38,983 nucleotides of DNA from Candidatus Shapirobacteria bacterium (lineage in GTDB: Bacteria > Patescibacteriota > Microgenomatia > 0-14-0-10-38-17): positions 1 through 38,983 of the forward strand of contig JAGPNC010000007.1 of NCBI GenBank assembly GCA_018052565.1. The letters run 5' to 3'. The notes beneath the pieces were generated by a model that saw only the letters and a list, made by a program, of their open reading frames with translations, did no database searches and had not been told where the DNA came from. A program made the translations under genes and the position numbers. This document shows, one piece after another, positions 1 to 38,983 of the stretch; positions within the stretch are counted from its first letter, which is position 1; each line of letters opens with the position of its first letter.

Positions 1-163
1 AGCGCTGGGAATTATGTCCCAGCCACTATGGTTATATCTTATCCGTACGGCCGAAGAGGTTATTGATGGGGCAAGGCGTTACTTTATGAGTGCTGTTGAC
101 GCCAAGTTTAAGTTTGCCTTAACCCTGAAATACAAGAACATTACCGCCGCCATCAGGATTTAG
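1..163 (+). pseudogene. Remnant of a DDE/integrase-core transposase
   Basis: The frame 14-163 encodes 49 residues ending in TAG. It contains RRYFMSAVDAKFKFALTL, which resembles the start of the catalytic core of IS481/rve-type transposases, where the Asp of SAVD is the first acidic catalytic residue. Everything else that such a transposase of about 300 residues needs is missing, so this is a broken remnant, and the window edge may hide more of it. The segment begins inside an inverted repeat (GCTGGGA/TCCCAGC, 5-23) that resembles the ends of the MITE-like element at 11855-12010. Family assignment rests on one motif and is tentative. Confidence 0.5.
5..23. repeat. Inverted-repeat end of the CTGGGACATAATTC family
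   Basis: GCTGGGA and TCCCAGC pair around a short centre. GAATTATGTCCCAG matches the right terminal sequence of the MITE-like element at 11855-12010 with one change, and a diverged form lies near 12192-12207. This is likely the end of another, mostly lost, copy. Confidence 0.45.
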
Positions 164-295
164 TACTAAGACAAGGAGAAGTTATTGAATAGAGGCTACA
201 CTATTCCCGAGGGCTTTTAAGGCCCATTACTTTATCAAAAAAGCCTGCTTCGCCGGCAGGCAGGGAGGAATGTCGCATAAGTACTTGACCTATAC
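164..295. other. Spacer before the left long repeat
   Basis: No gene is seen here. There is a short palindrome (GCCTGCTTCGCCGGCAGGC, about 243-261) that may end transcripts entering from the left, and a stray TTGACC at 285-290. The block ends exactly where the 683-bp repeat begins. Confidence 0.4.
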
Positions 296-301
296 AGGTA
301 C

Positions 302-330
302 TTGATTTTCGTTAATAAATTTTATAGAAT
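302..330 (+). promoter_or_regulatory. Leaderless promoter of NUDIX copy 1
   Basis: TTGATT (302-307), a 17-bp spacer and TAGAAT (325-330) precede the ATG at 337 by only 6 nt, so transcription should begin at or next to the start codon. No Shine-Dalgarno sequence is present. Confidence 0.6.
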
Positions 331-336
331 AGCACC

Positions 337-762
337 ATGTCAGAATTCGGAGTAGCAACCAAGGCGATCATCTTTAACACCAAATTGGGAAAATATCTGG
401 TCCTAGAAAAGAGTGGTCTTGAGGACATTAACCCCAATACTTTTGATATGCCAGGAGGCAGGATAAAGTTTGGGGAAAAACTTGAGGAGGCAGTAATTAG
501 AGAAGCTAAAGAAGAAACAGGGCTGGATATAGAACCCAGACAAGTCTTTAACGCGTGGACGTTTGTCAAAGGAGATAAAGATTTTCAACTAACAGGAGTT
601 GATTTTTTGTGTTTTACCGAACAAGAAAAAGTTAAACTAAGTGAAGAGCATTCGGGCTTTGAATGGAGAGGTGCGGAAGAAATAATTAACGATGAAAAAT
701 ATCCCGAATGGCTCAGAAAAACCATTGAGAGAGCTGAAAAATTACGAGGAATCTATTCATAA
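337..762 (+). CDS. NUDIX hydrolase, copy 1
   Basis: A 141-residue single-domain NUDIX hydrolase. The NUDIX box GX5EX7REXXEEXG lies at residues 41-62, starting GGRIKFGE and ending REAKEETGL, with all metal-binding acidic residues in place. Such enzymes cleave nucleoside diphosphates linked to another group, acting as clean-up or nucleotide-pool enzymes in the cytoplasm; the substrate cannot be read from the sequence. The protein is identical to the copy at 9889-10314. The start is fixed by a promoter whose -10 hexamer ends 6 nt upstream of the ATG, giving a leaderless message. It is transcribed against the aminotransferase remnant and valS. Its location near a nucleoside-type operon suggests, but does not prove, a role in nucleotide handling. 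Confidence 0.92.
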   Translation: MSEFGVATKAIIFNTKLGKYLVLEKSGLEDINPNTFDMPGGRIKFGEKLEEAVIREAKEETGLDIEPRQVFNAWTFVKGDKDFQLTGVDFLCFTEQEKVKLSEEHSGFEWRGAEEIINDEKYPEWLRKTIERAEKLRGIYS

Positions 763-927
763 AACCAATCCCCCCGATTGTTTACTTTTAAAATCTTACT
801 TCTTAGCGTTTTATAAACTCCTTCTTCTTTTGTCGTTTGCCAATTGCCTTCGTAGTATTACATTTGCGCCTCTCCGTCCACCCAATTTTTGTTTGAGAAT
901 TTTACAAATGGCGTATCCTTTGTGCCT

Positions 928-1152
928 TCAAACTTTAATCGCCTTTCTTATGCTTTCAATACTGCCGTGATGAAGAGCACTTGTCCCGCTATTAACAGCC
1001 ACGGCGTATTTTTTACCTATAAAGCGAGCGAACTCTCTTTCAAAATGATCTACCTCTAAACCATTACTTAATTTTCTGGAACGAATAACTTTTAATATAG
1101 CTTTCTCTTCTTCTTCACCTAAAATAGGTTGATATAGCGGTATTTTTGCCAT
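928..1152 (-). pseudogene. Chimeric remnant: DegT-type aminotransferase N-terminus joined to a methyltransferase tail
   Basis: From the ATG at 1152 the frame encodes about 74 residues. The first ~58 (MAKIPLYQPILGEEEEKAI, then FARFIGKKYAVAVNSGTSALH) are the N-terminus of a DegT/DnrJ/EryC1/StrS sugar aminotransferase, normally 360-400 residues long, stopping just after the cofactor-loop motif SGTSALH. The frame then continues as HHGSIESIRKAIKV, which is the end of the methyltransferase at 10480-10851. The switch occurs at 978/979, the edge of the long repeat, with shared ALH codons at the joint. Neither enzyme can be functional. The ATG lies 22 nt beyond the valS stop, so in the source genome an aminotransferase gene followed valS. 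Confidence 0.85.
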
Positions 1153-1174
1153 AAGTGAAAAAGAAAACCATGAA

Positions 1175-3703
1175 TTAAAGCGCAATTACTAAATCTGCCT
1201 GATAGTCTTTTTTATCCTCAGCGAATACTAAAACTACTTCTTCTGACTTGCTTACAGAAGCAATATCCCCAATAAATCCCTCCAGCAATGTCTTCTGCTT
1301 CCTATCTCTACATACAATAACCATTCTTTTAAGAGGTTTACCAAGTCCCATTTTTCTCTCTGATTTAAATTTTCTGACACCTGCTACTACCTCAAGCATC
1401 AAAAATGCATCCCTTGTTATCTTCTCACTCCTTTTTTCTTCTGTCATATCAAACCACTGAGTGTTGTGGATACTTTTACTTCCATTTTGGCGATAAAAAT
1501 AACCCATATGTGGACCGCTTTCCAGCCTACCATCCATTATTTCTCCTCCGGTTCGAATAAAATCGGTGTGATACATTTCCTCCGCGAAATGAGGCAAAAA
1601 TGGGGCAACCATTCTCAGAATTCCCATATACACACGATTAAGTGCATATTGAGCGGATCTCCGCTCGAAAGAATTCTTATCTCTGGAATATAATCTGCCT
1701 TTAATCAACTCTAAATAATTATCTGTAAAGTCATTCCAGAAGAAGTTTTCAAATTCACTCAGGGCTCTGGCAAACTCATATCTGTCAAATTCTCTTGCCA
1801 TAGCTTTAATCACTTCACCCATTCTTTGTAAAATCCAACGGTCGGTAACTATTAATTGTTCTGCTCCAATTTCGGTATTTGGATCAAAATCTTCTAAATT
1901 AGCTAACGCAAATCTTCCACTGTTGTAAAGTTTTGTAACCAACTTTTTACCCTTTTTTACTTGATCATCGTCATAGTAAGAATCTTTTCCGAGCGCGGCA
2001 TGGCACATAGCGTATCTAACAACATCGGCAGAATGCAGACTTATTAATTCTTGTGGCTTATACTTTCCTCCTCCCGTCTTTTTGCTAATCTTTTCTCCCT
2101 TTTTAACTAAAACATGACCTGAAATCATTAAATCTTGCCAGGGAATATCATTGTGGTTATAAATACTCATAAGAACGGTGTATACAGCCCATGTGCGAAT
2201 AATATCGTGAGCTTGTGGCCTCATCGACATGGGGAACATTTTCCCCCGAAGTTGCCCGTTCAGTTGATGCTGATTATTTATGTCTGGAGTTAAAGCAGAT
2301 GTAAACCATGTGTCAAGCACCAATGTCTCGGGGTAGAGTGAGCCACTTCCGCAATTGGGGCAAGTATGAACAACCTTTGTCTCTTTTGGATCCAAAGGCA
2401 AATCACTCTCCTTCGGAAGCACAACATCGTTACAATCGTCACATATATACGCAGGAACTGGAATTCCAAAAAATCTTTCTCTAGAAATACACCAATCCCA
2501 CTTTAAATTAGTAACCCAATCCATATATCTTTTCTTCATATAAGGCGGATACCATTTAATCCTTTCACCAGCCTTAACTAATTCTTCTTTTTTATTTAAT
2601 ATTCGAGCAAACCATTGAGTTCGAGGAATAATCTCAATTGGTGTTGCACACCTCTCATGAACACCAACGCTATGGTTGATTTGTTTCTCGCCTCTAATGT
2701 ATCCTTGTTCTTTGAGCTTTTGAACTATTGCCTCCCTTGCTTCTAAAATAGTTAGTCCTCTTAGAAATGGCGCATTTTCCAAATCCTCAATATGTCCTGT
2801 TTCATCAATGATAACCTTATGGGGCAATCCATACTTTCTTACCCAATGCAAATCTGTCTCGTCGCCAAAAGCGCAACACATAACAGCACCACTTCCCTTC
2901 TCAATGGAAACCAAATCGTCCGCAATAATTTTAACCCTATCTCCTAACGGGGTGACTACTTCTTGGCCTACAAAATGTTTATATCTGGCGTCTTGTGGAT
3001 TCACAAAAACGGCAACACAAGCAGGTAATAATTCGGGTCTAGTTGTGGATATGACTATCTCTTGACCAGATTTTGAAGAGAAAGCCAGATCGTAAAAAAC
3101 CGATGAGATTTCCTTATCTTCAACTTCCGCTTGAGCTATTGAAGTACAGCACTCGTGGCAGTATAGAGCAGGTGTCTTTTGTCTGTATATGACTCCATTC
3201 TTGTAAAGCCGGATAAAGGTTGCTTGAGATAATTTTTGCACCTCATCCGAAATCGTCGAATAATCCAAACGCCAATCAACACTCAAGCCTATAGATCTCC
3301 ATAAATTTCTGAATTCGTTAATATATTTCTCTACAACTATCATGCATTCTCTGCGAAACCCTTCTGGGCTTCGATCCTGTGCTTTTATTCCGAGTTCTTT
3401 TTCTACCAATCTCTCTGTTGGCAATCCGTTGTCATCGTAACCAAATGGGTATCTAACATTAAACCCTGCCATCCTCTTGTATCTACTAATTACTTCAGCT
3501 TGGATATAAGAATAAATGTGCCCTAAATGCAGGGACCCAGATATGGTAGGAGGTGGGGTATCTATCGTATAGAGAGGTTTTTCTGAATAAGGATCGAATT
3601 TATAAACTCCTTCTCTTTCCCAGAAATCTTGCCAGTACGGCTCTCTTACTGAAAAGTTATACCCTCCTTCTTTGTTTTGTGGCCTACTTTTTTTTTCTGG
3701 CAT
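1175..3703 (-). CDS. valS: Valyl-tRNA synthetase
   Basis: An 842-residue class I synthetase that charges tRNA-Val. The HIGH signature is HLGH at residues 59-62, and the KMSKS loop appears as the variant EKISKK. Two Cys clusters (CHECC, and CDDC with CPNC) suggest zinc binding, and DTWFTSALTP is the motif typical of the Val/Ile/Leu group. The editing domain sits between the two halves of the catalytic core. It is somewhat shorter than the usual 880-950 residues and ends in an anticodon-binding domain without an obvious long coiled-coil arm. A promoter and a GAGAGGG element lie upstream. The gene sits inside a block that replaced part of a methyltransferase gene and is flanked by truncated genes, so horizontal acquisition is likely. 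As an essential function it is probably the working copy, but other copies cannot be excluded. Confidence 0.97.
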   Translation of the reverse strand: MPEKKSRPQNKEGGYNFSVREPYWQDFWEREGVYKFDPYSEKPLYTIDTPPPTISGSLHLGHIYSYIQAEVISRYKRMAGFNVRYPFGYDDNGLPTERLVEKELGIKAQDRSPEGFRRECMIVVEKYINEFRNLWRSIGLSVDWRLDYSTISDEVQKLSQATFIRLYKNGVIYRQKTPALYCHECCTSIAQAEVEDKEISSVFYDLAFSSKSGQEIVISTTRPELLPACVAVFVNPQDARYKHFVGQEVVTPLGDRVKIIADDLVSIEKGSGAVMCCAFGDETDLHWVRKYGLPHKVIIDETGHIEDLENAPFLRGLTILEAREAIVQKLKEQGYIRGEKQINHSVGVHERCATPIEIIPRTQWFARILNKKEELVKAGERIKWYPPYMKKRYMDWVTNLKWDWCISRERFFGIPVPAYICDDCNDVVLPKESDLPLDPKETKVVHTCPNCGSGSLYPETLVLDTWFTSALTPDINNQHQLNGQLRGKMFPMSMRPQAHDIIRTWAVYTVLMSIYNHNDIPWQDLMISGHVLVKKGEKISKKTGGGKYKPQELISLHSADVVRYAMCHAALGKDSYYDDDQVKKGKKLVTKLYNSGRFALANLEDFDPNTEIGAEQLIVTDRWILQRMGEVIKAMAREFDRYEFARALSEFENFFWNDFTDNYLELIKGRLYSRDKNSFERRSAQYALNRVYMGILRMVAPFLPHFAEEMYHTDFIRTGGEIMDGRLESGPHMGYFYRQNGSKSIHNTQWFDMTEEKRSEKITRDAFLMLEVVAGVRKFKSERKMGLGKPLKRMVIVCRDRKQKTLLEGFIGDIASVSKSEEVVLVFAEDKKDYQADLVIAL

Positions 3704-3713
3704 AAATTTATTT

Positions 3714-3782
3714 TCCCTCTCTATATCAATATTTCTGGTCTATATTGTGCTGGATTGTATCAAAATATTGATCTTTTTACAA
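3714..3782 (-). promoter_or_regulatory. valS promoter and ribosome binding site
   Basis: On the minus strand TTGTAA (3782-3777), a 17-bp spacer and TACAAT (3759-3754) are followed by a leader of about 45-50 nt. That leader contains GAGAGGG about 11-13 nt before the ATG. It is too short for a T-box. valS thus has a conventional leader, unlike many genes in this window. Confidence 0.45.
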
Positions 3783-3896
3783 GCTCAAGGTAAAAAAACT
3801 TCCTTTTTATATTCTCCCGCCCAACGGCAGTATTCTCAGGTGTAAGAAAAAAAGGAGGAGTTTAAACATTCCAAAAAAAATCAATCTTGCTGATTT
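3783..3896. other. Spacer between the glycosylase remnant and valS
   Basis: No gene is seen. On the plus strand there is an AAAAAAAGGAGGAG run near 3845-3858, but no reading frame follows it, so I do not call a ribosome binding site. Confidence 0.35.
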
Positions 3897-4205
3897 CTAT
3901 TCTAAAATACATTCGCAGGGTTTATTTTTTAAAATTTCTTTTTGTTCCTCTAGGGTATTAAGAAAAACATCCTGTTTGCCTTTTCCTTTGGCTAATTTTT
4001 TCTCCAAAGGGCTTTGGTGATGATAGTCGCGTTTTTTAAACTCCGCCACCAAATTCTGATGTCTTTTATAAAGTGCCCTTAGTTTTCCTTTCCAGCGCAA
4101 AGTTTCCGGATGATGCGAATAACCGCCCTTACCCTTGTGTTTGGTTAAAATATTCCAAATGGCATGAAGCTCACGATGTTCCGCCAGCAAATGTTTCCGC
4201 CACTT
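3897..4205 (-). pseudogene. Pyrimidine-dimer DNA glycosylase, 5'-truncated
   Basis: The frame encodes RKHLLAEHRELHAIW and then about 85 residues including the SHHPE and HHQSPL stretches, matching the T4 endonuclease V family (Pyr_excise), which repairs UV dimers. In T4 numbering His16 to Glu23 (HLMAEYRE) aligns with HLLAEHRE, so the catalytic Glu23 is kept. The first ~14 residues with the N-terminal Thr2 nucleophile are absent. In frame, a TAG lies only a few codons upstream and there is no ATG; the first possible start is a TTG at 4190. Upstream sequence is instead the beginning of a methyltransferase gene, so the 5' end was lost at a recombination joint near 4194. Activity is unlikely without Thr2. 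Confidence 0.75.
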
Positions 4206-4275
4206 CTATCAGCTCTGGCTGAGGAGTATTAAATATTTTCCCGTGTTTTTTAAACTCTTCATTCCATTGCTTCAT
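4194..4275 (-). pseudogene. Methyltransferase 5' fragment
   Basis: From the ATG at 4275 the frame reads MKQWNEEFKKHGKIFNTPQP and continues to VAE. This is almost identical to the start of the methyltransferase at 10851. It then runs into glycosylase sequence and stops at a TGA shortly after. The matching 3' part of the gene is at 928-978, 3.2 kb away in the same orientation, so one original gene was split by the valS block. Confidence 0.88.
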
Positions 4276-4356
4276 ACTTTTTTTAATAATTTAAAATCTC
4301 CCCTTATAAGCGCCTCTTTTTTTGCTCTTGTCCAGCCCTTCAATTGTTTCTCGCGT
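4194..4356. repeat. Second repeat pair, left copy (163 bp)
   Basis: It matches 10770-10932 with three substitutions and no indels. On the minus strand it carries the last 27 codons of a GIY-YIG gene overlapping the first ~27 codons of a methyltransferase. The offset (6,576) differs from that of the 683-bp repeat (9,552). The difference of 2,976 equals the valS block (3,215 bp) minus the missing methyltransferase segment (239 bp). Confidence 0.93.
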
Positions 4357-4544
4357 CTCATCGCTTCAACCCTTGTAGGAGATACTTCGTGGTAAACTAA
4401 CTTAAAGTTGCCCTTGCTCTTTACAAATTTAGCTGTTTTATCCGAATTTGAAAATTGCTCTTGCCCTCTTCTTTTTAAATTATTAGTTTGGCCAATATAA
4501 AGCTGATCAGAGGAATTTTTGAGAAAGTAGACGTAAAAGGGCAT
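4272..4544 (-). CDS. GIY-YIG nuclease domain protein (short form)
   Basis: A 90-residue single-domain protein of the UvrC-like/URI type. The signature is YVYFLKNSSDQLYIGQTNNL at residues 4-23, with the following Arg pair (LKRR) and the Glu in EAMRREKQLKGW completing the usual catalytic set. Members are small endonuclease-like proteins of mostly unknown biological role and are common in Patescibacteria. The stop overlaps the start of the methyltransferase fragment by ATGA. The C-terminal 27 codons are shared with the pseudogene at 10848-11185. Complete and apparently intact; no clear promoter seen. Confidence 0.85.
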   Translation of the reverse strand: MPFYVYFLKNSSDQLYIGQTNNLKRRGQEQFSNSDKTAKFVKSKGNFKLVYHEVSPTRVEAMRREKQLKGWTRAKKEALIRGDFKLLKKV

Positions 4545-4771
4545 GGCATTCGTTCCTTTGACTCACTTCGTTCGCTCAGGGCATTCGTCCCTTCGACTAC
4601 GCTCAGGACTATAAAGCGAGCGTAGCGAGTCGAATGGTTGAGCAGGTCGGGCTAGACCCTTTTTATCATTTATAACTCAGGGCTAAATGAGACAGATGAG
4701 ACAGTATAAAAAAGGAACTAGATCCAGCGGTGTCGCTTTTGGATTAATAATAGTTGCCGAAATACATTTGA
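4545..4771. repeat. Palindrome-rich spacer
   Basis: No gene is seen. Sequence like CTTCGACTACGCTC (about 4590-4603) pairs imperfectly with GAGCGTAGCGAGTCGAA (4618-4634), and the preceding 4550-4590 is a near-tandem form of the same unit (CATTCGTTCC...CATTCGTCCC). A shorter relative is near 11205-11220. It probably ends the kinase-containing transcript or is a REP-type repeat. Confidence 0.5.
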
Positions 4772-5341
4772 TTAGCTCGCTGCACCTACAGATTGTTCAA
4801 CAAGGCTAAGAAATTCTTCTGTTGAGATACCATTGTTTCTGATACGAACAACATTAAAACCGTCTCTTTCCAGCTTCCCCATTAGCCATTGGTATATTTG
4901 AATTTCTTCGGAAACTTCCTCAACCGATCGGTGAAAGTGAGTACCGCGGCCATACTCTCTGGAGAAACTTGTTTCTGGATCACTTTCTAAAAAGACAATC
5001 CTATAATCAGTTTTTCCGCCCATTATTCTTTCAAACATATTCTTCCCGAGATCATATATTAAAGAACGATGATCGGGCTTTTTTCTAATGTTATAAGCAA
5101 CCAGTGACCAGATAGACCTATCCATTACCGAAATCGATCCATCGGAGCTATTTATTACCAGTTCCAAAATATCGATACTTTGTTTCCAGTTTTCTACTTC
5201 ACGATTAACAACTAATTCCTGACCTGAAGGAATACCCCCAACTAGTTTACAGCCAATTTTTGACAAATGCTCTGCGGCAGTCGTTTTTCCACTACCCTGC
5301 GCGCCTTCGATAATTAAAACTTGACTCCTTCTTTCTTTCAT
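4772..5341 (-). CDS. P-loop kinase, deoxynucleoside/thymidylate-kinase-like
   Basis: A 189-residue protein with a Walker A motif GAQGSGKT at residues 13-20, a DRS motif in SVMDRSIWS near residue 95 (typical of deoxynucleoside and thymidylate kinases), and an Arg/His-rich lid-like stretch REYGRGTHFHRS near 130-141. These features point to phosphoryl transfer from ATP to a small substrate, probably a nucleoside or nucleotide, in the cytosol; the exact substrate is unknown. It is the last gene of a four-gene operon, and its ATG overlaps the stop of the deoxyribosyltransferase-like gene (ATGA, 5338-5341), so the two are likely co-translated. No ribosome binding site of its own is obvious. A non-nucleotide substrate remains possible. 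Confidence 0.8.
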   Translation of the reverse strand: MKERRSQVLIIEGAQGSGKTTAAEHLSKIGCKLVGGIPSGQELVVNREVENWKQSIDILELVINSSDGSISVMDRSIWSLVAYNIRKKPDHRSLIYDLGKNMFERIMGGKTDYRIVFLESDPETSFSREYGRGTHFHRSVEEVSEEIQIYQWLMGKLERDGFNVVRIRNNGISTEEFLSLVEQSVGAAS

Positions 5342-5922
5342 CTTTCATTTAGGAACTTTTCGCGGGCAGAGCGGATTAACCTTTTAAGATACTCTGTTTT
5401 ACTTATTCCCAGACTATTAGCGACCGTCTCGATAAAAGAATAGTCTTTATTGTCAATGACCAGCTGAAATCTAACCTTTGATTGCTTTTTGGCTTTTCTA
5501 ATCAAAGGCAAAAGGTTCTTTTTTAAATCCTCAAGATTTTTATATTTTAAAGTAAAAAACTTTCTTGATTTAATTCCCCGAATAATCATGGAGGGATTCG
5601 ATTTTTCATTTTCTGTAAACAAAACAATAATCGGTTTTTTCTGATAAAAGGCATGATAAACCTGATAGCCAACACCGCCACTAGGATAACTAATATCAGC
5701 AATAAATAAATCAGAATTGTTTATTTCCTCAATTACGCTCTCATATATATGGGTATAATCTATTTTCCCCGAGGGTAGATCAAAGTCTTTTTTGCGAAAA
5801 ATTACTTGAGAAGTAGCAAAGCCCTGATTTTCAAGTAAGTAGATTATTTCTCTATATCTTTGCTTTTTTTCTCGAGAAACGTCACTGGATGCGGCAAAAA
5901 ATACCTTTGTCTTCGTATTCAT
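5338..5922 (-). CDS. Nucleoside 2-deoxyribosyltransferase-like protein with C-terminal RHH-like segment
   Basis: 194 residues in two parts. Residues 1-102 resemble the NDT/DNPH1 fold: VFFAASSD near the N-terminus, then DLFIADISYPSGGVGYQ at 71-87 followed by a KKPIIVLF strand. In active members the position after GVGY is the nucleophilic Glu; here it is Gln87 (codon CAG), so glycosidic cleavage may be lost or altered. Residues about 152-190 (QLVIDNKDYSFIE...ISKTEYLKRLI) resemble a ribbon-helix-helix DNA-binding or dimerisation unit. The combination suggests a nucleotide-binding or sensing protein, possibly a regulator, rather than a plain salvage enzyme. It overlaps its neighbours on both sides by ATGA (5919-5922 and 5338-5341), placing it firmly in the operon. 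Confidence 0.75.
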   Translation of the reverse strand: MNTKTKVFFAASSDVSREKKQRYREIIYLLENQGFATSQVIFRKKDFDLPSGKIDYTHIYESVIEEINNSDLFIADISYPSGGVGYQVYHAFYQKKPIIVLFTENEKSNPSMIIRGIKSRKFFTLKYKNLEDLKKNLLPLIRKAKKQSKVRFQLVIDNKDYSFIETVANSLGISKTEYLKRLIRSAREKFLNER

Positions 5923-7463
5923 ATTCGTCCGTTCTGATATTGACTAGTTGATAATCCGACTTGATTATACAGGTGGTCTGTTTGATTTTTAACTAAAGCC
6001 AGACTTCCTGAAAATTCTCTCCTTGATTTTTCTAAAACATCTTGAAGTTTTGTAGGATCTGAAGCATGTTGAGTAAGTCTTTCGGAGACCTCAAGATCCA
6101 TGTTTTTTAAAATCATATATAATTCATGGAATCTGGCATGCATTTGCGGAGAAACATTCTTAGGCGCAGAGATGGGGTCAATCACTTGCTCATATAGAGG
6201 AGCAAGCTCTTTTGCCCATGATCTTAGGGCATAGTAGAAATTTCTAGCCTGTGGATCGATGATTTCATATAAATTATTTGCCCCTTCTTTTCCTATAAAT
6301 CCCACCTCACGATGTAATCTTTTGGTAATTCTTGTCCCGTCTGCGGCAAACAGTTTGGTACATATTCCTTTGGTGACCGCCCATTTGAATCTTTTTAGAT
6401 AATGTAGTTCTTCTTCGACTTCAGCCATAGTTGTAAAAGGCCAAAACATAATATGGCCCATTTGAACGTAGATGCCATGTTTACTCAGAATCTCTAAAGC
6501 TTTGATATTTTGTTCTACTGTTGTTCCCTTAGCAAAATCGTTAAGTTTTTTCTGGACAAAAGACTCGACTCCTAAACTAACCGCAAACAACCCGGCTTGC
6601 TTAAGCAATTCAATGAGTTCGTTTTCGACGTCATCAACTCTTAGAGAAATTCTAAAGCGCATATTTATGCCCGAGTTTTTTAGCAGTTGAGCAAAGCGTA
6701 ATTCTCTTTGTTTGTCAACTCTCTGGCCAAAAAAGTTATCATCAACCAGCTTAACCATATCTTCTCCTCGTTTTGATAGGTCCACCAATTCTGCTACGAT
6801 GCTCTCTGGACTTCGCCCTCGCCAGCGCTTTTCAGTCGAAAATTTTTGGTAACAGGCAACCGAACAAAAGGAGCAATTTCCTCTACAACCCCTACTTCCC
6901 ATAACATGGGAGGGGGTTTTTAGTTTCCTAACAAGAGGTAGAGTTTCCCTGTGTGGCAACGGTAGTAGGTCCAGATTATCATCGACTTCCTGCCTTGGGT
7001 TTCTGATTATTCTCCCCTTTTGCCAATAAATTGCTCCTGGGACATCACGGATATTGCCAGCTTGTAAAAATTTCTGAAAAGTTTCATCTGCTTCTCCTGC
7101 CAAAATCCCGTCTATCTGAGGACCAATCGCAGCTAGCAAGCTATCAGCTTCAAAAGAAGCATAAATTCCTCCCAAGACTATTTGGCCTTCATATTGTTGT
7201 GATCTTAAGAAGGAAACCAACTCAGTGACAATCGGAAAAGAATCCATCGAGGGTGAAATTCCAACCACATCAGGTTTTTTCTCTAAAACCCTTTGGCCAG
7301 TTTGTTTTAGATCCAATCCAGACATCCAAGCATCAAGATAATCAACCCTATGCCCATGTTCAATAGATTCTGCCGCTAAATATTCTAGCCCCAAACATTC
7401 CTCGGGGGTCCGATGGGTAGTTGTTGGTGGTGATATTAGGGTAATTTCTTTACTGCTAGCCAT
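5919..7463 (-). CDS. B12-binding-type radical SAM protein
   Basis: 514 residues. Residues 1-140 form a cobalamin-binding-like Rossmann domain (VVGISPSMDSFPIV, then VLGGIYASFEAD), without a recognisable DxHxxG. The radical SAM cluster CX3CX2C is Cys193, Cys197 and Cys200 (GCRGNCSFC), preceded by the usual DLLPLPHRE linker. A C-terminal region of about 100 residues is not recognised. Such enzymes use an iron-sulfur cluster and SAM to make a deoxyadenosyl radical, commonly for methylation or rearrangement of unactivated carbons. The target here is unknown. It overlaps the upstream SPASM gene by 8 bp and the downstream deoxyribosyltransferase-like gene by 4 bp. Confidence 0.88.
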   Translation of the reverse strand: MASSKEITLISPPTTTHRTPEECLGLEYLAAESIEHGHRVDYLDAWMSGLDLKQTGQRVLEKKPDVVGISPSMDSFPIVTELVSFLRSQQYEGQIVLGGIYASFEADSLLAAIGPQIDGILAGEADETFQKFLQAGNIRDVPGAIYWQKGRIIRNPRQEVDDNLDLLPLPHRETLPLVRKLKTPSHVMGSRGCRGNCSFCSVACYQKFSTEKRWRGRSPESIVAELVDLSKRGEDMVKLVDDNFFGQRVDKQRELRFAQLLKNSGINMRFRISLRVDDVENELIELLKQAGLFAVSLGVESFVQKKLNDFAKGTTVEQNIKALEILSKHGIYVQMGHIMFWPFTTMAEVEEELHYLKRFKWAVTKGICTKLFAADGTRITKRLHREVGFIGKEGANNLYEIIDPQARNFYYALRSWAKELAPLYEQVIDPISAPKNVSPQMHARFHELYMILKNMDLEVSERLTQHASDPTKLQDVLEKSRREFSGSLALVKNQTDHLYNQVGLSTSQYQNGRI

Positions 7464-8736
7464 GGCTATTTTCCTTTGGTGAAAATATACCAGTGCATAG
7501 ATAGCCTTTATGAACTAAAGCGTGTTCACTTTTTTTAATTTTTGCCTGATACGTCTGCCCCTGGTTTTTTGAGGTAAAATCTTTAGGGCAATAAGGATCT
7601 TTGACAAATAACGATCGTTTTTCGTTTACTTCTTCGTGTAATCTGTGTAAATATGCCCTGGCAGCGCAACCACCTCCACAAACAGATACTTGATTACAGT
7701 TTTGGCAACCCTCAATAATCTCGGGGTTCGCCTTTCGTCTTCTAAAGGCTTGAAAGGGAGGGGAGTTTAGGATTTCTTGAATGTCCATTGTTCGCAAATC
7801 ACCGTACTTATAATCATGCAAATAAACACAGGGAGAAATCGGTATCCGGCCATCGGGTGTAATTGAGTGGATTCTAAATGAAGTGATTCCGCACGGACAC
7901 CCGGAAACTATACTTGAAGGAATATTGGCAGAACTTGCCCAGGCTGGATCGCTCAAATCGATTGGTTCGCATCTTGCCAAGATTGTCATTAAGCCTTGGT
8001 AGAATTGTTCTGGCGTCAAGACAAGATCCATATGTTTAGGTTCAGTAGGTTTGATTGGATTGACGCGATAATTTGCTTGATGCTTAACAGCCATATCGAT
8101 CATTTCATTGATTCTTTCCGGAGTAAAATTCCAATTCATCGCACACATTACAAAGCTTCTTGGGATTTGGTGCTCTTTACAAATTTCTAGCGCTTGCATC
8201 GCTATTTTGTAAATGCCACTTCTCCCCCTATTTTGATCGTGCTCATTGGCTCTGGGGGAATCAATGCTAATATCAACATCATTTATTTTTTCTAAGTAGT
8301 CGGGGAAGAATTTTTCTAATTGCACTAGCGTAATCCCTGAAGTAGTAACCCCAACCAACATTCCTTTTTTAGAGATAGAATCCAGGATATAAGGAAGTAA
8401 GGAATCCTTGGGGTTAAGCCCGTTGGTATAAATTGGTTCGTTTCCGCCAAGATTGACTGTTTTTACTCCTAAGTAAGTTAATTGATCAACCACTCTGTCC
8501 ACTATCTTTTTTGTTAAATTTTGACCTAGTTCACGGGCACTTTTTGAATAACATTGCTTACAATCCAAAGGGCAAGCGTTACCAAGCGACCAGCCGACGT
8601 TTTTGTAATTAGCTTCTGCCTCAGGCAAATCAGCGTGTTCTATTATATATCTGGCTGAAAAATAATGGGCTCGGCTTACTTGTTGTAGTTGAGACATAGT
8701 TATTATTTTGCTATTATATGCACATCCAATGTACAT
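7456..8736 (-). CDS. Radical SAM/SPASM-domain protein
   Basis: A 426-residue enzyme with the SAM/iron-sulfur motif CX3CX2C at Cys55, Cys59 and Cys62 (ACPLDCKQCYS). Its C-terminal SPASM-like region holds many Cys: GCPCG, a Cys in ISPCVY, then CQNCNQVSVCGGGCA and DPYCP, enough for auxiliary clusters. SPASM proteins modify peptides, proteins or small molecules. No precursor peptide gene is visible next to it. It leads the operon. The start at MYIGC is chosen because an excellent promoter has its -10 hexamer 7 nt upstream, which would make the message leaderless. A start at the later MSQLQQ would lack a ribosome binding site, though TATAAT lies 16 nt before it. Confidence 0.88.
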   Translation of the reverse strand: MYIGCAYNSKIITMSQLQQVSRAHYFSARYIIEHADLPEAEANYKNVGWSLGNACPLDCKQCYSKSARELGQNLTKKIVDRVVDQLTYLGVKTVNLGGNEPIYTNGLNPKDSLLPYILDSISKKGMLVGVTTSGITLVQLEKFFPDYLEKINDVDISIDSPRANEHDQNRGRSGIYKIAMQALEICKEHQIPRSFVMCAMNWNFTPERINEMIDMAVKHQANYRVNPIKPTEPKHMDLVLTPEQFYQGLMTILARCEPIDLSDPAWASSANIPSSIVSGCPCGITSFRIHSITPDGRIPISPCVYLHDYKYGDLRTMDIQEILNSPPFQAFRRRKANPEIIEGCQNCNQVSVCGGGCAARAYLHRLHEEVNEKRSLFVKDPYCPKDFTSKNQGQTYQAKIKKSEHALVHKGYLCTGIFSPKENSHG

Positions 8737-8743
8737 TAGTAGA

Positions 8744-8772
8744 ATATTATCAATTAAACTTTAAATTGTCAA
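8744..8772 (-). promoter_or_regulatory. Leaderless promoter of the radical SAM operon
   Basis: On the minus strand TTGACA (8772-8767), a 17-bp spacer and TAATAT (8749-8744) precede the ATG at 8736 by 7 nt. The -35 is a perfect consensus. The divergent adenosine-deaminase-like gene starts only 10 nt from this -35 box, so the two genes probably share control. Confidence 0.7.
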
Positions 8773-8781
8773 GTTGATAAA

Positions 8782-9867
8782 ATGGTTTATAAAGATCAAC
8801 ACCTACATTACACCGGCTCCCTGCCCCTATCGTATATCTGGCTAAAAATTAAAGAATCTTGCGGAAGTCTTGTTGACTATATTCTTCTCGAAGATTTGTT
8901 TTCCAGAAACATATCTAGAAAATTAAAAGAAAAAGATTTTTCCGATAAGACTTATTCCCTTTTTAAAGAAGAAATAAAAGGATTGTTTGATAGCAAAAAT
9001 AATTATGCCCGTAATTACGAGAAGTTCTTTAAACTATACAAGTTTATCCAAAAGTTAACTAAACCCCGGGAAAATCAGAAGATAGAACAAGTTTATCGGG
9101 AAGGCACTGGAGCCATCATTTCTTGCCTATCAGGACTTAAAGTAAGTGAGATTGATATTTTTGCGGGGCCACTTTTGGATTTAGAAAAAACAAAATCCAG
9201 GCTTCAAGGTATGATTCAGGGATTTAAAGACAATCAAAGGTTGCCGGTTAAGGGCTCTATTAGACTGACTTTTATTAGCACAAAGAATGGTTATATAAAT
9301 CTAACCCAACAGTCGCTCGAAAAATTGCTAGATTATCTGATTTCTAATAAAAAAATTTCTGATCATATAAGCGGTTTTGATTTTTCAGGAAATGAAGATG
9401 TTAACAACATAGATTTCATTTCTTCCACGGCAAGAAGGCTTTCAATTTTTAATAAAAAATTCTATTCGCAGAATAACCGAAAGCTTAAAATATCAGTTCA
9501 TGCTGGCGAAGATTTTGTTAACATTTCATACAAAAAATACCTGGACTACTTTGATAAATTGCTAAACCTTCCAATTGACAGCATCGGCCACGGTGTGTTT
9601 CTTTGGATTCCTGACGACTCTATAAATTATTCAAAAAAAGTGAATAAGCAGCGCCGGGAGTTGTTAAAAAAAGTTGTTGAAAAAAATATTGAGCTGGAAA
9701 TTTGCCCCACCTCTAATCTTTTGTTTTCTCCGCTTAAATCTTACCGGGATATCCCTTTTAATTTTTTTAATAAGATCGGCTTGAAATATTCAGTTAACAC
9801 GGACAATATGACTATTCTTTCTACTGATATCAAAACTGAATGGGAAAAGGTACTTGATTTTCGTTAA
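8782..9867 (+). pseudogene. Adenosine-deaminase-family protein, 3' end replaced by the repeat
   Basis: 361 residues of an amidohydrolase fold. Metal ligands are visible: HLH at residues 7-9, His240 and Glu243 in SVHAGE, His270 in IGHGV, and Asp341 in NTDN. CPTSNL is also present. The family's second Asp of the TDD motif is Asn342. Family members usually run about 40-60 residues beyond this motif; here the last ~6 residues come from the 683-bp repeat (from 9848), so the natural C-terminus is missing. It may be inactive or only partly active, and I cannot exclude that it still folds. It is divergent from the radical SAM operon with 45 bp between starts, suggesting an original functional link through a nucleoside or base deamination. 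No convincing promoter or ribosome binding site was found. Confidence 0.78.
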
Positions 9868-9882
9868 TAAATTTTATAAAAT
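9854..9882 (+). promoter_or_regulatory. Leaderless promoter of NUDIX copy 2
   Basis: TTGATT, a 17-bp spacer and TAAAAT, 6 nt before the ATG at 9889. The single change from TAGAAT in copy 1 could alter strength. Confidence 0.6.
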
Positions 9883-9888
9883 AGCACC

Positions 9889-10314
9889 ATGTCAGAATTC
9901 GGAGTAGCAACCAAGGCGATCATCTTTAACACCAAATTGGGAAAATATCTGGTCCTAGAAAAGAGTGGTCTTGAGGACATTAACCCCAATACTTTTGATA
10001 TGCCAGGAGGCAGGATAAAGTTTGGGGAAAAACTTGAGGAGGCAGTAATTAGAGAAGCTAAAGAAGAAACAGGGCTGGATATAGAACCCAGACAAGTCTT
10101 TAACGCGTGGACGTTTGTCAAAGGAGATAAAGATTTTCAACTAACAGGAGTTGATTTTTTGTGTTTTACCGAACAAGAAAAAGTTAAACTAAGTGAAGAG
10201 CATTCGGGCTTTGAATGGAGAGGTGCGGAAGAAATAATTAACGATGAAAAATATCCCGAATGGCTCAGAAAAACCATTGAGAGAGCTGAAAAATTACGAG
10301 GAATCTATTCATAA
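9889..10314 (+). CDS. NUDIX hydrolase, copy 2
   Basis: Identical in protein sequence to the enzyme at 337-762, with the NUDIX box at residues 41-62. The coding sequences also appear identical, so the duplication is recent or kept uniform by gene conversion. The gene follows the truncated adenosine-deaminase-like frame by 21 bp, so besides its own leaderless promoter it could be read from upstream. It runs towards the methyltransferase on the opposite strand, leaving a 165-bp spacer without a terminator that I can recognise. Confidence 0.92.
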   Translation: MSEFGVATKAIIFNTKLGKYLVLEKSGLEDINPNTFDMPGGRIKFGEKLEEAVIREAKEETGLDIEPRQVFNAWTFVKGDKDFQLTGVDFLCFTEQEKVKLSEEHSGFEWRGAEEIINDEKYPEWLRKTIERAEKLRGIYS

Positions 10315-10479
10315 AACCAATCCCCCCGATTGTTTACTTTTAAAATCTTACTTCTTAGCGTTTTATAAACTCCTTCTTCTTTTGTCGTTTGCCAATTGCC
10401 TTCGTAGTATTACATTTGCGCCTCTCCGTCCACCCAATTTTTGTTTGAGAATTTTACAAATGGCGTATCCTTTGTGCCT

Positions 10480-10851
10480 TCAAACTTTAATCGCCTTTCT
10501 TATATTTTCGATACTGCCGTGATGAAGAGCCTGAGTGGAGATTATCGCTTCAAAAAAATTGTCTGGATATGGCAATTCTTTATATATGTTGCCAACTTTT
10601 AAATTTGCCCTTAGCCCCTCTTCTTTCAGCCATTTTTCTGCCAACAAAATGCCCTCTTCGGCGATGTCTATGCCATAAACCTCAAATCCTTTTTTGGCAA
10701 GATAAACGACATGCCTCCCCGAGCCGCAACCCAAATCTAGCACTCTATTTACGCCCGCCTTCTTAAATATTTCCGCCACTTCTGTCAGCTCTGGCTGAGG
10801 GGTATTAAATATTTTCCCGTATTTTTTAAACTCTTCATTCCATTGCTTCAT
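10480..10851 (-). pseudogene. Class I SAM methyltransferase, C-terminally truncated
   Basis: 123 residues of a type-11-like methyltransferase. The SAM-binding motif I VLDLGCGSGRH is at residues 37-47, the acidic residue after strand 2 is in VYGIDIAE, and a strand-4 motif FFEAIISTQALHH follows. Family members usually continue for another 80-120 residues, with a KPGG-type strand 5 after the helix seen here as ENIRKAIK. That part is absent: a TGA ends the frame after AIKV, and a basic in-frame stretch (GYAICKILKQKLGGRRG) follows without matching the family. It is therefore probably truncated and inactive. Its start overlaps the upstream GIY-YIG stop (ATGA). A second copy of this gene is split between 4194-4275 and 928-978. 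Confidence 0.75.
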
Positions 10852-10932
10852 ACTTTTTTTAATAATTTAAAATCTCCCCTTATAAGCGCCTCTTTTTTTG
10901 CTCTTGTCCAGCCCTTCAATTGTTTCTCGCGT
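10770..10932. repeat. Second repeat pair, right copy (163 bp)
   Basis: Partner of 4194-4356 with three substitutions. The homology ends inside a GIY-YIG gene, showing that two different GIY-YIG genes were joined at this point. Confidence 0.93.
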
Positions 10933-11185
10933 GCCCAAATATTCTTTGAGCATATTTTTAAAAACCGCACGGCCTTTTGTGGTTTTAAAGTAATTTCTCT
11001 CCGTTTTGCGTCTTTAACGCTTCTATGAGCTTCATAGTGTATTAGCTCAAATGAGCATAGGGCTTTGTGGATAATGACTTGCCTTTATTATGATCTTGAA
11101 GCCTAATTCTTAGATTTGTGGTAAAGCCTACATAAACGAAATCCTTGCTTACACTCCTGAGAACGTAAACGTAGAAAAACTTCAT
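10848..11185 (-). pseudogene. GIY-YIG nuclease pseudogene (chimeric, frameshifted)
   Basis: The frame starts at an ATG at 11185 with MKFFYVYVLRSVSKDFVYVG followed by FTTNLRIRLQDHN, a clear GIY-YIG signature with the catalytic Arg. It hits a TGA-containing region near PYAHLS. The homology continues in another frame (FELIHYEAHRSVKDAKRREI) and shifts again near FKNMLKEYL. The last 27 codons (from 10932 down) are the tail of the different GIY-YIG gene found intact at 4272-4544. At least two frameshifts and one foreign tail make it non-functional. Confidence 0.8.
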
Positions 11186-11324
11186 AGGCTTTGGAGACAT
11201 ACCATTCGCTTGCGCTCAGGTATATCTCAACGCTCACCCCCATTCTTGCTTGGCTTATTACTTAGACAAGAAATTTTTCTATAAATTGCGCCGCGGTGAA
11301 CCCGAGCACGCGAGTGTTTCGCTG
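11186..11324. other. Spacer 3' of tRNA-Gln
   Basis: No gene is seen. It holds a short piece related to the palindromic unit at 4550-4634 (CATTCGCTTGCGCTCAGG, about 11203-11220) and an alternating GC-rich stretch (GCGCCGCGG, 11287-11295). An integration scar next to the tRNA 3' end is possible, but I find no duplicated tRNA end elsewhere in the window. Confidence 0.35.
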
Positions 11325-11395
11325 TTGCCCAGCCAGGATTCGAACCTGGATTAGACGGTTCAGAGCCGCCTGTCCTACCGTTAGACGACCGGGCA
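11325..11395 (-). tRNA. tRNA-Gln (anticodon CUG)
   Basis: A complete cloverleaf is seen on the minus strand: acceptor strands TGCCCGG and CTGGGCA, D arm containing TAACGGTAGGAC, anticodon stem GGCGG/CCGTC with loop CTCTGAA, and T arm ending GGTTCGAATCC. The anticodon CUG reads CAG. The 3' CCA is not encoded (discriminator A, then CAG), so the CCA-adding enzyme is needed. The GIY-YIG gene at 11381-11650 overlaps its 5' part by 15 bp. Confidence 0.95.
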
Positions 11396-11650
11396 ATGAC
11401 TAATACTATTTTCTATTTTTTTTCTCAACACCTCTCTGCCATAACCAGTTTTGTAGAACCTTTCTTGCTTCTCAGCATCTTCTTTAGACAAAAAGGCCTC
11501 ATAAAAAACCAGATGGAAAGGCTTATTCTTCTTAGTATATTTTCCACCCTGGCCCGTGTTATGTTCTTCAATCCTTCGAGCTAAATTACCAGTATAGCCA
11601 ATATATAATCTCCTATTTTTTAAGCCTAGAAGGGCATAAACATAGTACAT
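11381..11650 (-). CDS. GIY-YIG nuclease domain protein overlapping tRNA-Gln
   Basis: 89 residues with MYYVYALLGLKNRRLYIGYT at the N-terminus, LARRIEEH carrying the usual Arg, and EDAEKQERFYKTGYGRE containing the conserved Glu. It belongs to the YhbQ/URI-like single-domain group and looks intact. Its final codons (CPVV and TAA) are read from the acceptor and D-arm sequence of the tRNA-Gln gene on the same strand, so the tRNA must be cut out of, or transcribed separately from, this message. The role is unknown. It is the third GIY-YIG gene within 7.4 kb. Confidence 0.85.
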   Translation of the reverse strand: MYYVYALLGLKNRRLYIGYTGNLARRIEEHNTGQGGKYTKKNKPFHLVFYEAFLSKEDAEKQERFYKTGYGREVLRKKIENSISHCPVV

Positions 11651-11696
11651 ATTTTATATTTTTACTGTCCCCGCCTCTCCGGCGGCGACCGGGCAA

Positions 11697-11790
11697 GGAA
11701 AGCATCAAGTATTAAGTATTATGTATTAAATATAAAAGAAAAAATAAGTAACCCGTAATAAGTAATATGTAATATGTAATAAAAAACGTA
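11697..11790. repeat. Short-period AT repeat (AAGTATTATGTATTA type)
   Basis: A run built from seven-base words such as AAGTATT, ATGTATT, AAGTAAT and ATGTAAT. Related runs lie at about 12057-12100, 13931-13950 and, on the other strand, 19256-19291. No gene is seen in 11651-11838. Confidence 0.55.
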
Positions 11791-11838
11791 AGCCAAAAGA
11801 TCAAAAAAAACAAAGCTGTCTACACCTTGAGGCTGGTT

Positions 11839-12026
11839 TATATTATTTCCTATTGTGCCTGGGACATAATTCGTCATCCTGACGAAAGTCAGGATCGTTG
11901 CTTTGGTAGTAAAACAGATCCTGAATCCCCGTACTATAAAGGTACGGGGCGAGCAAGTTCAGGATGACGCTAAGCTAAATTTACAATAGCACTGGGAATT
12001 ATGCCCCAGCTATATTATTTCCTATT
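11839..12026. mobile_element. MITE-like element with terminal inverted repeats and 16-bp direct repeats
   Basis: The direct repeat TATATTATTTCCTATT occurs at 11839-11854 and 12011-12026. The 156 bp between them begin with CTGGGACATAATTC (11859-11872) and end with the inverted GAATTATGCCCCAG (11996-12009). Inside are REP-like palindromes: TCCTGACGAAAGTCAGGA, an ATCCTGAA...TTCAGGAT pair, and CCCCGTAC/GTACGGGG. There is no coding capacity. This is the structure of a non-autonomous transposable element with a target duplication, although a 16-bp duplication is long and could have another cause. Confidence 0.65.
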
Positions 12027-12263
12027 TTACCAAAAAGCGACCTAAAAGCCAAAAAATAAGTATCAAGTATTATGTATTAAGTATTAAGTATACAAGATAA
12101 AAAAATCACAGGATTACGAGAGCAAAAAGCAAAACAACTCGTGATACACAATAAGTAGCTCGCAAAAAGTATTCTGACTTTCGTCAGGATGAAGGATTAT
12201 GTCCAAGCCACTTTAAAAAAGGGCAAGGCAATTTCTAGTTTATTTAATAATAATTGTAGGCCT
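12027..12263. repeat. Spacer with AT words and a diverged element end
   Basis: No gene is seen. About 12057-12100 repeats the AAGTATTA/ATGTATTA words. CTGACTTTCGTCAGGATGA (12174-12192) is a REP-like palindrome of the kind seen at 15594-15613, followed by GATTATGTCCAAGCCAC, a diverged terminal repeat of the MITE family. Confidence 0.5.
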
Positions 12264-12304
12264 ATATGACATAAAAACGGGCGATCGCCTTTTTTATGTC
12301 ATAT
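12264..12304. repeat. TGACATAAAA palindrome, copy 1
   Basis: ATATGACATAAAAA pairs perfectly with TTTTTATGTCATAT around a centre containing the self-complementary GGCGATCGCC. It lies beyond the stop of the gene at 12438-13781. A second copy in the same orientation relative to its gene is at 27736-27774. It may act as a transcript end or processing site. Confidence 0.6.
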
Positions 12305-12437
12305 CTTAGAACAGGTTGAGAAGAAAGATTATAACCCCTTTTTCATTATCTGCCCTTGGCCGCCAGTGATAAAAAACAAATCTTAGAAGATAGAAAATAC
12401 CGGCCGTGCACTATTTTTGGGGTATGTAAGGAGAAAA

Positions 12438-13781
12438 TTATTGCTTACAAACAGCTCGGGCATTAATTACTTGACAGCGGTTACTAATACATTTGAGAGA
12501 ATCGAATTTAACTTCCACGTCTGTTTGGCACCCCAAACTCGCGCGTAGTTCTTCACTATTCCCTAATCCCTCAAAATCTCCTGTCCCGCATCCCCACGGC
12601 ACTATAAATTGATGGTATGAGTTAAAGGCTCCTATAGTGCAGAAGTTGGCACGATACAGACAATCTGTATCTTGCTGGCAATATTTTGGGTCGGCAAGGT
12701 ACAAACCCAAATTTTCCGGCGAAGACGGCGTGGATAGTTTGATTTGCACTTGGCTTGTTCCATACATCCCGTCACTTAATTGGTCGTTATCGGTTAGTAG
12801 GTAGTATTTACCGTTTAGATAATTGTCTTTCGGATAGCTCGGTCCGCCAGGGCCTGAATCAGAACTTTTCATTGAGTCGGCATAAAGAAAGTAGTTATAA
12901 TTACTAGTGGAGTTTTTAGGGGCTAGCAAATTGTCTATGATAAAATTAATTAGATTAAAATCTTGAGTATTGAGTGACGAAGTCAACTCAATAATAAAAC
13001 CCTTTTTTATCATTAGCTCGCTTTGCTCTACAGCTTTACTTTCGCTTACTTTTGCGGTGAGTAATCTCGCAATATATTCTTCAATCATCCCGCTTGTAAC
13101 ATTTGTGGCGCTTGCTGTAATTGCCACCAAATTTCCCGGCTGAGCAGCGCTTGTTACAATTACTGCCTGATGTTTCGTTTTTTGCGAATTTGTATATCCC
13201 AGCCATGCATCTCGTCCATTAATTGTAGTCTTTTGCAAATTGCTCAGCTGAATATCTGGCATAGCTTGTTTGATAAAATCCTCTACCGTTGAATTTTGCC
13301 ATACCGTAGTGCAGTCAACTTCCAATTCCAGAGAATAATCATTGCAAGATCCAGCCAAGGCACAACCAGCTAATGTTTGAGCTTCTTGCGCTGTTTTTGC
13401 AAAGAAGATGGCATTCTTGCCGTTGTTTAGCGCGGCAAATATCGGTGTCCAAACGTCCGGATACGTTAATTGTAATCCGCATTTTCTAATCTGGTTTGAT
13501 TTTGTAACCATAAAACCAGTTGGCGCCCTCGTTATTGAAGGCTCAGCACTTGGTTGAGGCTGAAATGAAGTTGGTCCAACGCTGACCTGCTTTCTTGCGC
13601 CTAAAAAATAAAAATAGCCACCAACCATAAGAACAACAAAAATAACTATTGTTGAAATCATCCAGTAGTTTAACCTTGGCTTTTTGTGAGCAGAAGCAAC
13701 CGGTGATTGATTTATCGAATTTTGCTCGACTCGTGGGGTATCCTTAGCGCCAGCGTTAATTTGATTTTCCATATGCATCAT
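12438..13781 (-). CDS. Membrane-anchored, Cys-rich extracytoplasmic protein of unknown function
   Basis: 447 residues. A short polar N-terminus is followed by one strongly hydrophobic segment (about residues 41-61, MISTIVIFVVLMVGGYFYFL) and a Pro/Ser-rich linker, so the rest is predicted outside the membrane. The outer part has about 15 Cys, clustered at KCGLQL, CALAGSC and near the C-terminus (CQQDTDC, CTIG, CGTG, CQTD, CISNRCQ, CKQ), suggesting disulfides. Such proteins with a PsbP-like or lipoprotein-like outer domain are common in Patescibacteria, but I recognise no specific family. Starts at 13781, 13778 or 13772 are all possible. The promoter at 13796-13823 makes 13781 reasonable with a very short leader. 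Stand-alone gene. Confidence 0.75.
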   Translation of the reverse strand: MMHMENQINAGAKDTPRVEQNSINQSPVASAHKKPRLNYWMISTIVIFVVLMVGGYFYFLGARKQVSVGPTSFQPQPSAEPSITRAPTGFMVTKSNQIRKCGLQLTYPDVWTPIFAALNNGKNAIFFAKTAQEAQTLAGCALAGSCNDYSLELEVDCTTVWQNSTVEDFIKQAMPDIQLSNLQKTTINGRDAWLGYTNSQKTKHQAVIVTSAAQPGNLVAITASATNVTSGMIEEYIARLLTAKVSESKAVEQSELMIKKGFIIELTSSLNTQDFNLINFIIDNLLAPKNSTSNYNYFLYADSMKSSDSGPGGPSYPKDNYLNGKYYLLTDNDQLSDGMYGTSQVQIKLSTPSSPENLGLYLADPKYCQQDTDCLYRANFCTIGAFNSYHQFIVPWGCGTGDFEGLGNSEELRASLGCQTDVEVKFDSLKCISNRCQVINARAVCKQ

Positions 13782-13795
13782 GTATCTTCAAAAAA

Positions 13796-13823
13796 AGTAT
13801 AGCATAAACAATTTGAATTTCAA
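13796..13823 (-). promoter_or_regulatory. Promoter of the Cys-rich membrane protein gene
   Basis: TTGAAA (13823-13818), 16-bp spacer, TATACT (13801-13796) on the minus strand, 14 nt before the first ATG, leaving a leader of about 7 nt. Confidence 0.5.
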
Positions 13824-14161
13824 GCATTCCTCATGGATTAAGATTAGTTTTTTTATAATAGCCGCTTTAGGCAATTTGGAGCAATCCGAGCTGACTGCCA
13901 AGTCGGCCATTAATAAAAGAAGGAGCATCGCGTATTATGTATTAAGCATGGTATAAAAACAATAAAAAAGCAAGCAATTAGGGCAGAAAAAATTTAAAAA
14001 TTATCTTAACGGCTCTAATTATTCTATATTCTGATTGATCTAAAGAATGCCCGACCCCAAGGCCCAAAAGAATAAAATTAAAAAAATTATTTGGGCCGCC
14101 CTTGCCGGATTAGTATTTAGGATTTCTTTAAAATAATTTATCCGCTTGGCCTTAAATGCGT
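13824..14161. other. Spacer before folC
   Basis: I see no certain gene. Two short overlapping frames cover 14040-14136. On plus, an ATG at 14047 opens 29 residues (MPDPKAQKNKIKKIIWAALA then a short tail). On minus, a frame ending at 14040 reads NPARAAQIIFLILFFWALGS, strongly hydrophobic, but without a normal start codon. Either could be a small membrane protein. A copy of the ATTATGTATTAAG word lies near 13935. Confidence 0.3.
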
Positions 14162-14167
14162 TATAAT
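14162..14167 (+). promoter_or_regulatory. folC -10 element
   Basis: A perfect TATAAT 11 nt before the ATG, predicting a leader of about 4-5 nt. No good -35 hexamer was found at normal spacing. Confidence 0.45.
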
Positions 14168-14178
14168 CGCAAGAATAG

Positions 14179-15558
14179 ATGAAAATAAAAACTTTTTCCG
14201 AGGCGCAAAGCTTCCTTTACCGGCAAATTCCCCAAGGCGAGAAAAATACGTTCCCGGGCCAACTGGGCCTAGATCGGGCCAAATTACTTCTCAGTCTAAT
14301 CGGCGATCCTCAGGAAAAAATAAAAGTGATTCACATTGCCGGCACCTCGGGAAAGGGTTCCACCGCCTATCTTACCAGCCAAATCCTCACTGACTTGGGT
14401 TTTAAAACCGGCCTCACTCTTTCCCCCCACCTTAAAGACATTAGAGAAAGAGTGCAAATAAACAACCAGTTAATCAACAAGGAAAAATTTGTTCTTTATT
14501 TAAACCAGCTCTTGGACGCAATTGAAAAAATGGCCTCTTCTCACTACGGATCGCCGACTTATTTTGAAATTCTTATCGGCCTGGCCTTTTATTCCTTCTA
14601 TCAAGAAAAGGTTGACTACGCCATTATCGAAACCGGCTTGGGCGGCTGGTTCGATGGCACTAACGTGGTAAAAAATCCCCAAAAAGTGGCAATTCTTACC
14701 CGCATTGGTCTCGACCATACTCAGGTGCTGGGCAAAACCATCAGTGAAATTGCCCTTCAAAAAGCCAAAATTATCCACCCGGGCAACGTCGTTTTTGCCC
14801 TAAAGCAAAAACCGGCCGCCAATAAGATTTTTGAAAAAATTGCCCACGAAGAGAAAGCCAAACTTTTCTTTATAGAAAAAGGGGTTCACTTTAAAAATAT
14901 CAAACCAACGCCAGAAAAAACAACCTTTGATTTTTTTTGGCCGCCATATAATCTTAAAAATTTAACCCTCGGCCTCTTGGGCGCTCATCAGGCGGAAAAC
15001 TGCAGCCTCGCCCTAGCCGCCATCTCTTTTCTTTCTCAAAGAGACGATTTTTCCTCTGACGAAAAAAAGATCCGCCAAACACTTAAAAAAGCCTCTTTTC
15101 CCGGCCGCTTGGAAATATTAAAGATAAACGGCCGGACGATTATCTTAGACGGCGCTCATAATCCCCAAAAAATTGCCGCTCTTGCCAAAAACCTGAAAAT
15201 TTTTTTCCTAAACCAAAAATTTGATTTTTTAATTGCCTTCAAGAAAAAGAAAAACTTTGCCAAAGCTTTGCCAAAAATCACTCCCCTGGCCCAAAAAATT
15301 TACCTGACTCGTTTTTTTCAGGGCCATCAGGACTGGCTGGCTCTCTCTGAGGGACCGGAAAAAATAAAAAAGGTTTTAAAAAAATTGAAGTTTGATAATT
15401 TTGAAATTGCCCCCTACCCGCAAAAAGTAATTAACAAAAAAACTCGCCAGCCGCTGGTTATCACCGGTTCTCTCTACCTTCTTTCGGAAATTTATCCCCT
15501 CATCGAAAAATTAAAAAAAGGTAAAAAAAATATTATGCCTTATTCGGGATTTACTTGA
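14179..15558 (+). CDS. folC: Folylpolyglutamate synthase / dihydrofolate synthase-type Mur ligase
   Basis: 459 residues of the Mur-ligase superfamily. The ATP-binding loop GTSGKGS is at residues 55-61, followed by TLSPHLKDIRERVQIN, the FolC signature for the folate site. ETGLGGWFDGTNVV and the later FPGRLEIL and DGAHNPQ motifs complete the family pattern. It adds glutamate to folates in the cytoplasm; whether it also makes dihydrofolate from dihydropteroate cannot be told from sequence. Its length is close to the family norm of 420-460. The start is the only ATG near the -10 box. It is a single-gene unit convergent with gltX, with a REP-like hairpin in between. Confidence 0.93.
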   Translation: MKIKTFSEAQSFLYRQIPQGEKNTFPGQLGLDRAKLLLSLIGDPQEKIKVIHIAGTSGKGSTAYLTSQILTDLGFKTGLTLSPHLKDIRERVQINNQLINKEKFVLYLNQLLDAIEKMASSHYGSPTYFEILIGLAFYSFYQEKVDYAIIETGLGGWFDGTNVVKNPQKVAILTRIGLDHTQVLGKTISEIALQKAKIIHPGNVVFALKQKPAANKIFEKIAHEEKAKLFFIEKGVHFKNIKPTPEKTTFDFFWPPYNLKNLTLGLLGAHQAENCSLALAAISFLSQRDDFSSDEKKIRQTLKKASFPGRLEILKINGRTIILDGAHNPQKIAALAKNLKIFFLNQKFDFLIAFKKKKNFAKALPKITPLAQKIYLTRFFQGHQDWLALSEGPEKIKKVLKKLKFDNFEIAPYPQKVINKKTRQPLVITGSLYLLSEIYPLIEKLKKGKKNIMPYSGFT

Positions 15559-15592
15559 AATAATTAGGCTAAATAGAATAATTTGGAAGGCA

Positions 15593-15633
15593 GATCCTGA
15601 CTTTCGTCAGGATGACGCTTTCGTCAGGATGAC
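15593..15633. repeat. REP-like hairpin between folC and gltX
   Basis: ATCCTGACTTTCGTCAGGAT (15594-15613) forms a 7-bp stem, and TTTCGTCAGGATGAC is repeated directly after it (15619-15633). The same unit occurs at 11873-11970, 12174-12192 and 29404-29430. Placed between convergent stops, it could end transcription from both sides, though it lacks a T run. Confidence 0.65.
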
Positions 15634-15661
15634 AAGAAGAAAAAGGAATAAACCCGCGGCG

Positions 15662-17071
15662 TTATTTTGCCGCCAGCTTGAGACGGGCAAGAGTTTCCTC
15701 ACGGCCTAAAATAGCCATGGAGTCGTTAATTGGCGGCGTAAAAGAAGAACCGGTAATGGCAACTCGGATGGCCATGAAAAAATCACCGGTTTTCCAACCG
15801 TTTTTTTCAATTAAAGCCATTAAGGCTTTAGTGATTTCCGGCTCATTCCATAATTCAATAGACTGTAGCGCCTCGACCGCTTTTTCCAAATATTTTTTAT
15901 AATCCTTATTGGTAAATAAAGAAGAACTTATTTTTGGCCTTTCAAAGAAAAAGCCGGCCAAAGTTTGGAAGTCAGATAATTTAATGATTCTTTCTTTAAT
16001 TAAAGGAACAATTTTTAACAAGATCTCCTCCGTTGCTTCTTTCGGCGCAAAAGGTTTCAAAAGCCCCGACAGCTCTTCATCGCTCTTCATTCTGATGTAC
16101 TGGCCGTTAAACCAGTCTAGTTTCTTAATATCAAAAATGGCGTTTTGTTTTTGAATGTTTTTGAGGCTAAAAACTCGCACCAACTCATCGCGCGATAAAA
16201 GCTGGGCATTATCTTTATAAGACCAGCCCAAGTAGGCCATAAAATTAATCAAGGCCTCTTTTAAATAGCCCTCGTCGCGGTAATCAAGAATTGATTTAGC
16301 CCCATGGCGTTTGGAAAGCTTAGTCCGGTCCGGCCCTAAGATTAACGGCAAATGAGCCATTTTTGGCGCCTCCCATCCTAAGGCTTCATAAATGGCCAAG
16401 TGCTTTGGCACTGAGGAAATCCACTCCACTCCCCGAAAGACATGGGAAATTTCCATTAAATGGTCATCCACCACCACCGCCAGGTGATAAGTGGGGAAGC
16501 CATCGGATTTTAAAAGCACTTGATCGTCAATTTCCTTAGCGTCAATTTTAATCTCTCCCTGAACCAAATCTTGCCAGGAAAAAATTCTATTTTCCGGCAT
16601 TTTTAAGCGAATCACATAAGATCCGGCGCGTTTTTTTTCCTCAATTTCCTTTTTTGACAAAGAAAGACAGTGGCGATCATAGCGGGGAATTTGCCCTCTC
16701 TCTTGTTGCTCTTTTCTCAAATTCTCGAGTCTTTGGGGAGAGCAAAAGCAGTAATAAGCCGCCCCCTTTTTTACCAATTCTTCTGCCGCCTGGCGATAAA
16801 GCTCCAAGCGTTGGGACTGAAAATAGGGGCCGTAAGGGCCGCCCATTTTTGGTCCTTCATCCCAATTTAGCCCCAAAAATTTTAAAATCGCCAAAATTTT
16901 TTTCTCCGCCTCAGGCTGGTAGCGCTTTCGGTCAGTGTCCTCAATACGAACAATAAACCGGCCGCCATTTTGACGGGCAAAAAGCCAGTTAAAAAGAGCC
17001 GTCCGTGTGTTGCCAATATGGGGAACGCCTGTTGGCGAGGGAGCAAAACGAACACGAACCGTTTCTTTCAT
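15662..17071 (-). CDS. gltX: Glutamyl-tRNA synthetase (discriminating or not unknown)
   Basis: 469 residues of class I GluRS. HIGH is seen as HIGN at residues 18-21 (PSPTGVPHIGN) and KMSKS as KLSKR at 251-255. The anticodon-binding helical domain fills the C-terminal third. It charges tRNA-Glu and, in bacteria lacking GlnRS, often also tRNA-Gln, which would matter here because a tRNA-Gln gene lies at 11325. The start is placed at MKETVRV rather than 19 codons earlier. A promoter TTGAGT-N17-TAAAAT ends 7 nt before this ATG, and the residues after it match the normal GluRS N-terminus. Confidence 0.96.
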   Translation of the reverse strand: MKETVRVRFAPSPTGVPHIGNTRTALFNWLFARQNGGRFIVRIEDTDRKRYQPEAEKKILAILKFLGLNWDEGPKMGGPYGPYFQSQRLELYRQAAEELVKKGAAYYCFCSPQRLENLRKEQQERGQIPRYDRHCLSLSKKEIEEKKRAGSYVIRLKMPENRIFSWQDLVQGEIKIDAKEIDDQVLLKSDGFPTYHLAVVVDDHLMEISHVFRGVEWISSVPKHLAIYEALGWEAPKMAHLPLILGPDRTKLSKRHGAKSILDYRDEGYLKEALINFMAYLGWSYKDNAQLLSRDELVRVFSLKNIQKQNAIFDIKKLDWFNGQYIRMKSDEELSGLLKPFAPKEATEEILLKIVPLIKERIIKLSDFQTLAGFFFERPKISSSLFTNKDYKKYLEKAVEALQSIELWNEPEITKALMALIEKNGWKTGDFFMAIRVAITGSSFTPPINDSMAILGREETLARLKLAAK

Positions 17072-17078
17072 AGTTTGA

Positions 17079-17107
17079 ATTTTAACATTCGGCAGTGATA
17101 TACTCAA
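17079..17107 (-). promoter_or_regulatory. Leaderless gltX promoter
   Basis: TTGAGT (17107-17102), 17-bp spacer, TAAAAT (17084-17079), then 7 nt to the ATG at 17071. It decides the gltX start. Confidence 0.65.
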
Positions 17108-17160
17108 GAGAGCAAAGCTAAAATTCAAATTTTAACTTTTGACTTTTAACTTTTTTCCTC

Positions 17161-18234
17161 ATGCCTACCCTAACCGAAACCGCTGCCATCACCCGCAAAG
17201 TTATTAAATACTCCCTTATCGGCATCATTGGCGTTAGTCTTCTTGTTCCTGCTCTTAACGCCTTTCAGGATTATTGGGAGAAAACTCATCCTGCTCCCCC
17301 GCCGGGCCCAACCGTTGCCTTTGGCCAAATCCCTCCCATTATTTTTCCCCAAAGCCAAACCCAAAGTCAATATCAATTTCAATTAGAAACCATTGAGGGC
17401 GTTCTCCCCAACCTCGCTACCCAAGGAAAAGTTTACTTTGTTTTTACGGTAGGGCCAAAATTTTTTGACGAGGAAAAAACCAGAGAAAAGGCGCGTTTTT
17501 TGGGATTTCCCGACGAGATTGCCCGCGATCCTTATTATCGTTACACTTTCAAAGATCCCAAAACCAACGCCATTTTAAAACTCGATATGTTAAATGAGAA
17601 TTTTGAGGTTCGTTATCCGTTTGAGGCTGACCCTTTCTTTGTTGGCCAAAATTCGCCTAATCCCCAACAAGCTCTGGGAAAAATTCAAAATTTTCTTGGG
17701 GCAGGCAACAGTTGGCCTAATGATATCGACCAGGAAAAAACTAAAAATCTTTTTTTTAAGTATGATCAGGAGAAAAGAGAACTCGTCTCTGCCCCCTCTC
17801 TCTCTGAGGCAGAAGTGATCAAGGTCAACTTATTTCGTACCAGCCTAGACAATTTACCTCTTCTGCCCCCTAACCCCCAAGATAGTAATATTTCCTTCTT
17901 TGTTGCCCAAAAAAATGGCGTGCCTACTATCATCGCCGGAAAATATATCCACTTTCCCGTCCAACAAGAACAAATGGCTACCTATCCTTTAAAAAATTCC
18001 ACCCTCGCCTGGGAAGAACTCAGGGCCGGTAAAGCTTTTATTGGTAATTTAGGCAATAATTCTTCTGATAAGCCTATTATCATCCGCCGAATCTACCTTG
18101 CCTATTTTGACCCCTCTCTGCCACAGAATTTCCTCCAGCCTATCTTTGTTTTTGAGGGCGATAATGATTTTATTGCCTATTTATCTGCTCTTGACCCTTC
18201 CTGGATAAAAGAAACTGCCTCAACAGGCGAATAG
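17161..18234 (+). CDS. Membrane-anchored protein of unknown function
   Basis: 357 residues. One transmembrane segment near the N-terminus (about residues 17-33, YSLIGIIGVSLLVPALNAF) is followed by a Pro-rich linker PAPPPGP. The remaining ~310 residues have no Cys and no motif known to me, and are predicted outside the cell. Proteins of this shape are typical lineage-specific Patescibacteria envelope proteins. The 3' end overlaps the D,D-carboxypeptidase gene by 58 bp tail to tail. The AT-rich TTTTGAC words sit directly before the ATG, and I find no ribosome binding site. The gltX promoter region is divergent and may be shared. Confidence 0.75.
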   Translation: MPTLTETAAITRKVIKYSLIGIIGVSLLVPALNAFQDYWEKTHPAPPPGPTVAFGQIPPIIFPQSQTQSQYQFQLETIEGVLPNLATQGKVYFVFTVGPKFFDEEKTREKARFLGFPDEIARDPYYRYTFKDPKTNAILKLDMLNENFEVRYPFEADPFFVGQNSPNPQQALGKIQNFLGAGNSWPNDIDQEKTKNLFFKYDQEKRELVSAPSLSEAEVIKVNLFRTSLDNLPLLPPNPQDSNISFFVAQKNGVPTIIAGKYIHFPVQQEQMATYPLKNSTLAWEELRAGKAFIGNLGNNSSDKPIIIRRIYLAYFDPSLPQNFLQPIFVFEGDNDFIAYLSALDPSWIKETASTGE

Positions 18235-19124
18235 TTAAAACTAGCCAATCCCCACTGGAGCAATTTTTGGGTGTCGCCAAAACGATCGCCGCTTCCTAAA
18301 ACCACGCTCAAGAGCCTCACCCCGTCAACCTCCCAAAAAGAAAGAAAACATTCGCCTGCCTGTTCGGTAAAACCGGTTTTACCGCCTACAAGGCCGGGAA
18401 ATTGGCCCAAAAGCGCGTCAGTGGTAGAAAGAGAATGGCAAACCAAGCCATTAACCGCGCACACCGTCTTTTGATCTTGAGAAATGATTTGCCGAAATTC
18501 TTCAAAACGCCAGAGTCTTTGGGCCAAGCGCGCCAAGTCCCGGGCGGTAGAATAATGATTTGGATTATCCTCGCCATTAGGGTTAACAAAATGGGTATTT
18601 TTTAAACCCAACTCCTGCGCTCTGACATTAGCACGATCAATGAAAACCTTCCGGCCGCCCGGATAGGCATCAGCCAAGGCATAGGCAGCATCGTTGGCGG
18701 AAAAAATTAAAAGCGCCTCAAGCAAATCGCCCACCTTCAGCTGTTCGCCTGCCACCAAACCCATCACCTGGCCATAGTTTTCCACGTTGCCAACAGTTAC
18801 AATCTGCTCCGGATCCATCTCTTCTAAAACAATTAAGGCCGTCATTAATTTTGTTAATGAAGCTGGCGGCAGTTTTTCCTCTTCGCTTTGCCGCCAGAGA
18901 AATACACCCGAAGAATAATCAACCAAAAGCGATGCCTTAGCGCTCAAAGAAAGAGGAAGAACTAATCTTTTTTGAGGCAAGGGAGGAAGAGCGGGCAGAG
19001 TTTCTGCCGTCTGCTTTTTGGGAGCTGCCGGTGTTAAATTAAGAGTTTCGTAATAAGAATTGCCGGGGAGAAAAAGAAAAGTAAGGCCAAGAAGAAAAAG
19101 AGGAAGAAACTTGAGAAAGCGCAT
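18177..19124 (-). CDS. Serine-type D-alanyl-D-alanine carboxypeptidase
   Basis: 315 residues of the PBP5/DacA-type peptidase S11 family. The catalytic triad motifs are SLTK at residues 89-92, SAN at 142-144 and KTG at 249-251. An N-terminal hydrophobic segment (about 4-20, FLKFLPLFLLGLTFLFLPG) acts as signal peptide or anchor, followed by a Pro-rich linker, so the enzyme works on peptidoglycan outside the membrane, trimming the terminal D-Ala. It has no clear C-terminal amphipathic anchor domain, which makes it shorter than E. coli DacA. Its last 19 codons are antisense to the end of the gene at 17161-18234. Confidence 0.93.
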   Translation of the reverse strand: MRFLKFLPLFLLGLTFLFLPGNSYYETLNLTPAAPKKQTAETLPALPPLPQKRLVLPLSLSAKASLLVDYSSGVFLWRQSEEEKLPPASLTKLMTALIVLEEMDPEQIVTVGNVENYGQVMGLVAGEQLKVGDLLEALLIFSANDAAYALADAYPGGRKVFIDRANVRAQELGLKNTHFVNPNGEDNPNHYSTARDLARLAQRLWRFEEFRQIISQDQKTVCAVNGLVCHSLSTTDALLGQFPGLVGGKTGFTEQAGECFLSFWEVDGVRLLSVVLGSGDRFGDTQKLLQWGLASFNYSPVEAVSFIQEGSRADK

Positions 19125-19135
19125 AACTTAGTTAA

Positions 19136-19287
19136 AAACTCAAAACGCAAATCGCAAATGGCAAATGGCAAATCTACAACTCAAAACTCAAATCTAAAAA
19201 CATTTTTAAATCTCTAAAAAGTTTTGACATTTACCATTTGCGCTTTGACTTTTAATTTATACTTAATACCTAATACATAATACTTAA
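19136..19287. repeat. AT-rich inverted repeat between aspS and the carboxypeptidase gene
   Basis: CGCAAATCGCAAATGGCAAATG (around 19147-19168) is mirrored by CATTTACCATTTGCG (19229-19243), and the right flank adds CTTTGACTTTTAATTTATAC plus ACTTAATACCTAATACATAA. It carries no gene. This is one of six intergenic sites with such words. Confidence 0.6.
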
Positions 19288-19289
19288 TA

Positions 19290-20657
19290 CTATCTTATCT
19301 TTATCCCCAGCTCTTTTAACTGCTCTTCGGAAACAACACTAGGGGCATCCATTACTGCCGTTTTGCCGGCGGTGTTGGCCGGAAAAGCAATTACTTCACG
19401 GATGCTTTCTTCACCGGTTAGGATTGCCGTCAGGCGGTCAAAGCCAAAGGCAATTCCCCCATGCGGCGGCACGCCATATTCAAAAGCCTTCAAAAGATGA
19501 CCGAATTTTTCTTTAATTTCTTCCTTTGAATGGCCCAAAATAGCAAAAACTTTTTCCTGAATTTGAGGATCGGTAATTCTGATGCTACCCCCGCCTACCT
19601 CCTGCCCATTTAAAACCAAATCATACTGCCAGGAGCGTACTTTTAAAGGATCTTTTTCTAAAAGAGGCAAATCTTCGGGATTGGGGCTGGTAAAAGGATG
19701 GTGAACCGGCGCAATCATCCGCTGGGGCGTTTTCTCAAAAAGCGGAAAATCAATCACCCAAGCAAAGGCTAATTTTTCTCCATTTTTCTTCAACCGCAAA
19801 TCGGGCTTGTCAGAATGATATTTTTCCATTGCCTCTTTATAAGTCAGGCGAGGAAAGGGGACCTTTAAAATTGGCGCTTTCATCTCCCCCATCACCTCAA
19901 TTATTATTTTCTCCACCTCATTAAGAACTTCTTCCCGGTCAACAAAGGACATCTCCAGGTCAACCTGCTTAAACTCTAACTGCCGATCAGCCCGCAAATC
20001 CTCGTCCCTAAAGCAGGTAGCAATTTGGAAATAACGTTCAAAGCCAGCCACCATTAAAAGCTGCTTATACTGCTGGGGACTTTGAGGCAGGGCATAAAAC
20101 TTTCCCGGTTGCAAACGAGAAGGCACTAAAAAATCCCGCGCCCCCTCAGGGGTAGACTTACTTAAATTAGGTGTTTCAATTTCCCAAAATCCATGCGCCA
20201 CCAATGTTTGGCGGAAAGCCTGTAAAAGCTGGTGACGAAGAAATAGATTATTCGCCAGGCGCGGCCGACGCAGATCAAGATAACGATACTTTAAGCGTAA
20301 ATCCTCGTTTATTTTTCGTCCCGTGCCGTAAATGTCAAAAGGCAGTTCCTTTGCCGGAGATAAAATCTCCAAATTTTCTACCGCCACCTCAATTTTACCG
20401 GTGCTAATTTTGGGATTAACTAATTTTTCCGGCCGCTTTTTTACCTCTCCTTCAAGCATAATTACCGTTTCACTTTTAAGTTTCCCCAATTTTTCTCTGC
20501 TACCCACTAATTGAACAAGGCCGCTGCGATCGCGAAGATCCACAAAAACCAGCTTCCCGTGATCGCGGACGCTATTTACCCAGCCAAAAAGTCTGACTTC
20601 CTGGCCAACCTTTTGAGGTGTCTGGCTAATAAGGGTGCGGTTTGAAAAATAAGGCAT
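19290..20657 (-). CDS. aspS: Aspartyl-tRNA synthetase lacking the GAD insertion domain
   Basis: 455 residues, class II. The N-terminal OB-fold anticodon domain contains VRDHGKLVFVDLRDRSG. Motif 2 is FRDEDLRADRQLEFKQVD, and motif 3 is GIAFGFDRL near the C-terminus. Bacterial AspRS is normally about 590 residues because of a GAD domain between motifs 2 and 3. Here YHSDKPDLR is followed after about 10 residues by AWVIDFPLFE, so that domain is cleanly missing. The bacterial-type flanking sequences remain. The ATG at 20657 is preferred to a TTG five codons upstream, and MPYFSNRTLI fits the family start. Confidence 0.95.
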   Translation of the reverse strand: MPYFSNRTLISQTPQKVGQEVRLFGWVNSVRDHGKLVFVDLRDRSGLVQLVGSREKLGKLKSETVIMLEGEVKKRPEKLVNPKISTGKIEVAVENLEILSPAKELPFDIYGTGRKINEDLRLKYRYLDLRRPRLANNLFLRHQLLQAFRQTLVAHGFWEIETPNLSKSTPEGARDFLVPSRLQPGKFYALPQSPQQYKQLLMVAGFERYFQIATCFRDEDLRADRQLEFKQVDLEMSFVDREEVLNEVEKIIIEVMGEMKAPILKVPFPRLTYKEAMEKYHSDKPDLRLKKNGEKLAFAWVIDFPLFEKTPQRMIAPVHHPFTSPNPEDLPLLEKDPLKVRSWQYDLVLNGQEVGGGSIRITDPQIQEKVFAILGHSKEEIKEKFGHLLKAFEYGVPPHGGIAFGFDRLTAILTGEESIREVIAFPANTAGKTAVMDAPSVVSEEQLKELGIKIR

Positions 20658-20757
20658 AAAAATAAAAATCAAAAGTCAAAATTCAAAAGTCAAAAGTGCA
20701 AGTAAAAATCCAAAAGTAAAACAGAAACTTTAAAATCTAAAACTTAAAACTTAAAAT
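20658..20757. repeat. AT-rich word array upstream of aspS
   Basis: On the minus strand TTTTGACTTTTGAATTTTGA lies close to the aspS start and contains TTGACT hexamers that could serve as -35 boxes. Further words (AAAACTTAAAACTTAAAATT) precede the Rel stop. No gene is seen. Confidence 0.5.
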
Positions 20758-22275
20758 TTAATTCTCTTCTATTCTATCATATCTTAACTTCTGGCTAATT
20801 TTCTTTTTTGCCTGGCGGGTGACCACAAAATCTAGCCAATCGGCTGAAGGCGCTTTCTTATTTTTGTTAATTAAAACCTCCACCACCTCGCCACTTTTAA
20901 GATGATAATCAAGAGGCACCATCTTCCCATTTACCTTTGCCCCGACAACTTGATCCCCCAATTCGCTGTGAACCACATAGGCAAAATCTACCGGCGTGGC
21001 TCCTTCAGGAAGATCATAAACATCGCCCTTAGGAGAGAAAACAAAAATACGGTGGGAAAGAGCATCAAATTTAACCGAGTTAATAAATTTATGAGAATCG
21101 ACAACTTCTTTTTGCCAGTCGGCAAGCTGGCGCACCCACGCCATTTTTTCTGCTGGTGAAAAAAATCTCCCCTCGTCAATCGTATTTGAACTCAATTTAT
21201 TCTTCAATTTTAATTGAGCAAGATACCAATGGGCGGCAAGACCATACTCTGCTTCTTCATGCATCTGATGGGTACGAATTTGAATCTCAATAATCCGCCC
21301 GTCGCCTAAAAAAACGTTGGTATGAATTGATTGATAACCATTGGGCTTGGGCTGGGCAATCCAGTCGCGCACTCCCAAATAAGGAACTGGCCGGTAAAGC
21401 TTATGAACTACCCCCAAAGCGGTATAGCAATCGGCTACCTCTTCCGTCAAAATACGCAAAGCCATTAAGTCATAAACTTTATCGATATCTTTATTAATTT
21501 CCGGACGCAAAAGTTTACGCCAGAGGCTGTAAAGATTTTTCGTCCGACCGTTAATCTCCACCCGCAGGCCTTCTTGAGCCAAAGCATGCAAAAGTTCCCG
21601 TCTCACTCTCTCAATTCGTTTCTCTGCCTTTTGGTAATAAGGAGCGGCGTATTTTTTTAACCACCGGTAATCTTCCGGATAAACATAGGGGAAAGATAGA
21701 TCCTCAAGTTTGCCCTTAATTTCACTAATGCCTAACCGCTCTGCCAGAGGCGCATAAACCTCAAGAGTTTCCTCGGCAATTCCCTTAGCCTTTTCGGAGG
21801 GAAGATAACTAAGCGTTTGCATATTGTGGTAACGGTCAGCGATCTTAATAATCACTACCCGCAAATCACGCGACATTGCCAAAAACATCTTTCGCAGCGT
21901 TTCGGCAAAATCCTCGTTGGAAAGGCCTCTCGTCCTTAAGCGACCTACCCCGGCAACCCTATCAACTAATCTTGCTACATCCTCTCCCAATTCTTTCTTA
22001 ATTTTTTCTAAGGTGATTCCCGTGTCTCCCACGCTATCATGAAGCAAACCGGCGGCGATTGAGGCTAAATCTAAGTGCCAATCGGCCAAAAAATGAGCTA
22101 CCGCCAGACAGTGGTCAATCGCCGGCTCACCAGAAAGTCGCTTTTGCCCCCTTTGAGCTTCTTTGGCCAGCTGATAGCTTTTTTCAATCAGGTAAAAGTC
22201 GGGGGCGGGATGATAAGAGCCAATCTTTTTCAGAAGAGCCGGAAAATCACGAAGCTCTTTTTTTGCTTTAGCCAT
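20758..22275 (-). CDS. Rel-type (p)ppGpp synthetase with altered hydrolase motif
   Basis: 505 residues: HD-type hydrolase domain (about 40-200), synthetase domain (about 240-370) and TGS domain (about 405-470), with no ACT/RRM tail, so it is much shorter than standard Rel (700+). The synthetase keeps NGRTKNLYS, KPNGYQSIHT and EIQIRTHQMHEEAEYG, so alarmone synthesis looks intact. The hydrolase signature HDxxED reads HDSVGD at residues 79-84, with the key Glu replaced by Gly83, while ADRYHNM and other HD residues remain. Hydrolysis may therefore be weak or lost. It starts inside the end of recJ (8-bp overlap), so the two are co-transcribed. Confidence 0.93.
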   Translation of the reverse strand: MAKAKKELRDFPALLKKIGSYHPAPDFYLIEKSYQLAKEAQRGQKRLSGEPAIDHCLAVAHFLADWHLDLASIAAGLLHDSVGDTGITLEKIKKELGEDVARLVDRVAGVGRLRTRGLSNEDFAETLRKMFLAMSRDLRVVIIKIADRYHNMQTLSYLPSEKAKGIAEETLEVYAPLAERLGISEIKGKLEDLSFPYVYPEDYRWLKKYAAPYYQKAEKRIERVRRELLHALAQEGLRVEINGRTKNLYSLWRKLLRPEINKDIDKVYDLMALRILTEEVADCYTALGVVHKLYRPVPYLGVRDWIAQPKPNGYQSIHTNVFLGDGRIIEIQIRTHQMHEEAEYGLAAHWYLAQLKLKNKLSSNTIDEGRFFSPAEKMAWVRQLADWQKEVVDSHKFINSVKFDALSHRIFVFSPKGDVYDLPEGATPVDFAYVVHSELGDQVVGAKVNGKMVPLDYHLKSGEVVEVLINKNKKAPSADWLDFVVTRQAKKKISQKLRYDRIEEN

Positions 22276-23959
22276 TCTTTTTTCTAATAGAAACTAATCT
22301 TAACTCCAAATTTCGGCGACCCTGCCATTCGTTAAGAGAGAGGTGATAAGCAATGGCTACCCGGTCACCCACTTTTAAATCTAAGTTACCCATATTAAAG
22401 CCCACGCCATCAAAAACCGCCTCTGATTCTTGAGCCAGCCAAAGAGCCACCTTTTTCTCCTCTTGGCGGGTAGCCAAATCGTCTAAAATTAAACGCAAAT
22501 GCGCCCCGTTTTGGCCCATTTTCCTTATTCCACCGATTATAACATCGGCAGTTGAAAAGAGTGGCTCAGAATTACCCAAACCAAAGGGGGCAAACTTTTC
22601 TAAAATTTCCCAAAGCGAAAAACTTAGATCCGAAAAACGCACTTGAGCATCAATGTTAAGTTTTGGCACCAGAAGCCGCGTATCAACTTCCCGCCCTACC
22701 CGGTATAGAGCCTTCTTAACTTTAACAAGATTTTCTTTGGGAAAGCTTAAACCGGCGGCGCGGGGATGGCCGCCTAAGTCAATAAAGCAGTCTTCAATTT
22801 TTTTAAGAGCCGACAAAATATTAAACCCTTCCGGAGAGCGGCAAGAGGCTTTAATTATCCCGTCTATTGCTGTGGCCACCACCGTCGGCCGGCAAAATTT
22901 ATCAGCAATTTTCCCGGCTACCAACCCGATAATGCCGGGATGAAAATCAGGAGAATAGATAAAAATTAACCTTTGCTCCTCGGGATTTTTCAAAATTTCC
23001 TCCTCCGCTTGCCACAGCGCTTTTTGGGTGAGGGATTGGCGCGCCTGATTTTCTTTCCCTAATTTTTTGGCCAGACCAGCCGCCCGTTTAACATCGCGAG
23101 TGCATAAAAGCCGCAGGGAATCCATGGCGTCATCGAGCCGACCGGTGGCGTTAAGGCGCGGGCAGATAATATAGCCAAGGTGATAAGAATCAAGCCCGTC
23201 TTTCTGAATCTGCGCCTCGTCAAACAAGGCCAAAAGACCTGGCCGCCTAGTTTGTCTTAAAGAACGAATACCGGCTTTCAAAAAAATCCGGTTAATCATT
23301 GTCTGGGGCATCAAGTCGGCGGCAGTAGCCAACCCAACCAAATCAAGGCCGTCGGGATCGCCGGTTAAGGCGGCGGCCAAAAAATAAGCCACCGCGGCAC
23401 CACAGATTTTCGGACTCCAAACCAAAGTTGCTTTGGGTGTTTTCTTCTCCTGCTTTAGGTGGTGATCGCTAACTATCACCTCAAGCCCATCTCTTAAAAT
23501 TCCCTCAATCTCTTCTTTGGCAACAATGCCGTTATCCACGGTAATCACCAAACCAAGATCGGGATTTTCTTTTTTAAGGCGGGCAACCGTTTTGGCGCTG
23601 ATGCCATAGCCTTCACTTCTTTTGGGAAGATAGGGAAGAACATCAAAACCCTTTTGCCAAAGAGCCTCCCATAAAATTGCCGTTCCGCAGATGCCGTCAA
23701 CGTCATAATCGCCAAAAATTAAAATCTTTTGTTTTTTTTTCCTGGCCGCCAAAATTTTTCTCCTCGCCTGCGCTAGCGTCGCTGGCGAAAGGCCTACCTC
23801 CCGGGGCGTTAGCGACTTTGGCGAAGGGGGATTAAAAAAAATTTCCTTCTCCTGAAGAGGAATGCCCCGATTCGAAAGCAAAAGATTAATAATCTCTTCT
23901 CGGCGCTTTTGCTTCTCTTTGCTTTTGACTTCTCCTTTTATCTGCCACCTTTCTTCCAT
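22268..23959 (-). CDS. recJ: Single-stranded-DNA-specific exonuclease RecJ
   Basis: 563 residues of the DHH/DHHA1 family. Catalytic motifs are FGDYDVDGICG, TVDNG, VSDHH and, in DHHA1, GGHPRAAGLSF, with an OB-like C-terminal region. It digests single-stranded DNA 5' to 3' in recombination and mismatch repair. The start is placed at MEERWQI (23959): a perfect TATAAT lies 7 nt upstream, and the extra 29 codons of the longer frame would place that -10 box inside the gene. The overlap with the Rel gene links DNA repair and stringent response genes in one operon. Confidence 0.95.
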   Translation of the reverse strand: MEERWQIKGEVKSKEKQKRREEIINLLLSNRGIPLQEKEIFFNPPSPKSLTPREVGLSPATLAQARRKILAARKKKQKILIFGDYDVDGICGTAILWEALWQKGFDVLPYLPKRSEGYGISAKTVARLKKENPDLGLVITVDNGIVAKEEIEGILRDGLEVIVSDHHLKQEKKTPKATLVWSPKICGAAVAYFLAAALTGDPDGLDLVGLATAADLMPQTMINRIFLKAGIRSLRQTRRPGLLALFDEAQIQKDGLDSYHLGYIICPRLNATGRLDDAMDSLRLLCTRDVKRAAGLAKKLGKENQARQSLTQKALWQAEEEILKNPEEQRLIFIYSPDFHPGIIGLVAGKIADKFCRPTVVATAIDGIIKASCRSPEGFNILSALKKIEDCFIDLGGHPRAAGLSFPKENLVKVKKALYRVGREVDTRLLVPKLNIDAQVRFSDLSFSLWEILEKFAPFGLGNSEPLFSTADVIIGGIRKMGQNGAHLRLILDDLATRQEEKKVALWLAQESEAVFDGVGFNMGNLDLKVGDRVAIAYHLSLNEWQGRRNLELRLVSIRKKNG

Positions 23960-23966
23960 AGCAACT

Positions 23967-23972
23967 ATTATA
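23967..23972 (-). promoter_or_regulatory. Leaderless recJ -10 element
   Basis: TATAAT 7 nt before the ATG at 23959. No strong -35 box at 17 bp (TGGCGG). It decides the start. Confidence 0.55.
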
Positions 23973-24188
23973 GAAGAAAAAATTACCTGCCGCCAGCCGA
24001 AGAATATTTTTCCTTTTTCCCGAGGTTCCTGCCTAATCAACGCCATGGGCTGAATAGCTCCTTTGCTTAAGAACTAAAACAGCTTTTTAAAAGAAAAATC
24101 ATTTACTGTCATAAGAGGAAAAAATATAAAGGCCGGGGCGCCTGGCGCTAAAGATTATTCAAAAACCCTAAAAAGAGGCAACAAGATG

Positions 24189-24194
24189 TATAAT
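24189..24194 (+). promoter_or_regulatory. Leaderless -10 element of the HELSH protein gene
   Basis: TGTATAAT ends 6 nt before the ATG at 24201. An in-frame ATG at 24186 overlaps this box and is unlikely to be the true start. Confidence 0.5.
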
Positions 24195-24200
24195 TTAATC

Positions 24201-25220
24201 ATGCCAGACGCAGAGCCAAGTCCATTGCCGCAAGAATTAATTGGGGTGCCAGAAAACGACACCGCTTTGGCAGAAGATCTGTTAAGGGGGATAAGAAGAA
24301 CATATAAAGAGTGTCTCGCGCCAATCCTCGTAAGTAGGGAAAAAGTTAATCCTGTTATCACGGGATTTGAAGAAAAGCTGCATGAGCTGAACGAAAAACG
24401 GGCTAATTTTTATGGCCGAGGGTACAATCCTCCGGAAGTTTTTTATGTTGATCATGTTGGGGCTATGCGTAGGGCAAAAGAAATTAACAATACAATCATT
24501 AAAATGGGATTAGGTTTTTATGAACCTTTTGACAGATATGGCGCCCTATACGCACCAATAGGAAATTTTATAATAATATTTTTAAATAATTTCGAAAACG
24601 AAGATATTGACGGGTGGTATGCGTGTGGGAAACTCCGCCATGAACTAAGCCATGCGGGAAGCGTCACGAAACACAGAGTCTACCAACGTGGAGATAGCAA
24701 ACCTTTATATCAAGAATATAGGGTAGGCGCGCTCTTGGTTCAAGAAGGGGGAAACAAACTTGGCCTTGCCGCCCAGGAAGGACATCACGCCATTGAAGAT
24801 GAAATTTTCGAAGGAAAACATCGTGGGCTTTTAAGCCAAGATGAATATTTAAAAAGAATATACGATCTTCGACCAATATTTCCAGGAGCTCAAGAAAAAT
24901 ATGAACAGCTACGGCAATCGTTAATACAACGAGGAGTAATACCTCAAGACCGCATGCTGATATTCTATCGAAAATATGGTTATGCAATAGAGTCAATGAA
25001 AGTAGCAGACTCATATGAAGATTACCGTGACTTAATGATGCTTCTATACGAAAGAAGGCCAGAGTTATTCAGACTTTTTTGTGACTATACATACGGTGAT
25101 AAGATGATCAATTTTGCTAAAGGGGTTGAACAAACATTCGGCAAGGGGTTCTTTAGCAAATTAATGAGCGTAGTAGATAGAGAAAGCGCAAGGAAGCTAA
25201 TTAATGAATGTAGCAGGTAG
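24201..25220 (+). CDS. Putative zincin-type metallopeptidase-like protein
   Basis: 339 residues with no signal peptide or membrane segment. The only recognisable motif is HELSH in KLRHELSHAGS around residue 153, which fits the HExxH zinc-binding signature of metallopeptidases. A later EGHHAIEDEIFE could supply a third ligand. I know no named family for it and activity is only inferred from HExxH. The sequence is less GC-rich than nearby core genes, and together with the next gene it may be a small accessory pair. It is divergent from recJ with 241 bp between starts. Confidence 0.6.
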   Translation: MPDAEPSPLPQELIGVPENDTALAEDLLRGIRRTYKECLAPILVSREKVNPVITGFEEKLHELNEKRANFYGRGYNPPEVFYVDHVGAMRRAKEINNTIIKMGLGFYEPFDRYGALYAPIGNFIIIFLNNFENEDIDGWYACGKLRHELSHAGSVTKHRVYQRGDSKPLYQEYRVGALLVQEGGNKLGLAAQEGHHAIEDEIFEGKHRGLLSQDEYLKRIYDLRPIFPGAQEKYEQLRQSLIQRGVIPQDRMLIFYRKYGYAIESMKVADSYEDYRDLMMLLYERRPELFRLFCDYTYGDKMINFAKGVEQTFGKGFFSKLMSVVDRESARKLINECSR

Positions 25221-25497
25221 TCGACAAAATCAGTCAAAATCGCATACAAAAAATAGCGAAAATTAGCACTTCTTAAAAAACGTGGTTACTATTTAAACCC
25301 TAAAAATACTCCGCATCGGCGTTGATCTCTTTTAAAATTGATAGGATTCTCCACTCTTGAGCCTATCATAAATAATACTGGCAGGTTTCTTCACCAATTT
25401 TAGCACCTTCTTCACAAAAATCGTAATCAAATCTTAGTAAGCATATAGCCTACCTGCCAATAAGGCAAGTGTGTTCTGGGCACCGCACAATTTATTA
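25221..25497. other. Spacer between two lineage-specific genes
   Basis: No certain gene. A short inverted repeat GGCAGGT...ACCTGCC (about 25380-25459) is seen. On the minus strand a 32-codon frame with a TTG start reads VKKVLKLVKKPASIIYDRLK, a basic amphipathic stretch that may be chance. Confidence 0.3.
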
Positions 25498-25527
25498 TTG
25501 ACAAGCTATGTCTTTGTGATCTATTAT
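25498..25527 (+). promoter_or_regulatory. Promoter of the leader peptide and downstream gene
   Basis: A perfect TTGACA (25498-25503), 18-bp spacer and TATTAT (25522-25527); TATAAT overlaps at 25525-25530. The ATG of the leader frame is 8 nt after TATTAT, so the transcript should be leaderless. Confidence 0.55.
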
Positions 25528-25535
25528 AATGATAC

Positions 25536-25592
25536 ATGTTTTTGGGGAAGATGCCTAAGCAGGAAATAGAAAGTCAAAAGAAAACACAATGA
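25536..25592 (+). CDS. Possible 18-residue leader peptide
   Basis: An ATG right at the expected transcription start opens MFLGKMPKQEIESQKKTQ and a TGA. Its stop overlaps the ATG of the next gene (ATGA, 25589-25592), the arrangement expected for translational coupling, and the next gene has no ribosome binding site of its own. It could also be the true N-terminus of that gene if a frameshift occurred. Not a recognised family. Confidence 0.4.
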   Translation: MFLGKMPKQEIESQKKTQ

Positions 25593-26455
25593 GCCTAGAA
25601 CCAGATCTCCAGAAAGACCCAGGGCCAGAAGGCGCTCAGCCAATATCTAAGAGAGAATTTTTCCCGTGGGAAGGGAAGACGCTTGAAGAACCAATGAGAC
25701 TTCGAGAAGACGAGAACCATCTTCCGGAAGGCAAGAATCCAATTGTTGAAATCATAGTATTACCAAATGGGGTAAGATACGCGCGTGTCTGTGATAATAC
25801 AGGCAGAGAGATAGATCATAATTGGAACACAAGGAGCAGAGGAAAATATGAATATGCAGGAGATCTAGGGGGAGGATTATTTCTAGAGTGGGTAGGTGTA
25901 GAGAGGGGGGAGAACGGACAAAATCACTGCAGGTCTGAGGTGGAAAAAAGATTTGATCCTAACGCGAGAGATGAAGAGACGGGTTTACCCGCAACACATG
26001 GCCTCTGGTACGATATTGATCCACACAGCAAAGATTTTAGCGCTATATATAATTGCCAGAGCGGGGGAGAAGACATCCATATACGGATATACACAAAGCC
26101 AAGAGCAAGAGAAAGTAACCAACAGGCATCGCCAGAGGCATTATCGTGCAGTATTTTTATAAAAAACGCAGACGAAGAGATAGAATTCTACTTTGATCCA
26201 AATGGGCTATTAGAAAAAATAGAGGTCAAAACAACTGATAGTCATGATGAAACCACAACAGTCATAATAGAAAAAGAAAAACTAAGATCGCTCTTGGCAA
26301 AAAAAATAGTTAGAGGAGTATTTGGAGTTGAAAACGATGGTCCCTTGATATTGGATGTGGGGAAGACATTAAAGAACCTCATAGAAAATGATGCCAAAAG
26401 GCCCAAGAATCCTATAAGGTTAATGGCATTTATTGGCGCCACCGACATTAAGTAA
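25589..26455 (+). CDS. Hypothetical protein
   Basis: 288 residues, soluble, charged, no signal peptide. It has many Asp/Glu and Lys/Arg and alternating strands (LPNGVRYARVCDNTGREID; EEIEFYFDPNGLLEKIEVK), suggesting a beta-rich fold. I recognise no family. The start is coupled by ATGA overlap to the small frame at 25536. Base composition resembles that of the preceding HELSH gene more than the core genes, so the two may form one accessory unit. Confidence 0.6.
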   Translation: MSLEPDLQKDPGPEGAQPISKREFFPWEGKTLEEPMRLREDENHLPEGKNPIVEIIVLPNGVRYARVCDNTGREIDHNWNTRSRGKYEYAGDLGGGLFLEWVGVERGENGQNHCRSEVEKRFDPNARDEETGLPATHGLWYDIDPHSKDFSAIYNCQSGGEDIHIRIYTKPRARESNQQASPEALSCSIFIKNADEEIEFYFDPNGLLEKIEVKTTDSHDETTTVIIEKEKLRSLLAKKIVRGVFGVENDGPLILDVGKTLKNLIENDAKRPKNPIRLMAFIGATDIK

Positions 26456-26795
26456 AAGAGGAAGATGGCAATCAATACCATTATATTATTTAGTATAGTG
26501 GCAGAAACAGGAGAAAGGCACTCCCCAGAAAGAAACGAGAAATATATTTTGAGAAACTAAACCAATTTCGCCTTTTGTCGATAGTTATCTTTTTTAAGAT
26601 AACCCAAAAAGCCTCTATCTCTTTTTTGGCCATACTTGATCGTTCTGTGAACACAACTACGACTTGCCATTTTTGTGTATGAATGGCTATCAGGACAGGT
26701 CTTTGGCTCCAACTTAACCTCCTTAATAATCAGGGTTATCATCATTTTTTCCTTTCCTTCCACTATAATAGCCAATATCCCATCCTAATTTTTAA
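26456..26795 (-). CDS. Small hypothetical ORF in a long spacer
   Basis: Within this spacer a minus-strand frame 26745-26557 encodes 62 residues from MMITLIIKEVKLEPKT, with CPDSHSYTKMASRSCVH (two Cys, two His) and a basic end (GFLGYLKKDNYRQKAKLV). GGAAAGG lies 5-11 nt before its ATG and a TATTATA upstream could be a -10 box. It might be a small zinc-binding protein, but I recognise no family and it may be chance. The rest of the spacer holds nothing I can name. Confidence 0.35.
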
Positions 26796-26825
26796 TTGCC
26801 AAAAACCCCGGAAACCTGTTATACT
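26796..26825 (+). promoter_or_regulatory. Near-leaderless promoter of the ATP-cone protein gene
   Basis: TTGCCA (26796-26801), 18-bp spacer, TATACT (26820-26825) with an upstream TG, and the ATG 8 nt later at 26834. TTCAGAAG between them offers no Shine-Dalgarno. Confidence 0.6.
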
Positions 26826-26833
26826 TTCAGAAG

Positions 26834-27682
26834 ATGGTAAAAAAGTTTCCCTATGTTATTAATCTGGCTGGCCAAAAAGAGCCGTTTTCTTGGGAAAAAG
26901 TTTTCTTAAGCGCGCGGCGAGCCGGAAGCTCAAAAGAACTGGCCAAAAAAATTGCTGACGAAATCAGCCTGATGGTTTACCCCGGCATCCCCACCGCCCT
27001 CATCCACGAAGAAGTTCTAAAACATCTTCACAAACAAGAACCTAAGGCGGAAATCCGCTTTTCTCTTAAGAAAGCCATTCAGCGCCTCGGCCCCACCGGA
27101 TTTCCCTTTGAAAAATACGTCGGCGCTCTTTTTGAGGCCCAGGGCTGGGAAGTTTCCCTTAACCAAAGCCTCAAAGGCTACTGCCTGACCTATGAAATTG
27201 ATTTCTTGGCCGAAAAAGAAAAAGAAGTACTCGTGGGCGAGTGCAAATTCCGCCAAACTTTGGCAAAACAAAAAATCAATACCGAAATCATTTTGGCTAA
27301 TTATGCCAAATTTCTTGATCTCAAAAAGGGGAAACTTTTTAAAACCCCTCTTTTCCGTCAAAAAAAGGTTAATTTTATCTTGGTCAGCGATGCCAAATTT
27401 ACCAGCCAAACCCAAAAATTTGCTCGTTGTTATCAACTCAAACTTTTGGGCTGGCGATATCCGGAAGATCGTGGTCTAGAGCACTTGATTGAAAGCCAAA
27501 ACCTTTATCCGGTCACTATTCTTCCTTCTCTTGATGACGATATGGCTCGCCACTGCTTTGAAGAGAAAATTATTTTGGTTAAAGATCTGCTTAGAAAATG
27601 GCCTGATTTTACCAAAAAAGTCAATCTTTCCTTGCCAAAAGCCAACATCATTCTTGAGGAAGCCAAAATACTTCTTGACTAA
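26834..27682 (+). CDS. ATP-cone domain protein with PD-(D/E)XK nuclease-like domain
   Basis: 282 residues. The N-terminal ~90 look like an ATP-cone (FPYVINLAGQKEPFSWEKVF, then helices ending HLHKQEP), the nucleotide-sensing domain best known from ribonucleotide reductase and NrdR. The middle part has EIDFLAEKEKEVLVGECKF around residues 121-140: Asp, then Glu-x-Lys, matching the metal site of Mrr/Holliday-junction-type restriction-like nucleases. It may be a DNA nuclease controlled by ATP/dATP. Similar stand-alone proteins exist in several bacterial groups without defined function. Stand-alone gene, followed by the TGACATAAAA palindrome. Confidence 0.75.
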   Translation: MVKKFPYVINLAGQKEPFSWEKVFLSARRAGSSKELAKKIADEISLMVYPGIPTALIHEEVLKHLHKQEPKAEIRFSLKKAIQRLGPTGFPFEKYVGALFEAQGWEVSLNQSLKGYCLTYEIDFLAEKEKEVLVGECKFRQTLAKQKINTEIILANYAKFLDLKKGKLFKTPLFRQKKVNFILVSDAKFTSQTQKFARCYQLKLLGWRYPEDRGLEHLIESQNLYPVTILPSLDDDMARHCFEEKIILVKDLLRKWPDFTKKVNLSLPKANIILEEAKILLD

Positions 27683-27735
27683 GAAATAACCCCTTTTTTC
27701 TCCCTATCTATTCACTATCTAATTAGTCTTGAAAA

Positions 27736-27774
27736 ATATGACATAAAGATAGGCGGTCGCTCGTTTTATGTCAC
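27736..27774. repeat. TGACATAAAA palindrome, copy 2
   Basis: ATGACATAAA ... TTTATGTCA around AGGCGGTCGCTCG, 54 nt after the stop of the ATP-cone gene. Its reverse complement aligns with 12264-12304 including the outer AGGCCTA, so the two are homologous. Both sit downstream of a gene in the same relative orientation. Confidence 0.6.
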
Positions 27775-27913
27775 AGGCCTATAAATATAATTAAGCTGGC
27801 TAATAATGAATTACTCCCTAGATTTCTGCTTAATCAACTCCGGAGGTTGATTAGCTTTAAACCCCGGGAGAAATATTGCTGATAAAAATGTTATTCTAAT
27901 TTTTTTGCCCTGC

Positions 27914-27919
27914 TATAAT
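27914..27919 (+). promoter_or_regulatory. Leaderless -10 element of the CCA-enzyme gene
   Basis: TATAAT followed by AAAGTT and the ATG at 27926. A weak TTATTC sits at the -35 position. It decides the start over an upstream TTG. Confidence 0.6.
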
Positions 27920-27925
27920 AAAGTT

Positions 27926-29323
27926 ATGGTAAAAACTGATGCCCCCAAGAAAAATAAAATTCTCCCCTCTTTTCTGCCGCCAGAAATTAAGGCTATTTTT
28001 GAAAAATTCTCCCAAGCCGGTTGGGAAATTTATTTAGTCGGCGGCGCGGTCCGGGACATGCTCTTGGGAAAAAAAGAAATTAATAACTGGGACTTTACCA
28101 CCAACGCTTGCCCTGAAAAAATCCAAAGTCTTTTTGAAGAAAGTTTTTATGATAATCAATATGGAACAGTTAAAATCCCCCACCCCAAATTCACTCCCAT
28201 CGAAATTACTACCTACCGCCACGAAAAAGGCTATCGCGATTTTCGCCACCCTGACCAAATTTTTTGGGGGAAAACTATCGAAGAAGATTTGTCCCGTCGT
28301 GATTTTACTATTGACGCCATCGCCTTAGGCCTTGTTGAGCCACTGCCAAAGGCCAAAGACCAAAGACCAACGACCAAATTAATCGATCCCTTCGGCGGTC
28401 AAAAGGATTTGGAAAAAAAACTAATCCGCGCTGTCGGTGATCCCGACGAGCGCTTCGCCGAAGACGCCTTAAGACTTTTGCGAGCGATTCGTTTAGCCAC
28501 GGTCCTAAATTTCGAAATTGAAGAAAAAACTTTTAACGCGATTAAAAAGAACGCTGCTTTAATTAAAAAAGTCTCCGGCGAACGCATTCGGGAGGAAATT
28601 TTTAAAATTATCAAAAGCGACCAAGTTGAAAAAGGCTTTAATTTTTTACGCGAAACTGGCCTTTTAGAATACCTTTTTCCCGAGTTTCTTCCTGCCTACA
28701 ATTTAACGCAAAAGGGCCATCACCTTTGGGATGTCTGGCGCCATTCTCTTCTTTCGGCTAAATTCTGTCCTTCTGGCGATCCTGTTGTCCGCTTGGCCGC
28801 TCTTCTCCACGATATCGGCAAGCCACAGGTGGTGGCCGAAAAAGACGGCGAACGCACTTTTTATAATCACGAAGTGGTGGGGGCGAGAATGGCCCGCCAA
28901 ATCGGCCAACGTTTACGCCTTTCCAATAAGGATTTAGACCGCCTTTATCGCCTTGTCCGCTGGCACCAATTCTCGGTTTCGGAAAAACAAACTGATAAGG
29001 CACTAAAACGTTTCCTGCGCCGGGTGGGCCTGGAAAACGTAGAGGATATGCTGGCGTTGCGCACCGGCGATCGGCTGGGAAGCGGAGCCAAAAAAACTTC
29101 TTGGCGCACCGAAGAATTTAAAAAACGGCTGATCGAGGTTCAAAAGCAGCCTTTTAGCGTTACCGACTTAAAAATAAATGGCCACGACGTGATGAAAATT
29201 TTGGATATCCCGCCGGGGCCAAAAGTAGGCGAGGTGCTTAACGAAATTTTTGCCAAAGTAGAAGAAGGGAAACTGGAAAATAACCGCGATGTTCTCTTGC
29301 GGGAGATAGAAAAAGTTAAATAA
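27926..29323 (+). CDS. CCA-adding tRNA nucleotidyltransferase / poly(A) polymerase-type with HD domain
   Basis: 465 residues. The class II nucleotidyltransferase head has GGAVRDMLLG, then INNWDFTTN where the metal-binding D-x-D normally is: here it reads N-W-D, so the first Asp is Asn. RRDFTIDAIAL (the conserved RRD) and EDALRLLRAIRLAT follow. The C-terminal half carries an HD phosphohydrolase domain (LLHDIGKP, YNHEVVGARMA). It should repair or add tRNA CCA ends, needed because the tRNA-Gln here does not encode CCA. The Asn may reduce activity unless compensated. Start chosen from the -10 box 6 nt upstream. Convergent with secF, with a REP-like hairpin between. Confidence 0.92.
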   Translation: MVKTDAPKKNKILPSFLPPEIKAIFEKFSQAGWEIYLVGGAVRDMLLGKKEINNWDFTTNACPEKIQSLFEESFYDNQYGTVKIPHPKFTPIEITTYRHEKGYRDFRHPDQIFWGKTIEEDLSRRDFTIDAIALGLVEPLPKAKDQRPTTKLIDPFGGQKDLEKKLIRAVGDPDERFAEDALRLLRAIRLATVLNFEIEEKTFNAIKKNAALIKKVSGERIREEIFKIIKSDQVEKGFNFLRETGLLEYLFPEFLPAYNLTQKGHHLWDVWRHSLLSAKFCPSGDPVVRLAALLHDIGKPQVVAEKDGERTFYNHEVVGARMARQIGQRLRLSNKDLDRLYRLVRWHQFSVSEKQTDKALKRFLRRVGLENVEDMLALRTGDRLGSGAKKTSWRTEEFKKRLIEVQKQPFSVTDLKINGHDVMKILDIPPGPKVGEVLNEIFAKVEEGKLENNRDVLLREIEKVK

Positions 29324-29343
29324 GGCCCTCCTGCTACTGGCGT

Positions 29344-29430
29344 GGCGAGACATAATTTGTCATCCCAAATTAAATTCAGGACATTGTTAAGGTCTAGAAA
29401 AAACAGATCCTGATTTTCATCAGGATGACG
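29344..29430. repeat. REP/MITE-related repeat between the CCA-enzyme gene and secF
   Basis: GAGACATAATTTGTCATCC resembles the left end of the MITE at 11855, and ATCCTGAT/ATCAGGAT forms an 8-bp stem with loop TTTC near 29407-29426. No T run follows. A likely degenerate copy of the 11855 element family. Confidence 0.6.
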
Positions 29431-29449
29431 AATTACTGCCAACTAAGGA

Positions 29450-30322
29450 CTATTTTTTCTTTCTTCCCCGCCGCCACTGTTCAAAGGTAACCAAAAGAGG
29501 CACGGCTAAAAAGGTAGAAGAATAAGTCCCCAAAATTGTTCCCGCCAAGAGAGCTGTTGTAAACCAGCGAATCGTTTCCCCTCCTAAAAGAAGGGCTGCC
29601 GTCAGCATAAAAATAATCGTTAAGGAATTATTAATATTACGCACGATTGTTTGACTTAAGGCCTTGTTCGCCATCTCTTCAAGATTATTAGCATCAAAAA
29701 ACCGTCCCGTTTGCTTACGAATGTAATCAAAGGTTACCACCGTATCGTGGACCGACGAGGAAAGGGTAGTAAGAAGAGCGGTAATAAAAAGAGCGTCTAC
29801 GCCCACTCCGCGTACTTTCCCCAAAAAAGAAAAAGTGCCAGTAAGAATAAGGGCGTCATGAAGCATCGCCAAAATCGCAAAAATACCAAACTGATAGCTT
29901 TTAAACCGCCAACTGATGTAAAGCAAAATCAGTATTACTGCCACAATTAAGGCGGTTAAGGCTTTGGTAAATAACTCTCCTCCGATTGCCGGGCTCACCG
30001 TTTCAAAACGCAATTTCTCAACCGGCGCGAAGTTCTTTTCTAAAGCGGCTAGCACCTCCTCCTGGTTTTTATCACTCTCAAACCTGATAAGAAAGCTTCC
30101 TTCTTGCGTTTCTTGAATTTGAGAAACGTTAACCTCTTCATTTTTAAAGGCCACCCAAACCTCATCACTAGCTGTCGGCTTGCCAAGTTTTACCTCTAAA
30201 AGAGAGCCGCCGGTGAAATCAAGCGATAAAACCAAGCCAAATCGGGCCAGAAAAAATATCGAGAGGCCCACCAAAATGGCCGAAATAATAAAACTGAGGT
30301 AACAATATTTTAAAAAATTCAT
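29450..30322 (-). CDS. secF: Protein translocase subunit SecF
   Basis: 290 residues of the SecF/RND family with six predicted membrane helices and one large outer loop. The signature LDFTGGSLLEVKL follows helix 1, and the conserved DALILTGTFSFL and HDTVVTFDYIRKQ regions are present. With SecD it uses the proton gradient to help pull proteins across the membrane. It lies downstream of secD but 131 bp away across an AT-rich inverted repeat, so it may have some independent expression; AAAGG lies immediately before its ATG. Confidence 0.96.
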   Translation of the reverse strand: MNFLKYCYLSFIISAILVGLSIFFLARFGLVLSLDFTGGSLLEVKLGKPTASDEVWVAFKNEEVNVSQIQETQEGSFLIRFESDKNQEEVLAALEKNFAPVEKLRFETVSPAIGGELFTKALTALIVAVILILLYISWRFKSYQFGIFAILAMLHDALILTGTFSFLGKVRGVGVDALFITALLTTLSSSVHDTVVTFDYIRKQTGRFFDANNLEEMANKALSQTIVRNINNSLTIIFMLTAALLLGGETIRWFTTALLAGTILGTYSSTFLAVPLLVTFEQWRRGRKKK

Positions 30323-30453
30323 CCTTTATAAATACAAATTCAAAATTCAAAAGTTAAAAGTTTTTCGTTTTGCTTTTGAATTTTAACTTGTAATTTTGAC
30401 TTTTAAATTTTTACTTTTTCCGCCAGAGGCGGACCCGCCTTGGGCGGGGACTT
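30323..30453. repeat. AT-rich inverted repeat between secD and secF
   Basis: AATTCAAAATTCAAAAGTTAA (about 30340-30360) mirrors TTTTGAATTTTAACTTGTAA (30376-30395), followed by TTTTGACTTTTAAATTTTTA. A GC-rich short hairpin (GGCGGACCCGCCTTGGGCGGG, 30428-30448) lies just after the secD stop and may attenuate read-through into secF. Confidence 0.6.
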
Positions 30454-31806
30454 TTAATTATTTGCTTCTCTGGCCTTTTTAATTCCTCCCAAAACCCTTA
30501 TTAGCGTCCGGCTCACCACAATACCGGTAAATAAAGAAAGCACCACTCCCAACCCCAAAGTGAGGGCAAAACCACGAATCATCCCCGCCGTGGGGAAAAA
30601 ACTCCAATCAAAGGGATTAAGAAGAATAAAAGCGGTGATAATGGTGCAAGCATTAGCATCACGAATGGAATCCCAAGCTCGGCCGAAAGCCAACTCTAGC
30701 GCTGGCATTCCTTCTCTCCCTTGCCGCTGTTCTTCCCTTAACCTTTCAAAAATTAAAATATTCGCGTCCACCGCCATGCCAATTGACAAAATTAAACCCG
30801 CAATCCCCGGCAAGGTTAGCGTTACAGGAATAAGCCGATAAAGCGTCAGGGTTAAAAGGCCATAAATAAGCAAGGCAAGATCGGCAATTAAACCTAATTT
30901 CCCATAATAGGCGGCCATAAAAATTATCACCGCTAAAAGCCCCACCGCCCCCGCCCAGAGACTCTGACGAACTGCCTCCTGGCCCAAGCTTGCCTCAACT
31001 GTCCGCTGCTCTACCAGTTTTAAAGAAACCGGCAGAGCCCCCGCATTCATCTGCGCCACCAGCTTTTTAGCCTCATCCAAAGAAAATTCCCCCTTAATCA
31101 CCGCATTACCATCCTTAATCGGTTCTTCTACGACCGGCAGAGAAAGGGGCATTTCGTCCAAAAAGATAGCCAAAATCTGCCCCACTGTTTCCTCAGTTAA
31201 ACGGGCAAATTTTTCCTTCCCTTCAGGAGTAAATTCCAGCGTAATTAAAGGCTCACCGGTCGTGGGGTCAAAATCAATACCTGCTTTTTTAAGATCCGCG
31301 CCCGTCAGGTCAGTCGACACAAAGCCTGCCGATGGGCTGGCCTCGTCAACTTGGCGACGAAAATCAAGCTGAGCGGTCTGGCCAATCAGGCCAATCGCCT
31401 CCTCTGTATTTTCTACTCCCGGCAACTCTACAATCAGTCGCAACTTATCTTGCTGCCGCGCCGTTTCTACTATCGCTTCACTCACCCCATAAAGATCCAC
31501 CCGCCGCCTGATATTTTCCCGCAGGCTTTCTTCAATTGAAGAAATTTCTTCTGCCGATCGCCCTCCCACTTCAGTTTCAAAAACTAAATGAGAACCGCCC
31601 GCCAAGTCCATTCCTAAACGCAAAGGATAGGAGGTGGGAATATTTATCCCCAAAAAAGAAATCGTCGGGTGAGGAATAACGACCTCTTTATCTATCGAAA
31701 GTCCCAAAAAAGAAAAGCGCAAAGGCACCCTTTCGGGAAGATTCAAATAAAGGCAAACTAAACTTAAAAGCAAAATTAGCCAAAAAAGACGTTTCGTTTT
31801 TTTCAT
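30454..31806 (-). CDS. secD: Protein translocase subunit SecD
   Basis: 450 residues. Helix 1 (FWLILLLSLVCLYLNLP) is followed by a large outer P1-type domain starting LRLGMDLAGGSHLVFE, then five further helices with the family sequence SIGMAVDANILIFERLREE, whose Asp is important for proton-driven motion. It is shorter than E. coli SecD (615) but similar to other compact bacterial forms. It is the last closely linked gene of the operon starting at 34079, 16 bp after the winged-helix gene. No ribosome binding site is seen. Confidence 0.96.
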   Translation of the reverse strand: MKKTKRLFWLILLLSLVCLYLNLPERVPLRFSFLGLSIDKEVVIPHPTISFLGINIPTSYPLRLGMDLAGGSHLVFETEVGGRSAEEISSIEESLRENIRRRVDLYGVSEAIVETARQQDKLRLIVELPGVENTEEAIGLIGQTAQLDFRRQVDEASPSAGFVSTDLTGADLKKAGIDFDPTTGEPLITLEFTPEGKEKFARLTEETVGQILAIFLDEMPLSLPVVEEPIKDGNAVIKGEFSLDEAKKLVAQMNAGALPVSLKLVEQRTVEASLGQEAVRQSLWAGAVGLLAVIIFMAAYYGKLGLIADLALLIYGLLTLTLYRLIPVTLTLPGIAGLILSIGMAVDANILIFERLREEQRQGREGMPALELAFGRAWDSIRDANACTIITAFILLNPFDWSFFPTAGMIRGFALTLGLGVVLSLFTGIVVSRTLIRVLGGIKKAREANN

Positions 31807-31822
31807 CGTTTTTTAAATTAAT

Positions 31823-32404
31823 TTAGCCGTTTAAAAGAGAAAGCTCGTCGCCTAAAATCGTTACTCGCGGTTTAATAAGAAAGTCGGCTAGAAAGGGATC
31901 CTTCCCCGCCAGACGAAAACGAAACTCTTTTTCGTCCATAACCGTATAGTTAATCTCTTCTCCTCGCCTTTTCTCCTCTTCAGAAACCAACGCTGCCAAC
32001 TCCGGCAGAATTACCTCGCCCACCACCAAAATATTAATCTCTTCACTCTCCTGCCGCGGCATTTGGCGAAGAAAACGCCGCGTTAAAAAAACCGCCTTAA
32101 TCTTCCCTAGCCGCCCCCTATTTTTAATCATCGCCCCGCCCAGCGCCCCCTTTTTAGCAAAAATAGCCTCAAGCTCGGGAAAAAAAAGATGATCAGGATT
32201 AAGAGAAAAATACACACGGTTACCTCTTTTCTCGGATTTTAAAACCCCTTCTTTTTCTAAATTGAGAAGTTCCCGGCGGATGGCATTGCTCTGCTCTCCC
32301 AAGTCACGGGTTAACTGCCGGCCATAAAGCATCATTCTGGGGCGGGCGAAAAATTCGGCTAAAATTTTCTCCCGAACGCGGGAAGTAAAAAGAAAACCTG
32401 ACAC
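31823..32404 (-). CDS. Winged-helix DNA-binding protein
   Basis: 193 residues. Residues about 8-70 form an ArsR-like winged helix (REKILAEFFARP, QLTRDLGEQSNAIRRELLNL, EKRGNRVYFSLNP). The remaining ~120 contain a stretch INILVVGEVILPELAALVSE that resembles the nucleotidyltransferase-like domains often fused to such helices, but without a clear catalytic GS motif, so I do not claim activity. It lies 2 bp after the DUF3048 gene and 16 bp before secD, probably co-transcribed; it could regulate this operon. Confidence 0.75.
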   Translation of the reverse strand: MSGFLFTSRVREKILAEFFARPRMMLYGRQLTRDLGEQSNAIRRELLNLEKEGVLKSEKRGNRVYFSLNPDHLFFPELEAIFAKKGALGGAMIKNRGRLGKIKAVFLTRRFLRQMPRQESEEINILVVGEVILPELAALVSEEEKRRGEEINYTVMDEKEFRFRLAGKDPFLADFLIKPRVTILGDELSLLNG

Positions 32405-32406
32405 AA

Positions 32407-33615
32407 TTAATAGGTAATTTTGTTACCGGCAGGCACAATTTCAATCCAAATCTGACCTCGGTTAAAGCGAATTTCTCGACCACTCTTGTCACTAAAAATC
32501 GTTCTTGATGTTCGGCTCGGCTTTTCCCATGTTGCCTGAATTGCCTTGCCATCTTGAAAAACTAAAGCTTCGCCTTCGCCTACGGTCTTGTAAAGAAGAT
32601 GTTTATGCTCATCAACGCCGGTGGTTTCTTTTGCAAACTGAACCACTACCACTTTCGCCGTTAACGGCTGGCCAGTGAGAAAATCAATATGTTCTTGCCC
32701 CCCATTGGCGCGCTTATAAAGATTACTCTCCCGATTATATTCCCACACCACATCATACTGAGGCTGGTTAGACCAAAAGTAAATCGTAATCGGGCTGGTC
32801 GGCTCGCCTCTTTCTCCTAATTCTGCTTCTTCTTTAAAAAGCCATGACCGAAAATTTTTATCCCATTCCTCTCCTGTCTTGGCAGTTTCATTGGTTAACC
32901 CCCGATTCGCCGCAATCTCCCACACATTGGCCGAATCGCAGAACATCGTATGTTCTGTAGCCACTTCGTGACCGGTGCGGGTCATCTCACGATGGCAAGC
33001 CTGATAGGGAAGGGAAAATTGATCCAAATCACTCCAGCTTCCCTTATCCTTCCAGCCATATTGCTCAATTTGACAAAGCGCCTTGGCCTCATTATAGACC
33101 GTGGGATCGTCGCATTTGCCTGCCCCTCCCACGTGAAGATATAGGGGATAATCGCCATACTCTGAAGCCCAATCCAAAAAATAAGTCCGCGCCGAACGCA
33201 CTGGCCCAATATCATATGGTTTGGCCCAACCCCCTACCGCCCCGCAATAAAAAATAGCCAAAAAGCGGGTGATGCCCCCTTCGGCTACCGCTTCATAAAC
33301 CACATCGGCTCGCGAAAGACCTGACTGTGGCCGGCAATCGGCGTGGTTTTCAATCATTGCCGCCAACGGCCGTCGCTTCTCCCACACCTCTCGTTCACCC
33401 TTGGTAAAATAAGCGCCGTTTAAAGGGCATTCCTGATCCCGCGGACCACTGGTGTCGATGGCCGTCGCCGTCGCTTCTTCTTCTGAAACAGGAGAAACCA
33501 CCACGCTTGTTCTGGCGGCGCTAAAAACCGCATAAGAAATGCCCGTCGCCGCTAAATAAAGCAACAAGCTGCCAATAATAAAAGTTAATTGAGGATTTTT
33601 AAATATTTTTTTCAT
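32407..33615 (-). CDS. DUF3048 domain protein, membrane-anchored
   Basis: 402 residues. One N-terminal membrane segment (about 10-33, LTFIIGSLLLYLAATGISYAV). Then comes the DUF3048 N-terminal domain with RPLAAMIENHADCRPQSGL, SRADVVYEAVAEGGITRFLA and GPVRSARTYFLDW, and a C-terminal domain ending IWIEIVPAG. Related to B. subtilis YerB; function is unknown, with an outer-surface location. The start overlaps the DUF4446 stop by ATGA (33612-33615). Confidence 0.9.
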   Translation of the reverse strand: MKKIFKNPQLTFIIGSLLLYLAATGISYAVFSAARTSVVVSPVSEEEATATAIDTSGPRDQECPLNGAYFTKGEREVWEKRRPLAAMIENHADCRPQSGLSRADVVYEAVAEGGITRFLAIFYCGAVGGWAKPYDIGPVRSARTYFLDWASEYGDYPLYLHVGGAGKCDDPTVYNEAKALCQIEQYGWKDKGSWSDLDQFSLPYQACHREMTRTGHEVATEHTMFCDSANVWEIAANRGLTNETAKTGEEWDKNFRSWLFKEEAELGERGEPTSPITIYFWSNQPQYDVVWEYNRESNLYKRANGGQEHIDFLTGQPLTAKVVVVQFAKETTGVDEHKHLLYKTVGEGEALVFQDGKAIQATWEKPSRTSRTIFSDKSGREIRFNRGQIWIEIVPAGNKITY

Positions 33616-34079
33616 TTCTTCAAAGCTTGACGAATGGCTTCCTTCTCTTCCTCAGAGAAAGGCATCTCCTTTTCTGCTTCTCCCTTCTTGACTATTTTAG
33701 CATAAACTCTTGTTTCTTCCCGATTATGAAGGCTGCTGATAACAAAACCATTGTTATTCCCGTCAAGCAAGGCTAAAGAAAAGCTTTGGTTGCCCCCCGT
33801 TTCGGCAAAAGGGTTAAAACGCATTAAGCCTATTTTTTGGATATGAAATTGGCCTTCCTTTGCTAAAATTTTAATTTGCTCCTGATTTTTTTTAATTTCT
33901 CCCTCGTTTTTTTTCGCCGAGGCAATAAGCTGATCTAAAATTTTATCAATCGAAGGGTTTTTCTCGGTTGAAAAAACTTTAGAAAAGCGGCGGTAAAGAA
34001 AAATAAAAATAATCGTTAAGGCCGCTAACCACGCCGCCAAAATCCCCCAAAGCCAATAACCTTGCCCCCCCTGCATCAT
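33612..34079 (-). CDS. DUF4446 family membrane protein
   Basis: 155 residues. A membrane helix (about 9-28, WGILAAWLAALTIIFIFLYR), a coiled-coil-like helix (about 45-72) and the DUF4446 core GLMRFNPFAETGGNQSF followed by SLALLDGNNNGFVISSLHNR. The function is unknown. First gene of the operon with DUF3048, the winged-helix protein and secD. Two adjacent ATGs (34079, 34076) are possible starts. Confidence 0.88.
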   Translation of the reverse strand: MMQGGQGYWLWGILAAWLAALTIIFIFLYRRFSKVFSTEKNPSIDKILDQLIASAKKNEGEIKKNQEQIKILAKEGQFHIQKIGLMRFNPFAETGGNQSFSLALLDGNNNGFVISSLHNREETRVYAKIVKKGEAEKEMPFSEEEKEAIRQALKK

Positions 34080-34089
34080 CTTGCCTTCT

Positions 34090-34119
34090 ATTTTAACCTT
34101 CGGAGAAATAAGTTGTCAA
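34090..34119 (-). promoter_or_regulatory. Promoter of the DUF4446-DUF3048-secD operon
   Basis: A perfect TTGACA (34119-34114), 18-bp spacer, TAAAAT (34095-34090), 10 nt before the first ATG, which implies a leader of only about 3 nt. Confidence 0.65.
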
Positions 34120-34139
34120 TCAAGAAATAAATTTTTCCT

Positions 34140-34616
34140 TTAAAGTTTTTCTTGAGCAATAGCGACTACTTCACCATGGCTAACTTTTTGTAAAAACTGA
34201 GGGGTAGTTTTGAAAACGCTAAATTGATCACCCGCCGCCGCCCATACTTCAGAAAAAGTAAAAAGATCTTTGTCGAGAAAAGTTTTTATTGGCTTAAGAT
34301 GAGCAAACGGGGGTACCCCGCCAATAGCAAAACCGGTGACCCTATGAACAAAATTAGCATCAGCTTTAAAAATTTCTTCTCCCAAAAGCCTAGATAGTTT
34401 CTTTTCATCTATACGGCTAGCGCCACTGGCAACCACCAAGATTGGTTTACCGCTCGCAGTTTTAAAAATAATTGATTTGGCTATTTGGCCAACCCGGCAA
34501 TTAATTGCCTCTGCCGCTTCAAAAGCCGTGCGAGTAGGCTGCGGCAAGCAAAAAATTTCCGCCTGGATTCCTAACTTTTTCGCCTCTTTTCTAAACCGAC
34601 CTGCCCCCTTAGTCAT
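34140..34616 (-). CDS. YbaK/ProX-type aminoacyl-tRNA deacylase-like protein
   Basis: 158 residues of the YbaK/ProX editing fold: VGQIAKSIIFKTASGKPILVV, the KKLSRLLG region and TGFAIGGVPPFAH, which are hallmark segments, with the conserved Lys in AKSI. Members hydrolyse wrongly charged tRNAs (for example Cys-tRNA-Pro) in the cytoplasm; the specificity here is unknown. The start at MTKGAGRF is chosen because TATTAT lies exactly 6 nt upstream and the family begins near there. A GTG 18 codons further up is the alternative. It stands alone and is divergent from the small gene at 34743. Confidence 0.88.
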   Translation of the reverse strand: MTKGAGRFRKEAKKLGIQAEIFCLPQPTRTAFEAAEAINCRVGQIAKSIIFKTASGKPILVVASGASRIDEKKLSRLLGEEIFKADANFVHRVTGFAIGGVPPFAHLKPIKTFLDKDLFTFSEVWAAAGDQFSVFKTTPQFLQKVSHGEVVAIAQEKL

Positions 34617-34622
34617 AGCTTT

Positions 34623-34628
34623 ATAATA
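34623..34628 (-). promoter_or_regulatory. Leaderless -10 candidate of the YbaK-like gene
   Basis: TATTAT 6 nt before the ATG at 34616; no good -35 box. If the longer GTG start is used this would be internal. Confidence 0.35.
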
Positions 34629-34703
34629 CTCTTTTTGCAGAAAAAATTCTTTCTTGGTTTTTAATCTCACAATCTTTATCCTCAGCTTATCTCAGCTTTT
34701 AAC

Positions 34704-34732
34704 TTGCGTCCAGGTTCATTTTAGGTTAGAAT
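34704..34732 (+). promoter_or_regulatory. Promoter of the small membrane protein gene
   Basis: TTGCGT (34704-34709), 17-bp spacer, TAGAAT (34727-34732), 10 nt before the ATG, leaving a leader of about 3 nt. Confidence 0.5.
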
Positions 34733-34742
34733 AGCGTTAGAC

Positions 34743-34943
34743 ATGGCTAAAAACAAAAAAAAGCGAAACCGGCAGAAAAAAAGACTAGCTCAGATAAAAA
34801 AACAAAACCTTCTTCCTAAAACCCAAGAAACAGCAATCTCACCTTCTTCGCCAAACTTCCTTAAGAAAGATCTCTTAAAAACCTTTATTTGCGCCTTGCT
34901 TATTATCGTCTTCCAGTTTATGCTATACTGGTGGAAAAAGTAA
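34743..34943 (+). CDS. Small membrane protein with basic N-terminus
   Basis: 66 residues: a very basic start (MAKNKKKRNRQKKRLAQIKK), a Ser/Pro linker and one C-terminal membrane helix (about 46-63, FICALLIIVFQFMLYWW). The basic tail would face the cytoplasm and could touch nucleic acid or ribosomes. No family recognised. It is followed 38 bp later by the DUF5679 gene and is probably co-transcribed with it. Confidence 0.65.
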   Translation: MAKNKKKRNRQKKRLAQIKKQNLLPKTQETAISPSSPNFLKKDLLKTFICALLIIVFQFMLYWWKK

Positions 34944-34964
34944 AGCTATTTTCTGCCCAAAAAT

Positions 34965-34975
34965 AAAGGAGGTGA
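34965..34975 (+). promoter_or_regulatory. Strong Shine-Dalgarno of the DUF5679 gene
   Basis: AAAGGAGGTGA, close to a perfect anti-16S match, with GGAGG 9 nt before the ATG at 34982. It contrasts with the many genes here that have none, and shows that the organism does use SD-led initiation for internal operon genes. Confidence 0.75.
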
Positions 34976-34981
34976 GAAAAG

Positions 34982-35125
34982 ATGACCTTTTACTGCGTTA
35001 AATGTCGAGCTAAAAAAGAGGTACAAAACTACGAAACGGTAACTTGGAAAAACGGCCGAAAAGCCGCCAAAGCAAGTTGCCCTGATTGTGGAACCGGAAT
35101 GTACCGCGTTCTGCCTCAGGCGTAA
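34982..35125 (+). CDS. DUF5679 zinc-ribbon protein
   Basis: 47 residues: YCVKCRAKKEV at the start and CPDCGTGMYRV at the end make a four-Cys zinc ribbon, with the KNGRKAAKASC middle typical of DUF5679, a small protein common in Patescibacteria and some other bacteria. The role is unknown. It has a very strong Shine-Dalgarno sequence, so it is probably made in large amounts, and it is followed by a clear terminator. Confidence 0.85.
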   Translation: MTFYCVKCRAKKEVQNYETVTWKNGRKAAKASCPDCGTGMYRVLPQA

Positions 35126-35167
35126 ACACTTTCTTTTATCCCGCAAAGATTAAAGAAAGTTTCGTCC

Positions 35168-35202
35168 AAAAAAGCTCGCCTCGAAAAGAGGGGAGCTTTT
35201 TG
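35168..35202. terminator. Bidirectional intrinsic terminator
   Basis: AAAAAAGCTC-CCTC / GAGG-GAGCTTTTT around GAAA, with an A run on one side and a T run on the other. It lies between the DUF5679 stop and the convergent comM stop and can serve both. Confidence 0.85.
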
Positions 35203-35234
35203 GTGGTAGCCACATAATCTCGAATTGCCCCCTG

Positions 35235-36767
35235 TTATTCCAAAGCAGAAGAGCGATACTGGAGCGCTTCAAAAATATAATCTTTCTTTATCCTCTCCTC
35301 GCCTGCCAAATCGGCAATAGTTTGCGCCACTTTGAGAGTCCGAAAATAAGCCCGGGCAGAAAGCCGTAACCTTTCGGCTGCTTTACCCAAAATTTGCCGC
35401 GCTTCTTCCTCCGTCCGGCAAAATTGTTTTACCTCACGGGTTCCCATCTCGGCATTACAAATTAGTCCTGTTTTAAAAAATCGTTTTCTTTGCCGCCAGC
35501 GTGCTTTTTCGATCTTCTCCCGCGCCTTTTTTGACGTTTCCTGATTCGGTGGCATTTCTCCCGTTAGCTTTTTTATTTCTACTGCCGGCACTTCAAGATG
35601 AAGATCAATCCGATCAAGCAAGGGACCAGATATCTTCTTGCGGTAGCGAGCAATTTCCCCCGGCAGGCAACGGCAGGTATGCTTCGGGTCGCCTAAAAAA
35701 CCACAAGGACAAGGGTTAGCCGCCGCCACCAAAATAAAACGCGCCGGGAAGAGGCAGCTACCGGCCGCCCGGGAAATAATTACCTGCCCTGATTCCATTG
35801 GTTGGCGAAGGGACTCTAGAACGTGGCGGGGAAATTCAGGTAATTCATCTAAAAAAAGTACTCCCCGATGAGCCAAAGAAATTTCCCCCGGCAGAGGATG
35901 ACTCCCACCGCCAATTAAACCGACCCGTGAAATAGTATGATGGGGCGAACGAAAAGGCCTCTCTGCCACCAATGAGGACCGATCGGGCAAGAGGCCAGCC
36001 ACCGAATAAATCTTGGTTACCTCCAAAGCCTCTTCTTCTGTCAACGCCGGCAAAATACCGGGAATAGTTTGGGCCAACATTGTTTTTCCCGCTCCGGGGG
36101 GTCCTTGCATAAAAAGGTTATGGCCGCCGGCAGCAGCAATCACCAAGGCTCTTTTGGCGTTATCCTGACCAATAATGTCGGCAAAATCCACCGCCGCCTT
36201 TTGCGATGATAAAATTTCTCCAAAATCAAGAGGGGCAATTTTCTTAAGCTTCTTCTCGCCGCTAAAATGAAAAAGAAGCTCTTTGAGGCTGGAAACGGGA
36301 TAAGAAATAATTTCCCCCACCGCCGCCGCTTCCTGACAATTTGCTGCCGGTAGGAAAACTTGTTGAAAGCCCCATTCTTTGGCGGCCATCACCATCGGCA
36401 AAACGCCATTAACCTGCCGCACCGCGCCATCTAGAGAAAGTTCTCCCAGAATAAGTGTTCTTTCTAAATCAATTTTAGAAATTTGACCCGAAGCGATAAG
36501 AATTCCTACCGCCATCGGCAAATCGAAGGAAGGCCCAACTTTTGGTAAATCCGCCGGCGCTAAATTAATCACCACCTTATGACGAGGAAAAGAAGTTCCT
36601 GAATTATCAATGGCCGAGCGGATCCTTTCTTTAGCTTCTTCCACTGCCTTATCCGGCAGGCCAACGATTTTAAAAGTGGGGAAACTGCGTTCCACCACAT
36701 CTACTTCCACTTCAATTTGGCGACTCTCTAATCCAAAAGTAGCCGCTGAAAAAATCCGGGCAAGCAT
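35235..36767 (-). CDS. comM: YifB/ComM-type Mg-chelatase-like AAA+ ATPase
   Basis: 510 residues: an N-terminal Lon-protease-like domain (1-170, with NLAPADLPKVGPSFDLPMA), an AAA+ core (Walker A GPPGAGKT near residue 220, Walker B VLFLDELPEF) and the C-terminal Mg_chelatase domain (FRTLKVAQTIADL). A Cys set (CPCGFLGDPKHTCRC) sits in the middle. ComM is a hexameric helicase that extends branch migration during natural transformation, which suits a lineage thought to take up DNA. The start is supported by a promoter whose -10 ends 8 nt before the ATG. Confidence 0.95.
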   Translation of the reverse strand: MLARIFSAATFGLESRQIEVEVDVVERSFPTFKIVGLPDKAVEEAKERIRSAIDNSGTSFPRHKVVINLAPADLPKVGPSFDLPMAVGILIASGQISKIDLERTLILGELSLDGAVRQVNGVLPMVMAAKEWGFQQVFLPAANCQEAAAVGEIISYPVSSLKELLFHFSGEKKLKKIAPLDFGEILSSQKAAVDFADIIGQDNAKRALVIAAAGGHNLFMQGPPGAGKTMLAQTIPGILPALTEEEALEVTKIYSVAGLLPDRSSLVAERPFRSPHHTISRVGLIGGGSHPLPGEISLAHRGVLFLDELPEFPRHVLESLRQPMESGQVIISRAAGSCLFPARFILVAAANPCPCGFLGDPKHTCRCLPGEIARYRKKISGPLLDRIDLHLEVPAVEIKKLTGEMPPNQETSKKAREKIEKARWRQRKRFFKTGLICNAEMGTREVKQFCRTEEEARQILGKAAERLRLSARAYFRTLKVAQTIADLAGEERIKKDYIFEALQYRSSALE

Positions 36768-36775
36768 TGATAAAA

Positions 36776-36804
36776 AGAATAGTCAATTCGGGGAGAAAAT
36801 ACAA
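36776..36804 (-). promoter_or_regulatory. Near-leaderless comM promoter
   Basis: TTGTAT (36804-36799), 17-bp spacer, TATTCT (36781-36776), then 8 nt to the ATG at 36767. Confidence 0.5.
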
Positions 36805-36841
36805 GAAGGAAATGAGAAACGCCCCCAAAACGAAAAGGTAT

Positions 36842-37018
36842 TAAGTTCTCCCGCCCTAATTCAAAAATCAAAAGGTAAAATTCTCTTCCGAAGGAAAACC
36901 CACTTCTGGCGGAAAAATTACAATTAAAAAGCTAAAAGTTTCTATTTTGTTACTTTTGAATTTTAACTTGCAATTTTGACTTTTAAATTTTAACTTTTGA
37001 CTTTTAATTTATATACTT
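36842..37018. repeat. AT-rich inverted repeat between comM and rnpB
   Basis: AATTCAAAAATCAAAAGGTAA on the left mirrors TTTTGAATTTTAACTTGCAA on the right (about 36954-36973). The right arm is almost the same as that at 30376-30395 and is followed by TTTTGACTTTTAAATTTTAA and ATACTTAATAC. Confidence 0.6.
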
Positions 37019-37029
37019 AATACTCTTTT

Positions 37030-37352
37030 TTGCTCTTGGAAGAGAGTAAGCCAGGTTCTGTTCTTGGCGAAAATCTCTCTTTGCCCTCGCGATATATGTA
37101 AAAAAGGAGTGATTGAAATATCTCGGAGGTTGCCGTCGGGAGGATTGCCATCCCGCCAGTGGCAGGATAGAGCTTATGCTCTCGTTTCACCCCAGCCCCT
37201 TCGGTAAAGAAAAAACTGGGCTCGTCTCTGTGGCTCTTACTATCCCCGCCTAGGGCGGGGTCCCCGGATCTTAACCGGGGCACCGTCTTTCCTACGGCCT
37301 GGACTTTCCTCTCCGCCGATGAGGCGGAGTATTCGCCCTTCTTCCAAGAGCG
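37030..37352 (-). ncRNA. rnpB: RNase P RNA, bacterial class A-like
   Basis: On the minus strand the 5' GCGCTCTTGGAAG pairs with the 3' CTTCCAAGAGC (P1). The universal segments follow in order: GAGGAAAGTCCAGGC, ACAGAGACGAGCC, GGGGTGAAACG and CAGAACCTGGCTTAC. About 323 nt, slightly shorter than in E. coli (377). With protein C5/RnpA it removes tRNA 5' leaders. That matters here because tRNA-Gln is embedded in the end of a coding gene. The long frame seen inside it on either strand is not a gene. Confidence 0.95.
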
Positions 37353-37357
37353 CCTTA

Positions 37358-37363
37358 ATTATA
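37358..37363 (-). promoter_or_regulatory. rnpB -10 element
   Basis: TATAAT ending 5-6 nt before the predicted 5' end of the RNA; TGGAAA lies at the -35 position, inside the end of the permease gene. Confidence 0.6.
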
Positions 37364-37375
37364 GCAAAAATTCTC

Positions 37376-38392
37376 TTATTTTTCCAAGAGCTCCGGTATT
37401 TGCCTAAGCTCTGCCCAAATCACCTTCACCACCAAAGTCAAAGGCAAAACGAGAATCGCCCCCCCAATGCCCGCTAAACGAGCGCCGATTAATATGCCAA
37501 TTAATACCGCTAACGAGTTAATGCCAGTGGCTTTTTGCATCACCTTTGGCACAATAAAAGCATTCTCGATCTGTTGAACTAAAAAATAAAACAATATGAC
37601 TAAGAACGCCCTAGACGGAGAAATAATCAATGCCAAGATCACTCCCGGCGCGGCTGCTAAAACCGGACCGATATTGGGGAGAATTTCTAAAATACCGGCT
37701 AAAAATGCCAAGGGAAGAGCGTATTTTACTCCTAAGACAAGAAGGCCAAAATAAACCATCAGGCCTACCACGAGCATTAGAATTAGTTCGGCCCGCAACC
37801 AATTGGCCAATTCTCCCTCAATTTCGACTGTTAGCTCCTCTGCCTTTTTTGCTTTTTCTTCACCTAGCAACGGCGCCAAATACCCAAAGAGCTTTTTCCT
37901 TTCCAAAAGCAAATAAAAACCGATAATTGAAGTAAAAATAAGGGCACTTGCGCTTGTTACTACTCCCCGCGTCGTCTTTAAGATCCCTCCCGAGAGAGAG
38001 CCCAAGAAAGAGCCAATGTTTTGCCACGAGACGTTATCTGAAAATAATCCCTGATTCCCTTGAGGAAAAAGCCATTGCCAATTAAAATTATCACCACTTT
38101 TAAGAGAGTCTAAAAGCAAGCTTGTTTCGTTAATCAAAGGAGGCACTAGACCAAACCCTAGCAGGCTAATAATAGATAAAACCAAAAGATAAACTAAAAC
38201 CGTCCCCATTAACCGAGGAATGTGCCATTTTTCTAACCAAGAAACTGCCGGATTAAGCACCAGCATAAGAATAAACCCCACCAAAACCATTAAAAGCACA
38301 TCGCGGATCAAATACAAAAACGCTAGCCCTGCCAAAACCAGCAGCGCGGTCAAAAGATGTTTTAAAAAAAGATCTTTTTCTTCTTTAGGCAC
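37376..38392 (-). CDS. AI-2E/PerM-family permease
   Basis: 338 residues with about eight membrane helices in the AI-2E transporter pattern: an N-terminal pair (LLTALLVLAGLAFLYLI; VLLMVLVGFILMLVL), an amphipathic middle region around GSFLGSLSGGILK, and C-terminal helices with NIGPVLAAAPGVILAL and a GARLAGIGGAILVLPL stretch. The substrate is unknown; family members have been linked to AI-2 export and sodium/proton antiport. The start is GTG (38392), supported by TTGATC-N16-TAAATT ending 8 nt upstream. Confidence 0.9.
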   Translation of the reverse strand: MPKEEKDLFLKHLLTALLVLAGLAFLYLIRDVLLMVLVGFILMLVLNPAVSWLEKWHIPRLMGTVLVYLLVLSIISLLGFGLVPPLINETSLLLDSLKSGDNFNWQWLFPQGNQGLFSDNVSWQNIGSFLGSLSGGILKTTRGVVTSASALIFTSIIGFYLLLERKKLFGYLAPLLGEEKAKKAEELTVEIEGELANWLRAELILMLVVGLMVYFGLLVLGVKYALPLAFLAGILEILPNIGPVLAAAPGVILALIISPSRAFLVILFYFLVQQIENAFIVPKVMQKATGINSLAVLIGILIGARLAGIGGAILVLPLTLVVKVIWAELRQIPELLEK

Positions 38393-38400
38393 GGTAACTC

Positions 38401-38428
38401 AATTTAAAATGCAAAGATTAGAGATCAA
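38401..38428 (-). promoter_or_regulatory. Near-leaderless promoter of the permease gene
   Basis: TTGATC (38428-38423), 16-bp spacer, TAAATT (38406-38401), then 8 nt to the GTG start. Confidence 0.4.
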
Positions 38429-38506
38429 AACCTAGATAAAAATTCAAAGATATTTTTAGTTTTTCTAACTTCTAACTTCTAACTTTTGACTTTTAATTTT
38501 TAACTT
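38429..38506. repeat. AT-rich word array between miaA and the permease gene
   Basis: TCTAACTTCTAACTTCTAAC then TTTTGACTTTTAATTTTTAA. Same word family as 30376-30420 and 36954-37015, and again placed directly after a stop codon. Confidence 0.55.
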
Positions 38507-38983
38507 TTATTTATCATACCAAACTTCCACCAATTTCTCCACTTTTTCCTGATAATTTTCGTCCGTAATGTCAAACCAAATAATTTCTTTATCTCTTTTA
38601 AACCAAGTCATTTGACGCCGGGCATATTGATATTCATCGCTCTGCCATTTTTCAATTATTTTCTGTTTCTTCTCTTTGGAATTGTCCTCGCCTTCAAACC
38701 ACTCCTGCCATTCCCGGTAGGCCAGGGTTTCCCCCAAAGATGAATTATCAAAGTCAAACCCTCCCCCAAGAAGCTCTCCAATCTCTGCCAGCAAACCTTC
38801 TTTCAATCTTTCCTCCACCCGACGATTAATCCTTTCTTTCAAAAAAAAAGGCGGCGCCTTGAGGCCAATCTTTAAAATTGCCCCCTTTTTCTCGAGATTA
38901 AATTCATTTTTAATGCCGGAAAAATTCCCCGATGATTCCTCTTTCCCCTTGTTTTTAAGAACCAACTCTAAGGCTCTGATTAA
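38507..38983 (-). CDS. miaA: tRNA dimethylallyltransferase MiaA, 5' part outside the window
   Basis: The last ~158 codons are present; the frame is open to the window edge (LIRALELVLKNKGKEES at the edge, matching the RxIRALE helix of MiaA). RRQMTWFKRDKEIIWFD near the end is the conserved MiaA tRNA-contact motif, and LAYREWQEW matches the family's GYKE-type region. The enzyme adds a prenyl group to A37 of tRNAs reading U-starting codons. The catalytic P-loop half lies beyond the window. Confidence 0.92.
   Translation of the reverse strand, partial: LIRALELVLKNKGKEESSGNFSGIKNEFNLEKKGAILKIGLKAPPFFLKERINRRVEERLKEGLLAEIGELLGGGFDFDNSSLGETLAYREWQEWFEGEDNSKEKKQKIIEKWQSDEYQYARRQMTWFKRDKEIIWFDITDENYQEKVEKLVEVWYDK

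Follow-up and report, generated by a model that had tools for sequence, protein, structure and literature searches.

In a stretch of 38,983 nucleotides of the Candidatus Shapirobacteria contig JAGPNC010000007.1 (hereafter the window), genes for two unlike radical SAM enzymes, an NDT-like protein and a P-loop kinase form an operon that faces an adenosine-deaminase (ADA)-like gene and a NUDIX hydrolase gene (Table 1). It belongs to a widely scattered family of clusters in which two radical SAM genes adjoin genes for nucleotide kinases, for deaminases, and for further enzymes of nucleotide metabolism, and hence it probably makes a modified nucleoside. With about even confidence, we read the set as a small representative of two-radical-SAM clusters that have spread horizontally, seem to be undescribed, and produce a modified nucleos(t)ide whose likeliest precursor is an adenine (deoxy)nucleotide. 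An earlier, sequence-only reading had proposed an undescribed set of nucleoside character, and this view has held up: the radical SAM pair is conserved, its recurring neighbors are nucleos(t)ide enzymes, and the open-access full texts searched contain no account of the gene set.

Table 1. Features of the operon, the divergent genes, and the surrounding repeats, with positions in the window.
Feature	Position	Strand	Length (aa)	Basis or remark
Promoter-like site of operon	8743..8772	-		TTGACA-17-TAATAT, TG ahead of second hexamer, 10/12
SPASM-domain radical SAM enzyme, operon gene 1	7456..8736	-	426	PF04055 + PF13186
B12-binding radical SAM enzyme, operon gene 2	5919..7463	-	514	PF02310 + PF04055; OxsB-like without OxsB N-terminal domain
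NDT-like domain with C-terminal ribbon-helix-helix (RHH)-like segment, operon gene 3	5338..5922	-	194	PF05014 23.6 bits, below cut-off 28.8
Thymidylate/deoxynucleoside-kinase-like P-loop kinase, operon gene 4	4772..5341	-	189	PF02223 34.8 bits, above cut-off 27
ADA-like enzyme, divergent from operon	8782..9867	+	361	PF00962 (A_deaminase) 64.4 bits
NUDIX hydrolase, 21 bp after ADA-like gene	9889..10314	+		PF00293 57.6 bits; inside 683-bp repeat, second copy 337-762
683-bp direct repeat, left copy	296..978	+		99.4% identical to 9848-10530; NUDIX + methyltransferase end; no third copy in the genome
683-bp direct repeat, right copy	9848..10530	+		Pairs with 296-978; ADA-like ORF ends inside
168-bp direct repeat, left copy	4189..4356	+		97.6% identical to 10765-10932; methyltransferase start + GIY-YIG gene end
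168-bp direct repeat, right copy	10765..10932	+		Pairs with 4189-4356
Second, archaeal-type valyl-tRNA synthetase (ValRS)	1175..3703	-		PRK13208 926 bits

The four operon genes share 8, 4, and 4 bp with one another in order of reading, and they and the divergent ADA-family gene lie where the sequence-only reading had placed them. The promoter, described there as a perfect consensus, agrees at only 10 of 12 positions, and similar matches are no commoner in the region than chance would provide (18 observed, 16.4 ± 4.2 expected). Because no more than about 8 bases separate its -10 hexamer from the first ATG of the SPASM gene, the true start may be the second ATG (MSQLQ...), 13 codons further in.

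Pfam finds radical SAM and SPASM domains in the first operon product and B12-binding and radical SAM domains in the second, which agrees with the claim that two different types are joined here. No named family model covers either enzyme as a whole protein family at its cut-off, the sole pass being that of the general SPASM domain model; the SPASM protein scores 41.9 bits with PF13186 and 39.9 bits with TIGR04085 (cut-off 27). OxsB is the nearest solved relative of the B12 enzyme by both profile and fold. The family profile places it first in the PDB at 1.1e-37 (runner-up 6.2e-23), and it is the top fold for the predicted structure (pLDDT 86), with a TM score of 0.76–0.77 by query length and an E-value of 2.9e-24, other folds reaching at most 0.64. 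An OxsB-like reaction is thereby suggested and not proven, the nearness being one among few solved structures in a diverse group of B12 radical SAM enzymes. Among NCBIfam models, BchE is the top scorer for this protein. In the SPASM family, the radical SAM cysteines (55/59/62) and further cysteines are invariant in an alignment of 25 sequences. The predicted structure (pLDDT 88) has peptide maturases and BlsE as its nearest folds in what was an unspecific search, and the family profile has no PDB match at 1e-8.

Across Actinomycetota, Bacillota, Pseudomonadota, and Nitrospirota, and also in CPR bacteria and DPANN archaea, 58 genome loci encode relatives that are 43–59% identical to the SPASM enzyme, and dereplication at 80% identity reduced these loci to 31 groups. 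A B12 radical SAM gene lies within 6 kb of the SPASM gene in 21 groups; as those farther off include other radical SAM enzymes, of B12 or MiaB type, the count was restricted to homologous genes no more than 1 kb away, leaving 17 of 31. The distance matrices of the two proteins are correlated across 12 dereplicated loci (Mantel r = 0.66, a value reached in none of 5000 permutations), and the SPASM and B12 genes are a conserved pair. Also present within 6 kb of the SPASM gene are an ADA-, MtaD-, or MTAP-like gene (13 groups), a TMK-like kinase gene (10), a NUDIX gene (5), and a small pyrophosphatase-like gene (16), the last of which is missing from the window set. An alphaproteobacterial locus, L074, unites five of the window's gene kinds in the arrangement NUDIX-B12-SPASM-ADA with the kinase opposite, which disposes of the possibility that no other genome has at least three of the genes adjacent. 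Locus L044 has the order NUDIX-MtaD-like-kinase-B12-SPASM, and L088 has SPASM-ADA plus a kinase. Recurrence in other phyla, together with the correlated SPASM/B12 divergence, places the gene combination above chance.

The neighboring genes differ from lineage to lineage. Actinobacterial clusters (L039-L043, L045, and L055) and a Streptomyces clavuligerus plasmid locus (L032) carry the homologous radical SAM pair and, unlike the window, added APH-, HPrK-like, and MTAP-like genes; most of them also have ThyA-like and NDT-like genes, ThiD, and an apparent TenA, a combination reminiscent of a thiamin-antivitamin module of the bacimethrin type. The distribution is sporadic, with some relatives on conjugative plasmids and recombinases adjoining several loci, and the SPASM gene was found in only 1 of 380 genomes of its phylum. 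In trees, the window sequence stands on a long branch and has no supported sister. A phage origin was considered and rejected, queries with the SPASM, B12, and ADA proteins having returned from phage and viral collections one clear SPASM relative (L094, flanked by NRPS/transporter-like genes) and distant matches.

The sequence-only reading had counted two further operon products as proteins of nucleoside character, of which the kinase has stood and the NDT-like protein, as a pathway enzyme, has not. The kinase passes its Pfam cut-off and falls short of the dTMP kinase equivalog TIGR00041 (32.8 bits against 83.25); it is additional to the genome's own TMK, which is encoded separately on contig C36. 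It is only 15–25% identical to the kinases of other loci, so that occupying the same slot does not amount to orthology. In the NDT-like protein, Gln (VGYQVYHA) replaces the catalytic Glu, which is kept in most CPR relatives (VGYEI) and in the NDT-like protein of L039. With the active-site Glu lost, a role as biosynthetic N-glycosidase was rejected. The family is also present in 71 of the 187 relatives searched, against 1 in 380 genomes for the SPASM gene, which likewise lends no support to a pathway enzyme. The C-terminus has a weak VapB antitoxin match (E 0.008), and the protein is probably a nucleos(t)ide-sensing regulator rather than an enzyme. The ADA-like protein has the zinc and catalytic residues of ADA (HxH, HAGE, GHG, Asp) and scores 62.7 bits with the ADA equivalog TIGR01430 (cut-off 216.55). 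It is 32–33% identical to the ADA-like proteins encoded beside SPASM in L074 and L088 and shares with them HLH, HAGE, GHG, and the ligand Asp. The NUDIX gene, immediately beyond 4772-9867, is part of the gene set; its product is 37% identical to the NUDIX protein of L074 and 33% to that of L044.

From this gene content, we infer the substrates, reactions, product, and role of the set as follows. The B12 enzyme would rearrange or alkylate the sugar moiety of a nucleotide and the SPASM enzyme would subject the same molecule to a second radical reaction, with the TMK-like kinase phosphorylating the substrate or the product. The ADA-like enzyme would deaminate either an adenine intermediate of the pathway or, as may well be, 5'-deoxyadenosine, an inhibitory by-product, and the NUDIX enzyme would hydrolyze unwanted or toxic (tri)phosphates, while the NDT-RHH protein would sense a nucleos(t)ide and control transcription. 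Antimetabolite action, defense, or another role are unproven candidates for the product. A bolder reading, which we advance only tentatively, is that of a new nucleotide antimetabolite family in which two successive radical SAM steps act on an adenine nucleotide; horizontal transfer would have carried it through many bacterial phyla, into episymbiotic CPR bacteria, and into DPANN archaea, with tailoring and self-protection genes that differ by lineage.

It is quite possible, if short of an even chance, that the ADA-like, MtaD-like, or MTAP-like gene is a mere housekeeper that removes 5'-deoxyadenosine formed by the radical SAM enzymes, in which case the pathway could start from something other than an adenine nucleoside. 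Three families with 5'-deoxyadenosine- or MTA-type substrates occupy this slot in the 13 groups counted above, and the matches of the non-ADA members to models of 5'-deoxyadenosine deaminase and of MTA phosphorylase stay under the cut-offs. Among the solved structures best matched by the ADA trio are PDB entries 2pgf and 3ewc, of Plasmodium ADA, which can deaminate 5'-methylthioadenosine. The genome encodes no PNP_UDP_1 protein and thus lacks any MTA/SAH nucleosidase, MTAP, or PNP belonging to that family, and 5'-deoxyadenosine is a toxic radical SAM by-product (PMC6079011). Against this, most groups carry a gene for none of these enzymes, and the kinase, pyrophosphatase-like, and NUDIX neighbors would be left unexplained. 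An antiviral role, in which the radical SAM enzymes and kinase make an intracellular chain-terminating or signaling nucleotide in the manner of prokaryotic viperins with kinases, we consider unlikely. The PADLOC candidate pair PDC-M51A/B does match the B12 enzyme (M51A, 46 bits, with 358 of 420 positions covered) and related TMK-like kinases (53 bits in L074 and 45 in phage SF3, which has B12 radical SAM-kinase-NUDIX genes near an integrase), and the sporadic distribution, conjugative plasmids, and adjoining recombinases noted above would also suit defense, as would the lack of a recognized exporter in or beside the window operon and in the examined surroundings of L073, L074, L078, and L080. 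However, the M51 and pVip matches are weak (12 bits for the window kinase), no neighbor was recognized as a known defense gene, and relatives on plasmids and viral contigs have MFS/MATE transporters and NRPS-like adenylation genes, as expected for secreted natural products.

Peptides are the substrate of most SPASM radical SAM enzymes, and the top NCBIfam and PDB matches of the SPASM protein include the peptide maturases SkfB and SuiB. Together with the maturase/BlsE folds, the lineage-dependent neighbors, the missing pyrophosphatase-like gene, the low kinase identities, the BchE score of the B12 enzyme, and the lack of a recognized exporter in or beside the window operon, these are observations against the reading favored here. 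That the SPASM enzyme is a maturase and the B12 enzyme a methylase of a ribosomal peptide, the nucleotide enzymes being incidental, is nevertheless quite unlikely, as these enzymes recur across lineages and no precursor gene was found in the window operon, where the overlapping genes leave no room for one, or in the gene runs of L074 and L073. The sequence-only reading had passed over the NUDIX gene, the direct repeats around the block, and the second ValRS; the genome's other ValRS-like gene (contig C36) is 34% identical to the latter, and the ~700-aa ValRS-like genes of relatives show about 30% identity. Truncation of the ADA-like protein at the repeat junction was rejected, its L074 and L088 homologs stopping at about the same place. 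The repeats, gene-fragment junctions at 978, 4189, and 9848, the contig end at base 1, and an assembly in 44 contigs with an estimated contamination of 4.95% might point to a chimera of strain variants, the ADA-NUDIX genes beside the operon being an artifact. This is very unlikely. Since the copies of the two repeats differ by 0.6% (683 bp) and 2.4% (168 bp), a single set of reads placed in two spots cannot account for them; no repeat junction falls within 4357-9847, which holds the operon and the divergent ADA-like gene, and the ADA-SPASM-B12-NUDIX neighborhood is seen independently in L074, as is SPASM-ADA plus kinase in L088.

Few radical SAM pathways to modified nucleosides have been characterized, among them those of oxetanocin, albucidin, albomycin, and 4'-thiothymidine, and their products are antivirals, antibiotics, or herbicides. 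The conserved pair and its nucleotide-enzyme neighbors in many phyla offer a defined, expressible gene set for a new modified nucleoside. A dedicated six-gene set in an 840-kb, pathway-poor genome would mean that very small bacteria have specialized metabolites or nucleotide-based defenses.

Of the systems that the sequence-only reading had named as partial parallels, neither viperin nor RADAR proved closely tied to the window set, and membership of either was rejected on weak matches. Prokaryotic viperins with kinases and PDC-M51 share with it a radical SAM gene adjoining a TMK-like nucleotide kinase gene; the window SPASM enzyme scores 45 bits with pVip, a superfamily-level likeness, and differs in its SPASM domain and further Cys clusters, and the window has two radical SAM enzymes. 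RADAR RdrB has in common the amidohydrolase-fold ADA family and its catalytic motifs, whereas its model spans 850 positions against 361 aa in the window and yields 30.2 bits (cut-off 800), and the second RADAR gene, RdrA, had no match among the genes scanned at the window. Alike in logic are thmA-C for 4'-thiothymidine, which comprise a radical SAM enzyme, a nucleoside kinase, and a nucleotide triphosphatase that confers self-resistance (PMC12691670); this likeness is drawn from gene kinds, not sequences, and thmA-C have a single radical SAM enzyme and no deaminase. Further parallels are oxetanocin A (OxsA/OxsB), through the B12 enzyme, and albucidin (AlsA/AlsB, also albA/albB), through the two-radical-SAM core, albA and albB together forming the smallest gene set that gave albucidin in a heterologous host (PMC7074753). 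OxsB, an enzyme that remodels deoxyadenosine nucleotides, takes dAMP, dADP, and dATP as substrates, and AlsB takes dAMP (PMC13331322). The reaction typical of this pathway type is ring contraction of dAMP/dATP. Compared with the OxsB/AlsB type, the window B12 protein is shorter (744 residues in the OxsB PDB sequence), its B12 domain beginning at about residue 24 with no N-terminal domain. An OxsA-type HD phosphohydrolase is absent from the window set, and the biotin-synthase-like AlsA has its place taken by the SPASM protein. To the oxetanocin and albucidin sets, the window adds kinase, ADA-like, NUDIX, and sensor genes.

The two radical SAM enzymes of the operon, one of the SPASM and one of the B12 type, belong to a gene family with a nucleotide context that is real, conserved and apparently undescribed. 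Plasmid proteins of Streptomyces clavuligerus, Phaeobacter, and Enterococcus are 47-50% identical to the window SPASM protein, and an alignment-based scan of genomes of 84,980 species recovered 58 SPASM loci in Actinomycetota, Bacillota, Pseudomonadota, Nitrospirota, Mollicutes MAGs, CPR (Microgenomates, Moranbacteria, Azambacteria, Liptonbacteria, Parcubacteria), and DPANN (Woesearchaeota, Micrarchaeota). Few genomes close to the window's carry the gene: of 380 from its phylum, the window genome is the single carrier. Dereplicating the loci at 80% SPASM identity leaves 31 groups, of which 17 have a homologous B12 gene within 1 kb of the SPASM gene and 21 have a B12 match within 6 kb, some of these 6-kb matches being other radical SAM proteins. 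SPASM and B12 distance matrices are correlated (r = 0.66; 0 of 5000 permutations), and both trees contain the same broad groups.

Neighbors within 6 kb of the SPASM gene, counted over the 31 groups with profiles built from conserved clusters, are pyrophosphatase-like (16 groups), ADA, MtaD-like or MTAP-like (13), TMK-like kinase (10), HPrK-like (6), NUDIX (5), HD (5), and Hsp70-like (4). Pfam and NCBIfam back these names except HPrK-like and HD, which come from reading the sequences; no Pfam model matched the HD protein that was tested. An alphaproteobacterial MAG (L074) carries NUDIX-B12-SPASM-ADA followed on the opposite strand by a TMK-like kinase and an Hsp70-like gene, and Seinonella carries NUDIX-MtaD-like-kinase-B12-SPASM, its deaminase swapped for another family. 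Five window gene kinds therefore recur together in two other phyla, which bears out the sequence-only proposal of a distinct gene set. Its four overlapping minus-strand genes and divergent ADA-like gene are present (see table); the shared promoter, thought a perfect consensus, proved to be TTGACA-17-TAATAT, matching at 10 of 12 positions, and promoter-like matches occur across the region at chance frequency. The NUDIX gene, 21 bp past the ADA-like gene and outside the proposed interval, is judged part of the set because relatives' loci show the association.

Relatives on plasmids and viral contigs also carry transporters and NRPS-like genes. Loci from CPR, Woesearchaeota, and an alphaproteobacterium have an Hsp70-like ATPase gene next to the pair. 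Downstream of the pair, actinobacterial loci (L039-L043, L045, L055) mostly carry MTAP-like, ThyA-like, NDT-like (catalytic Glu kept), and ThiD genes together with what appear to be ThiO- and TenA-like genes, an arrangement reminiscent of a bacimethrin-type thiamin-antivitamin module. Rumen and gut Clostridia share a near-constant operon, several copies of which have serine-recombinase-like genes; it is probably mobile-element cargo.

Coordinates of features in the window and in related loci
Feature	Location	Details
Four-gene operon	window, 8736-4772, minus	SPASM 8736-7456; B12 7463-5919; NDT-RHH 5922-5338; kinase 5341-4772
ADA-like gene	window, 8782-9867, plus	
NUDIX gene	window, 9889-10314, plus	
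Direct repeat, 683 bp	window, 296-978 = 9848-10530	copies 99.4% identical
Direct repeat, 168 bp	window, 4189-4356 = 10765-10932	copies 97.6% identical
3.2-kb block	window, 979-4188	DegT fragment, ValRS, Pyr_excise fragment
Second, archaeal-type valyl-tRNA synthetase (ValRS)	window, 1175-3703	842 aa; PRK13208, 926 bits
Hsp70-like ATPase	L074, 11805-13088	427 aa
Hsp70-like ATPase	L078, 2929-4194	421 aa
Hsp70-like ATPase	L080, 5952-7223	423 aa
Hsp70-like ATPase	L088, 2902-4185	427 aa
Clostridia operon	L069, 1366-9225	histidine phosphatase, SPASM, B12, methyltransferase, 219-aa protein, two kinase-like, P-loop, pyrophosphatase-like genes
Streptomyces phage SF3 gp36-gp38	L035, 4854-7428	B12 radical SAM, TMK-like kinase, NUDIX in a row

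Against solved structures, the B12 family profile finds OxsB first (1.1e-37; next 6.2e-23), and OxsB is also the closest fold to the predicted enzyme model (pLDDT 86), with a TM of 0.76-0.77 normalized to query length. The SPASM model (pLDDT 88) is similar to many SPASM proteins to about the same degree. OxsB and its homolog AlsB rearrange dAMP/dATP (PMC13331322). The two enzymes would probably perform two radical steps on a nucleotide, which the kinase would probably phosphorylate and the ADA-like protein deaminate, while NUDIX would probably take off phosphate. The deaminase may instead remove 5'-deoxyadenosine, since ADA-, MtaD/5'-deoxyadenosine-deaminase-, and MTAP-like proteins alternate in its slot and the window genome has no PNP_UDP_1 protein, present in 13 of 14 control genomes.

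ADA proteins of L074 and L088 are 32-33% identical to that of the window, with all catalytic motifs in common. The kinase falls within PF02223 as a divergent member, and the genome encodes a separate TMK elsewhere. The NDT-RHH protein had been read as a nucleoside-processing component, a role its sequence disfavors: Glu is the nucleophile in true NDTs and is kept by most of the family, but Gln replaces it here, making a sensor or regulator more likely; moreover, the family occurs in 71 of 187 relatives independently of the radical SAM pair. In the small genomes related to that of the window (L003-L031), NDT-like proteins whose C-terminus is a ribbon-helix-helix-like segment form a large family, often in tandem copies with a variable active-site Glu, and are possibly nucleotide-sensing regulators.

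The window is a complete contig of a genome of 840 kb (44 contigs, 96% complete), whose small size and relatives suggest a CPR bacterium. Both direct repeats, in the same order on each side, bracket the operon and ADA-like gene; the 683-bp repeat has no further copies in the genome. Most simply, a NUDIX-methyltransferase-GIY-YIG-operon-ADA unit would have been tandemly duplicated or integrated as a circle, the left copy having the 3.2-kb block in place of 234 bp of the methyltransferase gene; the repeats may otherwise reflect assembly of strain variants. The repeat copies have diverged, and gene-fragment junctions lie at them. Besides the ValRS adjoining the operon, the genome has a ValRS-like gene of ~700 aa on another contig (C36), of a kind found in relatives at about 30% identity. 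Extra synthetases can serve as self-resistance genes in antibiotic clusters; none was seen beside the operon's relatives.

No description of a system with this set was found in the open-access literature, in keeping with the initial impression, and viperin and RADAR, already considered partial parallels, match the window proteins weakly, as does PDC-M51. The three phage SF3 genes lie near an integrase, and their kinase matches PADLOC PDC-M51B (45 bits). Whether the product is a secreted antimetabolite, a defense nucleotide or something else is uncertain. Oxetanocin involves OxsB plus OxsA. Albucidin requires two radical SAM enzymes (PMC7074753), and 4'-thiothymidine involves a radical SAM enzyme, a kinase, and an NTPase (PMC12691670). 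Although the defining features of these three systems were lacking where tested, the window set is, on paper, alike to them in logic.
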